From Syntrophomonadaceae bacterium (lineage in GTDB: Bacteria > Bacillota > Syntrophomonadia > Syntrophomonadales > DTU052): a DNA stretch of 64,000 bases. The translations under genes and the position numbers were made by a program. The stretch spans positions 62,001-126,000 of the forward strand of contig JAAYEQ010000025.1 in the NCBI GenBank assembly GCA_012728655.1, written 5' to 3'. Positions 1-64,000 of the stretch are shown here, in pieces. The notes below the pieces were generated by a model, which saw only the letters and a list, made by a program, of their open reading frames with translations, did not search any database and had not been told where the DNA came from. The stretch's first letter is position 1; every line of letters starts with the position of its first letter.

Positions 1-818
1 TCCGGGGGTATGCTTAAATAGTCGGAGGAAAAAGTCCCGACAAAAGCGGTGGGATACTCCACCAGGAAGGTTACCTCTTCCAGGAGTTCATCATCCTCCA
101 GCACCGTTCCCCCCTGGTTCTCAGCTTCCCTTCTCACCTGTTCCCAGATCCACTCCCGGCGTTCCTGGACGTCAACTATGACGTAAGCCTGGCGCAGTTT
201 TTCGATATACTCGTTAATTCCTCCAACCTTTATGGCCTCGGGATGAAGAAAGCGGTGACCGTAGGTTAGGTCTCCGGATTTTACGTTTTCAATTTCCAGC
301 GGTATCACTTCACCGCCGAAAATAGCCACTATCCAGCGTATAGGCCTTATGAACCGAAGTTCGGAATACCCCCAACGCATGGAACGGGAAAACGGCATCC
401 CGGTAATGATCCGGCGCAGCACCTCCGGCAGGACCTGAATAGTCGCCTGCCCCTCTTCTCTTATGGAAGCAAAGATGTATTTGTGTCCCCCCACTTCCCG
501 GGTGACCAGTTCGTCCAGGGAAACTCCCTGGCTCCGGGCAAAACCCTCAACTGCTTTGGTCGGTCGGCCTTCAGCGTCAAAAGCCTTGTCGGCCCTGGGA
601 CCTCTTACCTCGCGCACGGACTCCGCCTGTTTCTCCGCCAGCCCCTCCACCATCAGGGTCAGACGCCGGGGCGTGCACCCGATGCGCAGGTTGTCATATG
701 ATAACCGGGCTGCACTCAGCTCCGATTCCGCCAGCTTCCTTAAATCATCGATTGCTTCCGGCAAAAGCAAAGCCGGCATTTCCTCGGTTCCGATTTCCAG
801 CAGCATCTCTTTACTCAT
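1..818 (-). CDS. glyS: Glycyl-tRNA synthetase beta subunit (3' part cut by window edge)
   Basis: This is the N-terminal ~272 residues of the beta subunit of the bacterial (alpha2beta2-type) glycyl-tRNA synthetase, which charges tRNA-Gly in the cytoplasm. The translation opens with a typical [16 protein letters not shown] start and continues with the family's RPIRWI and YGHRF segments. The ATG at 818 overlaps the glyQ stop by 8 bases (ATGAGTAA), so the two subunits are translationally coupled and share the T-box leader upstream of glyQ. The gene runs off the left edge, so the C-terminal anticodon-binding part is not visible. Identity is near certain. Confidence 0.95.
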
Positions 819-1737
819 CGATTTTCCCCCCTTTATCCAATCCCAGCCGTTCTCTCTGCGCCGCATCCTTCAGCAGGGGATAACCCAACCGCTCACGCTG
901 GGCCAGATATTCCTTGGCAACGGAGCGGGCCAGGTTGCGAATCCGTCCGATATAGGCGGTTCTCTCGGTAACGCTGATGGCTCCCCGTGCATCCAGGAGA
1001 TTGAACAGGTGGGAGCACTTCAATACATAGTCGTATGCCGGTTGCACCAATCGCTTTTCCAGTACCCGCAGGGCCTCCCGTTCGCTTAGTTGGAACATGG
1101 TCAAGAGGGTCTCAATATCGGCCACATTGAAGTTGTAGTGGGAGTAGTCTACCTCACCCTGGTGGTGGATATCACCGTAAGTTATCCCATCAATCCACTC
1201 GATGTCGAAAACGCTCTCCTTGTTTTGGATATACATGGCCAGTCTTTCAATTCCATAAGTTATTTCCGCACACACGGGGTAACAATCAAACCCTCCGCAC
1301 TGCTGGAAGTAGGTGAACTGGGTCACCTCCATCCCGTCCAGCCATACCTCCCAGCCCAGGCCCCAGGCCCCAAGGGTGGGAGATTCCCAGTTGTCCTCCA
1401 CCAGCCTGATATCGTGCTTTTCCGGTTCAATCCCCAACCGGCGCAGGCTGTCCAGGTACAGTTCCAGCACATCATCCGGTGACGGTTTCAGGATCACCTG
1501 ATACTGGTAGTAGTGCTGCAGGCGATTGGGGTTCTCCCCATAACGGCCGTCGGTCGGACGCCGCGACGGTTCGACATAGGCCACGTTCCAGGGTTCGGGA
1601 CCCAAAGCGCGCAGGAAAGTCGCTGGATTCATAGTTCCCGCACCTTTTTCCACATCATAGGGCTGCTGAATTATACACCCCTTCTCGCTCCAGTATTTTT
1701 CCAGGGTTAGAATTACATCTTGAAATGTTAACGCCAA
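811..1737 (-). CDS. glyQ: Glycyl-tRNA synthetase alpha subunit
   Basis: Catalytic alpha subunit of the two-subunit glycyl-tRNA synthetase, 308 residues, the usual family length. The family signature region near the N-terminus ([20 protein letters not shown], and [20 protein letters not shown]) is intact. The open frame continues upstream to 1986, but that extension is T-box RNA, not protein. I place the start at the TTG at 1737, six bases after a strong Shine-Dalgarno sequence (GAGGGAGG), giving [20 protein letters not shown], which matches where family members begin. It lies upstream of and overlaps glyS. Expression is controlled by the glycine T-box immediately upstream. Confidence 0.96.
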
Positions 1738-1822
1738 TTCGATTCCTCCCTCGAAAAAATATAAGAAATAAGGTTGTTCCCCGGTTGAGACGCCGCCCGG
1801 CTTATTATTAATTAATTGTTCC

Positions 1823-2052
1823 CCATAACAAATAAGCTCGTTCCCGTAGCAGGGACGAGCTTGGCCCGCGGTTCCACCCTGATTGGCGTAACGCCCTCTC
1901 TTTAACCGGGTTTTACTAACCTTTTCAGGCTTTCCTCCCGCTGCTCCAGAGTGCCTTTCAGCCTGGTCCTTCTGCCGGGTTTCCACCCCTCCCGGCTCTC
2001 TGCAAGAAGGTATTCCACGCCTACTCTCTCTTTCATCACAGGTATGAATTTT
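1823..2052 (-). promoter_or_regulatory. Glycine T-box riboswitch upstream of glyQS
   Basis: The leader RNA carries the conserved T-box sequence AGGGTGGAACCGCGG (1866–1880 on the minus strand) and a downstream terminator hairpin (arms 1834–1844 and 1851–1862, followed by a T-rich run). In stem I the context GAAA-GGC-A places a GGC glycine specifier codon at 1953–1955, matching the position in known glyQS leaders. Uncharged tRNA-Gly would stabilise the antiterminator and allow glyQS transcription. The specifier and T-box are seen directly; the folding is inferred from the family. Confidence 0.93.
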
Positions 2053-2058
2053 AGTTAA

Positions 2059-2088
2059 AGTTTAGCAACCGCGAAGATTAATTGTCAA
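2059..2088 (-). promoter_or_regulatory. Sigma-A type promoter of the glyQS T-box transcript
   Basis: TTGACA (2083–2088) and TAAACT (2059–2064) on the minus strand are separated by 18 bases. The predicted start near 2052 lies just before T-box stem I. It overlaps the spurious reading frame in this gap, which argues against that frame being a gene. Confidence 0.7.
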
Positions 2089-2179
2089 TCGCCCCATACC
2101 CCCCGATACTTTCGCCGGCTTGCAGTATGAGCGACATTGTGACGAGCCGTTTCATCCCCCGGCGAAGTCTTTCTGAGTC

Positions 2180-2335
2180 CAGGGCGTGACTGTTTCGCCA
2201 CGGATGGCGAAACACCGGCACCGCGGCATGGAGGCCGCATATGCCGGCTGTCCCGCCCAAAGAAAGACGAGCTGCGGGGATGTAGGCGAGGAACTCAGGA
2301 GCGAGCCGCCTGCCGGCGAAGGTGCTTACCACGCA
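2180..2335. repeat. Nested palindromic element in the glyQ–recO gap
   Basis: Between the glyQ promoter and recO there is no convincing gene. The stretch contains back-to-back inverted repeats: TTTCGCCA/TGGCGAAA around 2189–2209, and a nested CCGGC…GCGGC/GCCGC…GCCGG structure around 2216–2248. This GC-rich, multiply palindromic character is typical of short dispersed intergenic elements in clostridial genomes. Only one copy is present in the window, so repeat status is inferred from structure. Confidence 0.4.
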
Positions 2336-2352
2336 CAACGGCTGCCGTCCCT

Positions 2353-3090
2353 TCACGACTTTTTGATGGTTCTCATGACCTCTTTAAGGTTCAGCTTCTT
2401 TTCCAGATAGAACTCCAGGTAATCCTCCATTACCTTCTCCATCTGCTCCAACACCGCGGGAGATAGACGCAGGCGGGGAATTATCCTCAGCCCGCTTTGC
2501 TGCAGGGTGCGCAGCGCGGCCAGGGTGGCGGGCATTACTCGTTTACCCCCAATTCTCGGGGCACAATCACTGCAGAGGGCGCCTCCGCTGCTGGGGCTGA
2601 AGTAGTACAGACGGTCGGTCCGCCGGCAGTTACAGCACCCGTCAAGCACGGGCGCGAAACCGACGAGTCCGAGTTGCTTTATCTCAAAAAACCGCAGGTA
2701 TATTGAAGATTTCGGATTACCCTCCATATAACGCAAGACCTGGAGAGCAAGATCGAGCAGTGGTGGATTCGGGTCCCGCTCCACCGTACTTTTGTCCAGC
2801 AGCTCCAGGATGTATATGGCCTGCAGGGTCTTATCCAGGTCTTCACGGATATTGCCGAAGAATTCATTAATCCGTCCCTGGGTAATCAGGTACATCTCCC
2901 CGGAACGGGTAATAAAAAACTGGGAGTAGCAGAAAGGCTGCACCAGTCCGCGCAGCGTGCTCTGGGGTTTTTTTACCCCTTTGGCCACTACCGGTATCTT
3001 GCCCAACTCCCGTGAAAAAATGGTAAGAATCTGGTCAGTCTCTTTGAAATCAAATGATTTCAGTACCAGGGCATCCGTGCGCTGATACAT
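2353..3090 (-). CDS. recO: DNA repair protein RecO
   Basis: RecO (245 residues) works with RecF and RecR to load RecA onto SSB-coated single-stranded DNA in recombinational repair. The N-terminal OB-fold segment (ALVLKSFDFKETDQILTIFS) and the C-terminal helical domain with a four-cysteine zinc site (Cys152/153, Cys155, Cys173, Cys176) are visible. The ATG at 3090 is preceded by GGAGG. The start lies inside the last 31 bases of the upstream gene, so the two are co-transcribed. It follows the usual Firmicutes order era–recO–glyQS, with deoC and an unknown gene inserted. Confidence 0.93.
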   Translation of the reverse strand: MYQRTDALVLKSFDFKETDQILTIFSRELGKIPVVAKGVKKPQSTLRGLVQPFCYSQFFITRSGEMYLITQGRINEFFGNIREDLDKTLQAIYILELLDKSTVERDPNPPLLDLALQVLRYMEGNPKSSIYLRFFEIKQLGLVGFAPVLDGCCNCRRTDRLYYFSPSSGGALCSDCAPRIGGKRVMPATLAALRTLQQSGLRIIPRLRLSPAVLEQMEKVMEDYLEFYLEKKLNLKEVMRTIKKS

Positions 3091-4070
3091 CTCATGCCTC
3101 CCCGGACTATAATACCGGCTACATGCAGAGGCTCATTGGCCAACTTCACCTGCAGCCCTGACCGTTTGAGTTTTTGTATGACCTCTTGCGCCTGTTCCGG
3201 GCTGACCAGGTCGTAATTGAACGCCAGGTATACGCGCTTGACGCCGTCGGCAGCGGCGGACTCCAGCCAACCCCAGTTCATTTTCCGGACATGATCAACA
3301 TACAGGAATGATGCCTCTCCGTACCTGGTGCAGCGGGATCCCAGAACTTCCCCCTCCGGGTGATGCCTTACGTCCCCGGTCGCCGCTGCCGCCAGGGCTC
3401 TCATGACAATCCGGTTCATGGAGGCGGTGGTTTTTACCAGTCCCCAGCGGGGCACGGCCACCACCGGGCATTCAATCTGCTCGCGCTCAAGTATCGCCGA
3501 CAGGTCTTCAACCCGCATGGCATCCCGGGTATGACCGTGGGCGATATAGCCCATGGTTACGGGTACGACCAGCAGGTCCGGCTGTAAACCCAGGGTGGGC
3601 AAGTGATGGCCGCCATCAAAAACCACCACCCGCAGAACCCCGGCGGTGAGCTTTTCCAAACCGCCCCACCCCCGGGCGGTGGAGTGCCAGGCATCCATTC
3701 CCGAACTCTCCACCACCACCTTAATCCGTTTTTCCAGACACCCGCTTACTATGGCCTCATAATCCGAAGCATCCGGGGTTACCGCCAGTACCGCCAACGC
3801 TTCCGGTTTCGGTTTATAATGCGGCAGTTCTCGCCAGTTCAGTCCGGTCCATTTGCCCTCCGCCAACTGTTTTCGGTTTTTCGCGGTCAGAATTCCGTCC
3901 CGCAAACCTCCTTGATGGATAACTTCCAGCGGTGCCAAATCGGCAACGGCCGCACCGTAACCATTCACCATCGCGGCCATCAGCGGAGTGCGATAAGAAA
4001 TATAACCATCGACGACCAGTGTTATGGAGGCGGCTGCCACCGTTATTGTAAGCAGGAGCAACCTCATCAT
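3060..4070 (-). CDS. Uncharacterised membrane-anchored protein of 336 residues
   Basis: I do not recognise this family. The protein begins with a hydrophobic segment (MMRLLLLTITVAAASITLVV) that looks like a signal anchor. The remainder is soluble, alpha/beta in character, and contains motifs such as VVVFDGGHHLPTLG, VVPVTMGYIAHGH and CPVVAVPRWG, spaced like a Rossmann-type nucleotide- or ligand-binding fold. It sits between deoC and recO and overlaps recO by 31 bases, so it is part of the era–recO operon. Two ATGs in tandem (4070, 4067) are possible starts. Coding is supported by length, the overlap and a position between conserved genes. The function is unknown. Confidence 0.75.
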   Translation of the reverse strand: MMRLLLLTITVAAASITLVVDGYISYRTPLMAAMVNGYGAAVADLAPLEVIHQGGLRDGILTAKNRKQLAEGKWTGLNWRELPHYKPKPEALAVLAVTPDASDYEAIVSGCLEKRIKVVVESSGMDAWHSTARGWGGLEKLTAGVLRVVVFDGGHHLPTLGLQPDLLVVPVTMGYIAHGHTRDAMRVEDLSAILEREQIECPVVAVPRWGLVKTTASMNRIVMRALAAAATGDVRHHPEGEVLGSRCTRYGEASFLYVDHVRKMNWGWLESAAADGVKRVYLAFNYDLVSPEQAQEVIQKLKRSGLQVKLANEPLHVAGIIVRGGMRCISARMPWY

Positions 4071-4191
4071 AACCCTAGTTATGCAATAAGGTTGGAGATT
4101 CTATTCCTCGCACGGAGGGCTTTACGGTTCAATCGTTTCAAGGTTTCCCAAATTCGTATGGCAGGTTGGGTTTTCTTTTCTGCTTGCCGTT

Positions 4192-4845
4192 TCAAATACT
4201 GTCTTTTAACAGGTTTCGGGCATTGCTTGCTCCCAAACGGTTGGCCCCGGCTTCAATGAGTTGGAGAGCAAACCGGTAATCCCTTATACCTCCCGAGGCC
4301 TTTATCTTTATGTCATCACCGACGAACCCTTTAATCAACCGCACATCCTCCAGGCTGACCCCCCTGGTGCTGAAGCCGGTGGAGGTCTTGATGTAATCCG
4401 CCCCCTCGTCTCGGGCTATGTAACAAACCTGCTCCAGTTCCTGCCGGGTCAGCAGAGCAGTTTCTACAATGACTTTGAGGATCGCTCCCGCATCCTCCAC
4501 CTTCCTTGCAACCTGGCGTATCTCATCCGCCACTATGGCCCACTCCCTGTCCTTAACCGCCCCGATATTGATCACCATATCAATCTCGCGGGCACCAATC
4601 TCCAGAACCCTTCCTGCCTCCCGGGCTTTGTCCTCGGGGCTCACCGCCCCCAAAGGAAAGGCGATTACGGTACAGGGTGCCACTTTGGAACCCAGCAAAG
4701 CTGATACGACCGTTTCCAGCCTTACCGGGTTTACACAAACCGCTGCGAAACTCAACTCTATGGCTTCGCGGCAAAGATTGACTATATCCTCCCGGGTAGC
4801 ATCCGCTTTCAACAGAGTAGAATCAATGACCGGTGCGATATTCAA
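4192..4845 (-). CDS. deoC: Deoxyribose-phosphate aldolase
   Basis: DeoC (217 residues) cleaves 2-deoxyribose 5-phosphate to glyceraldehyde 3-phosphate and acetaldehyde in deoxynucleoside catabolism. The TIM-barrel active site is complete: Asp89 in EIDMVINIGA, the Schiff-base lysine Lys153 in YIKTSTGF, and Lys182 in IKASGG. The ATG at 4845 lies 12 bases after the era stop and is preceded by AAGGAGGG. Position next to cdd (cytidine deaminase) and era fits a small nucleoside-salvage contribution to this operon. Confidence 0.95.
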   Translation of the reverse strand: MNIAPVIDSTLLKADATREDIVNLCREAIELSFAAVCVNPVRLETVVSALLGSKVAPCTVIAFPLGAVSPEDKAREAGRVLEIGAREIDMVINIGAVKDREWAIVADEIRQVARKVEDAGAILKVIVETALLTRQELEQVCYIARDEGADYIKTSTGFSTRGVSLEDVRLIKGFVGDDIKIKASGGIRDYRFALQLIEAGANRLGASNARNLLKDSI

Positions 4846-4857
4846 AAAGTACCCTCC

Positions 4858-5742
4858 TTAAAACCTGTATACCAAATTCTTGAGCTGGGTCTCGTTGTTT
4901 CTCCAATCCTTTTTGACTTTGACCCACAGCTCCAAATACACCTGGCTCCCCAGGAGATTCTCGATATCCTGCCGGGCCATCTGCCCAATCTTTTTAAGCA
5001 TGGAACCGTTCTTGCCGATAACAATTCCTTTCTGGGATTCTCTTTCCGTGTAGATGGTGGCCCGTACGTAAATTAAATGATTACGGGGTTCAAAATCCTC
5101 GATCTCCACGGCCAGTGAATGCGGTACTTCCTCCCTGGTGAGGTAGAGGGCTTTCTCTCTTATTAGCTCGGCGATGATAAAGCGTTCCGGCTGATCGGTA
5201 TACTCACCTTCGGGATAATACAGGGGACCTTCCGGCAGGTAGTCAAACAATGCATCCACCAACCGATCAAGGTTGCGGTTCATGGTCGCAGAAACCGGAA
5301 TCACTTCGGCAAATTTCATCTTGGTCCCCAACTGCTGGATCAGGTTCATAACCTGGCTCTCATCTACCAGGTCAATTTTATTGGGCACCAGGAAAACAGG
5401 GGGTTCAAGATTAATCAGGTTATTGATGATATAGTCCTCCCCCACACCCGGAGGCACGGACGCATCCACCACATACAGGATCAGGTCCACCTCCCGCAAA
5501 GCACGAGAGGTAATGTCCGCCATATATTCACCCAACCGGTGTTTGGGCTTGTGGATACCCGGCGTGTCGACAAAAATGATCTGTCCCCGTTCCGTGGTAT
5601 AAATCCCTTGTATCCGGTTGCGGGTTGTCTGTGGTTTATCCGAGACAATAGCCACTTTTCGGCCAATTATGCTGTTAAGCAGAGTGGACTTGCCGACATT
5701 GGGACGCCCGACTATACTGACAAACCCGGATTTGGTCGCCAT
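4858..5742 (-). CDS. era: GTPase Era
   Basis: Era (294 residues) is an essential GTPase that binds the 3' end of 16S rRNA and assists 30S assembly. The G motifs are clear: GRPNVGKST at 12–20, DTPG at 59–62, NKID at 121–124. The C-terminal third is a KH domain ending near the GKNGSMLKKIGQMAR segment. Its ATG follows directly on the cdd stop (TAAATG), so the genes are tightly coupled. The start and length match the family. Confidence 0.97.
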   Translation of the reverse strand: MATKSGFVSIVGRPNVGKSTLLNSIIGRKVAIVSDKPQTTRNRIQGIYTTERGQIIFVDTPGIHKPKHRLGEYMADITSRALREVDLILYVVDASVPPGVGEDYIINNLINLEPPVFLVPNKIDLVDESQVMNLIQQLGTKMKFAEVIPVSATMNRNLDRLVDALFDYLPEGPLYYPEGEYTDQPERFIIAELIREKALYLTREEVPHSLAVEIEDFEPRNHLIYVRATIYTERESQKGIVIGKNGSMLKKIGQMARQDIENLLGSQVYLELWVKVKKDWRNNETQLKNLVYRF

Positions 5743-6135
5743 TTAAGCCTCCCTTTGCCGCAGAGCAAAACTCTGGGGGAGTAGTTCCTTTAGTTCATAC
5801 TGTATCATCATGCCGGATTCAGAAGCGCAGATCACAACCAGATCGGGCGCAAATTCGGCTAAAACCTGTCGGCAGGCCCCGCAAGGAGTGATGATGTCCT
5901 CACCACCGGTTATCAAAAGCCTGGAAAATTGGCTGGAACCCTCTGATATGGCCTTAAAAACGGCCACCCTCTCTGCACATACCGTCAGTCCGAAAGAGGC
6001 ATTTTCCACATTGCATCCGGAAAAAACCCGGCCGCTCCTGTCCAACAGAGCCGCTCCGACTTTAAACCCGGAATACGGTGCATATGCATGTTCCCTGGCT
6101 TCCTGAGCAATTTTCATCAATTCAAGGTCTGTCAC
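5743..6135 (-). CDS. cdd: Cytidine deaminase
   Basis: Homotetrameric-type cytidine deaminase (130 residues) converting cytidine and deoxycytidine to uridine forms in pyrimidine salvage. The zinc site is complete: Cys53-Ala-Glu55 (TVCAERVAVF) and Cys85-x2-Cys88 (TPCGACRQ). The chosen GTG at 6135 overlaps the dgkA stop (GTGA) and gives an N-terminus (MTDLELMKIAQEAREHAYAP) that matches the family length. The internal ATG at 6117 is an alternative. It belongs to the ybeY–dgkA–cdd–era run common in Firmicutes. Confidence 0.95.
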   Translation of the reverse strand: MTDLELMKIAQEAREHAYAPYSGFKVGAALLDRSGRVFSGCNVENASFGLTVCAERVAVFKAISEGSSQFSRLLITGGEDIITPCGACRQVLAEFAPDLVVICASESGMMIQYELKELLPQSFALRQREA

Positions 6136-6509
6136 CGGGAAAATCCCTCCAACCAGTGTATTAACCGGGGGCCGAAGATCATTACCCCCACCGCCGCCGC
6201 ACCCAAGGCAGTAACCAGCACCGCCCCCGCACTCAAGTTCTTTGCCCGCCCCGCTGCTAAACTATACTGGGGGCTCAACAGATCGACTACCTCTTCCAGC
6301 GATGTGTTTACTATCTCCGCCGCCCAGACTACGGTGATGGTCAGAATGATCACCGACCACTCCACCCGGTTCAATCCCAGGAACAATCCCACGGCGACTA
6401 CCAGGATGGCGGCAATCAGGTGTATCTTCATATTACGCTGGGAAGCGAACGCATAAACTACACCGCTGGCAGCGTCATGCAGGCTGGCCCAAAAGCTTCG
6501 CGACTTCAT
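6132..6509 (-). CDS. dgkA: Diacylglycerol/undecaprenol kinase (DgkA family)
   Basis: Small integral-membrane kinase of 125 residues with three predicted membrane segments. In Gram-positive bacteria this family mainly phosphorylates undecaprenol to feed cell-wall lipid carrier. The signature AEIVNTSLEEVVDL sits after the second hydrophobic stretch and matches the family's E-x-x-N-[ST]-[AS]-x-E pattern. Its ATG overlaps the ybeY stop (ATGA). Assignment to undecaprenol rather than diacylglycerol is from family knowledge. Confidence 0.9.
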   Translation of the reverse strand: MKSRSFWASLHDAASGVVYAFASQRNMKIHLIAAILVVAVGLFLGLNRVEWSVIILTITVVWAAEIVNTSLEEVVDLLSPQYSLAAGRAKNLSAGAVLVTALGAAAVGVMIFGPRLIHWLEGFSR

Positions 6510-6976
6510 CGCTGCAGACCCAACCCTTCCATGAGCTTGTCTTCCATAGAACGCATCAAAGTCCGTTCATTCTCATCTTCATGATCATATCCCAAAAGAT
6601 GGAGCATCCCATGTACAGTCAGGTAGGCCAATTCTCTCTGCGGGGTGTGGCCGTACTCCTGCGCTTGGGCCAGGACTTTCTCCATACATATTACGATATC
6701 TCCCAGCATATTATCGGGTTCGGGGAGCTCATACTCGGGTTCATCCTCATGCTTTTCCATCATGGCAAAGGACAGGACGTCAGTTACCTTGTCCACCCCC
6801 CGATAAGCACAGTTCAATTCCTTTATCTCATCGGCATCCACAATGACCACGTTGACCTCACAATCCGGCTCCAGCCGGCACATCGTGCCTACCTGGTCAA
6901 CGGCCTTGCGGATGAGCTGTTCGAAACTTTCATCCCACTCACATGCGGTTTGCTGGTTAATTACCGCTACTTTCAT
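6506..6976 (-). CDS. ybeY: Endoribonuclease / rRNA maturation factor YbeY
   Basis: YbeY (156 residues) is a metal-dependent RNase involved in 16S rRNA 3'-end maturation and 70S quality control. The HGxLHLxGYDH metal-binding motif is intact (LTVHGMLHLLGYDHE) near the C-terminus. I prefer the ATG at 6976, with AAGGG six bases upstream, over the in-frame GTG two codons earlier (6982). The start lies inside the 3' end of pgpH, so the genes overlap. Placement directly after phoH and pgpH is conserved in Firmicutes. Confidence 0.94.
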   Translation of the reverse strand: MKVAVINQQTACEWDESFEQLIRKAVDQVGTMCRLEPDCEVNVVIVDADEIKELNCAYRGVDKVTDVLSFAMMEKHEDEPEYELPEPDNMLGDIVICMEKVLAQAQEYGHTPQRELAYLTVHGMLHLLGYDHEDENERTLMRSMEDKLMEGLGLQR

Positions 6977-9131
6977 CTTCACCCTTCCTCCCCTCGATTT
7001 CCTGCGCCAGTGTTTCCGGGTATTCGATGCGGCTGTGATAGATTCCGGTCAGGACCTTGGAAAAACTCTCGGCGATTATGTTCAGATCGCGGAAGGTAAG
7101 GTCGCATTCCTCCAACTGACCGTCATTTAGCCTTTCTTTTATTATCCGCCGCACCATACCCTCTATCCTGCCCGGCGTCGGATCTTGCAGGGAGCGAACC
7201 GCAGCCTCGACCGAGTCGGCCAGCATCACCAGAGCGACCTCCTTGCTCTGCGGTTTGGGGCCTTCGTAGCGGAAGGTCTCCTGATTCACATTGCCTTCCC
7301 GGTCCTCTTCCAGTGCCCGGCAGTAAAAGTACCTAACCAAGCTGTCTCCATGGTGCTGTTCGATGAACTCTATTATTTTCGGCGGCAGCCGTTTCTCACG
7401 CGCCAATTCCACTCCGTCCTTGATGTGCGAGGTAATAATGAGAGCGCTCAAACTGGGAGCGATTTTCTCGTGAGGGTTGTCGCTGCCCACCTGGTTTTCC
7501 ACAAAGAAGTAGGGTCGCTTTAGCTTGCCGATATCGTGGTAATAAGCCCCCACCCTGACCAGCAGCGGATGCGCTCCGATCCGCTCCGCGGCCGATTCGG
7601 CTAGATTGCCGACCATTATGCTGTGGTGATAGGTTCCGGGAGCTTCAACCAGCAGTCGCCTCAGCAGTTCCTGATTAGGATTTGACAATTCGAGCAGTTT
7701 TACCATACTGGTTACCGAGAATACGGTTTCCAGGTACGGCAGCAGTCCTATGGTCAGGATGGCTGATAAAAATCCGTTCAGGATGCCAAAAAAGATGCCG
7801 GTCAAAAGCATGGTTCCCGTCATGCCCGTATACAGCATCGACATGGCAAGAATCGTCAGGATATTAACCCCGGCAATATAAAGGCCGGACCTGGCCAGAT
7901 CGCCGGTTTGATTTAACCGGCTCACCCATAAAACCCCAACCGCACCGCTCACAAAAGCATTGGCTACAAATGGGACCGGGGTCCCCTGACTGAGCATCCC
8001 CACAAAAACAGCCGCCACAATGGTAAAGAGATAGGCAACCTGCGGGTTTATGAGTATTGCCACCAGCATGGAACCCGCCGATACCGGGATGAGGTAGCCA
8101 ACCAGGGCGTTGATCTCCGGCCGATCTCCGATTTGAAGAACCATTATCCCCTTGGCAATGGCCACGATCAACACAAATACCAACCCCAGCAGCATCATCA
8201 GCCGACCCTGCTTTAAAATATCGCGGTGATACAGCCTCAGGTAAGCAATGGACAACATGAACACTATCCCAACAAACATGGCCACCCCTCCCAGGGTCAC
8301 CCCCAGGCTGGCGGAACGCTGCACTCCGAGCTGCTTGAGAATGTCGATATGTTCCTGGGTAACCGGATCCCCTTCGCGGATTATCATCTGCCCCTGTTGA
8401 ATGGTCCGCTGCACCGGCAGAACCTGTTTCACGGCTTCTTCAATCGCGTCTTCAGTAGCGGCGGCGTCGTAGATCAGATTCGGTCTAAGGGCCTTGACGG
8501 TCATCACTTCCACCACACTCCGGGCCTGGGGCAGATAGGACAGCATCTTGGCCCGTTCCTTTACCTGACCGGTAATTGTGGGGAGTGCTTCTTCTGTAAT
8601 CGGCTGACTCATCAGGTGGTTGAGGGTAATCAATGTGCCCTCTTTAACACTTGCCATATCATCTTCACTGGCATCGGTCAGATAGGTTGCCAGTTCAGAG
8701 GCCTGATAACCTTCCAGGCTGTAGGTGTCAATAATGCCTGATACCAAAACCTGCAGTTGGTTTATCTTCTCCGTCCGGGTCAATCCCTCGTTTTGTCTGA
8801 TCTGGTTAACCTGAGCCAGAAAATCATTGACATCCTGCTCGGCTTTCGCCTGTGCCTCCCGATCCTCCCGGTATACCTTGCGCACCTGTTGGGCCGCTTT
8901 CTCCTGCAGTTCCTTGGTCCGAGCCTCATCGGTAATGATGGCGGTGCGAGGCGATCTAATGTTCCGCGGGCTGATCTGCCCCGGCTTAAGGTCCACCTGG
9001 GTCCCCATAAAGTTGCTGGAAATAATAAAGGTCACCAGAAGAAAAAAGCCCAAGTAAATGAAGACCTGGCGTCCCATACTGCTGAATATGGTTTTTCTCA
9101 GGTAATCTCGCAGAAAACCAAACGATATCAT
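6957..9131 (-). CDS. pgpH: 7TM-HD family cyclic-di-AMP phosphodiesterase (PgpH-like)
   Basis: This 724-residue membrane protein has the PgpH/YqfF architecture: one N-terminal membrane helix (about 20–40), an extracellular domain (about 45–270), seven membrane segments (about 280–470) and a cytoplasmic HD hydrolase domain (about 495–650). The HD residues are visible in GTYHHSIMVG and GAYYHDIGK. PgpH proteins hydrolyse c-di-AMP to pApA and so tune potassium and osmotic homeostasis. It lies between phoH and ybeY, as usual. The ATG at 9131 is six bases after the phoH stop. Confidence 0.93.
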   Translation of the reverse strand: MISFGFLRDYLRKTIFSSMGRQVFIYLGFFLLVTFIISSNFMGTQVDLKPGQISPRNIRSPRTAIITDEARTKELQEKAAQQVRKVYREDREAQAKAEQDVNDFLAQVNQIRQNEGLTRTEKINQLQVLVSGIIDTYSLEGYQASELATYLTDASEDDMASVKEGTLITLNHLMSQPITEEALPTITGQVKERAKMLSYLPQARSVVEVMTVKALRPNLIYDAAATEDAIEEAVKQVLPVQRTIQQGQMIIREGDPVTQEHIDILKQLGVQRSASLGVTLGGVAMFVGIVFMLSIAYLRLYHRDILKQGRLMMLLGLVFVLIVAIAKGIMVLQIGDRPEINALVGYLIPVSAGSMLVAILINPQVAYLFTIVAAVFVGMLSQGTPVPFVANAFVSGAVGVLWVSRLNQTGDLARSGLYIAGVNILTILAMSMLYTGMTGTMLLTGIFFGILNGFLSAILTIGLLPYLETVFSVTSMVKLLELSNPNQELLRRLLVEAPGTYHHSIMVGNLAESAAERIGAHPLLVRVGAYYHDIGKLKRPYFFVENQVGSDNPHEKIAPSLSALIITSHIKDGVELAREKRLPPKIIEFIEQHHGDSLVRYFYCRALEEDREGNVNQETFRYEGPKPQSKEVALVMLADSVEAAVRSLQDPTPGRIEGMVRRIIKERLNDGQLEECDLTFRDLNIIAESFSKVLTGIYHSRIEYPETLAQEIEGRKGEDESSGN

Positions 9132-9137
9132 GCGGAA

Positions 9138-10124
9138 TCAATCCCTCATCCGACTGTATTCCGGTTCTGCTGCTTCGTATTCTTCATAGGCGTCAATTAT
9201 CCTCTGTACCAGTGGGTGCCTGACTACATCCTCCCGGTGGAGGTAATTGAAGGATATCCCTTCGATGCCTTTCAGGATCTTCTGTATCTCAATCAATCCG
9301 GAAAATTCTTCCTTGGGCAGGTCGACCTGGGTGACATCTCCGGTGATGACCGCCCGCGAGCCAAATCCCAAACGGGTTAGAAACATCTTCATCTGCTGCG
9401 GGGTGGTGTTCTGGGCTTCATCCAGGATGATAAAGGCATCATTGAGGGTGCGTCCCCGCATATACGCCAGGGGAGCCACTTCAATAATGTTCTTTTCCAT
9501 ATACCTCTGAGTTACATCCAGCCCCAGAATATCAAAGAGGCCATCGTAAAGAGGACGCAGGTATGGGTTTACCTTCTCGATAAAATCTCCGGGCAGGAAA
9601 CCCAGCTTTTCACCGGCTTCCACTGCAGGCCTTACCAGGATGATCCGCTGAACCTCTTTGTTGCGCAAAGCTCTTACCGCCATCACCACTGCCAGATAAG
9701 TCTTTCCGGTTCCGGCGGGCCCGATGGCAAATACGATATCATTCTCGGCCATGGCCTGAACATACTTCTTTTGCCCAAGCGTCTTGGCCTTAATCGATTT
9801 TCCGCGGGCGGTGGTCAGGATGGTTCCGGAAACGATGTCCTGGTGCTTCAACGACAGTCCTTTCCGGGTCACGTCGGCGGCGTAACTGATGTCGGTCGGG
9901 GTTAGCTGCTTTTCGTTTTTGATAATATCAAGCAGCGCATAGATCAAAGCCTCGGCCTCGTTTACCGCATCCTCTTCTCCGCGGATATGGATGTTTCCGC
10001 CCCGGGCGGACAATTCGGCCCGGCAGAGCTGCGACAGGTGCTTGAAGTTCTCGTCGTTGGAACCAAAAAATATGGCGGCATCCAGGTTGTTTGGTATATT
10101 AACCCACGTCTCTTTTTCCGGCAA
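9138..10124 (-). CDS. phoH: PhoH family ATPase
   Basis: PhoH-like P-loop protein of 328 residues with an N-terminal KH-like region and an ATPase domain. Walker A is GPAGTGKT (135–142) and Walker B is DEAQN (235–239). PhoH2-type proteins are linked to RNA metabolism; the exact substrate is not settled. The start is a TTG at 10124, eight bases after AGGAGG, giving MPEKETWVNIP. It is the first gene of the phoH–pgpH–ybeY–dgkA–cdd–era operon, and an extended -10 element lies just upstream. Confidence 0.92.
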   Translation of the reverse strand: MPEKETWVNIPNNLDAAIFFGSNDENFKHLSQLCRAELSARGGNIHIRGEEDAVNEAEALIYALLDIIKNEKQLTPTDISYAADVTRKGLSLKHQDIVSGTILTTARGKSIKAKTLGQKKYVQAMAENDIVFAIGPAGTGKTYLAVVMAVRALRNKEVQRIILVRPAVEAGEKLGFLPGDFIEKVNPYLRPLYDGLFDILGLDVTQRYMEKNIIEVAPLAYMRGRTLNDAFIILDEAQNTTPQQMKMFLTRLGFGSRAVITGDVTQVDLPKEEFSGLIEIQKILKGIEGISFNYLHREDVVRHPLVQRIIDAYEEYEAAEPEYSRMRD

Positions 10125-10164
10125 TCATCAGACCTCCTACCAAATGGTTGCTTATAACGTGAGT

Positions 10165-10170
10165 ATTATA
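10165..10170 (-). promoter_or_regulatory. Extended -10 promoter element before phoH
   Basis: TGTTATAAT on the minus strand is an extended -10 (TGn-TATAAT) about 40 bases before the phoH TTG. No good -35 hexamer is visible at 17–18 bases, which is tolerable for extended -10 promoters. It would drive the phoH-to-recO operon. The rest of the yqfD–phoH gap (10171–10368) shows nothing that I can assign. Confidence 0.45.
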
Positions 10171-10368
10171 ACACATTTAAAATGAGGGTGTCCGCATCGT
10201 GATTGGCCGAAGGTCTTCTTCATCATGGTGCCCTGCCGGCGCATATCGGCATCGTTTTCCTTCAACGCCGGGTTCCCCGTCTTCACCCGCCTCTTTAAGT
10301 GTTCTCCGCCGTTAATTCACATCCTTCCATCATGATACCGTGCCCGAGCAATCTGCTTTGGTGCCGAC

Positions 10369-11586
10369 TTACGGGTTTGCAAGCAGTTCCTCCTCCATAT
10401 TCAGCGGCTGAGGGCGGCAGATGTCCTCCAGCACCTCGGCTTCGGCTTTCACCCGTACTATACTGTCGCCGGCTGATGAAATCAGCCTGGTTTTCGTGCT
10501 CAGTACCTTTTCCGCTCCCTTTATCTCCTTCCTGAGATTCGCCAAGGCCTCCTGCCGGGCGAGGTCCAAAGCCACCTCCGGGTCGTATTCCCTTGTTTGC
10601 ACCCTGGTTTCCGAAAATGTTTCCCGGTTCCAGGATATCCTGCCCCAGGGCGTTTTTATGACCCGGCTGGATTTTTGAACCTCGAAGGAGGTGAAACTCT
10701 TCTGCGGACGCTTGATATTCCATTTGCCCCAGGGGGTCTCCAGACTGATGGATTCGGTTGAGGCTCCGGTGGGAATGATCCTTTCCTCCAGCAGCGGGTG
10801 CTCCCCGTACCCTTCGTACCATACCCGGGCCTTCACCACCCCCTGAGCTCTAACCAACCGGGGGGGAGGTATCATATCATCAGGGTACTCTCCCTGCGGT
10901 ATAATTGTTCCCGAAATAAGGATGCTACCCGCTCCCACCGTATCCCCTTTCTGAACCATCGCGGTTCCATCCAGGACCATTACCTCTTCCACAATCCCGC
11001 CTCTTTTGGCTACCAGATTGCAGGGACCGGTAAACTGGTCTCCGGGCAGCACCTTCTCCACCACCTTGATGGTGGCTTTTACTCCTTTAATATTCACCTC
11101 GACATATGACAGCTCCGGGATTTCACGCAAAATGCCTTCCTCAATGTGCGTTCGGTTGAGACTCCCTTTGAAAGCGTAGCGGTGGAGGCCAAAGTTGGCG
11201 GCACTCCGGAGCACCGCTTCCGTTTTGACGTTGTTGGTCCCAATGACCTCCAAGGACCACACAAACGAGGACAGTATGTACAACACCAGAACAAACACCA
11301 GGGCTCCGATCAGCATCATCCATCGTCGCCGCAAAGTCCTGCGGTAATAGGGAAACCCTTTGCGGCTTAATATCTCCACCTGGTAGCCAAATTTTTCCGC
11401 GATAGCTGCCAACGCCTTATAACCGCTTCTGCGCATGCTGAAATAGACGTCCTGTCCATCCCGCTTGATATCGGAGAGGAACAATCCTCGGGAAAGGGCA
11501 AGGTTTATTATTTTTTCCGGATAGGGACCGCGCACCCGTACGGTTATAACTCCCCCCAGGTAGTCCAACCAGCGGTTAACACTCAT
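10369..11586 (-). CDS. yqfD: Sporulation protein YqfD
   Basis: YqfD (405 residues) is a membrane protein of the mother-cell sporulation programme. The N-terminus (MSVNRWLDYLGGVITVRVRG) is characteristic of the family. A single membrane segment lies at about 88–110 (RWMMLIGALVFVLVLYIL), and the long C-terminal domain follows the IEEGILREIPELSYVEVNI and LVAKRGGIVEE segments typical of the family. It lies downstream of yqfC in the same direction, an association conserved in endospore formers. Its molecular role is poorly understood. Confidence 0.9.
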   Translation of the reverse strand: MSVNRWLDYLGGVITVRVRGPYPEKIINLALSRGLFLSDIKRDGQDVYFSMRRSGYKALAAIAEKFGYQVEILSRKGFPYYRRTLRRRWMMLIGALVFVLVLYILSSFVWSLEVIGTNNVKTEAVLRSAANFGLHRYAFKGSLNRTHIEEGILREIPELSYVEVNIKGVKATIKVVEKVLPGDQFTGPCNLVAKRGGIVEEVMVLDGTAMVQKGDTVGAGSILISGTIIPQGEYPDDMIPPPRLVRAQGVVKARVWYEGYGEHPLLEERIIPTGASTESISLETPWGKWNIKRPQKSFTSFEVQKSSRVIKTPWGRISWNRETFSETRVQTREYDPEVALDLARQEALANLRKEIKGAEKVLSTKTRLISSAGDSIVRVKAEAEVLEDICRPQPLNMEEELLANP

Positions 11587-11660
11587 AGCGCTACCTCCTC
11601 GCCTGCAAAACCGGGTCCGTTATCTCACAACCGGGCCAAAGAATCCACCGCTCGAATGCT

Positions 11661-11945
11661 TCATTCAACGAAACGGAGGCAGTTAATCAACCCGGTAATG
11701 GTAACCTCGTCCGGCATAATCAGCTTTATTTCCAAACCCTCGCCTTCTATCTCCAGGAGACCGCGGCTGAGGTTGATCTTAATGCAGGAATCCCCGTACT
11801 CGATTATCCCCTTGTGGTTCTCCAGGTACAGTTCCCGTTGACCAATAACAACCAGACGTGGCAGATCCAAAACCAGATCTTTCGGCAGTTCCAGCATGTC
11901 GCCCAGAATCTGCTCCAGTCTGTCGGGCCTTGGCTTCTTGGGCAC
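11661..11945 (-). CDS. yqfC: Sporulation protein YqfC
   Basis: YqfC (94 residues) is a small sporulation protein found next to yqfD in spore formers. The central LYLENHKGIIEYGDSCIKI and the following LLEIEGEGLEIKL are typical of the YabP/YqfC fold. The start is a GTG at 11945 preceded by GGGAGGGAG. There is a 74-base gap to yqfD. It probably acts with YqfD in the mother cell; no sigma-E promoter could be fixed with confidence. Confidence 0.88.
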   Translation of the reverse strand: MPKKPRPDRLEQILGDMLELPKDLVLDLPRLVVIGQRELYLENHKGIIEYGDSCIKINLSRGLLEIEGEGLEIKLIMPDEVTITGLINCLRFVE

Positions 11946-12333
11946 AAAACTCCCTCCCGTTCAGTACACTTTATGCTTGGTCTCCCGGGCCGATTCGCCC
12001 AATCGTTAACGGGATGCATTGGAGGGAGTAACCGCTCGGGGAACGGCCATCTTTCACGGGTCGTATTTAAGCGCCGGGCATTTCAGCAGTTCGAATGAGT
12101 CAGGAGGAGGAATCGAAATGCAAAAAACGGAGGCTTTATACGGCGAAACAATCCATGTCAACACCGATGTTCACCGCCGCTGCGGTGCAGGTTGTGAACC
12201 TGCAACCGATTATGTGCGACGGGCCCGTTTGCAAACCGGGTAACTCGTTCGTGACCCGGGTCTTTTTCGTCTCTGCGGGCCGCGCCCTAAGCCATGCTCA
12301 CCATCTCACGACTTGGTGTTCGCATATCGTCGT
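11946..12333. other. 388-base leader between the small membrane gene and yqfC
   Basis: No gene is visible. On the minus strand there are three consecutive hairpins around 12165–12265 (CCGGGT…ACCCGG; GCAGGTT-CAC-AACCTGC; CACCGC-AGCG-GCGGTG), and then TTGACA (12156–12161) with TATAAA (12135–12140) only 15 bases away, a sub-optimal promoter spacing. These could be a terminator-rich boundary and a promoter for yqfC, or a structured RNA; I cannot decide. Confidence 0.35.
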
Positions 12334-12450
12334 TTACATCCAGAGGGGGAGGACAATTGTCAGCAGAAAACTGATGATAACCAGAAACACCACGATATAC
12401 AGCACAATGCGCTGGTTGCGTTTCTGCATGCCTTTTTTCAGAAAAGCCAT
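12334..12450 (-). CDS. 38-residue single-span membrane peptide (DUF4044-like)
   Basis: A short frame encodes MAFLKKGMQKRNQRIVLYIV and continues as a hydrophobic segment ending LLTIVLPLWM. It is preceded by a good Shine-Dalgarno site (GGAGGTTAAACC-ATG). A basic N-terminus followed by one membrane helix matches the tiny DUF4044 family of Firmicutes, which has no known function. It lies between yqeY and yqfC on the same strand. The evidence is the ribosome-binding site, the amphipathic-basic/hydrophobic composition and the family-like pattern; there is no homology search behind this. Confidence 0.7.
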   Translation of the reverse strand: MAFLKKGMQKRNQRIVLYIVVFLVIISFLLTIVLPLWM

Positions 12451-12526
12451 GGTTTAACCTCCGGAAACACCCTGCTGTTCGATGATTATGCTGAATTCTA
12501 TAAAAAATTTAAACTATCCTTCAAGA

Positions 12527-12570
12527 AAAGGAAAAGCCTGGCCCCGGACATCAGTCCCGCCAGGCTTTCA
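12527..12570 (-). terminator. Intrinsic terminator after yqeY
   Basis: On the minus strand a 10-bp stem (arms 12559–12568 and 12533–12542, AAAGCCTGGC/GCCAGGCTTT) is followed by TTCCTTTTC. It overlaps the yqeY stop codon and ends the HIT–rpsU–yqeY transcript. Confidence 0.8.
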
Positions 12571-13017
12571 TTTCGACTCCAGGATTTGTCTTACCAGGTT
12601 ATTAACCACTCTTCCGTCAGCCCGTCCTTTGGTCCGCGGAATAATGGCCTTCATAACTTTACCGATGTCTCCGGGACCCTGGGCCCCGGTTTCCTCGATA
12701 ACCTGCAAAGCCAGGTCGCGGATTTCGTCATCCGTCATTTGCCGGGGGAGGTAGGTTTGAAGATACTCGATTTCTTCTCGAAGCCTTTTAACTGCTTCTT
12801 CCCGGTTGGCCCGTTCATAGTCCGGGATAGCATCCTGCCGCTGTTTAATCTCCCGGGCTATAACCCCTAGAATCTCTTCATCGTTTAGCTCGCGATTCTT
12901 CTCTATTTCCTCGTATTGAATAGCGGTTTGCAAGAGCCTCAACACTGAGAGTTTGGTTTTCTGGCCCTCTTTCATAACCGCTTTCATATCGGCAGTGAGA
13001 GAATCCTTCAGGGCCAT
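12568..13017 (-). CDS. yqeY: GatB/YqeY domain protein
   Basis: This 149-residue protein is a stand-alone YqeY, homologous to the tail domain of the GatB amidotransferase subunit. The whole length is the helical YqeY domain (RLLQTAIQYEEIEKNRELND, QRQDAIPDYERANREE, GDIGKVMKAI). The family is associated with tRNA-dependent amidation or tRNA binding, but its role is not established. It lies three bases after rpsU, an arrangement conserved in Firmicutes. Confidence 0.92.
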   Translation of the reverse strand: MALKDSLTADMKAVMKEGQKTKLSVLRLLQTAIQYEEIEKNRELNDEEILGVIAREIKQRQDAIPDYERANREEAVKRLREEIEYLQTYLPRQMTDDEIRDLALQVIEETGAQGPGDIGKVMKAIIPRTKGRADGRVVNNLVRQILESK

Positions 13018-13020
13018 CGG

Positions 13021-13206
13021 TTACCTCCCTAGTCTTTTCCTTTTCTTCCTTGCGGCTTCAGCCTTCTTTTTTCTCCTGACACTGGGTTTATCATAATGCT
13101 CGTGTTTTCTCATTTCCTGCATTATGCCGGCTCGCTGACAGGAGCGTTTAAATCTCTTTATAGCACTGTCCAAGGATTCGTTTTTTCCGACTTTTACTTC
13201 GGCCAT
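13021..13206 (-). CDS. rpsU: Ribosomal protein bS21
   Basis: bS21 (61 residues) is a small, very basic protein of the 30S platform near the anti-Shine-Dalgarno region. The sequence [20 protein letters not shown] and the lysine/arginine-rich tail are typical. The reading frame extends further upstream, but the ATG at 13206 follows GAGGGGAGGGAGAAG and fits the family N-terminus. It is co-transcribed with yqeY and probably with the HIT gene. Confidence 0.96.
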
Positions 13207-13291
13207 CTTCTCCCTCCCCTCCTCATATAGCCGTTGCAACATACCTCTACATTCTACTCCTTGCCCCACCCCAACGTCAAGACAACCACCG

Positions 13292-13621
13292 CTATTCCAT
13301 ATCCCTGCCGCCCATGAGGTGGTAATGCAGATGAAACACTCTCTGGCCCGCTTTCCAACCGCAATTGGTCATTAACCGGAAGTTGCCGCCCACACCAACC
13401 TGCCGTGCAATTTCCCGGGCCCGGAACTGTATGTATCCGAGTAAGCCCTGATCAGACTCTTGAACATCGTCAAGATTGGCGATGTGCTTCTTGGGCATCA
13501 GGAGGATATGAACAGGTGCCTGGGGGTTGATATCGTTTATTGCCAGGACATCTTCGTCTTCATAGACTATCGAGGAGTCGATTTCCTTGTTGATTATCTT
13601 GCAAAACAGGCATTCAGTCAT
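13292..13621 (-). CDS. HIT family hydrolase
   Basis: Histidine-triad nucleotide hydrolase of 109 residues, the Hint branch that acts on purine nucleoside phosphoramidates and related adenylates. Cys5 and Cys8 (CLFCKI) at the N-terminus can bind zinc. The triad HLHYHL sits near the C-terminus, with tyrosine where most members have valine. Position before rpsU and yqeY matches other Firmicutes. Physiological substrate is unknown. Confidence 0.92.
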
Positions 13622-13781
13622 GTCGTCACCCCTTTATGATTATTGATTCAACTATCCGTCGAAATATTCCTCCCTTATTCAGCAACATCCACAATTTCAA
13701 TCTTCGTCAGGCCGCTGCCTCGGATTGCAAATCGAGGCAAACTATTGTCAAATATATTCTAATTGTTTTAATGTTCAGAAA

Positions 13782-15161
13782 TCAAGCTTCGGCCCTTACT
13801 GCCAGCAGCGATTCCTCCCTGACTCCATAGATCCTGACATGGTAAAAGCGGTTGGCATCTTGGGCCCCTTCCACGAGTACTTCGGCGTAATTCTCGCTCA
13901 GACCCCGCATCCCTTCCGGGGCCGTTTCCTCTGTCAGCACCCGCAGCTCGGCACCGATCAAGCTCTGCAAAAACGAGGCGCGGCGGCGACGCCCCAGTTC
14001 AATCAGTTCCTGACTGCGCTCCTTTTTGACGGTCTCGCTCACCTGGTTTTCCATCAAAGCCGCCCTGGTTCCCGGGCGAATCGAAAAGCGGAATACATGC
14101 AGGTCATTCAGGGGGCTGTCATGGATCAACTGATATGTCTCCCTGAACTCCCGCTCCCCTTCTCCGGGAAAACCCACCATGACATCGGAGGTAAGGCCCA
14201 TTTTCGGTTCTCGCAAATACAGATCGGTGACCAGTTCGAGGTATTGGCCTGCCGTATAATGCCGGTTCATGGACTGAAGAATCCTGTCGCTGCCGCTCTG
14301 CAAGGGGATATGCAGGTGTTTGCATAAACGGGGCTCGTTTATAACCAGCTCAATTAATTCCTCGCCGATCTCCGTTGGTTCCAATGAGCCCAGACGAATT
14401 CGATACTCCCCCGGAACCCGGTCCAGAATCAGCTTGAGCAGCCGGGTGAGGTCCCAGCCTTCCATATCTTTCCCATAATGCCCGAGGTGTATCCCATTCA
14501 GCACAATCTCCCGGTAATCGGCAGCAATCATGCTCTGAATCTCTTCCAGCACATGCTCGGGGAGCTTGCTCCTCACCGGCCCGCGCAGCCGCGGCACAAT
14601 ACAGTAGGAGCAATAATTCTCGCATCCATCCTGGATCTTAATAAACCCACGGGTTCGCGGGTGATGATGGGTGTATCGAGCCGGCCGCAATCGGCTCGAG
14701 TCGCAGGAAATTTCTTCTTCCTGCCGCAGGTACCGGTTTATGCACTCGACCAGGAACTCCTTATCCTGGTTGGATACCAGCAGGTCGACGTCCGGCAGTT
14801 GGGCCAGCTCCGATTTGGCCAACTGGGCATAACAGCCGGTCACAACCACCAGACTGTGGGGGTTGGTTCTTCGAGCCCGGCGGATGATGGCGCGGGACTT
14901 CTTTTCCGCCGTACTGGTGACCGCACAGGTATTTATCACATAGATATCGGCCGCATCCCATGAATCGGCGATTTGATAACCGTGGTGAATGAACTCCTCG
15001 CGCAGGGCTTCAGTCTCCACCTGGTTTACCTTGCATCCCAGGGTAAACAAAGATACCCGTTGGCTGCCGGCAAAAGCGCCACGGGGGAAAGGAGTCGCTT
15101 CGGCTGCAGTTTCCGTATTGCCGGCAACCTTTGCAAGATCGGATATTTCATTTATTTTCAT
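13782..15161 (-). CDS. mtaB: tRNA t6A37 methylthiotransferase MtaB
   Basis: MtaB converts t6A37 to ms2t6A37 in tRNAs that read ANN codons. The 459-residue translation has the N-terminal UPF0004 domain with the second iron-sulfur cluster cysteines (Cys43, Cys79, Cys110), the radical-SAM motif Cys180-x3-Cys184-x2-Cys187 (GCENYCSYC) and a C-terminal TRAM domain. The frame stays open to 15230, inside rsmE. I place the start at the ATG at 15161, nine bases after AAGGAG and beyond the rsmE stop. It is part of the dnaJ–prmA–rsmE–mtaB cluster. Confidence 0.93.
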   Translation of the reverse strand: MKINEISDLAKVAGNTETAAEATPFPRGAFAGSQRVSLFTLGCKVNQVETEALREEFIHHGYQIADSWDAADIYVINTCAVTSTAEKKSRAIIRRARRTNPHSLVVVTGCYAQLAKSELAQLPDVDLLVSNQDKEFLVECINRYLRQEEEISCDSSRLRPARYTHHHPRTRGFIKIQDGCENYCSYCIVPRLRGPVRSKLPEHVLEEIQSMIAADYREIVLNGIHLGHYGKDMEGWDLTRLLKLILDRVPGEYRIRLGSLEPTEIGEELIELVINEPRLCKHLHIPLQSGSDRILQSMNRHYTAGQYLELVTDLYLREPKMGLTSDVMVGFPGEGEREFRETYQLIHDSPLNDLHVFRFSIRPGTRAALMENQVSETVKKERSQELIELGRRRRASFLQSLIGAELRVLTEETAPEGMRGLSENYAEVLVEGAQDANRFYHVRIYGVREESLLAVRAEA

Positions 15162-15192
15162 CCGGCCGGTCTCCTTTTCAAGGTTTTCAAGG

Positions 15193-15954
15193 TCAGGGGG
15201 CACTGCAGCCTCCCAGGTCTCCCAGTTCATACATCAGTATTGACAATGCCGCCAGCCCCGCGGTTTCAGTCCGGAGGGTGCGGGGACCCAAACCCGCGAA
15301 CATGACCCCGCTGTCCGCGGCCAACTGCGCCTCATCCCCGGAGAATCCTCCTTCAGGACCGATGTATATTACCGTTCCCCGTTCCAGCATGGCCCGGCGG
15401 TGCTCTTTGATCAATGCCCCCAAAGGCATTTCTTTACACCCTTCATAGAAGAAAATACCGGGCATCCCGGAAAACCTTTTCAATACCGCGCTTAAACCGG
15501 ACACCTCTTCCACCGGCGGAGGCTGACTGCGCCCGCACTGCTTACAGGCCTCCAGGGCCAACCGGTTCCAGCGCCTGATCCTGTTTTCGGCTTTTTGAGA
15601 ATCCAGTTTGACCACCGAATGCTCAGTCTGAATGGGGATGATCCGGCTAACCCCCAACTCCACTGATTTCTGTATTATGTAGTCCATCTTCTCCCCTTTG
15701 GCCAGACCCTGTACCAGGGTTATGGCCACCGGCGGCTCGGCAACAGCAGGCGTGCGGGACAGCACCCGTCCCACCACCAGATTGCTGTCAACCGAGGAGA
15801 GACTGATCTGGTACTCATAACCGGAGCCGTCAAACACACCGATCACATCCCCGGGCTTTAAGCGCAGGACCACGGCAATATGGCGGGCCTCATCCCCGCT
15901 GATCGTTACCCGGTCTTGGTTCAAATTGTCGGGGGCAACATAAAATCGGCGCAT
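15193..15954 (-). CDS. rsmE: 16S rRNA m3U1498 methyltransferase RsmE
   Basis: RsmE (253 residues) methylates U1498 of 16S rRNA. It has an N-terminal PUA-like domain (EARHIAVVLRLKPGD) and a SPOUT methyltransferase domain with the SAM-binding knot residues IGPEGGFS and LGPRTLRTETA. The ATG at 15954 lies three bases after the prmA stop. The prmA–rsmE pair is a standard Firmicutes arrangement. Confidence 0.94.
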   Translation of the reverse strand: MRRFYVAPDNLNQDRVTISGDEARHIAVVLRLKPGDVIGVFDGSGYEYQISLSSVDSNLVVGRVLSRTPAVAEPPVAITLVQGLAKGEKMDYIIQKSVELGVSRIIPIQTEHSVVKLDSQKAENRIRRWNRLALEACKQCGRSQPPPVEEVSGLSAVLKRFSGMPGIFFYEGCKEMPLGALIKEHRRAMLERGTVIYIGPEGGFSGDEAQLAADSGVMFAGLGPRTLRTETAGLAALSILMYELGDLGGCSAP

Positions 15955-15957
15955 ATA

Positions 15958-16878
15958 CTACGTCCTCCTGGCCAGAACCGCTACCCAATCCTCGTTCCGA
16001 TCCGTTTTCTCGAGAATCAGTCCTTTTTGGGTCATAACCGCATGCAGTTGCGGCCACTGTTCCCGGCCAATACCGGCCAGGATCATCCTCCCGCCGGGCC
16101 GGGTGAGAGCGATCAGGCGTTCAATCAGTTGGCAGAGAACCGGAGCGGTCAGATTGGCGGTTACCAGATCTGCTTCCGGGGCGCAAAACTCGGCCAGATC
16201 CCGGTGCTCCACGGTTACCAGGGATTCAACCCCGTTTTGTCTTATGTTCTGCTGCGCGATCTCCACCGCTACCGGATCGATATCAATGGCTTTTACCTGA
16301 CCGGCACCCAGTTTGGCTGCGGCAATGGCCAGGATACCGGACCCGGTGCCGATGTCCAGTACCTTCTGCCCGGGAACAAGTGTCGTCTCCATCATCTCCA
16401 GACACTGGCGGGTCGTGGTGTGGGTACCGGTGCCGAATGCCATTCCCGGATCCAGTTCGATAATCAGGTCTTCGGGCTGTGAAGTATAGGATTCCCACGT
16501 CGGTTTGACCACCAGCCTGCGCCCGGTGCGGGTGGGACGGTAATAGGCTTTCCAGTTGCCGGCCCAGTCTTCATCCTGCACGGCTAGGACTTCAATATGA
16601 CAGGTTCTCCCGGCCGCAGCTCTCAGGTCGTCTATCTGCTTGGAAGTCAGCGTGTAAGGAGCCGGATAAAACGCTCTGATGACGACAGAACTCCGTTCCA
16701 GGTATTCTTGCTCAAAACCGTGGAGTTCCCACTTTCCCTGAGCAATATATTGGCGGATGGCGTAGGGATCCTCTATTATCACCCCGCCTGCTCCCCATTC
16801 GTGAAACAACCCTGCGATAACCTCGGCGCAGGGTTCTTCTGTCGAGACGCGGATCTCACTCCATTCCACAGCTTTCAC
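15958..16878 (-). CDS. prmA: Ribosomal protein L11 methyltransferase
   Basis: PrmA (306 residues) trimethylates ribosomal protein uL11. The N-terminal substrate-recognition domain is followed by a Rossmann methyltransferase domain with MAFGTGTHTTTRQC, motif I LDIGTGSGILAIAAAKLGA and motif IV TANLTAPV, where most members have NxxP/N-type residues. The start is a GTG at 16878. It is downstream of dnaJ, as usual. Confidence 0.94.
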   Translation of the reverse strand: MKAVEWSEIRVSTEEPCAEVIAGLFHEWGAGGVIIEDPYAIRQYIAQGKWELHGFEQEYLERSSVVIRAFYPAPYTLTSKQIDDLRAAAGRTCHIEVLAVQDEDWAGNWKAYYRPTRTGRRLVVKPTWESYTSQPEDLIIELDPGMAFGTGTHTTTRQCLEMMETTLVPGQKVLDIGTGSGILAIAAAKLGAGQVKAIDIDPVAVEIAQQNIRQNGVESLVTVEHRDLAEFCAPEADLVTANLTAPVLCQLIERLIALTRPGGRMILAGIGREQWPQLHAVMTQKGLILEKTDRNEDWVAVLARRT

Positions 16879-16917
16879 TCCCAGGTGGTTCTTAATCCAG
16901 TTTATTAAAGAAAAGGT

Positions 16918-18036
16918 TTATCCGGTGAAGGCATCCTTCACTTTATCGAAAATGCCTTTATGCTCACGTTTTTTCTCCTCTTCCTGCTCAAACTTTCTGA
17001 GCAATTCCTTCTGCTTTTCCGTCAGCCGGGTAGGAGTGACCACCTTAACATACACAATCTGGTCACCACGGCGGTTCCCCCTGATGTGCGGGATCCCCTT
17101 GCCCTTCAAAACAAAACTGCTTCCGGTCTGGGTTCCCTCCGGGATCTTTATGCTCCCGCTGCCGTCGAGGACCGGCACCTCTATCTCGTCCCCCAGAGCC
17201 GCCTGGGTAAAGGTTATCGGGACCTCGCAGTATATATCAAAACCGCGGCGTTCAAAGATCTTGTGGGGTTTAACCTGCACATAAACGTACAGATCCCCGG
17301 GCGGGCCTCCGTTTATGCCCGGTTCCCCTTCTCCCGGCATGCGTAGTTTGGATCCGGTATCCACCCCGGCGGGGATACGCAGGGTAACACGCCGGGTCCG
17401 CCGGACTTTCCCCTGACCGTGGCAGGTTCGGCACGGTTTCTCAATTATCCGGCCGCTGCCCCCGCAGCGGTTGCAGGTTCTGACGGTTTCGAACCTGCCC
17501 AGGGGTGTGGCCTGCACATTGCGCACCTGACCCCTGCCATTGCAGGTGGGACATGTTTTCGGCGAAGTACCCGGTTCCGCACCGGTGCCTTCGCAGACAT
17601 CACAGTCTTCCAGGCGCGGGATCTGAATCTCTTTTTCCACACCAAAAGCGGCATCTTCAAAATCAATAACCACCTGCATTTCGCGGTCCGCACCCCGCTG
17701 AGGACCGGTACGACGGCGCCGACCGCCGCTGCCGAAAAAGATGTCAAAGATATCGCCCATGCCGCCAAAATCGAAATCGAAATCAAAACCGCTGCTGAAT
17801 CCTTGATTGGGTTCAAAGGCTGCATGGCCAAACTGATCGTACTGTTTGCGCTTCTTCTCATCGCTGAGCACAGCGTAGGCCTCGTTGATTTCTTTCATTT
17901 TTTCCGCAGCCTCTTCCTTGTCTTTGGCCACATCGGGATGGTATTTCAAAGCCGCGTTGCGATAGGCCTTTTTTATTTCCTCTTGAGAAGCATTACGGGA
18001 AACACCCAGGACCTCATAGTAATCCCGTTTTGCCAC
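16918..18036 (-). CDS. dnaJ: Chaperone protein DnaJ
   Basis: Type I DnaJ (372 residues) that delivers substrates to DnaK and stimulates its ATPase. The J domain (1–70) carries HPD at 33–35. A Gly/Phe-rich linker follows, then four CxxCxGxG zinc repeats ([32 protein letters not shown]) and the C-terminal substrate-binding domains. The start is a GTG at 18036 preceded by AAGGTGG. It is the last gene of the hrcA–grpE–dnaK–dnaJ heat-shock set; the 196-base gap after dnaK shows no clear gene. Confidence 0.97.
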
Positions 18037-18232
18037 TATAAAACCACCTTTCGGGGGACAGAATGAAACGCTCGGCGATAAACCCTGCCGCCTGGATTAA
18101 CACTAACATAAAAATACAGTTGGCAACCTTATAATACTATATCACATAAAGGAGATAGCATAACCACGGAATGGGTTGTCACCCAAAGGAGTAAGAGGAA
18201 CCCCGGTCCTCTTGCTCCCGTCCTGGCTGGTT

Positions 18233-20038
18233 CTACTTGTTGTCATCCTTTATATCGTAATCGGCATCATACACCCCGCCGTCAGTCTGTCCGCCGCTTT
18301 CCGGAGCCGCCTGCTCATAAGCTTTGGTGGTAACCTCATACAGGGCGGTGGTGAGTTCCTCCGTTTTCTTCTTGATTAAGTCTATATCATTGCCGGCCAG
18401 GGCCTGGGACAATTCTTCTTTGCTGGCTTTGAGCTTATCTATTAGAGCCGCGTCCACCTTTTCCCCGAAATCCTTAATGGCCTTTTCCGCCTGGTAAACC
18501 ATGCTGTCGGCATGGTTGCGCGCTTCCGCCGCCTCCCGGGCCTTGCGGTCCTCTTCGGCGTACTTCTCGGCTTCTTTTACCATTCTTTCAATCTCCTCGC
18601 TGGTAAGGCCGGAGGAAGAAGTAATGGTAATCTTCTGCTCTTTGTTCGTCGCCAGGTCCTTGGCACTAACATTTACAATCCCGTTGACATCAATATCAAA
18701 GGTGACCTCAATCTGAGGCACGCCGCGCGGCGCCGGGGGAATCCCCTCCAGATGGAAACGTCCCAGGGTAACATTGTCCCGGGCCATAGAACGCTCTCCC
18801 TGGAGAACATGGATTTCCACCGAGGTCTGGTTGTCAGCCGCCGTAGAGAATATCTGGCTCTTGGACGTCGGTATGGTGGTGTTGCGTTCTATCATCTTGG
18901 TGAACACACCGCCCAGGGTCTCAATCCCCAAACTGAGCGGAGTAACGTCGAGGAGCACCACGTCCTTGACATCGCCGGCCAGGATCGCAGCCTGAATCGC
19001 CGCGCCTATAGCCACCACTTCGTCCGGATTGATGCCCTTGTACGGTTCTTTACCCAGATAATTCTTAATCGCCCTCTGTACGGCCGGCATTCTGGTTGAA
19101 CCGCCCACCAGGATTACCCGGTCGATCTGCTCCGGCTTAAGTCCCGCATCCTGCAAAGCCTGGCGGGTAGGTCCCATGGTTTTCTCCACCAGGTCGGCTG
19201 TAAGTTCCTCAAATTTGGCGCGGGTCAGCGTCATATCCAGATGCAGGGGGCCGTCGGAGGTGGCAGTGATAAAAGGAATGTTGATATCGGTACTGGTCAA
19301 GGTGGAAAGCTCATGCTTGGCTTTTTCCGCGGCCTCTTTCAGGCGCTGCATTGCCATCTTGTCGGTTTTGAGATCAACCCCGGTAGATTTCTTAAACTCA
19401 TTGACCAGGTACTCTATGATACGGTCATCGAAATCGTCGCCCCCCAAGCGGTTGTTACCGCTGGTAGCCTTGACCTCAAAAACCCCGTCTCCGATCTCCA
19501 GGATGGAAACGTCAAAGGTTCCTCCTCCCAGGTCAAAAACCAGTATGGTCTGGTTCCCTTCTTTATCCAACCCGTAGGCCAGGCTTGCGGCCGTAGGTTC
19601 ATTGATAATACGCAATACCTCAAGACCCGCAATCTTGCCGGCATCTTTCGTTGCCTGTCTCTGGGCATCGGTAAAGTAGGCCGGGACTGTGATTACCGCC
19701 TGAGTAACGGGTTCTCCCAAATAGGCCTCCGCATCGGCTTTAAGCTTCTGCAAAATCATGGCCGAAATCTCGGGCGGAGAGTATTCTCGATCATCTATCT
19801 TTACCCGGTATTTGGTACCCATATGCCGTTTGATAGAAAGGATGGTTCTATCAGGGTTGGTAACCGCCTGTCGTTTGGCCACCCGGCCGACCAACCTCTC
19901 ACCGGTTTTGGAAAACCCTACTACTGAGGGGGTAATCCTTTCTCCTTCACTGTTGGTTATAACCGTAACATCATTGCCGTCCATAAATGCGATACAGGAG
20001 TTTGTTGTCCCCAAATCAATACCTACCACTTTGCCCAT
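18233..20038 (-). CDS. dnaK: Chaperone protein DnaK (Hsp70)
   Basis: DnaK (601 residues) is the ATP-dependent Hsp70. The nucleotide-binding domain begins [14 protein letters not shown] and contains [14 protein letters not shown] and [10 protein letters not shown]; the linker [13 protein letters not shown] leads into the substrate-binding domain. The open frame extends 16 codons upstream, but the ATG at 20038 gives the family N-terminus and follows an AACGGAGG site. It sits between grpE and dnaJ under HrcA control from upstream. Confidence 0.98.
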
Positions 20039-20173
20039 AAAAGCACCTCCGTTGACATCTCTGATTGGCTTTCCATTATTATTCAATTTAAAAATCCAAA
20101 AGAATCCCCCAGCACCACAATCCGCCTTACGTTAATTAACATTACTTGTTGAACCGGGCCACCCTTGCCGCAT

Positions 20174-20767
20174 TTATTCCTCATCCGTTGACCTGGTTTG
20201 AGCCACTACCACCATACTGGGACGCAACACCCGTTCCTGGTAGGTGTAACCGGTCTGAAATTCCTGGACTATGGTACCGTCAGGGTATTGTCCGCTTTCA
20301 TCTATGCTGAATGCTTCGTGGAACCGGGGATCAAACATCTCACCCTCGGCGGGAATGGCTTTAACCCCTTCCTGCACCAGCAGATCGAGGAGCCTTTTTT
20401 CAATCATTTCAACGCCCTTGAGGAGCGAGGATACGTCTCCTCCCTGTTCGATGGCCGCCTTGGCCCTCTTGAAGTCGTCGACCAGGGGTAACAGCTTTTT
20501 CAGCAAAGGCATATTCCCATAACGAAGCAGTTCGTCTTTGTCCTTCTGCCACCGCTTGCGCTGGTTTTCGGCATCCGCCAGGGCCCTTAGGTATTTGTTA
20601 TAGTATTCCTCGGCCTTGATCCTTTCCGCCTCCAGCTGTTCCCGCAGCAGGCTGACTTCGTCCTTCGTCTCTTCAACTCTCTCTTCCGGCTGGTCGTCGC
20701 CTTCAGACAAATGCTCAGGTGCATTCTGCTTTTCCAGATCCATTTCAATGTCTCTTTCGTTACTCAT
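20174..20767 (-). CDS. grpE: Nucleotide exchange factor GrpE
   Basis: GrpE (197 residues) releases ADP from DnaK. An acidic, low-complexity N-terminus is followed by a long coiled coil (about 45–100) and a C-terminal beta domain with the family motif GEMFDPRFHEA and GYTYQERVLRPSMVVVA. It lies between hrcA and dnaK. The hrcA–grpE gap (354 bases) is unusually long for this operon. Confidence 0.95.
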   Translation of the reverse strand: MSNERDIEMDLEKQNAPEHLSEGDDQPEERVEETKDEVSLLREQLEAERIKAEEYYNKYLRALADAENQRKRWQKDKDELLRYGNMPLLKKLLPLVDDFKRAKAAIEQGGDVSSLLKGVEMIEKRLLDLLVQEGVKAIPAEGEMFDPRFHEAFSIDESGQYPDGTIVQEFQTGYTYQERVLRPSMVVVAQTRSTDEE

Positions 20768-21121
20768 TCCGTCACCCCATTAAAACTAATCCCGGCCCCC
20801 TTGAGATTGGCGGTCGCCGGATTATTACTCCGGAGGTTACTCACCGGACACACCTTTCTGAACTCTGACCGAACCCTGAAACGCTAATCCGGCTTCCCGG
20901 AGCCGGTGTTAAGCAATAATTGAGCCGGCTTCAATGAACGAGCCAGGCAAATTCCGCATCTCCGCGGCTGCCGCGGCTGCATCCAGCAGCGGGTCTTTCC
21001 ATAACGAAACCCGGCGCGAACGCCTGGTATCTCTTCCAGCCCCGGGGATATGTCCGGCGGATCCATTCCCAAACCGAGGCAGCCGGCGTCCTGCTTTGAC
21101 CTGGGTTTCCTTCAAGGTATT
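20768..21121. other. 354-base non-coding gap between hrcA and grpE
   Basis: No credible reading frame is seen. The stretch is GC-rich with short palindromes (for example CCGGCT-TCCCGG-AGCCGG at 20891–20908, and a GC-rich run around 20980–21000). It separates two genes that are normally nearly adjacent. No second CIRCE element is present here, so grpE-dnaK-dnaJ either read through from hrcA or use an unrecognised promoter. Confidence 0.5.
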
Positions 21122-22153
21122 CTATCTCAGCATATCATGGATTACTTCCTGTAAAATATCGCGGACCTTTTCCACCGAGGCTGATGCCTTCCAGTACTCC
21201 ATTCTAACCGGACCGATTAATCCTATTCTGCCCTTTTCGTTGCCGTCAACCACATAGGTGGTAAAAACTACGCTCAGTTCCTTGATTTCCTCGACCTCAT
21301 TCTCGGTCCCTATTTTTATTTTTACCTCTCGCGGTCCGGTTTCACTTACCATGCTCTTGATGAGTTCATGTTCTTCCAGAGCCACCAGCAGTTTGCGGAG
21401 CTTTTCAAAGTCCTTGAATTCAGGCTGATTGACGATATTCAAGGCTCCATTGATGAATACCCTTTCATTCTCTTCGTTATTCATGGTCATCTCAATGGCT
21501 TCCAAAACCCTCTCAATAAACTGGCGTCGGTGCAGCAGCTCCCGCCGCAGGCTGCTTAACATGGTACGACCGATACTGTCAAAATGAGTTCCCTTGAGGT
21601 TTTGGGTAAACAGCCGGGACAGGTCCTCCAAGTCTTGGGCCTCAATCGACTCCGGCACTTCTATCCGCTTGTGGATCACATTGCCCAGATCGGTCACAAT
21701 GACCACCAGCGCCTGCCGGTTCCCCACCGGCACCAGTTGCAGATGCTGCAATTTGCCGGCCGACATCGGAGGGGCGATGACCACCGAGGCATAATTGGTG
21801 AATTGAGCCAGGACATTTCCCGTCCGCTGGATGACGGTGGAGATGTCCTCAATCTTCTGAGAAATCATATTTCTCAGGTATTCCTCCTCTTCGGGAGTGA
21901 ACTGCTCCTTCACCATCATACAGTCAACAAAGTACCGGAAGCCGCTTTCCGAGGGAATGCGTCCCGACGAGGTATAAGGTTGTTCCAGAAAGCCCATCTC
22001 TTCGAGATCAGCCATCTCATTGCGCACCGTGGCCGGGCTGACTCCCAGATTGCGTTTTTTAACAATAGCCCGCGATCCTATGGGCTCCGCGGTTCGAACA
22101 TACTCCTTGACGACCGCGTCGAGAATCACTTTTTTGCGTTCATCCAGTTTCAT
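21122..22153 (-). CDS. hrcA: Heat-inducible transcription repressor HrcA
   Basis: HrcA (343 residues) represses class I heat-shock operons by binding CIRCE. The N-terminal winged helix contains the recognition region ATVRNEMADLEEMGFLEQPY and the SSGRIPSESGFRYFVD segment; the C-terminal GAF-like domain follows. I prefer the ATG at 22153, five bases after AGGGTGG, over the GTG at 22162 that is part of that site. It is first in the operon and autoregulated through the CIRCE just upstream. Confidence 0.96.
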   Translation of the reverse strand: MKLDERKKVILDAVVKEYVRTAEPIGSRAIVKKRNLGVSPATVRNEMADLEEMGFLEQPYTSSGRIPSESGFRYFVDCMMVKEQFTPEEEEYLRNMISQKIEDISTVIQRTGNVLAQFTNYASVVIAPPMSAGKLQHLQLVPVGNRQALVVIVTDLGNVIHKRIEVPESIEAQDLEDLSRLFTQNLKGTHFDSIGRTMLSSLRRELLHRRQFIERVLEAIEMTMNNEENERVFINGALNIVNQPEFKDFEKLRKLLVALEEHELIKSMVSETGPREVKIKIGTENEVEEIKELSVVFTTYVVDGNEKGRIGLIGPVRMEYWKASASVEKVRDILQEVIHDMLR

Positions 22154-22166
22154 GTCAACCACCCTG

Positions 22167-22193
22167 TTAGCACTCTCTAGCGTTGAGTGCTAA
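22167..22193. promoter_or_regulatory. CIRCE operator (perfect)
   Basis: TTAGCACTC and GAGTGCTAA are separated by exactly nine bases, a full match to the consensus. It lies 13 bases before the hrcA start, in the 5' leader of the promoter at 22206–22234, so HrcA binding would block transcription of hrcA and the chaperone genes. Confidence 0.98.
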
Positions 22194-22205
22194 TATCTTA
22201 CTAAG

Positions 22206-22234
22206 AAAATAGCACCAGCGATTTCCTTTGTCAA
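22206..22234 (-). promoter_or_regulatory. Sigma-A promoter of the hrcA operon
   Basis: TTGACA (22229–22234) and TATTTT (22206–22211) on the minus strand are 17 bases apart. Transcription would begin a few bases before CIRCE. Confidence 0.85.
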
Positions 22235-22313
22235 GCCGGGACAGTCCTGAACCATAGCCCTGCCACTCGCTTCCGTCTCACTTGGAGGACTTCAGGGGCT
22301 CATTCCCATTCTT

Positions 22314-23462
22314 CTACAAAATTGCTTCCAGTAGCCTCACAAACACACGGTTGGAGAGAAAATACCCCCGCCGGGTTAGGCGCAGCCAGGGATGATCATA
22401 CTCCAACAGCCCTTCTTCCCGGCTTTGTTGCAATGCAGCGGCAAACACCGTCAATGGCTGCAATCCGAACCGCTTTTCAAACTCGTCTGCATTCACCCCC
22501 TGGGTCATCCTGAGCCCCATGATCATGGCATCGCATCCCAACTGCTCCTTTGATATCAGGGATTCCATGACCTCCCGGGGCGGATCCCGGTCCTGGTATA
22601 GAAGACTCCGGATGTACTGCCGGATTTCCGGCAGATTCCGGTACCGTACGCCGCCCCTGAAAGATACGGCTCCGGCGCCGATTCCCAGATAATCACCGGC
22701 TTCCCAGTAGTTAAGATTATGGCGGCAAGCCGCTTCGGGTCGGCAAAAATTCGAGATCTCGTAGTGTTGATAACCTGCATGCTCAAGGCAGCTTACGGCC
22801 GCATAATACATGTCGGCCTCATCCTCTTCCGGCAAGGCCGATAACTCCCCTTTTTGTAAGCGCAGCGCCAACGGAACCGTCTCCTCCATCTGCAATAGAT
22901 AGCAGGAAAGGTGAGCAGGGGCCAGTGAAACGGCCTCCTGCAGGTTATGCTTCCATCCCGGCAGATCCTGTCCGGGGATGCCGTAAATCAGGTCAAGCCC
23001 GTAATTGAAAATCCCGGCTTTTACTGCATTTTCAACGCTCCGGTATACCGCATCCCGGGAATGAATCCGCCCCAGGAGTCGGAGTTCGGAATCGTTAAAG
23101 GACTGCACCCCCAGGCTGATGCGGTTGACCCCGGCCTCACATCCGGCCTTCAATCGGTCAAGGCTGACGGTTTCCGGATTGGCTTCCATGGTTATTTCGC
23201 AGTCGGCGGCCACTGAGAAGAATTTACGGATGTGAGCAAACAGCTTCCGAATCTGAGCCGGCGACATCAAGCTGGGGGTGCCGCCGCCCAGGTAAATGGA
23301 AGTGGCCGTTCCCCATTCCTGCCGGTTGGCGATCCTCTCAATCTCGCGCAAAAGAGCATTGCCATATTCTTCGGCCAAATCCGGCTGATGGGGTATGGAA
23401 TAGAAATCGCAATAGGAGCACTTGCTTAAACAGAAAGGAAAATGTATGTAAATACCCATCAT
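22314..23462 (-). CDS. hemW: Radical SAM heme chaperone HemW
   Basis: HemW-type radical SAM protein of 382 residues, once annotated as oxygen-independent coproporphyrinogen oxidase. The cluster motif CxxxCxxC is at Cys11, Cys15 and Cys18 (FCLSKCSYC), followed by [10 protein letters not shown] and the C-terminal HemN domain. HemW proteins lack the extra N-terminal residues of true HemN and act in heme delivery. The ATG overlaps the lepA stop (ATGATG). The order lepA–hemW–hrcA is standard in Firmicutes. Confidence 0.92.
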
Positions 23463-25258
23463 CGGTCATCATCCATGTTCAAAACAGAAATAAAGGTATC
23501 TTTGGGGACTTCCACCCTTCCGATCTGTTTCATGCGTTTTTTACCTTCTTTCTGTTTCTCCAGCAGTTTTTTCTTACGGGTTATGTCCCCTCCGTAGCAC
23601 TTGGCCAGAACATCTTTGCGCCTGGCCTTGACCGTTTCCCGGGCGATGACCCGGCTTCCGATGGCCGCCTGAATGGCCACTTCAAACAGCTGCCGGGGGA
23701 TGATCCGGCGCAGCTTTTCCACAATGGCCCGAGCGCGGGGATAGGCCTTGTCTTTGTGTACGATAAACGACAGGGCGTCCACTATTTCCCCGTTCAACAT
23801 GATATCAACCTTAACCAGTTCCGATTCCACATAACCGATTATCTCATAATCGAAAGAGGCATAGCCCTTCGTTCTTGACTTCAAAGCATCAAAAAAATCA
23901 TAGATGATCTCGGAAAGCGGCATGTCATAAACCAGCATCACTCGGTGAGGCGAGAGGTATTCCATGTTCTTGAAGGTACCGCGTTTCTCCTGGCACAGTT
24001 CCATGATGCTCCCGATGAAATCGTCGGGAACCATTATGGTTGCCTGCACATACGGTTCCTTGACCTGGCGGATTTTACCGGGTGACGGCCACTGGGCGGG
24101 ATTGTCAACCTCGATTACTTCTCCGTTCTCCAGCAGCACCCGGTAAACCACGCTGGGGGCGGTGACGATCAATTCCAGGTTGTATTCGCGCTCCAGCCTC
24201 TCGGTAATTATCTCCATATGCAACAGCCCCAGGAAACCGCAGCGGAAGCCAAACCCCAGAGCTTCCGAGGTCTCAGGTTCAAACTGCAAAGAAGCATCAT
24301 TCAGCCGCAGTTTCTCCAGAGCGTCACGCAGCTTTTCAAACTCGTTGTTTTCCACCGGGTATAAACCGCAGAACACCACCGGTTTAATCCGGCGGTATCC
24401 CGGCAGGGGTGCCGGCGCGGGCGTTTTGGCGGAAGTTATGGTATCCCCTACCCGGGTGTCGAGAACATTCTTGATTCCGGCGGCCAGATAACCAACCTCT
24501 CCCGCCTTTAATACTTCGACCGGTTTCATGCGGGGAGTAAAGATCCCGACCTCGGAAACTTCATACTCTTTGCCGGTGGCCATCATGCGGATCAGGTCCC
24601 CTTTCCTGACCTGCCCCTCGAAGACCCTTATGTAGCTGATGGCTCCGCGATAGGAGTCAAAGTAGGAATCAAAAATCAGTGCCTGCAGGGGCCGGTTGAC
24701 ATCTCCCCGGGGAGGCGGCACCCTGGCAACCAGGGCCTCCAGGACCTCCTCAACCCCATAGCCCAGCTTGGCCGATACCCGGATAATGTCTGCGGCGTCA
24801 ATTCCCAGCACATCGCCCATCTCCTCAATAACCCGTTCCGGTTCGGCATTGGGCAGGTCAATCTTGTTCAAAACCCCGATAATCTCCAGATCCTGCTCCA
24901 TCGCCTGGTACACATTGGCCAATGTCTGGGCCTCAATCCCCTGAGAGGCATCAACTACCAGCAACGCGCCCTCGCAGGCTGCCAGACTGCGCGACACCTC
25001 ATAAGTAAAGTCAACATGCCCCGGGGTATCGATCAGGTTCAAAATATAGGTTTGACCGTCCCGGGCCTTGTACTCCAAACGGACCGGGGTCAGCTTAATG
25101 GTGATGCCGCGCTCCCGTTCCAGATCCAGGGTATCCAGAACCTGCTCCCGCATCTCTCGCTGGGACAGGGTCCCGGTAAACTCCATCAGGCGGTCCGCCA
25201 GGGTCGATTTGCCGTGATCGATATGGGCGATGATACAGAAGTTCCGAATATTGTTCAC
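23459..25258 (-). CDS. lepA: Elongation factor 4 (LepA)
   Basis: LepA (599 residues) is a ribosome-associated translational GTPase that affects initiation and back-translocation. The G domain starts [20 protein letters not shown] and contains [11 protein letters not shown] and NKIDLP; the C-terminal LepA-specific domain includes [20 protein letters not shown] and ends near [16 protein letters not shown]. Length matches the family. It lies between murJ and hemW. Confidence 0.97.
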
Positions 25259-25270
25259 AAAAACCCTCCA

Positions 25271-26857
25271 TCAGACCCGGTATCGTATCCCGGGCAGGCG
25301 TTTTCTGATGATATCAAATACCAGTTCAGTTTCTTCCAGGCGGAATACGGAAATAATTATACCGTAAATAGCGGCTCCAAGTCCCATCCCCGTCAAAATC
25401 ATTATAAGGGCATTTATCTTGGGTGCAAAAACCAGCCAGGAGCCTGCCCAGGTGGCGCCACAGCGGGCAGCAGCATACATTACCACCGACCCCAAAACGG
25501 CTACCAAAAAGCTCCTGACCAGGACTCCCCCTCCAATATGTCCCAGCCTCTTCCTGATCAGGACGATCAAAAGCATCATATTAAATATCCCCGCCACCGA
25601 GTAAGCCAGAGCCAGACCCTCGTGCCCCATGGGTTTAACCCACAGAATCGAGAGGGCGATATTCAGTATAATGGAAATTATCCCAGCCAGCACCGGGGTA
25701 ACGGTGTCTTTAAGAGAGTAGAATACACGGTTTGTCAGTTGCAGGGCACTGTAGGCAAAAAGCCCGATGGAGTAGTAGAACAGAGCTTGTGCCGTGGCCA
25801 GGGTGTCCTGGGCGTCAAACTGCCCCTGTTGGAAAAGCAGAGCAATAAGGGGTTCCCGCAGGGCCATTAAACCCAAGGCGGCCGGAATGGTAATGACAAA
25901 AACCCCACGCAACCCAAGGGAAAATAGACGTTTGAATTCAGCAATATTGTTTCTGGCCGCCTGCTCGGTCATGGTAGGAAACACGGCCATGGCCACCGAT
26001 ATCCCGAATATGCCAACCGGGAGCTGCATGATGCGCTGGGCCAGGCGCAGCGCCGATATCGAGCCCTCGGGCAGTCCCGATGCCAGGTTCTGGTTTACAA
26101 ACAAGTTGATCTGGGTTACCGACAGGCCTATAACCACCGGTACCATCAGGATCAGCATCTGCTTGAGCCCCGGATGATTGGGGTTCAAAATAGGATAATA
26201 CCTGATTCCGGCCCGGGCCAAAGCCGGGAGCTGCACGGCAAAGTTCAGGGCCGACCCGACCACCACCCCCACCGAAAAGGCGGTGATGCCCCACTGACGG
26301 GCCAGCATTACCCCGACCAGGATTATCCCCAGGTTGTATATAATCCCTCCCAGTGCGGGTAGAGTGAAATGCTTGCGGGCGTTCAAGACTCCCAGGGATA
26401 TACCGCTCAGGGCCATAAAAAAGGTCTGGATGAGCATTACCCGGGTAAGGCCGGTAGCCAGTTCAATAGTCTCCGGAGGCAGTTTCGGAACCAGGAGGGT
26501 GATCAGAGCCCGGGTTTTAACCATCCCCAGGATAATAAGAAGTATGACCAACAACACGGCCCAGTTCAGGACCAGACTGGTAACCTTCCAGGCCTCCTCA
26601 TCCTCTCCCCGAGCCAGGTACTGCCCCAGAACCGGGATGAGCGCCGAACTCAAGGCCCCTCCAACCAGGAGCATATATATAAAGTCGGGTATTGAGAAAG
26701 CCGCATTATATGCATCGGTCACATAGGTTTGTCCGAACCATGAATATATGACCATGTCCCGGACATAACCCAGAATCCGGGCAATCAGAGTGGTCACCAT
26801 CAGATAACCGGCAACTTTGGCAATCGTTTTTCCCTCAGGCACAGGTAACAACTCCAA
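25271..26857 (-). CDS. murJ: Lipid II flippase MurJ
   Basis: MurJ/MviN family membrane protein of 528 residues with about 14 membrane helices. It flips lipid II for peptidoglycan assembly. Characteristic features are the N-terminal ARILGYVRDMVIYSWFG and DAYNAAFSIPDFIYMLLVGGALSSA, and TEQAARNNIAEF. It lies 12 bases upstream of lepA. Its place in the spoIIP–lepA interval is less usual than elsewhere; a link to spore cortex synthesis is possible but not shown. Confidence 0.93.
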   Translation of the reverse strand: MELLPVPEGKTIAKVAGYLMVTTLIARILGYVRDMVIYSWFGQTYVTDAYNAAFSIPDFIYMLLVGGALSSALIPVLGQYLARGEDEEAWKVTSLVLNWAVLLVILLIILGMVKTRALITLLVPKLPPETIELATGLTRVMLIQTFFMALSGISLGVLNARKHFTLPALGGIIYNLGIILVGVMLARQWGITAFSVGVVVGSALNFAVQLPALARAGIRYYPILNPNHPGLKQMLILMVPVVIGLSVTQINLFVNQNLASGLPEGSISALRLAQRIMQLPVGIFGISVAMAVFPTMTEQAARNNIAEFKRLFSLGLRGVFVITIPAALGLMALREPLIALLFQQGQFDAQDTLATAQALFYYSIGLFAYSALQLTNRVFYSLKDTVTPVLAGIISIILNIALSILWVKPMGHEGLALAYSVAGIFNMMLLIVLIRKRLGHIGGGVLVRSFLVAVLGSVVMYAAARCGATWAGSWLVFAPKINALIMILTGMGLGAAIYGIIISVFRLEETELVFDIIRKRLPGIRYRV

Positions 26858-26942
26858 ACAGAATTAAGCATTAATATATCCTAAATTACGAACAATGCAA
26901 ACCGGTATGAAAAAAGGAAGGTCGATAGCGATGAGGGATATG

Positions 26943-27251
26943 TTAAGGAAATACAGGCAGGTCCAGGGTTTTGGTGAAGGCCAGATCCCGACACCAGTTC
27001 AGAACCGATTGCAGGCTGTCTTGTACGCGATGGAAAAGGTGTTTGGCCGGCAGCCAGTCGGTCATGCCGTCGGATAAATGGAACTCATAAACCTCCCCCA
27101 GGAAAGTAAGCCGGGCGCTGGTGTCCCTGTTTTCCAAAGCCAAAACGGTTACCGGCTTTCCTCCCAGTTCTTCAAGAGAGTCGGCGGTAATCCCCATGCC
27201 CAGCACCAGGATACCCGCCGCCAGCAGGATGATCAGGCAGAAAGACCTCAT
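26943..27251 (-). CDS. Small secreted or membrane-anchored protein of unknown function
   Basis: The 102-residue product begins with a clear hydrophobic signal-like segment (MRSFCLIILLAAGILVLGMG), followed by a short extracytoplasmic domain (VTVLALENRDTSARLTFLGE). The open frame extends upstream into spoIIP, but the ATG at 27251, one base after the spoIIP stop, gives this sensible N-terminus. It is tightly coupled to spoIIP, which suggests expression in sporulation. I do not recognise the family. Confidence 0.7.
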   Translation of the reverse strand: MRSFCLIILLAAGILVLGMGITADSLEELGGKPVTVLALENRDTSARLTFLGEVYEFHLSDGMTDWLPAKHLFHRVQDSLQSVLNWCRDLAFTKTLDLPVFP

Positions 27252-27252
27252 T

Positions 27253-28305
27253 TCAATTCCCTTCCAGCAATACCCGGGCCAGGATTTCCGCAAAAAGGGC
27301 CACCCCGTAGTTGGCTTCCTCGAGGCTGTTGTATTCATTGCCCACCTCAATCAGGATCGAAGGTGAATAAAGATCCTGGTTATAGGTACCCGGTTTGATC
27401 CTGACCCCCCTGACTAACCCCGGGTAACTGTTTTCGGCTTCACTGTACAGTTTCTCCGCAAACTCCAGGTTCTTTTCCCAATGAGGGTTGCTTTTCCGCT
27501 GGTCGCTGCCCACCACGATGAGAATCTGAGCAGCCTTTTTCCCCTTAAGATCCACTACAGCACCGGTTTTCTGCCCCGGTATCGAATCCCGGTGCACGTC
27601 GATGATAACGCCCCAACTGTCATCTTCCTCGAGCAGTTGCTTGACCGTTTCCCTGGATTTTACATAGGACTGGGTGTATTCCGGCGAATCATGGATCGTA
27701 TCTACAAAAACCGCCCGGAAGCTCAACTGGCTGAGATGCTTGGCCAGTTCCAACGCCACATCGTTAATCAACCCCCGCTCCCTCTCGGAGTGGGTGCGAT
27801 TGTCATCAGGAAGATAGGTTTCGGAACTGTGGGTGCAGTAGATCGCTACCGGCGGATAGCGATCATTGACAACTATATCATCGTCGGTACCGTTCTCCTG
27901 CGCATCAAGCGTCGGATGTGATCCGCCCTCAACCGAAGTCCCCGGGGGATCGGCCATGGCCGATACCGCAGTTTTCAAACCCTTAATGGGCTGCATGTGG
28001 GAGGCCACCATATCAACAGGTTCGTTGATAACCACCCCGGTAGACACCAGAAGCCTTTTCCAGGACAGGCCGGCGGGCCGATCCCTTAATCCTCCAATAT
28101 TTGACTTCAGCAAGTACTCTCCGCCGGTTTTGGATACATTAAGATGGTATGCGTATTCCCGACCGTAAACCGAAACCTGGTACGCCCAGTCCTGCAGCGT
28201 CTGAAAGCAGGGAGCAGGGTCATAGCCCAAACCCATTATCAAAACCGTCAGGCCAAGCCCCGCTCTCAACAACCATTTGCCCAGGGCAACCATCACTCTT
28301 GCCAT
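27253..28305 (-). CDS. spoIIP: Stage II sporulation protein P
   Basis: SpoIIP is a membrane-anchored peptidoglycan amidase and endopeptidase that, with SpoIID and SpoIIM, removes septal wall during engulfment. The 350-residue translation has an N-terminal membrane anchor and the amidase signature YCTHSSETYLP, then IDVHRDSIPG and SPSILIEVGNEYNS, which carry the zinc ligands. The ATG at 28305 follows GGGGGAAATT and is preferred to one five codons upstream. In many relatives gpr precedes spoIIP; no gpr is present here. Confidence 0.94.
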   Translation of the reverse strand: MARVMVALGKWLLRAGLGLTVLIMGLGYDPAPCFQTLQDWAYQVSVYGREYAYHLNVSKTGGEYLLKSNIGGLRDRPAGLSWKRLLVSTGVVINEPVDMVASHMQPIKGLKTAVSAMADPPGTSVEGGSHPTLDAQENGTDDDIVVNDRYPPVAIYCTHSSETYLPDDNRTHSERERGLINDVALELAKHLSQLSFRAVFVDTIHDSPEYTQSYVKSRETVKQLLEEDDSWGVIIDVHRDSIPGQKTGAVVDLKGKKAAQILIVVGSDQRKSNPHWEKNLEFAEKLYSEAENSYPGLVRGVRIKPGTYNQDLYSPSILIEVGNEYNSLEEANYGVALFAEILARVLLEGN

Positions 28306-28369
28306 AATTTCCCCCTGCACTCATGGTTTGGTAGAATTGATATTCCGCCGTTGCAGGGGATAGAACCGC

Positions 28370-28400
28370 AAAAAAGTCCCAACAATACAGTTGGAACTTT
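28370..28400 (-). terminator. Intrinsic terminator after the holin-like gene
   Basis: On the minus strand AAGTTCCAAC pairs with GTTGGGACTT across a six-base loop and is followed by TTTTTGC. It lies just after the stop of the gene that ends at 28411. Confidence 0.8.
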
Positions 28401-28410
28401 GATGCATCTC

Positions 28411-28749
28411 TTATCTTAACTCTGTGGGAACGAACGCGTCTATTAAACCTATCACAAACGCCGACAATAATGCTCCCAGGATGGTCACTGAAAGGTAGTT
28501 GGGAATAATAAACTGTGCGGCATAAATTACGACAACCGCAACCGCAAATCCAACTATTCCCCGGCTGCGCGGCGATACCCGTTCACCCAGAGCGAGCTCA
28601 ACCAGATAACCAAGTATGGCGATAACGATGGCGGCGATCAAAGCCCCGGTAAAGCCTGCCACCCTGATTCCTGGAAGCAGCCAGGAAACGAGCATAAGAA
28701 CCAGGGCCGACACCACAAAGCGAACTACTGTTCCCAGCACTCTTTCCAC
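28411..28749 (-). CDS. Phage-holin-family (YvlD-like) membrane protein
   Basis: A 112-residue protein with four hydrophobic segments and little else (LVLMLVSWLLPGIRVAGF, GALIAAIVIAILGYLVELAL, GIVGFAVAVVVIYAAQFIIP, VTILGALLSAFVIGLIDAFV). The WLLPGIRV segment and overall size match the YvlD-type 'phage holin family' proteins of bacterial chromosomes, whose role is unknown. It sits alone between rpsT and spoIIP, with its own terminator. It is not evidence of a prophage. Confidence 0.75.
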   Translation of the reverse strand: MERVLGTVVRFVVSALVLMLVSWLLPGIRVAGFTGALIAAIVIAILGYLVELALGERVSPRSRGIVGFAVAVVVIYAAQFIIPNYLSVTILGALLSAFVIGLIDAFVPTELR

Positions 28750-28809
28750 CTCCTTATCATCGGTAGATGATGTTATCTTGCCTGAATCCGTGAAAAACTA
28801 TGCAAACCG

Positions 28810-28838
28810 TTGCATTTTGAATTCAATGATGATATTCT
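28810..28838 (+). promoter_or_regulatory. Promoter of rpsT
   Basis: TTGCAT (28810–28815) and TATTCT (28833–28838) are spaced by 17 bases, about 40 bases before the rpsT start. Confidence 0.6.
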
Positions 28839-28876
28839 AATTCTGTCAATTTATGTGCAACAAAGGAGGTGGCAGG

Positions 28877-29143
28877 TTGGCTAAGAGTAAAACTCCCATG
28901 AAGCGCGCACGGATGGCAAAAATTCGGCAGGCCAGCAATATGTCAAAAAAATCCGCCATGAAAACAGCGATAAAGAAGTTCGAAGCGGCAATTGCTGATA
29001 ATAATAGATCCGAGGCCGAAGCAAGACTGGTGGCGGCCATATCTATTATCGACAAGAACGCAGGCCGAGGAATTGTCCATAAGAACAAAGCAGCTCGATT
29101 AAAATCACGGCTATCCAAAAAACTGAACAAACTGGCACAGTAG
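28877..29143 (+). CDS. rpsT: Ribosomal protein bS20
   Basis: bS20 (88 residues) binds 16S rRNA in the 30S body. The basic helical sequence (MAKSKTPMKRARMAKIRQAS, then KSAMKTAIKKFEAAI and NAGRGIVHKNKAARLKSRLS) is typical. The start is a TTG at 28877, with AAAGGAGGTG five bases upstream; the frame remains open a little further. It is the only plus-strand gene in this part of the window and is divergent from holin/spoIIP, convergent with holA. Confidence 0.96.
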   Translation: MAKSKTPMKRARMAKIRQASNMSKKSAMKTAIKKFEAAIADNNRSEAEARLVAAISIIDKNAGRGIVHKNKAARLKSRLSKKLNKLAQ

Positions 29144-29160
29144 AACTCGAAAGCAAAGAA

Positions 29161-29191
29161 GCCTGCTAAGAAACAGCAGGCCTTAATTTTT
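29161..29191 (+). terminator. Intrinsic terminator after rpsT
   Basis: GCCTGCT (29161–29167) pairs with AGCAGGC (29175–29181), followed by CTTAATTTTT. It separates rpsT from the convergent holA. Confidence 0.85.
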
Positions 29192-29240
29192 GGTTGCAAA
29201 TCTTTACCGGCCAAATCGGCCCGCTAATCACCGCCGGCGA

Positions 29241-30236
29241 TTAATCCCGCATACGGCGCCGGTTTTGGCAGATTTCAACGATCATCGTTTCCAGCAGCAA
29301 CCGGTGGTCCTGCGCAGTGTTTTTTACCGCGAAATCTATCTCCGCCAGCCGTTTCAGGGCAAACCTGAGGTCCTCTCTGGTCATGGGGGATCTCACCATC
29401 TTATCGACACGGAAAGGTTGTTTCCCGAGCAGGCGTGCTATGGTGGAAGCACTTTCTCCCCGGGATAACAGAGCCTTTACCTTGCCCAGCAGTACCAGTT
29501 CCCGGGCGATCATATGGACAATCAGGGTAACGGGTTCGCCTTTTTGCAGAAGAGTGTCCAGAGCCTGCAGCGCGTCCCGGGTATTCTTTCGCACCAGGGC
29601 ATCGGTCAATTGGAACACGCTGAAACTGCCGAGATCCGTCTCAACACCGGTTAAATCGTCGGTGGTCACGGTTTGTCCCCGGTGACATAATGCCAGTCGT
29701 TCCAATTCCCGGGCCAGGTAATTCATGTCGCGCCCGCTCTTCACCAATACCTCAAGCGCATCCTGCCGGATCTTAACCCCGGATTTTCCCAGTTTTTCGG
29801 TAATCCAGTCGGCAAGCTGGCGGGGGCCGATTCCCGGCACTTCAATCGCTTCCCCGTGGTTTTTGACCAGACCGTCAATAACCCTAGACCCCGGCTTTTT
29901 GTCGGCGGTTAAAACCAGGTGCAACTGATTGGGTTTAGAACGAGCAAAGGATTCAATAACCGTTTCCCATTCTTTGATACTCGATTTTGCGGACTTTTCC
30001 AGCCAGGGCGGGTGGCGCATCACCACCACCCGGCGGTGAGCAAAAAGGGGTACTTCTGCCAGGTATTGTTCCAGTCCGGAAGGTTTGGTCTCCCCGCTGT
30101 CCAGGCTGACAACCTCGGGCTCGTCCCCGTCATACTGCTTCAGGGTTTCAACAATCTCTTTCAATCGCCGTTCGAGCAGGTAATCCTCCGGACCCCAGAG
30201 AAGAATCAACGGTGGTACGGTTTTGATTGGACTCAC
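29241..30236 (-). CDS. holA: DNA polymerase III delta subunit
   Basis: HolA (331 residues) is the clamp-loader subunit that opens the beta sliding clamp. The N-terminal AAA+-like domain (ILLWGPEDYLLERRLKEI, with a degenerate P-loop as in all delta subunits) is followed by a lid and a C-terminal helical collar domain (FSVFQLTDALVRKNTRDALQ and the ending RLLLETMIVEIC). The comEC–holA–rpsT order is conserved in Firmicutes. Confidence 0.92.
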   Translation of the reverse strand: MSPIKTVPPLILLWGPEDYLLERRLKEIVETLKQYDGDEPEVVSLDSGETKPSGLEQYLAEVPLFAHRRVVVMRHPPWLEKSAKSSIKEWETVIESFARSKPNQLHLVLTADKKPGSRVIDGLVKNHGEAIEVPGIGPRQLADWITEKLGKSGVKIRQDALEVLVKSGRDMNYLARELERLALCHRGQTVTTDDLTGVETDLGSFSVFQLTDALVRKNTRDALQALDTLLQKGEPVTLIVHMIARELVLLGKVKALLSRGESASTIARLLGKQPFRVDKMVRSPMTREDLRFALKRLAEIDFAVKNTAQDHRLLLETMIVEICQNRRRMRD

Positions 30237-30452
30237 CCCCCAGTCAGTAGATTAACCACAGGTAAACCGAAATCCTGCAGAGTGAGCGCGTGCAACTCAC
30301 CATCGTCCGCCGGTTGCTTCATCCGATTAAATCGTGTTCCTCAATGCCCGGCGCTGCTTTCCAATGAGTTGGCGGTAATCATGCGGGAGGCGGTTTGAGG
30401 GCGGCCTCCGCCCCCAAAGGTCGCTGATCCCGGAGCCGTCCCCCGATTGAAA

Positions 30453-32753
30453 CTACGGCCCGGTGAGGATCTCTATATCCCTCCCCCGGGTAACAAAAGT
30501 AACCGTTCCATCCAAATCGGTGCGAAAGATACGCACTCCTTTTTCCCTGGTCCCGGTCAGCACCTCGGGGCTGGGGTGACCGAAGGGATTGCGCAGCCCG
30601 ACTGATATCACGCCGTAATCAGGGTCCACCCGCTCGATAAAATCATCCGACCAGGAATGCCTGCTCCCATGGTGGGGCAGTTTGAGAACCGTTGCCGAAA
30701 GGTCCAACCCCGGCTCGGCCATCAGCACCTCCAGCTCTTTTACGCCCGCGTCTCCGGTCAACAAAAAGGACACCTCTCCCTCGGCAATCTTCAGTATCAC
30801 CGAGGTCTCATTGCCCGGTTCGGCAAAGCTCCCGGGTTCCGGCACCCACATCCACACTTTGGTTCTCCCGCTCAGAGAAAACTCCCGCAGTCCCTGCAGC
30901 AATATCACTTCACCGCCGATCTCACCCAGTTCCTCCAAACACCCCTCTCCGGCCACCACCATCCGGGCAGGACACTCTTCAAGAACCGATTTTAAGCCCT
31001 GCAGGTGGTCGGTATGCGGATGGGTGGCCACGGCCAGGTCAAGGCTCCGGATACCCTGTCTCCGCAGATAGGGAAGCACCACCTCCCGCCCCACGTCGAA
31101 CCAATCGGACCCTCCTCCATCCACGAGGATAGTGAATCCCTGCGGGGTCTTGACAAATACGGCATCCCCCTGTCCTACATCCAGAAACACCACCCGCAAT
31201 GCCCCCGGAGACCTAAACTGCCCCGGAATAAGCAACGAGGCGGCGAATAGCAAGATCAAAAATATTCCCGCGCCGGTCCGGAGCCTGTCCATCAACAGGT
31301 AAATCTGTCCAGTTTGGCCGTTCGGCAAATTAACAACCGCGGTGGGTATTGTTATCTTTCCCCACAACAGCACCATGCCCAGATAAGCAAGGGGCACGGT
31401 CCAGACTGCCGGCTGCGCGACCCACAAAAAGCCGCCCGGCATTCCTCCCAGGAGGTTGGAGCCCCACTGAACCAGAGCCGTTAAAAAACCGGCGGGAATC
31501 ATAAAAACGGAAGCCGGCACCGGGCTCAACTGGGCGGCGACCACTCCAAGAAAACCAAGAATAATGGCACCTCCGGCCACATTAATCAGCAACAGATTGG
31601 AGACTACGGAAACCAGGCTTACCAGGTTGAAATAGTATGCGGTCAAGGGCAGAGTCGCCACCTGCGGCGCCAGGCTGAGCAGAACCGCCCTCTCCCAGGG
31701 GTACTGCCAGCCGGTTTTATCCCTCCACCGGGGATAAAGATAGATTATGCCCCAGGTAGCCAGGAAGGAGAGCTGAAAGGATATCTCAAACAGGTTGGCC
31801 GGATTAATCAACAGCAGGAGTATGCCGGCCGCTGCCAGTGACGAGGGCAGGTCCTCCTCGCGCCCGAAATAATGAGCCGTCAATCCCAGGGAAGCCATCA
31901 CCGAAGCGCGGACCATGGGAGCCGGCCATCCGGTCATGAAACCGTAAAGCATTATGAGGGTTAAAACCGTGAGCAGACGGATAGGTTTTTTCCGCCCCAG
32001 CCGGTTGGCAACCCAGACCCCGATCAGAACGATGAAGCCCACGTGAAATCCGGAAACCGAAAAAATATGAACTATTCCGGATTGCTGAAACCGGGCATAC
32101 TGTTCCCGGCTGATCTCGTCCTGAAATCCGAACAGCATCCCTTCCATTAATACCGCCTGCTCAGCAGTCATGCCGGCTCGAATCGCCTGCTGTCCCCGGT
32201 CGATGAGCCTGGACAGCAGATGTTCTCCAAAACCCAACCGGTTGGCTGCCACCCGGGGAGGAGGCTGTTCTCTGACCAGGAAATTGTAGAAAACGCCGCG
32301 GTGAGACCAGTATTCCTTATAATTGAAATCACCCGGGTTGCTCGGTCCCCGGATCTCGCGCAGGGAACCGCTAGCCTGCAAAAGATCGCCTTTTTTCAGG
32401 GAGATGATGTGAGGAAGGAAAACCCTGACTTTGACTCCTTCTTCCTGCAGCAGGCCGGTGAAACGCATTTCCCCGTTCTCGCTGTAAGGCCTCTCCAGTA
32501 CCAGAATCCTGGCTTTTATCAGGTATCCCTCTTGCAGGCCGGGGTGCCGGGGATGGGCCCAATCCCAATAAACAGCGCCAAAAACGGTAATCACAGCCAA
32601 CAGAATAACCGTCGGCTTTTGCCGCCGGAGAGCAATGAAGGCGATAACTACGGCCAGGATAATGCTCCACCAGAAATTGCCCCACTCGGCCAGTGAGATT
32701 CCAATTGCCAGCCCGATGAAAGTCCAGGGGAGTATCCGGTCGATTATGACCAC
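30453..32753 (-). CDS. comEC: DNA uptake channel protein ComEC/Rec2
   Basis: ComEC (766 residues) transports single-stranded DNA across the membrane in natural transformation. It has an N-terminal DUF4131/OB-like region (about 20–170), the Competence membrane domain (about 200–480, QQSGIVHIFSVSGFHVGFIV), and a C-terminal metallo-beta-lactamase-like domain (about 510–766) with THPHTDHLQGL and LPHHGSRHSWS. The GTG at 32753 is the longest start; the ribosome-binding site is weak, so the start is uncertain by a few codons. It is downstream of comEA. Confidence 0.92.
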   Translation of the reverse strand: MVIIDRILPWTFIGLAIGISLAEWGNFWWSIILAVVIAFIALRRQKPTVILLAVITVFGAVYWDWAHPRHPGLQEGYLIKARILVLERPYSENGEMRFTGLLQEEGVKVRVFLPHIISLKKGDLLQASGSLREIRGPSNPGDFNYKEYWSHRGVFYNFLVREQPPPRVAANRLGFGEHLLSRLIDRGQQAIRAGMTAEQAVLMEGMLFGFQDEISREQYARFQQSGIVHIFSVSGFHVGFIVLIGVWVANRLGRKKPIRLLTVLTLIMLYGFMTGWPAPMVRASVMASLGLTAHYFGREEDLPSSLAAAGILLLLINPANLFEISFQLSFLATWGIIYLYPRWRDKTGWQYPWERAVLLSLAPQVATLPLTAYYFNLVSLVSVVSNLLLINVAGGAIILGFLGVVAAQLSPVPASVFMIPAGFLTALVQWGSNLLGGMPGGFLWVAQPAVWTVPLAYLGMVLLWGKITIPTAVVNLPNGQTGQIYLLMDRLRTGAGIFLILLFAASLLIPGQFRSPGALRVVFLDVGQGDAVFVKTPQGFTILVDGGGSDWFDVGREVVLPYLRRQGIRSLDLAVATHPHTDHLQGLKSVLEECPARMVVAGEGCLEELGEIGGEVILLQGLREFSLSGRTKVWMWVPEPGSFAEPGNETSVILKIAEGEVSFLLTGDAGVKELEVLMAEPGLDLSATVLKLPHHGSRHSWSDDFIERVDPDYGVISVGLRNPFGHPSPEVLTGTREKGVRIFRTDLDGTVTFVTRGRDIEILTGP

Positions 32754-32960
32754 CTACGTTCAACCGCGATTTGGAAGTTGCGGCCGGAGCGGCCGGACAT
32801 TGCCTCAGGACGGGATCATGGGAGAAGGGTTTTGCCTGACACATATCAAGCATCCGGGCACACCGCCGGTCATGTCGCGGTCAGTTTTTCATGATTATCT
32901 GACATAAACCAGGATGGCCCGGCGATGTTGGCGGAAACAGCGAAAGATGGTTGCACATGA

Positions 32961-33554
32961 CTATCTGACACATACCAGGTCCTTGATTTCTGCATACTTT
33001 TTCTCCCCTATGCCCGAAACCTCCAGTAATTCTTCAACCGCGCGGAAACCTCCACTCCGCTCACGGTAATTGACTATCCGTTGAGCCAGAGCAGGACCGA
33101 TACCGGGCAGCTTTTGATCGAGCTCCTCCACGGTGGCCGTGTTGAGATCGAGGAGCCCGTTACCATTGAAGGCCGAACCGGAGGATGTTGCCCCGGTCTG
33201 TTCCCCCGCTCTCGGGACCACGATTTTTTCCCCGTCCCTGAGGGGAGCGGCCAGGTTAATCGCGCTCAAATCCGCGTCTTCTCCGGGCTTCGCTCTCTCC
33301 ACCGCCTGGAAGGCCCGAGCTCCTTCCTCCAGTTCCAGTACTCCGGGATTCAGTACTTCGCCCACCACGTAGACATAGATCCTGCCCGGCTCATCCTTGT
33401 CTTGGGGGTTATAGTTTTGCACCTCGGACCCGGTCAGACTCTTCTCTAGGTTCCTCTTTCCCTCAACATAGACTCCGTACCGGTAGCCGAGGCCAAAGCT
33501 GAGCAGCAGCGCAATAACCACCGCCGCCAGCATACGCCTGTCAATGTCAAACAT
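32961..33554 (-). CDS. comEA: Competence DNA-binding protein ComEA
   Basis: ComEA (197 residues) is a membrane-anchored extracellular DNA receptor for transformation. After an N-terminal membrane segment (MLAAVVIALLLSFGLGYRYG) come an SLBB domain (RIYVYVVGEVLNPGVLELEE) and a helix-hairpin-helix DNA-binding pair (LDLNTATVEELDQKLPGIGP and the C-terminal ELLEVSGIGEKKYAEIKDLV). It precedes comEC by about 200 bases; that gap has three degenerate copies of a short motif derived from the comEA 3' end. Confidence 0.94.
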   Translation of the reverse strand: MFDIDRRMLAAVVIALLLSFGLGYRYGVYVEGKRNLEKSLTGSEVQNYNPQDKDEPGRIYVYVVGEVLNPGVLELEEGARAFQAVERAKPGEDADLSAINLAAPLRDGEKIVVPRAGEQTGATSSGSAFNGNGLLDLNTATVEELDQKLPGIGPALAQRIVNYRERSGGFRAVEELLEVSGIGEKKYAEIKDLVCVR

Positions 33555-33675
33555 CGCCGCGCTCCCTGCCGGAAATAGTTATTATTTCGATGGAATCATT
33601 TCATTTCCTCCTAATATTTGTTTAATTTGTTGTTATAAGGATTTGATTCCTCCAGTTTCCGGCGCGTGTAACCGC

Positions 33676-34008
33676 TTATTTGTCGGCTCCGCCAATGATG
33701 CGCATCCTCCCCGGCACCAAGAAATAACCAATCCCGGGCCGGTTTATTATAACCGGATGTTCCCGGGTATGTTCCAGCTTGCGGCGCAAATTGAATATGT
33801 GGTAGCGGGGATTGCCGCCCCCGCTTCCGGTTGGGTCCCGGTTTAGCTCGTCAATCAGGTACTCCACCGGTGTCGGACGACCTTCCCGGCGACTCAGTAT
33901 CGACAGCAACCTGATCTCGGACGGGGTCAAGCGTGTTCCTGTTTTGGGAATCCATATCCTGCCGCTGTCAAGATCCACCAACAGGTTTCGTTCACAGTTG
34001 TTATTCAT
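33676..34008 (-). CDS. Orphan OmpR/PhoB-type winged-helix DNA-binding protein
   Basis: The 110-residue protein contains a winged-helix domain of the response-regulator C-terminal type (RLTPSEIRLLSILSRREGRP, then YHIFNLRRKLEHT and INRPGIGYFL), but no receiver domain. The ATG at 34008 follows GAGGGACAAG. It is likely a stand-alone transcription regulator. No sensor kinase lies nearby, so signal and target are unknown. It is divergent from the XRE regulator next door, which may be a target. Confidence 0.75.
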   Translation of the reverse strand: MNNNCERNLLVDLDSGRIWIPKTGTRLTPSEIRLLSILSRREGRPTPVEYLIDELNRDPTGSGGGNPRYHIFNLRRKLEHTREHPVIINRPGIGYFLVPGRMRIIGGADK

Positions 34009-34132
34009 CTTGTCCCTCTTATTATCAATAGGCCGGTGTTCCCGGCATTTGACGCATAATGCGACATCAGCAATACCATCTTATTCCCCGCAATTCCCTT
34101 TAGTCAACCATTAATTTTGCAACAATTCCACC

Positions 34133-34160
34133 TTTACACGTCTCATATCGCGACTATAAT
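34133..34160 (+). promoter_or_regulatory. Promoter of the XRE regulator gene
   Basis: TTTACA (34133–34138) and TATAAT (34155–34160) are spaced by 16 bases, about 24 bases before the GTG start, so the leader would be short. Confidence 0.65.
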
Positions 34161-34183
34161 TGTTGATGAAGGGGGTGGGTTCG

Positions 34184-34486
34184 GTGACCATCGGTTCACG
34201 GCTCATAGAGCTTCGTAAGAAGAAAGGACTGAGTCAGACAGCTCTGTCCCAACAACTGGGGATTAACCGCAGCACTTATGCAGAATGGGAAATTGGACGA
34301 CGGCGGCCGGAACTCGATTCCCTGATCAAACTGGCCAAGTTTTACGGAACTTCTACCGACTACCTCCTCGGTATCGCGCCGGCCACCGGCAGGGTTGATG
34401 AGATGCTGGCCCCTCTGCCTGAAGAGGCCAGAAAGATGGTGGAAGAATTCATTGAGTTTATCTGCCAACGCTACAGCAATCCTTGA
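34184..34486 (+). CDS. XRE-family helix-turn-helix regulator
   Basis: A 100-residue protein with an HTH_3 domain at about 5–60 (IGSRLIELRKKKGLSQTALS, then INRSTYAEWEIGRRRPE and YGTSTDYLLG). The C-terminal 35 residues form an acidic helix (LPEEARKMVEEFIEFICQRY), likely for dimerisation. The frame opens at 34160, but the GTG at 34184 lies five bases after AGGGGGTGG and gives the usual N-terminus. Function is unknown; this type often controls developmental or stress genes. Confidence 0.85.
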   Translation: MTIGSRLIELRKKKGLSQTALSQQLGINRSTYAEWEIGRRRPELDSLIKLAKFYGTSTDYLLGIAPATGRVDEMLAPLPEEARKMVEEFIEFICQRYSNP

Positions 34487-34586
34487 TTTGTTTTCTGATT
34501 GTCCTCCTCCGGGTGGTGAGACAGATTAGAGCGGCCCCAACCGGCAGAGGTCGAAGGCCGCTATCAGTCACGCCAGTGTTATCGAA

Positions 34587-35702
34587 TCAGCGCCTGCTAC
34601 CGAACGCCAGCATGGTCGCGGTTTGATTGATATGGCCGATATAGCTCTCTCCGTAAGTACTGAACCCGACCGTAGGATAACCGGCAAAGATCTTCCCAAA
34701 GAACTCGGTTTTGCCCTCGTTCTCCAATTGCAGGGTACGCAGGATGCAGTTGAAAACAATCAGAGCCTGAATTCCTCCCAGTTCCTGATCCGCAGCCTTT
34801 ATCGCCGCTTCTGTATCCGGAATCATATCCTGCGCTTCCATCAGTTCCAGCACCATGCCTTCTTTGACCGCGCAATAAAAGACGATTTTATCCTCCTGCA
34901 CCCGTTGAGGACTGCGTATGAAGGGCTCACCCCCTGCCATCAAGCCCAGCGGGTAACGCATAAACTCCTCGCCGATCTCCTCCACCTTACGGCCTACCGC
35001 CCGGGCGTACACTTCAGCGGCCGGTTCACCGTCCATTTTTACAATGGTGCGCTGGGACTCCAGGGCCTCTGTAACCTTAAACTTTTTGCCGGTAGGAATG
35101 AAGCTCTGGGTTTTTATTATGTTGAAGGGAACCGCCGCTTTAATGAGAGCAAGTACCGCAACATTGGACAGCGCCTGGCCCTGAACAAAAACATGGGTTT
35201 TGCTGAAGTTCAGGTCGTCTCCGGCCGAACCGCCGACAAAGAAAACATTGGTTACGTCACCGATTTTATCGTTAATCATTTCCTCGGCACCGGACAATCC
35301 GTCAAACAATACCAGCCCCACATATTCAGTCGGGTCCAACTCCAGAGGTTTTTGATTAAAATGTGCCGCCAGTGCTTGAACGGCTTCTTCGGTCCCATGC
35401 CCGTCCCGAACATTCTTGATCACTTCTACCGCTATGTCCTCTACAATATCTGCGCCCAGTGCCATGGCAACCAGGGAATTCTTGAGCATCCTGCCGGACG
35501 CAATTTCGCCTGCGGTAGTACAACCCAGGACTGCGGCTCCGGCAAAGGCTTTATCCATGGCAGAAGCAAGCTCAGGAGGCGGATATACGGACGAGGCAAA
35601 GTATACAACCAGCTTGGGTTTTTCGGATGAAAGTTGTGTCGCCACCTCCGCTACTGCGGCATCAATTGAAGTTGCAGTGGAATAAGCTGTCACGACCGCC
35701 AT
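34587..35702 (-). CDS. FIST domain sensory protein
   Basis: The 371-residue protein has the two-part FIST architecture: FIST_N (about 25–220; PELASAMDKAFAGAAVLGCTTAGEI, split here as AAVLGCTTAGEI, and FFVGGSAGDD) and FIST_C (about 235–365; GRKVEEIGEEFMRYPLG and AGYPTVGFSTYGESYIGHIN). FIST proteins are proposed to bind small ligands such as amino acids and usually act with kinases, cyclases or chemoreceptors. No effector domain is fused and none is obvious nearby. The ATG at 35702 follows AAGGGAGGG. It is downstream of a 65-codon gene in the same operon. Confidence 0.88.
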   Translation of the reverse strand: MAVVTAYSTATSIDAAVAEVATQLSSEKPKLVVYFASSVYPPPELASAMDKAFAGAAVLGCTTAGEIASGRMLKNSLVAMALGADIVEDIAVEVIKNVRDGHGTEEAVQALAAHFNQKPLELDPTEYVGLVLFDGLSGAEEMINDKIGDVTNVFFVGGSAGDDLNFSKTHVFVQGQALSNVAVLALIKAAVPFNIIKTQSFIPTGKKFKVTEALESQRTIVKMDGEPAAEVYARAVGRKVEEIGEEFMRYPLGLMAGGEPFIRSPQRVQEDKIVFYCAVKEGMVLELMEAQDMIPDTEAAIKAADQELGGIQALIVFNCILRTLQLENEGKTEFFGKIFAGYPTVGFSTYGESYIGHINQTATMLAFGSRR

Positions 35703-35739
35703 TTTATCGCTCCCTCCCTTTTCCTCAAGATAACTACAG

Positions 35740-35937
35740 CTAAACCCCCAGCTCTTTGGCTATCTGTTGAAGCTTCGCAATTACCTCGGGATCATCTTCT
35801 GAAGTCTCCGTGTAAGCATCAACATCAATCCCTTTAATTACCAATCGAGCTCGTATGCTCCGTGCCACCATCGGGCTTCCTCCGGAGCGTTTTTCGACAA
35901 TCGTATTAATCATTTCCAGGATCTTGCCTGCCACCAC
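35740..35937 (-). CDS. Small protein encoded upstream of the FIST gene
   Basis: A 65-residue hypothetical protein (MVAGKILEMINTIVEKRSGG … VARSIRARLVIKGIDVDAYT … VIAKLQQIAKELGV). It starts with GTG at 35937 after GGGGGGGAG. It is 37 bases upstream of the FIST gene on the same strand, so the two probably form an operon. It is mainly helical, with no signal peptide. I do not know the family; a regulatory partner of the FIST protein is plausible from context only. Confidence 0.65.
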   Translation of the reverse strand: MVAGKILEMINTIVEKRSGGSPMVARSIRARLVIKGIDVDAYTETSEDDPEVIAKLQQIAKELGV

Positions 35938-36235
35938 AACTCCCCCCCACTTACTTGGTTTGGCAATCAGTTAATGTGGGTAGAATTCGACAAATATGTT
36001 AAAAATCCTGGTTTCATTTTCCAAGGCCATTAAACCCTTCACTGGCAGTCAGGCAATCTTATGCCTATTCCGTTCCCATAGTTCCACATCTGCCACGGAC
36101 ATATCGCCAAAGTATGATTCACACTCGTTATTAGCCCTGTCCCGCCCTCGTTTGCGATAAAAACCATTTTTCAGACCGGAAGCGTTTCTCTTTTGCTCTT
36201 CAAACGTAAATGATATATAGAAGGAGGTTTACAAG

Positions 36236-36730
36236 TTGGCCGACGAATTCCTTCAACTTTATGAGGACTGTTACGATGACATATACCGGTATGTATACTG
36301 TAAAACCGGCAACCCATGGGACACGGATGACATTGTCAGCGACGTTTTTCTGAAGGCCTTCCGGCACTTCGACCCCAACCGTCGCACCCATAAGGCCTGG
36401 CTGGTGACTATTGCCCGGAACACTACGGTTGACTACTACCGCAAATCAGGCCGGGAGCTGCCGGGCGAAGCACCTGAAGGGGTAACCTTTTTAACCGTGC
36501 TGGAAGACCTGGAACACGACCTGGAACGGACCTGCCTGAAGAGTGCACTGAGTCAACTGGATACCGAGCGACTTGAACTGATCAGCCTGCGTTTTTTCTG
36601 TGGACTGAAGTTTAAAGAGATGGCAGCCGTCCTGGGCACCAAACAGGCAAACGTCAAAACTAAATTTTATCGCACCCTGGAACAGCTTAGGAAGAAGGTG
36701 GAAGCATGTTTGGCAAGCGAAAGGAGTTAG
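36236..36730 (+). CDS. ECF-type RNA polymerase sigma factor
   Basis: Extracytoplasmic-function sigma factor of 164 residues. Region 2 (FLQLYEDCYDDIYRYVYCKT, then DIVSDVFLKAFRHF and KAWLVTIARNTTVDYYRKS) and region 4 (LDTERLELISLRFFCGLKFK, then VKTKFYRTLEQLRKKV) are present. The start is a TTG at 36236, with AAGGAGG eight bases upstream. The next gene overlaps by 25 bases and encodes a membrane protein that probably acts as its anti-sigma factor. No TGAAAC/CGTA-type autoregulatory promoter is clear, though ACGTAAA lies at 36204. Confidence 0.9.
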   Translation: MADEFLQLYEDCYDDIYRYVYCKTGNPWDTDDIVSDVFLKAFRHFDPNRRTHKAWLVTIARNTTVDYYRKSGRELPGEAPEGVTFLTVLEDLEHDLERTCLKSALSQLDTERLELISLRFFCGLKFKEMAAVLGTKQANVKTKFYRTLEQLRKKVEACLASERS

Positions 36731-38661
36731 ATAAATGGGGGAGGAAGATAGAAGCTTTGCGGGAAGAGATTCCGGTAAACCGGGAATTAAAGTCGCGGTT
36801 GCGCGCGGAGTTTCAGTCTCATCCGCCTGTGTCGCGGAAAAAACCGGCCTTTGCTCTAGCGGCACTGTTAACGGCCGCGATGGCTCTCGCTCTGTGGCTG
36901 GGTTTGGGAAACCGCGAAAACGGCAGCGTTAATCCTGTTCTGGCCGCCGAACTAAAAATTATCAATCAAGTATCCATGGTGGATATTGCCTCGGGAAGCA
37001 ATCTGCCGCCGGTGATAGGCAAGGATATGATTTATATTCCGGTAGCGGATCATGGAACATTCAGCGTGCCGCTCCAGCCCGAAAGAGGGGCTACCGTCAA
37101 AAAGGTCACCGACAGCACAATCCTGTTTAATGCCCTCTCACATGACGGCAAAACGGCGGCTTATTCAAACAGCAAGGGAATTTATCTGTATGACCTGGAG
37201 AAGAAACAGACTCGCACCTTGATCGAGGGCAATGACTACGATCTCTTCTACGGAGAACCATCATGGAGCCCGGATGATCAGACCCTGCTCGTTACCCGCA
37301 AACAGGTGGAATGGCTGGAACACGGCCATAAAGTAAGGAGCCTCGATGTTTGTGAGATCGACCGCAGTGGAAAAAACCTGCGGAAAATCACATCCGGCTC
37401 TTATGCCTCCTACATCCCCGGAAGTAGGAATATACTCTTTGAACGTGACGGCAAGATATTTATCAGGTATCAATCCGGCGAGGAGCGGCTGGTTGATGAG
37501 GGACGGTTTCCCGCAGCGTCCCCGGATGGGTTGTATATCGCTTATGTTAAGTCAGTTCGGGAGGGGAAAAAGATCAGCGAAACCGCCAGGGTGATAACGG
37601 ACCTTTCCGATGTCTATATCTGTTCGGTGAACAACTTTGCCGACGGCCGCAAACTCACGGCCAACTATCCCTACCGCCACACCGATGAAGAGGAATGGGC
37701 CAAGGAACTGAATCCTGCACATGGCGAGCGGAGTCTGGTTTTCAACGGCAGGTATGACTTCTATAACCCCGTCTGGGGTACCGATTCCAGGACCATCTAT
37801 GTCCTGAAAGGGGGCAACAGCGAAAACATACCCATGCGGATCACTCGCATTGATCTGGGTTCCAAAGCCCTGGCGGCTGAAGATACCGTGGCCCGCTACC
37901 TGGAGGCCGGTATTACCCGGGATGACGACTATGCCCGCAGCCTCCTTGTCGATCCTTCGGGTTACCTCACGATTTCCAACCCGCATCCGGTAGCTTATTC
38001 CATTACCGGCAGCGGTGAGGAAAACGGCCATACCTACGTCGATGCCTGGCTAATGGTGGCCTACAATGCCGACGCCTACTACGAACTGAATTCAATCCGC
38101 CTGTATCTTGTAAAGAACGAAGAGGGGTACAGGATCGAGCGCATCGCTGACCGCGAAGGCCGGTTTGAGATCCGGGGGCGGGAGGACGGCATCTACATCC
38201 GCGTGGGCAACGGGGAGAAGGATAGACTCCTTCTGAAGGTTGAGGGCATAACCTCCGGGGCCTCGCCCATGCGAAGGCTGTCTTCCCTGGCCTACAGCCC
38301 GGAGAAACAGCTCCTGCTTTATACCATTCAGGAACCCGGTTCCTTTACCCTGATCGCTCACAATCTGAAACAGAACCAAGAGCTGTTCTCGCAGCGAATT
38401 ACGGACGGGGAAGCGGCAGTGATGGATTTGAGCTTCGACGGCAGCCATCAATACGCGGCTGTTCGCTACTACGGCGATTACCGTCAGAGCGTGAAGCTTT
38501 ATGACGTTCAGAGAAAAACCCTTGTCGCAGCCCCGTTTCTCGACCACGCTACGAACGCCTTCTGGGCCGGTGAGAAGCTGCTGGTGGAAAAACCGGGAGC
38601 CGGCGGGACCATCCGCTGGATGTACGATCCCCGGACGGGAATGGCGGTCATGGGAGATTAG
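36706..38661 (+). CDS. Membrane-anchored propeller-like protein, putative anti-sigma factor
   Basis: The 651-residue product has a short cytoplasmic N-terminus (1–46), a single membrane helix (about 48–67, AFALAALLTAAMALALWLGL) and a large extracytoplasmic region rich in TolB/WD40-like propeller motifs (SHDGKTAAYSNSKGIYLYDL, SWSPDDQTLLVTRKQ, ASPDGLYIAYVK, SFDGSHQYAAVRYY). Overlap with the ECF sigma gene and this topology make it a likely anti-sigma sensor; there is no zinc HC2 motif in the N-terminus. The ATG at 36706 follows GAAGGTGG. Its 3' end is duplicated, in decayed form, near 43 kb. Confidence 0.8.
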   Translation: MFGKRKELDKWGRKIEALREEIPVNRELKSRLRAEFQSHPPVSRKKPAFALAALLTAAMALALWLGLGNRENGSVNPVLAAELKIINQVSMVDIASGSNLPPVIGKDMIYIPVADHGTFSVPLQPERGATVKKVTDSTILFNALSHDGKTAAYSNSKGIYLYDLEKKQTRTLIEGNDYDLFYGEPSWSPDDQTLLVTRKQVEWLEHGHKVRSLDVCEIDRSGKNLRKITSGSYASYIPGSRNILFERDGKIFIRYQSGEERLVDEGRFPAASPDGLYIAYVKSVREGKKISETARVITDLSDVYICSVNNFADGRKLTANYPYRHTDEEEWAKELNPAHGERSLVFNGRYDFYNPVWGTDSRTIYVLKGGNSENIPMRITRIDLGSKALAAEDTVARYLEAGITRDDDYARSLLVDPSGYLTISNPHPVAYSITGSGEENGHTYVDAWLMVAYNADAYYELNSIRLYLVKNEEGYRIERIADREGRFEIRGREDGIYIRVGNGEKDRLLLKVEGITSGASPMRRLSSLAYSPEKQLLLYTIQEPGSFTLIAHNLKQNQELFSQRITDGEAAVMDLSFDGSHQYAAVRYYGDYRQSVKLYDVQRKTLVAAPFLDHATNAFWAGEKLLVEKPGAGGTIRWMYDPRTGMAVMGD

Positions 38662-38710
38662 CTTGCGGGATATCCCTGTCACGGTTGCCAACAGCGCCAA
38701 TGCTCGGGGT

Positions 38711-38756
38711 AAAAAACACCGTTCTTCCGGGATTTAACGGACAGAACGGTGTTTCG
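38711..38756 (+). terminator. Bidirectional-looking terminator after the sigma/propeller operon
   Basis: AACACCGTTC (38715–38724) pairs with GAACGGTGTT (38744–38753), with a T-rich run on the plus side and six Ts on the minus side. A related hairpin follows the decayed copy at 43 kb. Confidence 0.75.
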
Positions 38757-38833
38757 GTTTGTTTGTGAGCTTAACTGTCGAAAGATCTCCAAATTGAGCG
38801 TAATCCTGACACGGTCGCTTAGACAAATTGGGC

Positions 38834-38862
38834 TTGAAATTCCCGGGAACACCATGTATAAT
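38834..38862 (+). promoter_or_regulatory. Strong sigma-A promoter upstream of the inositol-phosphate synthase leader
   Basis: TTGAAA (38834–38839) and TATAAT (38857–38862) are exactly 17 bases apart. The predicted start near 38869 is about 315 bases upstream of the synthase gene. I see no other good promoter between here and the gene, so expression probably depends on reading through the terminator at 39025–39051. Confidence 0.75.
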
Positions 38863-38936
38863 CTTTATCAGCAGCCTTTGAAATCGAGTGCTAACATACG
38901 CGCAGGGCTTACGTGCCAACACCTTAAAAACCTTCT

Positions 38937-38986
38937 GATTAATTGATTAATTAATTATTTCATTAATTGGTTAATTGGTTAATTGG
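38937..38986 (+). repeat. TTAATTGG/ATTAATTGA tandem repeats forming an all-A·U/G·U hairpin
   Basis: Repeats of an 8-base TTAATTGG-like unit fill this stretch. The arms 38941–38954 and 38963–38976 can pair over 14 bases using only A·U and G·U pairs, around an eight-base loop. A third repeat (38979–38986) allows a shifted register. Such a weak hairpin would melt easily at higher temperature. Confidence 0.7.
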
Positions 38987-39051
38987 AAGTGTTTTTATAT
39001 TTCAACATGAAATAACGGCAGGGCAACACTTCCAGTTAGGAAGTGTTTTTT
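38985..39051 (+). promoter_or_regulatory. Candidate attenuator: mutually exclusive hairpins before the synthase gene
   Basis: Three 9-base segments lie in order: GGAAGTGTT (38985–38993), AACACTTCC (39025–39033) and GGAAGTGTT (39039–39047). The middle one can pair with either neighbour. The second pairing gives a compact hairpin followed by TTTT, i.e. an intrinsic terminator (39025–39051); the first would be an antiterminator. That is the standard layout of a transcription attenuator. The signal is unknown; the A·U hairpin directly upstream is the obvious candidate sensor. Confidence 0.55.
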
Positions 39052-39111
39052 AATGTTGTGCAAGCGCTAAAAAACCTTCTTGTACTCGACGAAACACGAA
39101 CGACGCCAGGA

Positions 39112-39150
39112 AATTCGTTTTGAAACCGGCTCTGCATTTCAAAACGAATT
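39112..39150. promoter_or_regulatory. 14-bp inverted repeat just upstream of the synthase ribosome-binding site
   Basis: AATTCGTTTTGAAA (39112–39125) and TTTCAAAACGAATT (39137–39150) form a perfect inverted repeat around an 11-base centre, ending 34 bases before the GTG start. It could be an operator for a dimeric regulator or an RNA hairpin affecting translation. Confidence 0.6.
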
Positions 39151-39184
39151 CGAATAAATCAAGTTTAACAAGGGGGTATTTCTA

Positions 39185-40276
39185 GTGTCTAAAATCAACA
39201 TTGCCATTGCCGGTGTCGGCAACTGCGCCAGCGCTTTGTTACAAGGGCTCGAGATGTACAAGCAATCACCGGACAACGTTATCGGGTTGCTCAATTATGA
39301 CCTTGGCGGCTATACTCCCGGCGATGTCAACATAGTTGCAGCCTTTGACGTAGACAAGCGCAAAGTGGGCAAACCCTTGAAAGAGGCGGTGTTCGCCAAG
39401 CCCAACTGCGCTTTGGTCTTTTATGACAAGTTACCCGATTACCCGGTACAGGTACATATGGGACCGGTCATGGACGGTGTATCTGAACATATGGCCGATT
39501 ATGACCCGGACAAGAGTTTTGTGGTCGCCGACCAGGAACCCTGCGATGTGGTCAAAGTTTTGAAGGAAAGCAAGGCGGAAATCCTTATTAATTATCTGCC
39601 GGTGGGTTCCGAGAATGCCGCCAGGTTTTATGCCCAGGCCTGCCTGGAAGCCAACGTAGGTTTTATCAATGCCATGCCGGTTTTTATCGCCTCGGATGAG
39701 GCCTGGGCCCAAAAGTTCCGGGACAAGAACATACCCTTGATCGGCGATGATGTGAAAAGCCAGGTGGGAGCAACCGTTATTCACCGGACCCTGACCAAGC
39801 TTTTTGAAAACCGCGGTGTAATTCTCGATCGTACTTACCAATTGAATTTCGGAGGAAACACCGACTTCTTAAACATGCTTAACCGCAGTCGGCTTAAATC
39901 CAAGAAAAAATCAAAAACCCAGGCAGTACAATCGGAACTGAAAACAGCCATGGACGAAAACAACATACACATCGGACCCAGCGATTATGTCCCCTGGCTG
40001 AATGACAACAAGATCTGCCATATACGAATGGAAGGAAGGGGCTTTGGGAATGTTCCGCTGACCCTGGACGTGAAGCTCTCGGTGGAGGATTCGCCCAACA
40101 GCGGCGGCGTAATGATCGATGCCATTAGATGTATGAAACTGGCCCTCGATCGCAAGATAGGCGGTCCCCTGCTTTCCATCTCAGCCTTTACCATGAAGTC
40201 CCCACCGGTTCAATACACGGATACCGAAGCCAAAAAAATGGTGGAAGAATTCATTGATGGTAGGAGAGAGCGGTAA
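39185..40276 (+). CDS. Myo-inositol-1-phosphate synthase
   Basis: Inositol-3-phosphate synthase (363 residues) converts glucose 6-phosphate to L-myo-inositol 1-phosphate using NAD. The NAD-binding loop GVGNCASALLQG, the NYLPVGSENA and GDDVKSQVGATV segments and the catalytic-domain lysines around SRLKSKKKSKTQ are those of the short prokaryotic/archaeal synthase group. The start is a GTG at 39185 after AAGGGGG. Its stop overlaps the start of the fused transferase gene, so the two make a pathway operon for di-myo-inositol phosphate. Confidence 0.93.
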   Translation: MSKINIAIAGVGNCASALLQGLEMYKQSPDNVIGLLNYDLGGYTPGDVNIVAAFDVDKRKVGKPLKEAVFAKPNCALVFYDKLPDYPVQVHMGPVMDGVSEHMADYDPDKSFVVADQEPCDVVKVLKESKAEILINYLPVGSENAARFYAQACLEANVGFINAMPVFIASDEAWAQKFRDKNIPLIGDDVKSQVGATVIHRTLTKLFENRGVILDRTYQLNFGGNTDFLNMLNRSRLKSKKKSKTQAVQSELKTAMDENNIHIGPSDYVPWLNDNKICHIRMEGRGFGNVPLTLDVKLSVEDSPNSGGVMIDAIRCMKLALDRKIGGPLLSISAFTMKSPPVQYTDTEAKKMVEEFIDGRRER

Positions 40277-41607
40277 TGAGAGCCGTCCTGTTGGCTGCCG
40301 GCGAAGGAAAGAGGCTGCGGCCTTTCTTCGACAGGCCAAAGCCTCTTGTACCTTTACTCGGACTGGCGTTGATAGAACGCAACATCCTGGCCCTGAAGGA
40401 ATGCGGAATAAATGAGTTTGTGGTTGTCACCGGCTGTTATTCTGCCGAACTCCGGGATTATCTGGGCAAGGGCGAAAGACTTGGTGTGAGCATTGATTAT
40501 CTGCATAACCCGGATTGGAAACTGGGAAACGGGGTGTCGGCATACACCTTTCACCAGGACTATCGGCGGGATGAAAAATTTGTTTTACTGATGTCCGACC
40601 ATGTTTTTGAACCGGACTTGTTGAAGGCGTTTTTGGCTGAGGCGGAGAACGTAAAGCAGGATGAACTGCTGCTTGCCGCCGACAGCCGGCTGGAAGCAGT
40701 CTATGACCTCGACGAATGTACCAAGGTAAAAACCCGGAACAATTATGCCGTAAGGCTCGGCAAGGGCCTGGATGATTTTGATGCCGTTGATTGCGGCCTT
40801 TTCATTGGTACCGGGTCGTTGCTGGAGGCCCTGTCCAGCTCTATAGCCGGGGGAGCTTATGCCCTCACCGACGCCGTTAACCTGATGGCCGCACAGGGTA
40901 TGGTCAAACTGCATTTTGTGCAGAACAGTTGGATTGATGTCGACGATCATCAGAGTTTTAAGCAGGCGGAGAAGGTTCTCTTAAAGTCGCTGGTGCCCGC
41001 CAAAGACGGTTTCATTTCCCGGACCTTCAACCGCCGGTTTTCCCTCCGGATAACCAGGCTTCTGGCCCCGACCGCAGTAACCCCGAACATGGTTACCATT
41101 CTGTCATTCCTGACGGCGGCGGCGGCAGCGGTATCCTTTGCTTTGACCCAGCCCTTTCTCGGAGGAGTCCTGGCACAGCTTGCCTCGATACTGGATGGGG
41201 TGGACGGGGAGATTTCCCGCTTGAAGTTTTTGCGGAGCAGGTTTGGAGAAATCCTGGATTCCATACTCGATCGCTATGGAGATTATTTGATTGTGATCGG
41301 TATGGTTTATTCGTGGTATTGCGCCACCGGCCATACCACGGCCCTGGTGGCAGGCGCGGCCGCCCTGACGGGAATGCCCATGTCCATGCTTTTTAAAGAA
41401 AAATTCCAAAATGTCTTGGGCCAACCGTTTACTCCCGAAATACACGACGGTATAATGCGGTATTTTCCGGCAAATCGTGACGGCAGGTTATTCATAATCA
41501 TGCTGGGAGGCATTCTAAACCTGCTGCCGGCTGCGCTGGTGCTGCTGGCGGTCGGCACCCACCTGCAGACCTTTATTCGCCTGTATAACGTCCGAAAAAG
41601 CAACTGA
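40276..41607 (+). CDS. Bifunctional inositol-1-phosphate cytidylyltransferase / di-myo-inositol-phosphate-phosphate synthase
   Basis: A fusion of 443 residues. Residues 1–240 are a sugar-nucleotidyltransferase-like domain (LLAAGEGKRLRPFFDRPKPL, then LMSDHVF) expected to make CDP-inositol. Residues 250–440 are a membrane CDP-alcohol phosphatidyltransferase domain with the full motif D310-G311-x2-S314-R315-x8-G324-x3-D328-x3-D332, expected to join CDP-inositol and inositol 1-phosphate. This domain order is that of the known IPCT–DIPPS enzymes of hyperthermophiles. It is translationally coupled to the synthase gene. Confidence 0.88.
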   Translation: MRAVLLAAGEGKRLRPFFDRPKPLVPLLGLALIERNILALKECGINEFVVVTGCYSAELRDYLGKGERLGVSIDYLHNPDWKLGNGVSAYTFHQDYRRDEKFVLLMSDHVFEPDLLKAFLAEAENVKQDELLLAADSRLEAVYDLDECTKVKTRNNYAVRLGKGLDDFDAVDCGLFIGTGSLLEALSSSIAGGAYALTDAVNLMAAQGMVKLHFVQNSWIDVDDHQSFKQAEKVLLKSLVPAKDGFISRTFNRRFSLRITRLLAPTAVTPNMVTILSFLTAAAAAVSFALTQPFLGGVLAQLASILDGVDGEISRLKFLRSRFGEILDSILDRYGDYLIVIGMVYSWYCATGHTTALVAGAAALTGMPMSMLFKEKFQNVLGQPFTPEIHDGIMRYFPANRDGRLFIIMLGGILNLLPAALVLLAVGTHLQTFIRLYNVRKSN

Positions 41608-41654
41608 TTTACGTGATCACCGGGTGGCATTATCAAGCGCTCGGCTGAACACTC

Positions 41655-42509
41655 TCAGCATGGGACTGCTTGCCTGAGGGTATAAACGTGATTGTAAAGG
41701 TTGTGGTTTTTCAAAACCGCCAGGGCTTCATCGATGCAATCGCCCAGTTGATCGAGGGAATGGGCATCGGAACCAACGGTAAAGATTTTAATTCCCGCCT
41801 GTGCCGCCAAAGTCAACATCTCCCTGGTGGGATGAAACTCCTCCAATCCCCGGCGGCGGCTGGAAGTGTTGACTTCCAGCCCCATTCCCCTGCGGGCCAT
41901 TTCTTTAAAAATCGGTTCGACGACACCACGGTGAATGGTAAGAACTTCGGGTCCGTAATATTTAAGGCCATACCGCAGGTATAGGTCTACATGGGCAATA
42001 CAGTCAAAAAGTCCTGTGCCAACCATTTCCTCAAGTGTCGTGAAATAATCTTTACGTAATTCCGCCAGGCTTTTGTTTTGGAAGTAATGCGGGCTTTCTT
42101 TCATTGATGAAATCGCAATATGGTCGAGACAATGTATGGCTCCCAGCACAAAATCAAACGGATAATTGTTAACGATTTTTTCTACGTATTTTTCGCAACC
42201 CGGGCAGTACCCAACTTCGATTCCGGCTTTTACCTTTAGATTGGCGTGCCGAAACTCTTCTTGTGCTCGGGCAATTTCTCGGAAATAGCCGTCCAGCCAG
42301 GCAGGATTGAAAACCGACAGCCTTTCCCCCTGAAAAACCACAAAATTATCGATATCCCTGCGTGCAGGATCCAGTTCAATATGGGTAGTGAAACAGATCT
42401 CCGTTAACTTTAAATCCAAGGCCTTTTCACAATAGTCTCTTATCCGAACCGGAGAAGCGTCGATGGAATAATCCGGATGCACATGATAATCGGTTCTGGT
42501 GTGTCTCAT
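41655..42509 (-). CDS. PHP-domain phosphatase of the histidinol-phosphatase type
   Basis: The 284-residue protein is a PHP-fold metal-dependent phosphoesterase. Metal ligand motifs are visible: DYHVHPDYSID (7–17), THIEL, GIEVGYCPG, GAIHCLDH, HVDLYLRYG and GSDAHSLDQ near the C-terminus. It resembles HisK-type histidinol phosphatases, but no his genes are near. It converges on the inositol-phosphate operon, only 47 bases away. A role as the phosphatase that completes di-myo-inositol phosphate synthesis is a hypothesis from context; histidinol phosphatase remains the default. Confidence 0.82.
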   Translation of the reverse strand: MRHTRTDYHVHPDYSIDASPVRIRDYCEKALDLKLTEICFTTHIELDPARRDIDNFVVFQGERLSVFNPAWLDGYFREIARAQEEFRHANLKVKAGIEVGYCPGCEKYVEKIVNNYPFDFVLGAIHCLDHIAISSMKESPHYFQNKSLAELRKDYFTTLEEMVGTGLFDCIAHVDLYLRYGLKYYGPEVLTIHRGVVEPIFKEMARRGMGLEVNTSSRRRGLEEFHPTREMLTLAAQAGIKIFTVGSDAHSLDQLGDCIDEALAVLKNHNLYNHVYTLRQAVPC

Positions 42510-42619
42510 AGCCGATCGCTCCCTGGTAAAACATTAATCTAATTATCAACCCCTTTGTCAGGCATAAACATGAGTTGGCCCGGCAGAACATCAGCCGGGA
42601 CTCTTTTTCCTTGCTTAAG

Positions 42620-43219
42620 CTATGGCCATTATATCCGAGCAACTAGCAGTCAGGCAATTCCATCGGCTGTCAGTCCTTCAGGCATGAACCGCAAACGATG
42701 CAATGTTAGGAATGTTGTGTCCGCATGGCTGCGCTCAATCCCGCCAAACCAATTGTTACGACCAGAAACCGAACAAATAGTCGCTCTCACAGCGGTTCAC
42801 GAACGTGTAAGCGGCAGTGATGGATTTAAGCTTCGACGGAAGCCATCAATACGCCGCCGTTCGCTGCTACGGTGATTCCCGCCACAGAGTAAAGCTATGT
42901 GATCTCCGGAAAAAACCTTTGCCGCAGTCCCGTTCCTTGACAACTCTATGAACGCCTTCTGGGGGTAAAATTTCGCAATCATACTATCAGGCCATTTAGT
43001 TCTTTGACAACTCTATGAACACCTTCTGGGCCGGCGAGAAGCTGCCGGCGGAAAAACCGGAAGCCGGCGGGACCATCCGCCGGTTGTACGATCCCCGCAC
43101 GGGAACGGCGGTAATAGGAGGATAATCGGTTACGGAATACAGCTTATGCCCCTGCCGACGAGCAGTCATGCTTACGCCAAAAAATACCGTTCCGCCTGGT
43201 CGCACCGGCAGAACGGTGT
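42620..43219 (+). pseudogene. Decayed second copy of the sigma/propeller locus
   Basis: Bases 42810–42965 and 42998–43125 closely match the 3' end of the propeller gene (38413–38665). The reading frame is broken by small indels and by an internal duplication: a segment around TTGACAACTCTATGAAC occurs at 42937 and again at 43003, separated by about 35 unrelated bases. The trailing hairpin (ACCGTTC…GAACGGT) is also conserved. Around 42622–42660, short matches (GGCCATTA and CAGTCAGGCAAT) resemble the region upstream of the intact sigma gene (36025–36057). This suggests a whole-locus duplicate with a large internal deletion. The rest of the 42510–43257 gap has no gene. Confidence 0.75.
43179..43217 (-). 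terminator. Intrinsic terminator after the ytfJ-like gene
   Basis: On the minus strand ACCGTTC…GAACGGT (arms 43211–43217 and 43186–43192) is followed by ATTTTTTGG. It can end the ytfJ operon and also lies at the end of the decayed propeller copy. Confidence 0.75.
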
Positions 43220-43257
43220 CATCGCTCTGTTTGGGCATCACTTTTTGTTGGGCCTGA

Positions 43258-43608
43258 TTATTCTTCGCATTTGCCGCCCTTCACATTCTCCAGCACCGTG
43301 GGGATGAGTTCGGCCAGCTTATCCAGGGTGCCCTTTCTGCCCAAAGAATATACCTTTACCTCGCCATCCTGAATTATCACCATGGCAGTTGGATCGACCT
43401 TGGCTCCGCCACCCCCGCCGGATCCTTTGCCGTGATGCGGACCCGATTGTTCACCGCCTTCGCCGACTCCGGTTCCAAACCCAAAACAAGCGGACAGGAT
43501 GGGTATGATCGTAACATTGCCGCTGACGATGGGGGAACCGACCATGGTTTTGGTCGACATCAGATTCTCCAACTGGGATGTAATGGTTTCAATGTTCTCC
43601 TTAAACAC
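43258..43608 (-). CDS. ytfJ: GerW/YtfJ family sporulation protein
   Basis: A protein of about 116 residues with the YtfJ pattern: an N-terminal helix (FKENIETITSQLENLM), KTMVGSPIVSGNVTIIPI, a glycine-rich loop (FGFGTGVGEGGE and GSGGGGGAKVDP) and a C-terminal helix. YtfJ/GerW members are sporulation proteins linked to germination. I place the start at the GTG at 43608, eight bases after GGGAGG and overlapping the DUF2953 stop; an ATG at 43632 is the alternative. It is fourth in an operon headed by an ECF sigma factor. Confidence 0.87.
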   Translation of the reverse strand: MFKENIETITSQLENLMSTKTMVGSPIVSGNVTIIPILSACFGFGTGVGEGGEQSGPHHGKGSGGGGGAKVDPTAMVIIQDGEVKVYSLGRKGTLDKLAELIPTVLENVKGGKCEE

Positions 43609-44260
43609 CTTTAACGACCTCCCGTACTCCAAATTTTTTGATATTAAACTTTGGCCACCACAGAGAACGAACCGGGGACGAAAGAAGCAGGGCGAAAGTG
43701 TACCAGATGACCATAATGGGGAGAAACCTGCCCCTTATTTCCCCTTCGATGTCCAAACAGGCCTCCATGAAGTTTGGATTCAGACGTACCCGGGGTTGCT
43801 CAACAGCCAGGGCCGCAATTACGCCGGACAACATCCCGGTTAAGGCCGGATCGCCGGTACCATACTCGCCGTCCAGTCGGGCTTCCAGGTGGAGACATGG
43901 TACCAGTCTTATCAGGCAGCGGTAGACTGCATTCATCAGATCCAGGTTAAGTACAGCTAAAAAGCGGCCCGTCCCCGGCTTTCGTTTTTCCTTCGGTTTT
44001 TTCTTTTGTTTTTTCGATGCTGCTTTGTCCTTTCCGGCAGCGAGGTTTATTTCCCAGTAAAACAGCCTCAGGTACTGGCGGGTTTCGGCTCCCGGTTCCT
44101 TTGATATATAGAACTTAATCCAACCGCCGAGTACGGACACTTCTCCATAACCGCGAAAAGCATTTTTGATCCGTACCTGACCCTGGAGACTCACCGGAAG
44201 CACCAGAGGAATCATGAGCAAGCCCAGGATTACCAACAATGCAAATGTAAGAACACTCAT
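43601..44260 (-). CDS. DUF2953 membrane protein (YtfI-like)
   Basis: The 219-residue protein starts with a membrane segment (MSVLTFALLVILGLLMIPLV) and has a lysine-rich linker (KKQKKKPKEKRKPGTG), followed by a C-terminal domain with SGVIAALAVEQPRVRLNPNF and a final hydrophobic stretch. DUF2953 proteins are found beside ytfJ in spore formers. The ATG at 44260 overlaps the anti-sigma stop (ATGA). The upstream extension of the open frame is an out-of-frame shadow of the anti-sigma gene. Function is unknown. Confidence 0.82.
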   Translation of the reverse strand: MSVLTFALLVILGLLMIPLVLPVSLQGQVRIKNAFRGYGEVSVLGGWIKFYISKEPGAETRQYLRLFYWEINLAAGKDKAASKKQKKKPKEKRKPGTGRFLAVLNLDLMNAVYRCLIRLVPCLHLEARLDGEYGTGDPALTGMLSGVIAALAVEQPRVRLNPNFMEACLDIEGEIRGRFLPIMVIWYTFALLLSSPVRSLWWPKFNIKKFGVREVVKGV

Positions 44261-44697
44261 TGACTCCGCCCCCGAAATAACAGTCTTAACCCCTTTTTCC
44301 CCACAACCTCCAGGGCCGACGGAATCCTGCTGCCGATTGCCCTCGCTGCTCTGCCCAGCGTTCGGGGTCCCGGAATCAGGGTAATTGCAGTCGCAACCGG
44401 CTCCCATGCCAGTTTTTGAGACTGCCAGTAGGAGAACTCGCCGGCGGACATTTGTGACAGCGCCCCGGCGGCGGTTATCGCCTGCTGGCGCAGAAAGGGC
44501 AGCTCCGGCGGCAGGTCCAATTCCTCCTCCTGCTCCAGTTCCAGCCACATCAGTTTAAGCCGGGAAAGCTCCTGCCGGCATTCACGACATCGAGCAAGGT
44601 GGTTTTTCAGTTCTTTGACCAGTTCAGGTTCCAATTCCCGGTCCAGAAAAAGTTGCAGCATCTCGTGATTGCATTCCAATGTGGCTAATCCTCCCAT
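44257..44697 (-). CDS. Zinc-finger (HC2) anti-sigma factor-like protein
   Basis: The 146-residue protein has an N-terminal HC2-type zinc motif (CNHEMLQLFLDREL … NHLARCRECRQEL), typical of anti-sigma factors that bind ECF sigma factors. There is no convincing membrane helix, so it appears to be a soluble, zinc-dependent regulator. Its GTG/ATG region overlaps the end of the sigma gene by 13 bases. It probably holds the adjacent sigma factor inactive until a redox or envelope signal. Confidence 0.85.
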   Translation of the reverse strand: MGGLATLECNHEMLQLFLDRELEPELVKELKNHLARCRECRQELSRLKLMWLELEQEEELDLPPELPFLRQQAITAAGALSQMSAGEFSYWQSQKLAWEPVATAITLIPGPRTLGRAARAIGSRIPSALEVVGKKGLRLLFRGRSQ

Positions 44698-45266
44698 CCA
44701 TAAATATCTTTCAGCACGTGCCGCAGCCGATTGCGCGCCCGGAAGAGATAAGTTTTGACCGTACCGACCGGTATACCGATCGAATCGGCAATCTCCTTAT
44801 AGCTCATCCCTTCCCGGTGACGCAGGGTGAGCACCAGCCGGTATTCCGGCGGCAATTCCTGCACGGCCTTTTCCAGGGCCTGCCTGGTTTCCAACCATTC
44901 CAACCGCATCTGGGGATTTCCGCTGCTGTCTGCGGCCAGCGAATCCCCCAGGGTCAGACCGTCCGCGATATCCTGGTCCAGTGACAGCAAATCCGGCGAA
45001 CGCCGACGCAGGAAATTGATCCCGGTGTTGATCACCACCCGACGGAGCCACGGCTTAAACGGCAGGTTGATCTGGTAGCTGTTAAGCCCCATCACTATTT
45101 TGACCATGGCCTCCTGAGCCAGCTCCAGGGCGTCCTCCCGCTGCCCGGTCATCCGGAAACACAGGCTGTAGATATAGCTTTCGTAACGGGAGAGCAACAC
45201 CCGGTAAGCGTAATCATCTCCCCTCCGACATGCCAGAACCAGTTGGCGGTCATCCCGGGTATTCAT
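44685..45266 (-). CDS. ECF-type RNA polymerase sigma factor
   Basis: A sigma factor of 193 residues with region 2 (YESYIYSLCFRMTGQREDAL, then LAQEAMVKIVMGL and PFKPWLRRVVINTGINFLRR) and region 4 (LPPEYRLVLTLRHREGMSYK and IPVGTVKTYLFRARNRLR). The frame opens at 45305, but the ATG at 45266 follows GGAGG and gives the proper N-terminus. It heads the operon sigma–anti-sigma–DUF2953–ytfJ and has an ECF-type promoter immediately upstream, implying autoregulation. Confidence 0.92.
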   Translation of the reverse strand: MNTRDDRQLVLACRRGDDYAYRVLLSRYESYIYSLCFRMTGQREDALELAQEAMVKIVMGLNSYQINLPFKPWLRRVVINTGINFLRRRSPDLLSLDQDIADGLTLGDSLAADSSGNPQMRLEWLETRQALEKAVQELPPEYRLVLTLRHREGMSYKEIADSIGIPVGTVKTYLFRARNRLRHVLKDIYGWED

Positions 45267-45298
45267 CAGATAATTCCTCCTGGAGGATTTCATTTCTC

Positions 45299-45326
45299 TG
45301 TACACTTTCTCATTAAATAAGTTTCA
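45299..45326 (-). promoter_or_regulatory. ECF-type autoregulatory promoter of the sigma/anti-sigma operon
   Basis: On the minus strand TGAAAC (45321–45326) is followed after exactly 16 bases by TGTACA (45299–45304). TGAAAC-N16-[CT]GTA is the pattern recognised by SigW/SigX-like ECF factors. It lies about 35 bases before the sigma start codon. Confidence 0.65.
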
Positions 45327-45360
45327 CCTTGAAAAACATTTAGTGATGACAATAACCCGC

Positions 45361-45404
45361 GAAAAAGTTTGAGGGACTATTCCGCCGCACGACGGAATAG
45401 TCCC
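45361..45404 (-). terminator. Intrinsic terminator after the lipoprotein gene
   Basis: A perfect 12-bp stem GGGACTATTCCG/CGGAATAGTCCC (45373–45384 with 45393–45404) is followed on the minus strand by TCAAACTTTTTC. Confidence 0.85.
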
Positions 45405-45462
45405 TTCCGAGCAATAAGTATTGATGTTCTAACCGGTCCGGCGTCGTTTACGCCCGGTTCAG

Positions 45463-46278
45463 TTAGAATTCGGTACCGCTCAGTTTGCCGGTAAAGCTTC
45501 CATCTTTAACGGTCAGCCACTGGGTGGCTCCGCTGATCCATGTATCCGGATCGGGCGGGTTTTTAAAGATACTGGCCGGTTCGGATTCTACCCCTTCAAA
45601 ACGAGCCGATGACCCATTGTTGCCTGCAAAGACGAGCCGATAGTTGCACCACTCATAAACCGGCTGGGCCTGCTCATACCTGGTGACATCCTCAAAATAG
45701 TACTGGGCTGCATATCCCTTACCAAGTTTACAGTATTCAAAAACAAGACCCAGCTTGTCGTTCTCGTAACCGACCAATCTCAGGGAATCTGTGGCTGCAT
45801 CGTAGGCAACATCCAGCTTCCACTTGTCTCCATCTTTTTCGCCGGTGATCTGATAGCTGCCATCCCCATTGTCAACCAGACTTACATTATCAGCCCACCC
45901 CTGCTCGAGCATTGATTTTTCCATATTCACATCAAAATTCCCGGTGATGTTTACTGATTGACCCAACAAGCTCAAGGGCAGAAGGTAGTGAAAAATCGTG
46001 TTCCCAAGTACAATGACCTGACTCCGGTGAATAGATACTACCTCATGGTCCTCACTGGCGTCCATTATATGATTTTCATATGCGTGTTTGGCATTGTTAA
46101 AGGCCTCGTAATTATCACATATGAGCGCCTGCCGGTCACCGGAAGCAGCAGGAACGCCCGCTTCGTCAGCCGATTGGGATTTCTCCGGTTGCTGGGCCGT
46201 TTCGCTGCTGCCGCAGCCCACCATAGAAACCGCCAGGAGCAAACAGATAACAACAGCCAACAGTCTCTTCAAAACCAT
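45463..46278 (-). CDS. Lipoprotein of unknown function
   Basis: The 271-residue product has a type II signal peptide (VLKRLLAVVICLLLAVSMVGC) with a lipobox ending at Cys; mature protein starts CGSSETAQQPEK. The rest is a soluble extracytoplasmic domain with repeated beta-strand patterns (VSLVDNGDGSYQITGEKDGD and WLTVKDGSFTGKLSGTEF). I do not recognise the family. The ATG at 46278 follows AGGGAGG; the frame's upstream extension is not coding. It is a single-gene unit with its own strong terminator, next to the ECF operon. Confidence 0.78.
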   Translation of the reverse strand: MVLKRLLAVVICLLLAVSMVGCGSSETAQQPEKSQSADEAGVPAASGDRQALICDNYEAFNNAKHAYENHIMDASEDHEVVSIHRSQVIVLGNTIFHYLLPLSLLGQSVNITGNFDVNMEKSMLEQGWADNVSLVDNGDGSYQITGEKDGDKWKLDVAYDAATDSLRLVGYENDKLGLVFEYCKLGKGYAAQYYFEDVTRYEQAQPVYEWCNYRLVFAGNNGSSARFEGVESEPASIFKNPPDPDTWISGATQWLTVKDGSFTGKLSGTEF

Positions 46279-46744
46279 ACAACCTCCCTTAAAACAATGA
46301 TCCGATAAAACTGAACAGTATTCGCCCGGATCGACTACGGTTATGCAACACTGGGTGCTTAATGGTGCCGGTTTCATCCGTCCCCGGTTTTCTCTGCATC
46401 CGGAGCCATCTTCGCCAACTGCGTGTCATCCAGGGGCACTCAATTTCACAGGCTTTTCGACTCAAATCCTCCTTAATTGGGTCCGGGACAATGTCCGGAC
46501 TGCCCGCTTTCGCAAGCAATACCACGAATGGGATCGTGCCGCCGCTTTTACCTGGGCTTTTGTCCTGGCTTAAAATCTTAAAGCCTCCTTTCCGCCAAAG
46601 CTCCTTCCCGGCATCCAGGACAATGCCGGGGGGGAGGGTTCTGTTAGATCAGGTCGACGCGTGTTCATTCATGTTTGATTGTATGAATCCCGGAAGAAAA
46701 AGAAATCACCCCGGGGGTGATTTTAGGCATAATTAGTGTCCATC
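46279..46744. other. 466-base gap without a supported gene
   Basis: Short frames exist on both strands but none has a ribosome-binding site or recognisable product. The stretch contains a perfect 8-bp hairpin CCCGGCAT/ATGCCGGG (46611–46634) and a smaller GTCCGG palindrome (46480–46499). It may be the remnant of a lost gene; I cannot name it. Confidence 0.5.
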
Positions 46745-47671
46745 CTAACAGATTAGCTTGAGCTTCCGTGGCAGCAGTTTAAATTCAGCGTCAAGCACCC
46801 CGGGCTGCTCGCCGTCAACCTGCAGGAATACCCTCTGTAGCGAGGTGGCCCGCACGTGCCTGCCCCGCATGAGGTAAACCTTGGGATAATTCAGGTGGGT
46901 GCCCTGATAGATCCGGTACAGATTGGCCAGGATCTCAAATTTGGTCATACCGTCAACCACGATAATATCAAAATGGCCGTCATCCAGGCCGGCTTCAGGA
47001 GCGATACGCATACCGCCGCCAAAATACTGGCCGTTGGCAACCGCCACCAGGGTGGCTTCTCCATGGTAGCGCATAACCCCGTCAATCTCTACCGTCAATT
47101 CCCGGTTGCGGTACTGGACCAGCGTGGCTATGGTTCCCCACAGAAAAGATATTCTGCCGCCAAAGATCTTGGAAGTCCGGTTAACTCGGTCAACCGTTTC
47201 CCCATCCATACCCATGCCGGCAACGTTAATAAAATAGCGGAAAGTCCGCTTGCCCTCCGCATCCCGAAACCAGGCCAGACCAATATCGATGGTTCTGATC
47301 TGATTTCGTGCCAGGGTCCGGCATACATGCCTGATATCCCTGGGGTAATTGATAGCCTTGATAAAATCCTTGCCGGTACCGCTGGGTATCAATCCCAGGC
47401 GAGCCTCGGGATTAATGGGACGGGCGTCATCCGACTCAAAGAAGCCGTTCAACACCTCGTTCAAGGTACCGTCGCCGCCCACTGCAATTACGGTCGGGTA
47501 ACCCTCCTGTATAGCCTTCCTGGTTAACTGGACGGCTTCCCCGCTTTTTGATGTGAGCTGCGCATCGAAAGTAAGCCCGGCATTCCTAAGCTCTTTGTCA
47601 ATACGCGGCCAATTGCGCCCGGTCCTGCCATTGGCGGAAACCGGATTTACTATCACCATGCTTTTCTTCAA
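46745..47671 (-). CDS. Diacylglycerol kinase family lipid kinase (DgkB/YegS-like)
   Basis: A soluble lipid kinase of 308 residues. The DAGK catalytic signature AVGGDGTLNEVLNGF and the NPVSANGRTGR entry strand are intact, and the C-terminal beta-sandwich includes VANGQYFGGGMRIAPEAGLD and DGHFDIIVVD. In Gram-positive bacteria DgkB recycles diacylglycerol from lipoteichoic acid synthesis; related proteins phosphorylate other lipids, so the substrate is not certain. It is monocistronic here. Confidence 0.9.
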   Translation of the reverse strand: MKKSMVIVNPVSANGRTGRNWPRIDKELRNAGLTFDAQLTSKSGEAVQLTRKAIQEGYPTVIAVGGDGTLNEVLNGFFESDDARPINPEARLGLIPSGTGKDFIKAINYPRDIRHVCRTLARNQIRTIDIGLAWFRDAEGKRTFRYFINVAGMGMDGETVDRVNRTSKIFGGRISFLWGTIATLVQYRNRELTVEIDGVMRYHGEATLVAVANGQYFGGGMRIAPEAGLDDGHFDIIVVDGMTKFEILANLYRIYQGTHLNYPKVYLMRGRHVRATSLQRVFLQVDGEQPGVLDAEFKLLPRKLKLIC

Positions 47672-47769
47672 CCCGTTGTCCTCCTAATAATTACGAATGG
47701 TATCACATAAACTGCCCGCCCCCGGCTCCGGAAAGAGAGCCAACCGGTATGCAGGACGGCAGAATCCGG

Positions 47770-48135
47770 CTAAGACAAATCTCGTGTCGCTATAACATTA
47801 ATCCCGGTTCCAGCCACATTCTCCAGTACAACTTCACCACGACGGATCGGGGCTTTGACCTTGATCCTGCCGATATCTCGTATACATTCAAGGATCATGG
47901 ATTTTGGTATCTCCCCCTGGGTCTTTACCGGTAACCTGGCGATTCTCGCTCCCTCGATCTCCACAGTCGTCGTCAGGGTTCGGGTGGGATTGATCATCTC
48001 CTTTTCGGCATAGGTCGGACCCAACTTGCAGTTATTGCCGGATAACTGTATAACCCGGCCATCCTCCACTGTAAGCTCAAGTACACAGCTCATGGGACAG
48101 AGGATACAGGTCAGGCTGGTATTAAGTCCGCTCAT
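47770..48135 (-). CDS. DUF1667 cysteine-rich protein
   Basis: The 121-residue protein belongs to DUF1667. Its N-terminus carries the cysteine set CILCPMSC and NCKLG, which could bind an iron-sulfur cluster or metal. Members nearly always accompany FAD-dependent dehydrogenases of the GlpA/GlpB-like set in anaerobes. The ATG at 48135 follows GGGAGGAAC and overlaps the upstream oxidoreductase by 14 bases, so they are translationally coupled. Confidence 0.87.
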   Translation of the reverse strand: MSGLNTSLTCILCPMSCVLELTVEDGRVIQLSGNNCKLGPTYAEKEMINPTRTLTTTVEIEGARIARLPVKTQGEIPKSMILECIRDIGRIKVKAPIRRGEVVLENVAGTGINVIATRDLS

Positions 48136-49420
48136 CGCGTGTTCCTCCCTCGTCCGCAAGCTCAACCAAAAGTGCCCCTCCTGTTGCCGCCTCTTTCAGC
48201 TTCTCAGGTGAAATGATGAGCCTTATCATCTCCGGAGGTTTGACCGCCCGCTCCCGGCGGCGGGCTATTATCCTATCCCCGCACTTAACCGTGATCCTTA
48301 CGTTCGTTCCGGCCTCTTCCGCCCGCAGATAGAGGCTGAAGGGTTCAACCGCCCTTGCGGGTGTCACCTGCTGCGGTACCACCAATCTTATTCCCGGTCC
48401 GGCCATCACCCTGACCGGGTTTCGCTCCGGCAGCTCCCCCTTTATAAATCGCGCCGCACCTTGACCTGCAATCTCCCCCGTATAGGTAACATAATCCACC
48501 AGGTCATACACATTGACCACATTGCCGCAGGCAAAGATCCCGGGAATGCTGGTTTCCATCCATTCATCAACCAGCGGGCCCCCGGTGACCGGGTCCATCA
48601 TGATCCCGATCTTTTCCGACAGTTCGTTTTCAGGAATCAACCCTACTGATAATACCACGGTATCGCAGGAAACAAAACGCTGACTCCCGGGAATCGGCTT
48701 GCGCCTCGCATCAACCCGGCTGACCGTCACCCCTTCAACCCGTTTCTTCCCATGGATCATGGTGATGGTATGCTCCAGGTACAGGGGTATATCGTAATCA
48801 TGAAGGCACTGAACAACATTGCGGGTAAGGCCGCTGGGTCGGGGCAGGATCTCATAAACCCCTTCGACCTCAACCCCTTCCAATTTCAAACGGCGAGCCA
48901 TTATCAAGCCGATGTCCCCGCTGCCCAGGATGACCGCCCGTTTCCCCGGCAAATATCCTTCTATATTAACCAGCCGCTGCACCGCTCCGGCAGTAAAAAC
49001 CCCGGCCGGGCGGGTTCCGGGGATCAGGAGCTGAAAGCGGGTTCTTTCCCGGCAGCCCATGGCCAAAACCACGGCTCGGGATTTGATTCTCAACACGCCC
49101 TGAGCCGGGTTAACCGCCAGGATGGTCCGGTCTTCATCTATCTCCAGGACCATAGTATTTAAAAGGCACTCCACCCCGCTGTCGGCAACCAGGGACTTGT
49201 AATGGTCAGCGTATTCGGGACCGGTAAGTCTCTCCTTCATCACAAAGGTTCCAAACCCGTCATGGATACACTGCGGCAGTATGCCGCCCAAATCAAAGTC
49301 CCGTTCCAGTATCAACACCCGTTCAGCCCCGGCTCTCTTTGCCGCTACGGCAGCCGCCATCCCTCCAGGCCCCCCGCCGATCACCGCAACGTCTGCAGCT
49401 TTAATTTCGCTATCCCCCAT
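48122..49420 (-). CDS. FAD/NAD(P)-dependent oxidoreductase (GlpA-cluster type)
   Basis: A pyridine-nucleotide-disulfide-type flavoprotein of 432 residues. FAD binding is shown by AVIGGGPGGMAAAVAAKRAG (12–31) and the later TSIPGIFACGNVVNVYDLVD; NAD(P) binding by AVILGSGDIGLIMARRL. It is the small-flavoprotein member of the three-gene set GlpA-like dehydrogenase + this protein + DUF1667, linked to anaerobic glycerol-3-phosphate or other alpha-hydroxyacid oxidation. The large GlpA-like partner is not in the window, so the set seems incomplete. No redox-active CxxC is evident. Confidence 0.85.
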   Translation of the reverse strand: MGDSEIKAADVAVIGGGPGGMAAAVAAKRAGAERVLILERDFDLGGILPQCIHDGFGTFVMKERLTGPEYADHYKSLVADSGVECLLNTMVLEIDEDRTILAVNPAQGVLRIKSRAVVLAMGCRERTRFQLLIPGTRPAGVFTAGAVQRLVNIEGYLPGKRAVILGSGDIGLIMARRLKLEGVEVEGVYEILPRPSGLTRNVVQCLHDYDIPLYLEHTITMIHGKKRVEGVTVSRVDARRKPIPGSQRFVSCDTVVLSVGLIPENELSEKIGIMMDPVTGGPLVDEWMETSIPGIFACGNVVNVYDLVDYVTYTGEIAGQGAARFIKGELPERNPVRVMAGPGIRLVVPQQVTPARAVEPFSLYLRAEEAGTNVRITVKCGDRIIARRRERAVKPPEMIRLIISPEKLKEAATGGALLVELADEGGTRDERT

Positions 49421-49639
49421 CAGGCTTCGTCACCTGCCACTCTCCGGCGACGGCATTTTCGCTCGCGGCATTCTTTTATGCCTGGCGCCTCATTTTAATA
49501 TTCCTGTATCCGCTGAGAGTTTATGGAATTACTTCTTGATTCAACATTCAACAGACCGAAACCAACTTCCTCTTTTCTCCTCTTGAATATTACCGGGTGA
49601 CAATTTCACAGAACTATAATACCACTTGCGCCAGCTAGG

Positions 49640-49669
49640 TTGACTTTTTGGTCAAAGGTGTCATATAAT
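49640..49669 (+). promoter_or_regulatory. Promoter of the leuS leader
   Basis: TTGACT (49640–49645) and TATAAT (49664–49669) are spaced by 18 bases, about 20 bases before T-box stem I. I find no comparable promoter between here and the tRNA: a TATAAT lies at 49851–49856, but without a -35 element. Confidence 0.75.
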
Positions 49670-49675
49670 GTGCAA

Positions 49676-50017
49676 TGTCAATTGTAGATTGTGGCGAGGA
49701 ACCGGAGCAGTAAACCTGGTGATCCTTAAAGAGAGCCGCCGGTTGGTGCGAGGCGGCAGGTAGCGGGTTGAATCTCGCCGGGGAGCCGTGCCGGTGAAGG
49801 AAATGGGTTTTGTTCTGGAGGATTTCGTATAGCCGGCACCGTTGATCACGTTATAATCTTAAGGGGGCAAAACATGGGGCTGTGGCGCAGAGGGAGCGCG
49901 CTTCCTTGGCATGGAAGAGGCCGCGGGTTCGATTCCCGCCAGCTCCACCAGATATTTGCCAAGTAAGGTGGTACCGCGGGAGACCTCTCTCGTCCTTAGG
50001 GATGGAGAGGTTTTTTG
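49676..50017 (+). promoter_or_regulatory. Leucine T-box riboswitch interrupted by a tRNA gene
   Basis: Stem I includes the AG-bulge/apical region AGAGAGCCGCCGGTTGGTGC and the specifier context GAAT-CTC, giving a CTC leucine codon at 49774–49776. The conserved T-box sequence AAGGTGGTACCGCGG is at 49965–49979. The terminator hairpin CCTCTC…GAGAGG (49984–50010) ends in six Ts. Between the stem I–III part and the antiterminator lies a complete tRNA-Ala (49876–49950). The flanks GGCAAA (49866–49871) and TTTGCC (49955–49960) can pair and would put the tRNA on its own stem. Confidence 0.88.
49876..49950 (+). tRNA. tRNA-Ala(GGC)
   Basis: Seventy-five bases fold as a full cloverleaf: acceptor GGGGCTG/CAGCTCC with the G3·U70 pair that marks alanine tRNAs, D stem GCGC/GCGC with a short seven-base loop, anticodon stem CTTCC/GGAAG with loop TTGGCAT (anticodon GGC), T stem GCGGG/CCCGC with TTCGATT, and an encoded CCA end. 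It lies inside the leuS T-box leader, so it is probably excised from that transcript by RNase P and 3' processing. Confidence 0.95.
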
Positions 50018-50148
50018 TTAGCAGCACCTGCTTTGTTATGTCTCACACCAGTATAGCAACCAATTGAAACAGGTTTGCTACCATTCATATATCTCAGATC
50101 TCAATCCATGGAAGGTAACAATACAAACTTTAAACAAGGAGGATGGCT

Positions 50149-52623
50149 GTGGAGAGCCGATACGATTTCAGGAGAATTGAAGCCAAGTGGCAGCGTTATT
50201 GGGAAGAGAATGGCTTCTATATCGTGGAGGAAGACCCGTATAAACCGAAGTATTACAACCTGGAGATGTTTCCCTATCCTTCCGGAGCCCTGCATATGGG
50301 GCATGTCAGGAATTACGCGATTGGGGATGTCGTAGCCCGTTTCAAAAGCATGCAGGGGTTCAATGTTTTACATCCCATGGGATGGGACGCATTCGGTTTG
50401 CCGGCAGAAAATGCAGCGATCAAGCATGGAATCCCTCCTGCCAAATGGACCTATGCCAATATAGACAACATGAGGCAACAGCTCAAATCACTGGGTATAA
50501 GCTATGATTGGAACCGGGAGGTTACCACCTGCAGCCCCGATTACTATAAATTTACGCAGTGGCTTTTCCTGCAGCTTTATCACATGGGTCTGGCCTACAA
50601 GAGAGAAGCAGCCGTAAACTGGTGCCCGTCCTGCGCTACCGTTTTGGCAAATGAGCAGGTGGTGGACGGTGCCTGCGAGCGCTGTGAGACCGCAGTGGAA
50701 AAAAAGAATCTGGAACAGTGGTTTTTCAAGATCACCGATTACGCGGAGCGTCTCCTGAATGACCTGGACCGCCTTACCGGCTGGCCGGATAAGGTTAAGA
50801 CCATGCAGCGCAACTGGATTGGACGCAGTGAGGGCTGCGAGTTCAGTTTTACGGTAAAAGGTTCGGGCGAAAAGATCCCGGTGTTTACTACCCGTCCGGA
50901 TACGGTCTTCGGAGTAACTTACATGGTCCTGGCGCCCGAACACCCGCTGGTTAATACCCTGGTAGCAGGTACCGAATACGAAGCTAAGGTTCGTGAATTC
51001 GTGGAAAAGATGAAAAACCTGAGTGAGCAGGCCCGGACCTCAGCCGAGGCCGAAAAACTCGGAGTCTTTACCGGCAGGTACGCCATAAATCCGGTCAACG
51101 GCGAAGAAGTCCCTATATGGTTGGCCAACTACGTACTTATGGATTACGGTACCGGCGCGATCATGGCGGTTCCCGCCCATGATCAGCGGGACTTTGAGTT
51201 CGCCAAGAAGTACAACCTCGAAATCCGCGTAGTTATCCAAAACCCTGAAAATGAACTGCCGCTCGACGGGTCGTTGACTGAAGCCTATGTCGGGGACGGC
51301 GTAATGGTCAATTCCGGAAAATTCAACGGGCTTTCCGCCAAAGAGGGTCAAAGCGCCGTCATCAAGTTTATGGAAGCCAACAAGATAGGCCGGGGAGCGG
51401 TGAACTACCGGCTACGGGACTGGCTCATTTCCCGGCAGCGTTACTGGGGTGCGCCCATTCCCATTGTCTACTGCGACGAGTGCGGCATAGTTCCGGTTCC
51501 TTTCGAAGACCTTCCGGTTATCCTGCCGGAGGATGTCGAGTTCCGGCCTACCGGGGAGTCTCCGCTCAAATATGTGGATGAATTCGTCAAGACCGAATGT
51601 CCCAGTTGCGGCAAACCGGCCCGGCGGGAGACGGATACCATGGATACCTTCGTGTGTTCCTCCTGGTATTTCATGCGTTTCGCCAGCCCTCACGCAGCCA
51701 ACCGCCCGTTTCTCAAGCCGGCGGTAGACTACTGGATGCCGGTCGATCAGTACATTGGAGGAGTAGAACACGCCATTCTCCACCTGATGTATGCCCGTTT
51801 CTTTACCAAGGTGCTCTATGATGCCGGTATGCTATCCTGCGAGGAGCCGTTTACCAACCTTCTGACTCAGGGCATGGTTCTGAAAGACGGCGCCAAGATG
51901 TCCAAATCAAAAGGGAATGTGGTAAGCCCCGAGGATACGATTGAGAAGTACGGTGCTGATACCACCCGGCTTTTCATCCTGTTCGCTTCACCGCCGGAAC
52001 GTGACCTGGAATGGAGTGAACAGGGGGTTGAAGGCTGCCACCGCTTCCTCAACCGGGTATGGAGGCTGGTGGTTGATCTGGCTAAATGGCAGAAAGAGAC
52101 CAGTAATGCCGTCTCGGTATTGAGCACAAGCGATCGGGACCTGCGCTATAAGGTCCATTACACCATCCACAAGGTAACCGAAGATATTGAGAAGCGCTTC
52201 AATTTCAACACCGCTATCAGCGCTATTATGGAACTGGTCAATGCCATGTATCAGTACCGGGACAGCATGGGTAATAAAATGAATCCCCAGGTGGTAAAGG
52301 AAGCTCTGGACTCGCTGATCCTGCTTCTGGCACCGTTCGCCCCCCATATCGCCGAGGAATTGTGGGAAGGTACCGGACACCAGGGCAGCGTTCACCGGCA
52401 GCCGTGGCCGACCTGGGACGAGGCCGCCCTCGAGCGGAGTGAGATGGAAATAGTCATTCAGGTTAACGGCAAGGTAAGGGATCGTATCAGGGTCCCGGTG
52501 GACATCACCAAAGAGGACCTGGAAGAACTTGCTCTGACCCAAGTCAAGAAGAGCATCGGCAAGAAACATGTGGTCAGAGTGATTACCGTGCCCAGAAAAC
52601 TGGTTAATATCGTGGTCAAATGA
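50149..52623 (+). CDS. leuS: Leucyl-tRNA synthetase
   Basis: LeuRS (about 824 residues) charges tRNA-Leu. The class I motifs are SGALHMGH (HIGH) near the N-terminus and KMSKS in [13 protein letters not shown]. The CP1 editing domain, the zinc cysteines around [10 protein letters not shown] and CERC, and the C-terminal anticodon-binding and LeuRS-C domains are present. AAGGAGG touches the ATG at 50143, so I prefer the GTG at 50149, six bases downstream. It is controlled by the leucine T-box upstream. It is plus-strand, divergent from the oxidoreductase. Confidence 0.97.
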
Positions 52624-53141
52624 GACCGGAGTTCTGTTTTTTTGAAACCGATTGGGGATTCGTCGGCCTGGTGGGAAACAACCACCGGGTCAGCTCCCTG
52701 ATACTGCCGCTTCCCGAACCGACCCTGGTTATTCAGAGCATAAACCGGGCATGGGGAGGGAAACAGATAGAGAACCCCCGGCTCCTGCCCCGCCTGCAGG
52801 AACAGGTAAAGGCCTATTTTGCCGGCCGCCGTATAGAGCAGTGGGACTGTGAGCCTGATCTCGCCGGTTGCTCCGACTTTACCCGCCGGGTACTGCTGGC
52901 TGCGGCTCTTATTCCCTACGGAACCGTGCAGACGTATGGTATGTTGGCTCGGGAAGTGGGTTGCAATCGAGGAGCGAGGGCGGTAGGCCAAGCATTAAAG
53001 AAAAATCCACTGCCGCTAATAATCCCCTGCCACCGGGTAGTGGCTGCCGGCGGGCTTGGCGGCTTTACGGCTCCGGGGTCACTGCAGACCAAAAAGGCCC
53101 TCCTTCAGTTGGAGGGCTCCCTTAACCGGCTGCAACAGTGA
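52620..53141 (+). CDS. Methylated-DNA–protein-cysteine methyltransferase
   Basis: O6-alkylguanine-DNA alkyltransferase (173 residues) that removes alkyl groups from guanine in a suicide reaction. The acceptor cysteine is Cys137 in IPCHRVV; the preceding [16 protein letters not shown] is the helix-turn-helix and asparagine hinge region. The ATG overlaps the leuS stop (ATGA), so it is translated from the leuS message. Coupling of a DNA-repair gene to leuS is unusual. Confidence 0.93.
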
Positions 53142-53207
53142 CAAACAACAACGGCCCCCCGCAAAAAGGAAGGCCATACCTGATTTCATTACCCATCGAT
53201 TACCCCA

Positions 53208-53570
53208 TCAAACCTGACTGCTCCCTACTTTGAGCAACGGAGCATCGCTCCACAGGCGTTCCAACTGGTAAAACTCTCTCTCTTCCTGGCGGAAGATATG
53301 AACCATTACCCCCGAATAATCCAGGATAATCCAGCGTCCTTCATTAAACCCTTCTCTTCGGACCGGTTTTTCTCCCTGTTCCAGCAATTGGTCCTCAATT
53401 TTTTCGGCAATGCTTTTCACCTGTATGGTGCTGCGACCGCTGGCGATTACAAAATAATCGGCCAGAATTGTCAACCCGCGCAGATCCAGGACCACAATAT
53501 CGGTTGCGTTTGCTTCCTTGGCAGATTCCACGATTTTTGAGGTTAGATCTGTGCTGATAGCTGTCGACAT
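53208..53570 (-). CDS. rsfS: Ribosome silencing factor RsfS
   Basis: RsfS (120 residues) binds ribosomal protein uL14 and blocks subunit joining in starvation. The family core ATDIVVLDLRGLTILADYFV and GFNEGRWIILDYSGVMVHIF are intact. It is downstream of yqeK, as is usual in Firmicutes, where the order is obgE–proB–proA–nadD–yqeK–rsfS. Confidence 0.95.
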   Translation of the reverse strand: MSTAISTDLTSKIVESAKEANATDIVVLDLRGLTILADYFVIASGRSTIQVKSIAEKIEDQLLEQGEKPVRREGFNEGRWIILDYSGVMVHIFRQEEREFYQLERLWSDAPLLKVGSSQV

Positions 53571-53613
53571 GTCTGTCCCCCTTTATTGATCCACGAACAT
53601 TCTACCACAGAGT

Positions 53614-54186
53614 TCAATCACTTGGCAAAGATAACAGCAAGCTGTTTCGAACCAGTACGGTCCGGGGGTGAATCAATCGGCCCTGGTCCATACAGTAGCG
53701 CAGGGTTAATTCTATGGCTTGTATCATACCCTGGTCCAAATTGCGCCGTGCCGCATATCGGACACGTTCAATCCCCGGAAAATCACGCCCAGGCTCAATT
53801 AGGTCAGCCAAAAATAAAACCTTTTCAAAATCCGTCATTCCCACTCTGCCCAGGGTATGGCTCCTGACTGCATTTAAAACCTCCTCATCATCCAGACCAT
53901 GGTCCCGGCGGAGGAGAAAAGCTCCCACCACAGCGTGCAGCAGATCAGGCGACTTTTCCTCCACCTCATCTTCCAACAGGTTATGCTCCCGGGCTAACGA
54001 AAGCAACTCGTTTCCGGGCATACCCTTGGCGTAGTCATGAACAATACCGGCCAATCCGGCTTTATTTTCGTCCAACCCAAAAGCTCGCGCCATCTCCCGG
54101 GCCACTGTTGCCACCCGTATCGAGTGCTGGTAACGCTCTTCTGACAGTCTCGCTCTTATTATTTCTTCAGCTTTTATCTCGTCCAT
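53614..54186 (-). CDS. yqeK: HD-domain bis(5'-nucleosyl)-tetraphosphatase YqeK
   Basis: YqeK (190 residues) is a metal-dependent Ap4A hydrolase of the HD superfamily in Gram-positive bacteria. The HD residues are visible in YQHSIRVATVAREMA, IVHDYAKGM and LLHAVVGAFLL, and ADLIEPGRDFPGIERVR is characteristic. It lies between nadD and rsfS, a conserved arrangement. Confidence 0.93.
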   Translation of the reverse strand: MDEIKAEEIIRARLSEERYQHSIRVATVAREMARAFGLDENKAGLAGIVHDYAKGMPGNELLSLAREHNLLEDEVEEKSPDLLHAVVGAFLLRRDHGLDDEEVLNAVRSHTLGRVGMTDFEKVLFLADLIEPGRDFPGIERVRYAARRNLDQGMIQAIELTLRYCMDQGRLIHPRTVLVRNSLLLSLPSD

Positions 54187-54280
54187 CGATTTCTCCGGTA
54201 ACGATATGAAACCCCTGACACACCCACAGCCGGAACCGGCTTAATAACTACAGTGTTTCCCAGGTTCCGATGTGCGCACA

Positions 54281-54877
54281 TCAGCGGTAAATTTCGTTCG
54301 CATAAATATAAGTCTCGACTTCGGGAACGAGCAGGTATCGTACCGATCTGCCTTTTTTGATCCTTTCCCTGATTTCGGTGGCCGCAATATCAAGCCCCGG
54401 CATCTCCAGGAAACACGTTCGCTGCCATACGCTTGCCGGCAGAGCTGACTGTTTTTGTTCCGGCGGGAGTTCATACCCCGGTCGGGTCACTACCACCAGC
54501 CGAGCGAGCTCAACCAGCCGTTCCACGTCTTTCCAACAGCTTAACTCCAGAAAGGAATCCATCCCCATGATAAAATAGAATTCATCCTGCGGGTACTGTT
54601 CTCGAAACACTTCCATGGTGTCCACCGTATAACTGGTTCCGCCTCTCTGCAGCTCAATATCGCTGACCGCAAAATGAGAATTGTCCTGAATCGCCAGCTT
54701 CAACATATTTAGGCGGTGTTCACCTGATGCGCTGGCCTTCCCCAGCTTAAACGGCGACCTGTTGGCGGGAACAAAGACGATCCGGTCCAAGCCCAAGTCG
54801 CTGTAAACCCTCTCCGCCACCGCCAGGTGCCCGATATGGACCGGGTCAAAGGTTCCGCCAAAAACACCGGTTTTCAA
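54281..54877 (-). CDS. nadD: Nicotinate-nucleotide adenylyltransferase
   Basis: NadD (198 residues) makes nicotinate adenine dinucleotide in NAD synthesis. GGTFDPVHIGH carries the nucleotide-binding HxGH, and FVPANRSPFK and the C-terminal IAATEIRERI (a variant of the ISSTxIR motif) are seen. The frame opens at 54904, but the TTG at 54877, seven bases after AGGGTGG, gives the standard N-terminus MKTGVFGGTFDP. It precedes yqeK and rsfS. Confidence 0.94.
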   Translation of the reverse strand: MKTGVFGGTFDPVHIGHLAVAERVYSDLGLDRIVFVPANRSPFKLGKASASGEHRLNMLKLAIQDNSHFAVSDIELQRGGTSYTVDTMEVFREQYPQDEFYFIMGMDSFLELSCWKDVERLVELARLVVVTRPGYELPPEQKQSALPASVWQRTCFLEMPGLDIAATEIRERIKKGRSVRYLLVPEVETYIYANEIYR

Positions 54878-55330
54878 CAGCACACCACCCTTGTATGCAA
54901 GCATTCATTTCGTACGCAGAGCCTTGTACACTCTATCACAAGTTAATTATAACCTTACTGGGGATCGGTTTCCAGACCGAGGGCTGTAATTCCGGAAGCC
55001 TTTCGCCGTTCACCCCGGAGGATCCCTTGATGAATTCACGAATATAACAGACAGTCTCCAACTGTCTCATTTAAAAAAATAACTTGTGCAAAACTTGTCG
55101 ATGCTTTCTTGCGATTCATAGTTTAATGTCTAAATTAGGAAAAAGCTCATTATCCCCCTTCGCGAGTGCCTTTGTCCGGGTTTTTTCTTTCTTCCTTCCG
55201 GAATTCTTTTTCTCAATAATCGCCATTTTTTTCTGGCATGTTCAACCGGATAGAGTTAAACTCAATAAGGGTGATTAAATAATCATCATTACCCAGTGTT
55301 AGCGGTAGCTGAAGCTGGAGGATAAATGCA
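54878..55330. other. 453-base gap between nadD and the PAS-GGDEF-EAL gene
   Basis: No supported gene. A small hairpin GACAGT-CTCCA-ACTGTC lies at 55054–55070 and a weak GGTGAT…ATTACC stem at 55269–55292, just before the downstream gene. This divergent intergenic region must contain promoters for both flanking units, but none is clear enough to report. Confidence 0.4.
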
Positions 55331-57952
55331 GTGAAAGAACGACGGTTCGAAAAAGCATCGCAGAATGGGAGCGGTAAATCAAGGCCAGCCCTTCCCACAG
55401 CGGATGCATTAACCCTTGACAATCCGGATTACTTGAACGCTTACCTCAAGCGGATAAGTTATCTCGCCCAGATGCTTGAGTACTCTTCTCAGCCCTTCTG
55501 CCTGGTCAACTCGGAGGGAAGGATTATTTATTGCAATCCGTCCTTTTTGAATATGGTGGGGTATACCTGGGAGGAATTATCCACCATCAATTGGGACCGG
55601 GATCTGACCCCGGAGGAATGGCATTACGTTCATGACCATTACATGAACATATTGTTCAAAACCGGATTGCCGGTTCGATTTGAAAAGGAATACATTACTA
55701 AAGGCGGTCAGCGGATAGCAGTGGAACTGCTGGTCCACCAGTTCATTGACAAGGATAACGGCAAACCCCTTTACTATTCTTTCGTCACCGATATAACCGC
55801 CAGAAAAAGAGCGGAAGACGCCCGGAGAGAGTTGGAGCAGCAACTGGCTGACATAATCGATTTTCTGCCGGATCCTACGTTTGTTATCGATGCTTCGGGT
55901 CGTGTCATTCGCTGGAATCGGGCCATGGCGGAAATGACCGGAATCAAGGCCGAGGATATAATTGGAAAGAACAACTATGAATACGCTTTGCCCTTTTATG
56001 GCCGGCGCCGTCCCATGCTCATCGACCTCGCTCTCGGTACCAACAACGGACATCCGGAGTATTCCTATTATAAAAAAGAACACGTAACCCTGGTCGCGGA
56101 AAACCTGTGCCCGGCTTTAGGTGAAAACGGCGTTTACGTATGGGCCAAGGCTTCTCCGCTGTTTGATAAAAACGGCCAGTTGATAGGAGCCATCGAAACC
56201 ATAAGGGATATGACCACCCACAAACAGGCCCAGGAGGATCTGCGGCAGAGTGAATTAAAATATCGCCTGGTTTTTGAGAATACCCCTCTGGGGATACTCC
56301 ATTTTGACAGCCAGGGTCGCATTACCGCCTACAACGAATGCCTGGCCCAGATTTTCGGCGTTAAGGAAAATGACGCCCTGATCGGGTTTAATCTCCTGGA
56401 GATGCCGCAGGACAACCTGGTAAAAGCGATAAAACAAGCACTGAACGGCCAACAGTCTTCCTTCCAGGGGGACTTTTATTCTTCGATATCCGGAAAAACG
56501 GTCCCAATTGAGGCCCATGTGGCTCCAATGATGTTCAAGGAGGGTCATCCCTTGGGCGGAGTGGCCATTGTATCCGACATAACCGAGCGCAAGCGTTATG
56601 AGGAAACCATCCGCCACATGGCCTATCATGATTCGCTCACCGGTCTTCCCAACAGGCTTCTTATCCAGGACCGGATTTCAGTGGCACTGCCCCAGGCCAG
56701 GCGTCAGAATCAGATGCTGGCTCTGATTTACCTTGACTTGGATAATTTCAAGATTATCAACGATTCTTTGGGTCATATGGCCGGGGACCTGCTGCTGCAG
56801 GAGGTGGCCAAGCGCCTGAAATCCCTGGTAAGACAGGGGGATACGGTTGCCCGCATGGGCGGCGATGAGTTTATGTTCCTCTTCCCCGGCATAAAAGATG
56901 CCAAAGATGCGGGGATTATTGCCGAAAAAATTCTGAGGAGTTTTTCCCAGCCCTTTATAATCGAAGGTCAGGAGATTCACGTCACCGCGAGCATCGGTAT
57001 CAGTGTTTTCCCCAACGACGGGCAGGATGTCGAAACCCTAATCAAAAACGCGGACAGCGCACTCTACCGGGCCAAAGAACGGGGCGGCAACAGTTACCAG
57101 ATTTACACCCCGGCCATGAACAAGGTCTATATCGAACGGCTCACCCTGGCCAAAGATCTGCGCCGGGCCCTGGAGAATGAGGAATTTGTCCTTTACTACC
57201 AGCCCTTAATTGATATCAAAACCAAGAAAATAGTCAGTGTAGAAGCTCTGGTACGGTGGCATCACCCCGAAAAAGGTCTTATCATGCCCTCGGAATTCAT
57301 ACATATCGCCGAGGAAAACGGTCTTATTATTCCCATTGAAAAATGGGTCCTGCGAACCGCATGCCGGCAGAACAAGGCCTGGCAGGATCAAGGCCTGGCA
57401 GCGATAAGGGTTTCCGTAAACATATCGGGGCGCCACTTCTGGCAGCAGGACCTGGTGGAAACCATCGTCCGAGTGCTCGAAGAAACCGGTTTGGCCCCTG
57501 AATACCTGGAGTTGGAGATCACCGAGAGCGTGGCGCTCCGCACTTCGGAACGGATAAACAAACTGCTGAGGGAACTGCGCAGTCTGGGAATAAAGATCGC
57601 CCTGGACGACTTTGGAACCGGCCATTTATCACTCAGTTACCTCAGGAGTCTGCCCCTGGATTCCCTTAAGATCGACCAGTCTTTCATCTGCGATCTGAGC
57701 AAAGACGGCAACGGCATGGCCATTCCGCATGCGCTGATCTCTCTGGCAAGATTTCTGGATCTCCGGGTTACCGCTGAAGGAGTGGAAAGACCGGAGCAAG
57801 CCGAACTACTGGCAGGCTTGCAGTGTGACCAGATTCAAGGGTATCTGGTTTCCAGACCTCAACCGGCCCACTGCATTTCCGACATGTTGGCTCAGAGCAG
57901 AGGAGCCGTCAACTTTGGCGCCAAGGTGCTGCGTCTGCCTCCTCTGTCCTAA
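55331..57952 (+). CDS. PAS-GGDEF-EAL cyclic-di-GMP signalling protein
   Basis: The 873-residue protein has three PAS domains (about 45–160, 175–295 and 310–420), a GGDEF domain (about 435–590) and an EAL domain (about 610–855). The cyclase motif is intact (MGGDEFMFLF). The EAL residues are also intact: EALVRW, the metal ligands in NISGRHF, ELEITES, ALDDFGTGH and TAEGVE, and QGYL. Both synthesis and hydrolysis of c-di-GMP are therefore possible. There is no membrane segment, so the PAS domains must sense a cytoplasmic signal. The start is a GTG at 55331 after CTGGAGG. Confidence 0.92.
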   Translation: MKERRFEKASQNGSGKSRPALPTADALTLDNPDYLNAYLKRISYLAQMLEYSSQPFCLVNSEGRIIYCNPSFLNMVGYTWEELSTINWDRDLTPEEWHYVHDHYMNILFKTGLPVRFEKEYITKGGQRIAVELLVHQFIDKDNGKPLYYSFVTDITARKRAEDARRELEQQLADIIDFLPDPTFVIDASGRVIRWNRAMAEMTGIKAEDIIGKNNYEYALPFYGRRRPMLIDLALGTNNGHPEYSYYKKEHVTLVAENLCPALGENGVYVWAKASPLFDKNGQLIGAIETIRDMTTHKQAQEDLRQSELKYRLVFENTPLGILHFDSQGRITAYNECLAQIFGVKENDALIGFNLLEMPQDNLVKAIKQALNGQQSSFQGDFYSSISGKTVPIEAHVAPMMFKEGHPLGGVAIVSDITERKRYEETIRHMAYHDSLTGLPNRLLIQDRISVALPQARRQNQMLALIYLDLDNFKIINDSLGHMAGDLLLQEVAKRLKSLVRQGDTVARMGGDEFMFLFPGIKDAKDAGIIAEKILRSFSQPFIIEGQEIHVTASIGISVFPNDGQDVETLIKNADSALYRAKERGGNSYQIYTPAMNKVYIERLTLAKDLRRALENEEFVLYYQPLIDIKTKKIVSVEALVRWHHPEKGLIMPSEFIHIAEENGLIIPIEKWVLRTACRQNKAWQDQGLAAIRVSVNISGRHFWQQDLVETIVRVLEETGLAPEYLELEITESVALRTSERINKLLRELRSLGIKIALDDFGTGHLSLSYLRSLPLDSLKIDQSFICDLSKDGNGMAIPHALISLARFLDLRVTAEGVERPEQAELLAGLQCDQIQGYLVSRPQPAHCISDMLAQSRGAVNFGAKVLRLPPLS

Positions 57953-58155
57953 TTTACAACCTTTATCTTTTCCCGCAAAGCCGGAGCAATCAAAGTCCAT
58001 ATTTCCCCGCCCAAATCTGCTAGTACCCCTTAGCCGAGAAATCACTGCTTTTCCTAATTATAATTAAGAGCTTGGGTTATAACATCAAAATGGCTATAAT
58101 GATAGGGGTCGGCAGGTGCCCACCAACAAGCAAGGCCGAGGGGCGAAAACCAATT

Positions 58156-58779
58156 ATGTTGAAGGAGATCAATCTTGTCTTTCATCGCCGGGGATTACGG
58201 AGTTTTATTGAAGTCGATCTGTGTGCCGATTGCCCGCGCCGCGACCACAAAGGCTGCTGCGGGCACTACTCGCCGGTTTTTTATCTCACCGACCTCTACT
58301 TCATTGCCAAGCAGCGTCCGCAACTGATCGATTACATTGCCGAGCTTCCCTTTTTGACGGTTCTGGACGCCTCGATTACGGTGAACAGTATACCGGACAA
58401 GGATGGATCCTCCCGCTGTCAGTTCCACAGCCTTGAAAAAGGATGTCTCCTGCCCATGGAGCTCAGAGAATCGGTTTGCCGTCATTTTGTCTGTCCGGGC
58501 ATTGCCTGGGATAAAGAAAGCAGGCTTGCTCATTGGAAAGAGTACTTTGACCTTTTGGGAAACTATGAGATTGACTTGAACAACTATTTGGCCGCCCGTA
58601 TAAGTCAGGAAAACCTATCCCTGCGCCGGCAGGGTGATTGGAAACCCATTATGGCGCTGCTGGAAACCGTTATGGAGCAGGTTCTGGCCGAGGAAGAAGA
58701 ACTGGGATGCCATTTACCCCGGGAAGAAGCAGTACAGATTGTACGTCCCATTTGCTTCGGTTCGGAATGGCCTTTATAA
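58156..58779 (+). CDS. Cysteine-cluster protein (YkgJ-like)
   Basis: The 207-residue protein has an N-terminal cysteine cluster (CADCPRRDHKGCCGHYSP) and a second set (CQFHSLEKGCLLPMELRES followed by CRHFVCPG), resembling the zinc/iron chelate pattern of YkgJ-family proteins. Function is unknown. The frame opens at 58072, but the ATG at 58156 begins the conserved-looking part; its ribosome-binding site is weak, so the start is uncertain. It is about 70 bases upstream of the cysteine-synthase-like gene on the same strand. Confidence 0.75.
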   Translation: MLKEINLVFHRRGLRSFIEVDLCADCPRRDHKGCCGHYSPVFYLTDLYFIAKQRPQLIDYIAELPFLTVLDASITVNSIPDKDGSSRCQFHSLEKGCLLPMELRESVCRHFVCPGIAWDKESRLAHWKEYFDLLGNYEIDLNNYLAARISQENLSLRRQGDWKPIMALLETVMEQVLAEEEELGCHLPREEAVQIVRPICFGSEWPL

Positions 58780-58850
58780 CACCCTGTATTGCAATAAACC
58801 ACAGCCAATAAAATCCGGCATTCATTATGTCATACTGGAGGTTTAACTGG

Positions 58851-59882
58851 ATGAACTGGGAACGCAGCAGAAGAGTAATGCAAAATGTCCTGGAAAGTAT
58901 AGGATTTACCCCGATGATCCGTTTGAATCGTCTGGCGGAAGGTTTATCGCCGGAGATCCTGGTAAAACTTGAATACACCAACCCCAGCGGCAGCTTAAAG
59001 GACAGGGTAGTCTACCGGATCGTTGAGGAAGCGGAAAAAAGGGGCGACCTTAAGCCAGGGATGATCTTGATGGAAGGAACCACGGGTAACACCGGCATCT
59101 CCACCTGTATGGTCGGTGCTGTCAAGGGCTATCGGGTTATCATAGTTATGCCGGAAGGCATGAGCGAGGAACGCAAGAGAACTATCGCCGCTTACGGAGC
59201 GGAGTTGGTGCTTACCCCCGGAGCGGAAACAGATGTGGATCTGGTTCTGGAAGAGGTGGCTCGGCTGAAGAAAAAATACGGAGATCAGATCTTTGAAGTT
59301 GGTCAGTTTGTGAGGCCGGAAAATGTTGATGCTCATTATTTGACTACCGGACCGGAAATATGGGAACAAACCGGCGGTAAGATAGACTTTTTTATCATGT
59401 GTCAGGGAACCGGCGGTACGGTAACCGGGTGTTCCCGCTACTTGAAAGAAAAGAATCCCAATATCAAGGTCCTGATTTCCGAACCTCTGGAGTCACCGAT
59501 TCTGGCCGAGGGCAGGATCGGCCCCCATAAGGTCCAGGGGATCGCCGACGGATTGATCCCGGAAATACTGGATTTGGATTACATTGACGGTATAGTTCAG
59601 GTCGAATCGGATGAAGCCATAAGAGTAGCCCGGGAAATGGCCTGCAAGGAGGGCATATTCTGCGGCATCTCTTCCGGATGCAATGTGGCGGCAGCTCTGA
59701 AAACAGCTCGCCGTTTCCCTGAGGCGCGAAAAATAGTGACCATGATTAACGACAATGGCCTCCGTTATCTGTCCACCGAGCTTTGCGGCCATGCGACCGA
59801 GCGTAAGCTTCTGGAACGCGAGTACGTTGTATCCCCGGAGGATCAAGCACGTTTAAAGGCCAGGAATTTCCTTATAATCTAA
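58851..59882 (+). CDS. Cysteine synthase family PLP enzyme
   Basis: A fold-type II PLP enzyme of 343 residues. The PLP lysine is in PSGSLKDRV, the phosphate loop is GTGGTVTG, and the substrate loop is EGTTGNTGIST. It has the usual N-terminus for O-acetylserine sulfhydrylases (LESIGFTPMIRLNRLAEGL). The longer C-terminus (ELCGHATERKLLEREYVV) means that a cystathionine beta-synthase-like or other variant is possible. The ATG at 58851 follows CTGGAGG. Confidence 0.88.
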   Translation: MNWERSRRVMQNVLESIGFTPMIRLNRLAEGLSPEILVKLEYTNPSGSLKDRVVYRIVEEAEKRGDLKPGMILMEGTTGNTGISTCMVGAVKGYRVIIVMPEGMSEERKRTIAAYGAELVLTPGAETDVDLVLEEVARLKKKYGDQIFEVGQFVRPENVDAHYLTTGPEIWEQTGGKIDFFIMCQGTGGTVTGCSRYLKEKNPNIKVLISEPLESPILAEGRIGPHKVQGIADGLIPEILDLDYIDGIVQVESDEAIRVAREMACKEGIFCGISSGCNVAAALKTARRFPEARKIVTMINDNGLRYLSTELCGHATERKLLEREYVVSPEDQARLKARNFLII

Positions 59883-60088
59883 GACTCGGGTGCAAGGATT
59901 TTGCAGTTCTTCGTGTAAATGAACCACCGGGAGTCATAGTACGAAATAGAAAAAGGATAAAGAATCGATGCATAACAGTACCAGGCAATCCGATTATGCC
60001 TGAGTAGGGACAGCTTACGATAAACTGCCATTGGATGTCTTTCAATACCGAGGGATGATTAGTCACCCGGTAACGAGTGGCGACACAG

Positions 60089-60135
60089 CAAAAAGGGAAC
60101 AAGCGATTCTTAACCATCACCTGTTCCCTTTTTAT
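60089..60135 (-). terminator. Terminator after proA (bidirectional)
   Basis: AAAAAGGGAACA and TGTTCCCTTTTT pair around a 20-base loop (about 60090–60133), giving T-runs on both strands. It separates proA from the convergent cysteine-synthase-like gene. The rest of the 255-base gap shows only a small CAGGCA/TGCCTG hairpin (59983–60003). Confidence 0.8.
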
Positions 60136-60137
60136 TT

Positions 60138-61391
60138 TTACTTTCTGACATGTCCGCTGCCGTAGATGATGTACTTGGTGGAGGTAAGCTCCTTCAGCCC
60201 CATCGGACCGCGGGCGTGGAGTTTCTGAGTGCTGATGCCGATCTCGGCTCCCAGGCCGAACTGGAACCCATCAGTAAACCGGGTTGACGCATTGACAAAG
60301 ACTGCGGCTGCATCAACCCCGTTCAGAAAACGTCTGGCTCGTTCATAATTGGAGGTCACTATGGCTTCCGAATGCCTGGTACCGTACCGGGTTATGTGTT
60401 CAATCGCCTCATCCAGGTTCTTTACCACCTTAACCGCCAGGATCAGATCCAGGAACTCGGTCTCCCAGTCCTTCTCGGTTGCGGCTTTGATGTCCGGATC
60501 GATCTCCCGGTACCTTTCGCAGCCCCGTATTTCCACCCCATTGTCTTTCATAACCCGGGACAGCCGCGGGAGGAACTCCTCGGCTACCGCCTCATGAACC
60601 AAAAGCGTTTCCATGGCATTGCACACCGAAGGCCGCTGGCACTTGGCATTCACGGCTATTTCCAGGGCCATATCCAGGTCGGCATCCTCATCAACATAGG
60701 TATGGCAGTTGCCAACCCCGGTTTCAATTACGGGAACGGTGGCGTTGTTTACCACGGTTTGAATGAGTCCGGCTCCGCCGCGGGGAATCAGGACATCCAC
60801 ATACTGATTCATTCTCATGAGTATGTTGGCCGCCTCGCGGTCAGTGGTATCCACCAGTTGAATGGCCCCCTCGTGGATTCCGGCATCGGCAGCGGCCTGG
60901 GCAAGAATCCCGGCAATAGCGCGGTTGGAATTGAAGGCCTCACTGCCGCCGCGCAGGATAATGGCATTCCCGGTTTTGAGACACAGCCCGGCGGCATCGG
61001 CGGTAACATTGGGACGGGCCTCATAAATGATCCCGACCACTCCCAGGGGCACACGCACCCGACCCACCTCGAGGCCGTTGGGACGCCGGTACATCTCAAC
61101 CACCTCTCCCACCGGGTCCGGCAGGGCCGCCACAGCCATCAACCCTTCCGCCATCTCCTCAATCCGTTTTTCGTTCAACATCAGCCGGTCAAGCAGGGTA
61201 TTGCTCAAGCCTTTGCTTCGGCCTTCCTCCATGTCGATGCGGTTGGCCTCCAAGATGGCTTCAGACTTGGCTGCCAGAGCCCCGGCCATCTGCTGCAAGG
61301 CGCGGTTTTTCTGTTCTGTGGACGCCACCATCAAGAAACGGGCCGCCTCTTTGGCCTTTCTTCCTATTTGCTCCATCCGGGCTCGAATCAC
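60138..61391 (-). CDS. proA: Gamma-glutamyl phosphate reductase
   Basis: ProA (417 residues) reduces gamma-glutamyl phosphate to glutamate semialdehyde in proline synthesis. It has the aldehyde-dehydrogenase fold with the catalytic cysteine in KCQRPSVCNAMETLLVH and the nearby PLGVVGIIYEARPNVT and IILRGGSEAFNSN segments. It lies downstream of proB, with a 177-base gap that shows no other gene. Confidence 0.96.
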   Translation of the reverse strand: MIRARMEQIGRKAKEAARFLMVASTEQKNRALQQMAGALAAKSEAILEANRIDMEEGRSKGLSNTLLDRLMLNEKRIEEMAEGLMAVAALPDPVGEVVEMYRRPNGLEVGRVRVPLGVVGIIYEARPNVTADAAGLCLKTGNAIILRGGSEAFNSNRAIAGILAQAAADAGIHEGAIQLVDTTDREAANILMRMNQYVDVLIPRGGAGLIQTVVNNATVPVIETGVGNCHTYVDEDADLDMALEIAVNAKCQRPSVCNAMETLLVHEAVAEEFLPRLSRVMKDNGVEIRGCERYREIDPDIKAATEKDWETEFLDLILAVKVVKNLDEAIEHITRYGTRHSEAIVTSNYERARRFLNGVDAAAVFVNASTRFTDGFQFGLGAEIGISTQKLHARGPMGLKELTSTKYIIYGSGHVRK

Positions 61392-61568
61392 TCAGCATCT
61401 CCCCTTTTATGCTTAGTAAACTAAACCTTAACCGGCACTGTGGTATTTAATTGAGCGCAAGCCTGGCAGGCCTCAATGTGCACGCTCTTGCAGCCCATTT
61501 AATGGTTTCGGGTTATGCTTCGCTTAAATCCGGAAAAAACCAGGCCAGTCCCAACTCTGTACCCAGCA

Positions 61569-62696
61569 TCAGGTAATAAGGCTTAAGTTGTTCCGGTGAA
61601 TCACCTCATCGTAGTCCTTGCTGCCGAGGATACGGGCAATCTCAGTGGTTTTTCTGCCCATTATCGCTCTGATCTCATCCGCAGAATAGTTTACCATCCC
61701 CCGCCCGATTTCCCTGCCATCCAAGGTCTGAACCGAAACCACATTGCCGCGCTCAAACTCGCCCTCTACTCCAACTATCCCCGAAGGCAAAAGGCTCTTG
61801 CCTTTCCTCAGCAGGGCATCAGCTGCTCCGTCGTCGATGGACAATACCCCGTGAGTCTGGCTGCCGAAAGCAATCCAGCGCTTACGGGCCTGCATCCGGC
61901 CGACCTTGGGCTTAAACAAAGTGCCCACGCGCCGGCCGTCAATTATTGCGCGCACCATTCCCGGCTCCCGGCCGTCGGCCACTACCATGGGAATACCCGA
62001 GGCCATGGCCATGCGGGCCGCCAGCAGCTTGGTATACATACCCCCGCTGGAAAACTTGTTGCCCTTTCCTCTCAAGCCTTTTTCCACCATATCGGGTATT
62101 TCGTCCAGTTCCCAGTACTGCTCGGCCCGAGGGTTAACATGGGGGTCATCATTGAACAAACCCGCAATATCCGTAAGTATAACCAGAAGATCGGCATCAA
62201 CTATCTCCGCTACCAGCGCGGAAAGGGTATCGTTGTCTCCAAACCGGATCTCTTCCACCGCCACCGTGTCGTTCTCGTTGATAACCGGGATGGCGCCCAG
62301 TTGGAGCAGCGTGGTCAGGGTATTGCGCGCATTCAAATACCTGAGCCTCTCATCAAAATCATCCTTGGTAAGCAAAACCTGGGCGATATCCTTGCCGTAC
62401 TCGGCAAAGAATTTCTCATAAAGGTGCAGGAGTGTTCCCTGGCCGATGGCGGCTAAAGCCTGCTTCAGAGGCAGGGTTTTGGGATAATCCCGGTGTCCCA
62501 AACGCCCAACCCCAGCCGCTACCGCACCCGAAGTTACCAGCAACACTTCCCGACCTTCGTTATGTAGATCGGCCAATTCACGGGCCAGCTTCTCCAGTCG
62601 TGATATGTTAATGAGACCGCTATCGTGGGTAATGGTGCTGCTGCCTACCTTGACCACAATGCGGCGGCAGTTTTTCAGGTTTTTTCTGGCTTCCAA
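61569..62696 (-). CDS. proB: Glutamate 5-kinase
   Basis: ProB (375 residues) phosphorylates glutamate in the first step of proline synthesis. The amino-acid kinase domain (VVKVGSSTITHD, LLVTSGAVAAGVGRL, NENDTVAVEEIRFGDNDTLS) is followed by a C-terminal PUA domain (about 280–370), as in most bacterial forms. It is directly downstream of obgE and precedes proA. Proline can also serve as an osmolyte, which fits a stress-tolerant organism. Confidence 0.96.
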   Translation of the reverse strand: MEARKNLKNCRRIVVKVGSSTITHDSGLINISRLEKLARELADLHNEGREVLLVTSGAVAAGVGRLGHRDYPKTLPLKQALAAIGQGTLLHLYEKFFAEYGKDIAQVLLTKDDFDERLRYLNARNTLTTLLQLGAIPVINENDTVAVEEIRFGDNDTLSALVAEIVDADLLVILTDIAGLFNDDPHVNPRAEQYWELDEIPDMVEKGLRGKGNKFSSGGMYTKLLAARMAMASGIPMVVADGREPGMVRAIIDGRRVGTLFKPKVGRMQARKRWIAFGSQTHGVLSIDDGAADALLRKGKSLLPSGIVGVEGEFERGNVVSVQTLDGREIGRGMVNYSADEIRAIMGRKTTEIARILGSKDYDEVIHRNNLSLIT

Positions 62697-62746
62697 GCTT
62701 CCTCCCCCTTGACTGAAGTCAAGTATGTTGTCTTTTCAGCGGCCTG

Positions 62747-64000
62747 TTATTCCTGATACTCAAACTCCAAATCCCGTATACGGACCAAATCCCCGGTTTT
62801 TATGCCTTTTTCTCGCAGGGCCTGATTAATCCCCATCTTTTCAATAATTCTTTGAAACCTCGTCAAGGCTTCTTCGTTGTCAAAGTCGGTCATCGCCACC
62901 AGCCTTTCGATGCGCTCACCGCTGATCTCATAGCACCCGTCAACCTTTTTTATGGTAAAGGGGGCTTCATCTTCAAAGCGGGTGACAACCATGTCTCCCG
63001 TGGTGGCAACAACCTCAGGCAGTTGGGAAAGAATCTGGTACACCCTGTTCACCAGTCGGTCCACTCCCTCACCGGTAAGGGCGGAAATCGGAAACACCTC
63101 GATATCATCAATCCGTTCCTGCAGACTGCTTACGATTTCCATCGCTCCCGAAACATCCACCTTGTTGGCGGCAATAATCCGGGGTCGCTCCAGCAGATCC
63201 GAGCGGTAGAGCCTTAATTCCTCCAGAAGTGTTTCATAATCCTCAACCGGGTCCCTTCCTTCAAAGCCCGAGCAATCCAGGATGAAAACCAAAACCCGGG
63301 TACGCTCAATATGGCGCAGGAATTCGTGACCCAGTCCGGCCCCGCGGTGAGCACCGGAGATAAGGCCGGGGATATCGGCCATTACGAAGCTTTGCCCCGG
63401 GGCCACCTCAACCACCCCCAGGTTGGGAACCAGGGTGGTGAAAGGATAATCGGCTATTTTGGGACGAGCCGCGGATACCCTGGAAATGAGAGTCGATTTG
63501 CCGGCATTGGGAAAACCGACCAACCCGACATCAGCCAGGAGTTTGAGCTCCAAAATCAGCCAGCGCTCGGTGCCGGGTTCTCCCTTTTCCGCAAAAGCCG
63601 GCGCGCGGTTGGTGGAAGTGGCAAAGCGCGCATTGCCCCGGCCGCCGCGCCCGCCTTTGGCACCAATGAAAGTCTGACCGTTTTCCACCAGATCCGCAAG
63701 CACAACACCGGTCTCAGCATCCTTAATGACCGTCCCTACCGGCACCTTAATCACCAAATCGGGAGCCGCGGCTCCGTGCATATCCTTGCCCTTGCCATGT
63801 TCGCCCCGCTGGCCCTTATAATGCCGACGGTAGCGAAAATCCATCAGGGTACGCAGCCCCTCGTCCGCTTGAAAAACCACGTTGGCTCCTCTGCCGCCGT
63901 CTCCTCCCGAAGGCCCTCCCCGGGGAACGTATTTCTCACGGCGAAAAGCGACCGCCCCGTTGCCTCCGTCGCCGCCCTTAACGTAGATTCGAGCCTGATC
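62747..64000 (-). CDS. obgE: GTPase Obg (5' end cut by window edge)
   Basis: Obg/CgtA is an essential GTPase in 50S assembly and stress control. The visible 417 residues contain the glycine-rich Obg domain ([24 protein letters not shown]), the G domain ([27 protein letters not shown]) and the C-terminal OCT domain. The first visible residues are [10 protein letters not shown], so only about three N-terminal residues are missing. An internal GTG at 63880 should not be taken as the start. It heads the obgE–proB–proA segment. Confidence 0.95.

Follow-up and report, generated by a model that had tools for sequence, protein, structure and literature searches.

A leuS leader in which stem III of a leucine T-box is capped by a tRNA-Ala(GGC) gene: a probable dual-function RNA found in three bacterial phyla

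In the leuS leader of a Syntrophomonadaceae bacterium, a complete tRNA-Ala(GGC) gene lies between the codon-reading and the switching part of a leucine T-box riboswitch. The composite recurs in three phyla, the stem that carries the tRNA covaries between them, no conserved promoter separates the tRNA from the upstream part of the leader, and in most of the scanned genomes the nested gene is the single copy found. With good confidence, such leaders can be regarded as dual-function RNAs, each a leucine T-box with its stem III capped by a functional tRNA-Ala(GGC) gene, and co-transcription of the two parts, excision and charging of the tRNA, and switching would be the corresponding events, as deduced from sequence.

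The window (the whole stretch of 64,000 nucleotides that was analysed) has all parts of the leader on its forward strand. A sigma-70-like promoter (TTGACT-18 nt-TATAAT, 49640–49669, 11 of 12 consensus matches), the sole such site that a promoter pattern scan yields within 49560–50142, precedes a T-box at 49688–50000 that matches the full Rfam model RF00230 (positions 1–219) with 122.2 bits, above the cut-off of 93 bits, and an E-value of 1.4e-26. As aligned to that model, stem I, with its AGUA and GGUUGGUG-type motifs, occupies 49688–49790 and includes the specifier codon CUC (Leu, 49774–49776) in the context GAA-U-CUC-G-CC; the stem II and stem IIA/B region follows at 49791–49853, ending in CGUUA (49849–49853). 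Next come the RRRNG motif AAGGG (49861–49865), directly 5′ of the stem III strand GGCAAA (49866–49871), then the tRNA-Ala(GGC) gene, 75 nt including an encoded CCA (49876–49950, by ARAGORN and Rfam), and the 3′ strand UUUGCC (49955–49960) with AA at 49961–49962. The antiterminator (49965–49999) carries the T-box motif GGUGGUACCGCG, with UGGU at 49969–49972, and its alternative is an intrinsic terminator at 49978–50016 (terminator piece −23.4 kcal/mol); the two share CUCUCGUCC and are thus mutually exclusive. The gene so regulated would be leuS, for leucyl-tRNA synthetase, at 50143–52623 (ORF, Pfam tRNA-synt_1, relatives). An earlier note, made from the letters alone, had read this order from promoter through stem I, CUC and tRNA to T-box and terminator, and each element is where it had been placed (ARAGORN, Rfam, promoter scan). 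In the Rfam alignment the hairpin that directly precedes the antiterminator has an insert of 81 nt, which contains the tRNA; against the Rfam tRNA model the latter scores 68 bits, and the cloverleaf, the GGC anticodon and the G3·U70 pair are all present. The specifier fits both the downstream leuS and the cognate tRNA-Leu(GAG) of the genome, whose ACCA end also matches the UGGU bulge. Another T-box in the window, on the reverse strand at 1848–2045 upstream of a glyQ-like ORF (811–1986, reverse strand), has an ordinary short stem III.

The element 5′-RRRNG-stem III-AA-3′ is conserved in T-boxes (PMC7778990), and AAGGG-GGCAAA...UUUGCC-AA of the window fits it. Read against that element, the GGCAAA/UUUGCC pair flanking the tRNA is the T-box's own stem III, with the tRNA in place of its loop; the short apical loop of the family model, a variable and non-essential feature, is absent. 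The suggestion that the flanking stem presents the tRNA as a side arm, and keeps the riboswitch halves close, is supported by covariation over 47 distinct stem pairs. With the strands anchored on the RRRNG and AA motifs, the 5′ and 3′ strands of one and the same locus pair at a mean of 5.1 of 6 positions, as against 2.6 when strands are swapped between genomes and 3.1 in the best of 300 permutations. Over the 47 distinct pairs 88.7% of cells are paired (64.0% in shuffles) and double changes number 78 (19.5 in shuffles), these being counts that ignore the kinship of the loci; sliding the register by one lowers pairing to 37–44%, and GC, AU, CG and UA all occur at the inner positions. Folding of the whole leader, T-box sequence included, gives stem III a probability of 0.09–0.18; an RNA ending at 49962 gives 0.95. 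Since full-leader folding does not recover it reliably, the case for stem III rests on the comparative evidence. On the tRNA side, the alanine identity pair G3·U70 is kept in all 86 nested loci checked while other acceptor pairs co-vary, as in GGGGCTG/CAGCTCC to GGGCCTG/CAGGTCC. To judge from these patterns, both T-box and tRNA are under selection.

The earlier note had proposed a search of relatives for tRNA genes inside T-box leaders, and this brought to light 116 distinct nested loci: 69 in Bacillota, 34 in Chloroflexota and 13 in Armatimonadota, the phyla being assigned from record titles or from the group in which a locus was searched for. In all 116 a tRNA gene stands between the position of stem I and the T-box motif, and it is always tRNA-Ala(GGC). 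Together with both Rfam E-values, this recurrence excludes chance. A first scan of 84,980 species genomes, with a pattern of a tRNA 3′ half followed by the T-box core, gave 28 stretches, 17 of them truly nested (Syntrophothermus-like Bacillota and many Chloroflexi), with tRNA-Ala(GGC) in every true case where the tRNA was readable. A looser pattern matched 57 of 151 relatives, most relatives being draft genomes, and a reversed-pattern control none of the 151. Two of the 57 matches (L044, L053) are due to chance; these and others such as L011, L019 and L028 were removed, either because ARAGORN gave no tRNA-Ala or because the T-box was absent. Conversely, some members escaped the pattern solely because their T-box reads ACCACG. 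All four scanned genomes of the window's genus have the nested arrangement, as do 43 of 63 members of its order by pattern and five more read directly. Matches were also obtained in 34 of 400 Chloroflexota genomes (about 24 true by sequence), in 18 of 43 genomes of Armatimonadota, the phylum of L033 (13 loci proved nested), and in 89 of 399 genomes of a Bacillota sample, of which only part was read by sequence. Presence throughout the genus, across the order and in two further phyla rules out a recent random insertion, which the earlier note had coupled with a dead T-box as an outcome that would undo its reading: the arrangement is of old standing and has been kept in three phyla.

The partners are as constant as the site. 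CUC is the specifier in 115 of the 116 loci (107 automatically, seven by eye, and one where an automatic CUU was a wrong match and the leader reads CUC); the exception, L228, has lost stem I. Nearly all have leuS downstream, in some cases with a small gene, such as a GNAT-like or phosphoesterase gene, in between. Such a GNAT-like ORF stands between nested Leu T-box and leuS in six Chloroflexota loci (L012, L013, L016, L024, L027, L113), and an 80-aa fragment of it had no Pfam match. In L045 the Leu T-box with its nested tRNA-Ala is upstream of an AMP-binding (acyl-CoA synthetase-like) gene, not leuS, and L099 and L189 have a second tRNA gene upstream of the nested leader. Of 20 further nested loci run against the Rfam T-box model, 10 have a full-length match above the cut-off, and the 14 nested Chloroflexota loci from the first scan all fall short of it; such leaders can escape standard annotation.

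Of 39 tRNA matches in the window's genome, which is 96% complete, 38 are outside the leader and none of these has a GGC anticodon; the only other Ala tRNA has CGC, and a pattern for GGC-anticodon tRNAs run over the genome has one real match, the nested copy itself. (Five Leu tRNAs are present, GAG among them.) With no other GGC copy found in so complete a genome, the nested gene very likely supplies the cell's tRNA-Ala(GGC). Nine Chloroflexota genomes that were checked likewise have a nested gene as their only convincing tRNA-Ala(GGC), and most of the genomes examined gave no second such gene.

In the mechanism proposed, one promoter would give a single transcript whose stem I reads tRNA-Leu(GAG); stem III would join the riboswitch halves, the tRNA-Ala protruding from it as an arm, and the 3′ end of tRNA-Leu would be tested by the UGGU bulge. 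If tRNA-Leu is charged, the T-box terminator would end transcription, leaving a short RNA that is in effect a tRNA-Ala precursor; if it is uncharged, there would be read-through into leuS, and tRNA-Ala would still be made. Because the tRNA precedes the terminator, terminated and read-through transcripts would both carry it, and tRNA-Leu charging would decide on leuS alone, the T-box terminator doubling as that of the tRNA-Ala gene. Once the decision has been made, the tRNA would be released by RNase P and 3′ processing, which would cut sensor from switch and leave the processed leuS mRNA with a structured 5′ end. RNase P cleavage ahead of the decision would disable the switch, so that kinetics matter; on this scheme cleavage must follow the decision. 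The consequences that the earlier note had drawn, namely a tRNA-Ala from every leader, a shared terminator and severance of sensor from switch by RNase P, accordingly keep the conditional form in which it gave them. The arrangement may be held in place because both products matter and a second tRNA-Ala(GGC) gene is mostly not found. Against a dual function, several relatives have lost one of the two parts, so that not every lineage needs the whole.

An alternative to a single transcription unit is that the tRNA gene has its own promoter and merely overlaps the leader, making two unrelated units. Free-standing tRNA-Ala(GGC) genes do occur in relatives, and a TATAAT is found at 49852–49857, 18 nt before the window's tRNA; however, it has no acceptable −35 box, and it consists of the CGUUA of the T-box together with the linker. 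A promoter-like site immediately precedes stem I in 42 of 55 nested Bacillota loci (18% in shuffles), whereas between specifier and tRNA such sites occur in four of the 55, three of these being close relatives, and in none of 30 Chloroflexota loci. In four loci (L042, L043, L244, L246) just 32 nt separate specifier from tRNA, a gap in which a promoter of the tRNA's own could not fit without reaching into stem I. A promoter directly before the tRNA had been named in the earlier note as what would speak against it, and no conserved one was found in these 55 and 30 loci or in the window at 49560–50142, which makes separate units very improbable. To see in the T-box a decaying remnant, used only as promoter and terminator of the tRNA gene, would accommodate the reduced forms dealt with below (stem I missing from L228, the T-box sensor from G100 and G105, and the riboswitch of G024 split), but is highly improbable in view of the full-length Rfam matches in the window and half of the 20 further loci, the conserved CUC, the covariation of stem III and the retained UGGN. 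A cis-acting nested tRNA, whose ACCA end would pair with the UGGU some 20 nt downstream, set the antiterminator and render the switch constitutive or alanine-sensing, gains some appeal from the complementarity of discriminator A73 plus CCA to UGGU in the window and most loci. However, the specifier stays Leu, the UGGN contact is normally made by a free tRNA 3′ end, and 14 of the 116 loci (12 of them Chloroflexota) encode no CCA, yet keep CUC and UGGN; mainly because of these 14, such a role is extremely doubtful.

A different proposition gives the tRNA-Ala arm an active role in the switch, whether as a delay of about 80 nt between sensing and switching, as a folding aid for stem III and the antiterminator, or by leucine-linked maturation of tRNA-Ala in which RNase P and the folded T-box compete. 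The fixed site at the tip of stem III, the fixed partners (Leu T-box and tRNA-Ala GGC) and the long conservation in three phyla are in keeping with it, as is the dinucleotide N(-2)N(-1) before the nested tRNA, which is GU in 50 of 69 Bacillota loci as compared with seven of 37 other tRNAs of the window's genome. GU at this position pairs with RCCA and slows RNase P (PMC9433436). However, the window's own nested tRNA has AU there, a fast dinucleotide, and the excess of GU, which may reflect shared ancestry, is only a hint of slowed RNase P; moreover, related families have ordinary leuS T-boxes that lack the tRNA and carry just a short loop on stem III. An active arm is thus considered unlikely. 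In its most developed form, folding of the nested tRNA and its excision by RNase P would be coupled to tRNA-Leu binding, such that leucine status would act on read-through into leuS and also on how much tRNA-Ala(GGC) is made or when, and this is slightly more doubtful still; if true, coupled excision would be a direct cross-link of two amino-acid supplies in one RNA. The dual-function leader, in which the tRNA is made whatever the state of the switch, is the preferred reading.

Related families include ordinary leuS T-boxes without a tRNA and leuS genes with neither T-box nor tRNA, and a LeuS tree intersperses the nested loci with relatives that have only a T-box or none, which requires at least 10 state changes; the tree does not tell many losses from transfers of the leader. 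As a single tRNA type, a single specifier and a single site are involved, repeated origin would be less likely than descent from a common ancestor with later losses or than a transfer of the leader. Several loci have less than the full set. Two (L133 of genome G105 and L135 of G100) have rsfS, promoter, tRNA-Ala(GGC), terminator and leuS with the T-box sensor absent, possibly a reduced form of the nested leader, and L228, though missing stem I, keeps stem III, tRNA and T-box. In G024 one contig has everything from stem I through the complete tRNA followed by an integrase-like N-terminus (L072, G024:C109:14900-16043), and on another (L170, G024:C41:1-3500) leuS is preceded by the T-box half and by the final 47 nt of the tRNA. 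The riboswitch has probably been split over the two contigs by an integrative element that used the nested tRNA as its site, the join itself being unseen. A locus of the nearest other genus (L169/L119, G004:C9), with only the 3′ part of the tRNA and the 3′ half of the T-box before leuS and a Phd-like antitoxin ORF upstream, resembles the split G024 locus.

Genes for tRNAs share transcripts with other functional elements elsewhere. Mixed tRNA-mRNA operons, among them E. coli metY-nusA-infB and the tufB tRNA operon, are transcribed as one RNA with a tRNA gene ahead of a protein gene and a terminator or attenuator separating the two. There the tRNA is beside the control element, whereas here it is inside a tRNA-sensing riboswitch, between sensor and switch. 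The tRNA-Ala and tRNA-Ile of rRNA operon spacers are cut out of a longer structured RNA, but, unlike the tRNA of the leuS leader, split no regulatory switch. In Alphaproteobacteria the tRNA-Sec gene is nested inside selB, and a coupling of processing and expression has been proposed (PMC8124441). This too is a complete tRNA gene within another functional element; however, the host is a protein-coding sequence and the tRNA belongs to the pathway of the host gene, while here the host is a riboswitch. Cutting sensor from switch is not alien to T-box leaders, given that in the S. aureus leaders TB-leuS, valS and serS RNase Y cuts between stem I and the T-box sequence (PMC4608709); here the tRNA would instead recruit RNase P and 3′ processing to the same stretch, with a stable product. 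With known leuS T-boxes (RF00230) the present leader shares stem I with CUC, stem III with RRRNG and AA, UGGU, the antiterminator/terminator pair and leuS downstream, but known ones have a short stem III loop where here there is a whole tRNA-Ala gene; neither the ordinary leuS T-boxes of related families nor the window's glyQS T-box has a nested tRNA. In open-access full texts no description of a tRNA gene nested in a T-box was found, and T-box surveys outside that scope may hold an earlier mention.

The occurrence of one and the same composite in Bacillota, Chloroflexota and Armatimonadota suggests either that it was inherited from a common ancestor or that the leuS leader was transferred as a whole, and it indicates that a peripheral riboswitch stem can host a whole second functional RNA over very long times. 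A stable product would come from an attenuated leader that is normally discarded, and the question is raised of how a switch that needs to be intact until its decision tolerates an RNase P site between its two parts. Inside a riboswitch for one tRNA stands the gene of another, the only copy found in the genome, and one leader transcript is probably both leucine sensor and source of a working tRNA.
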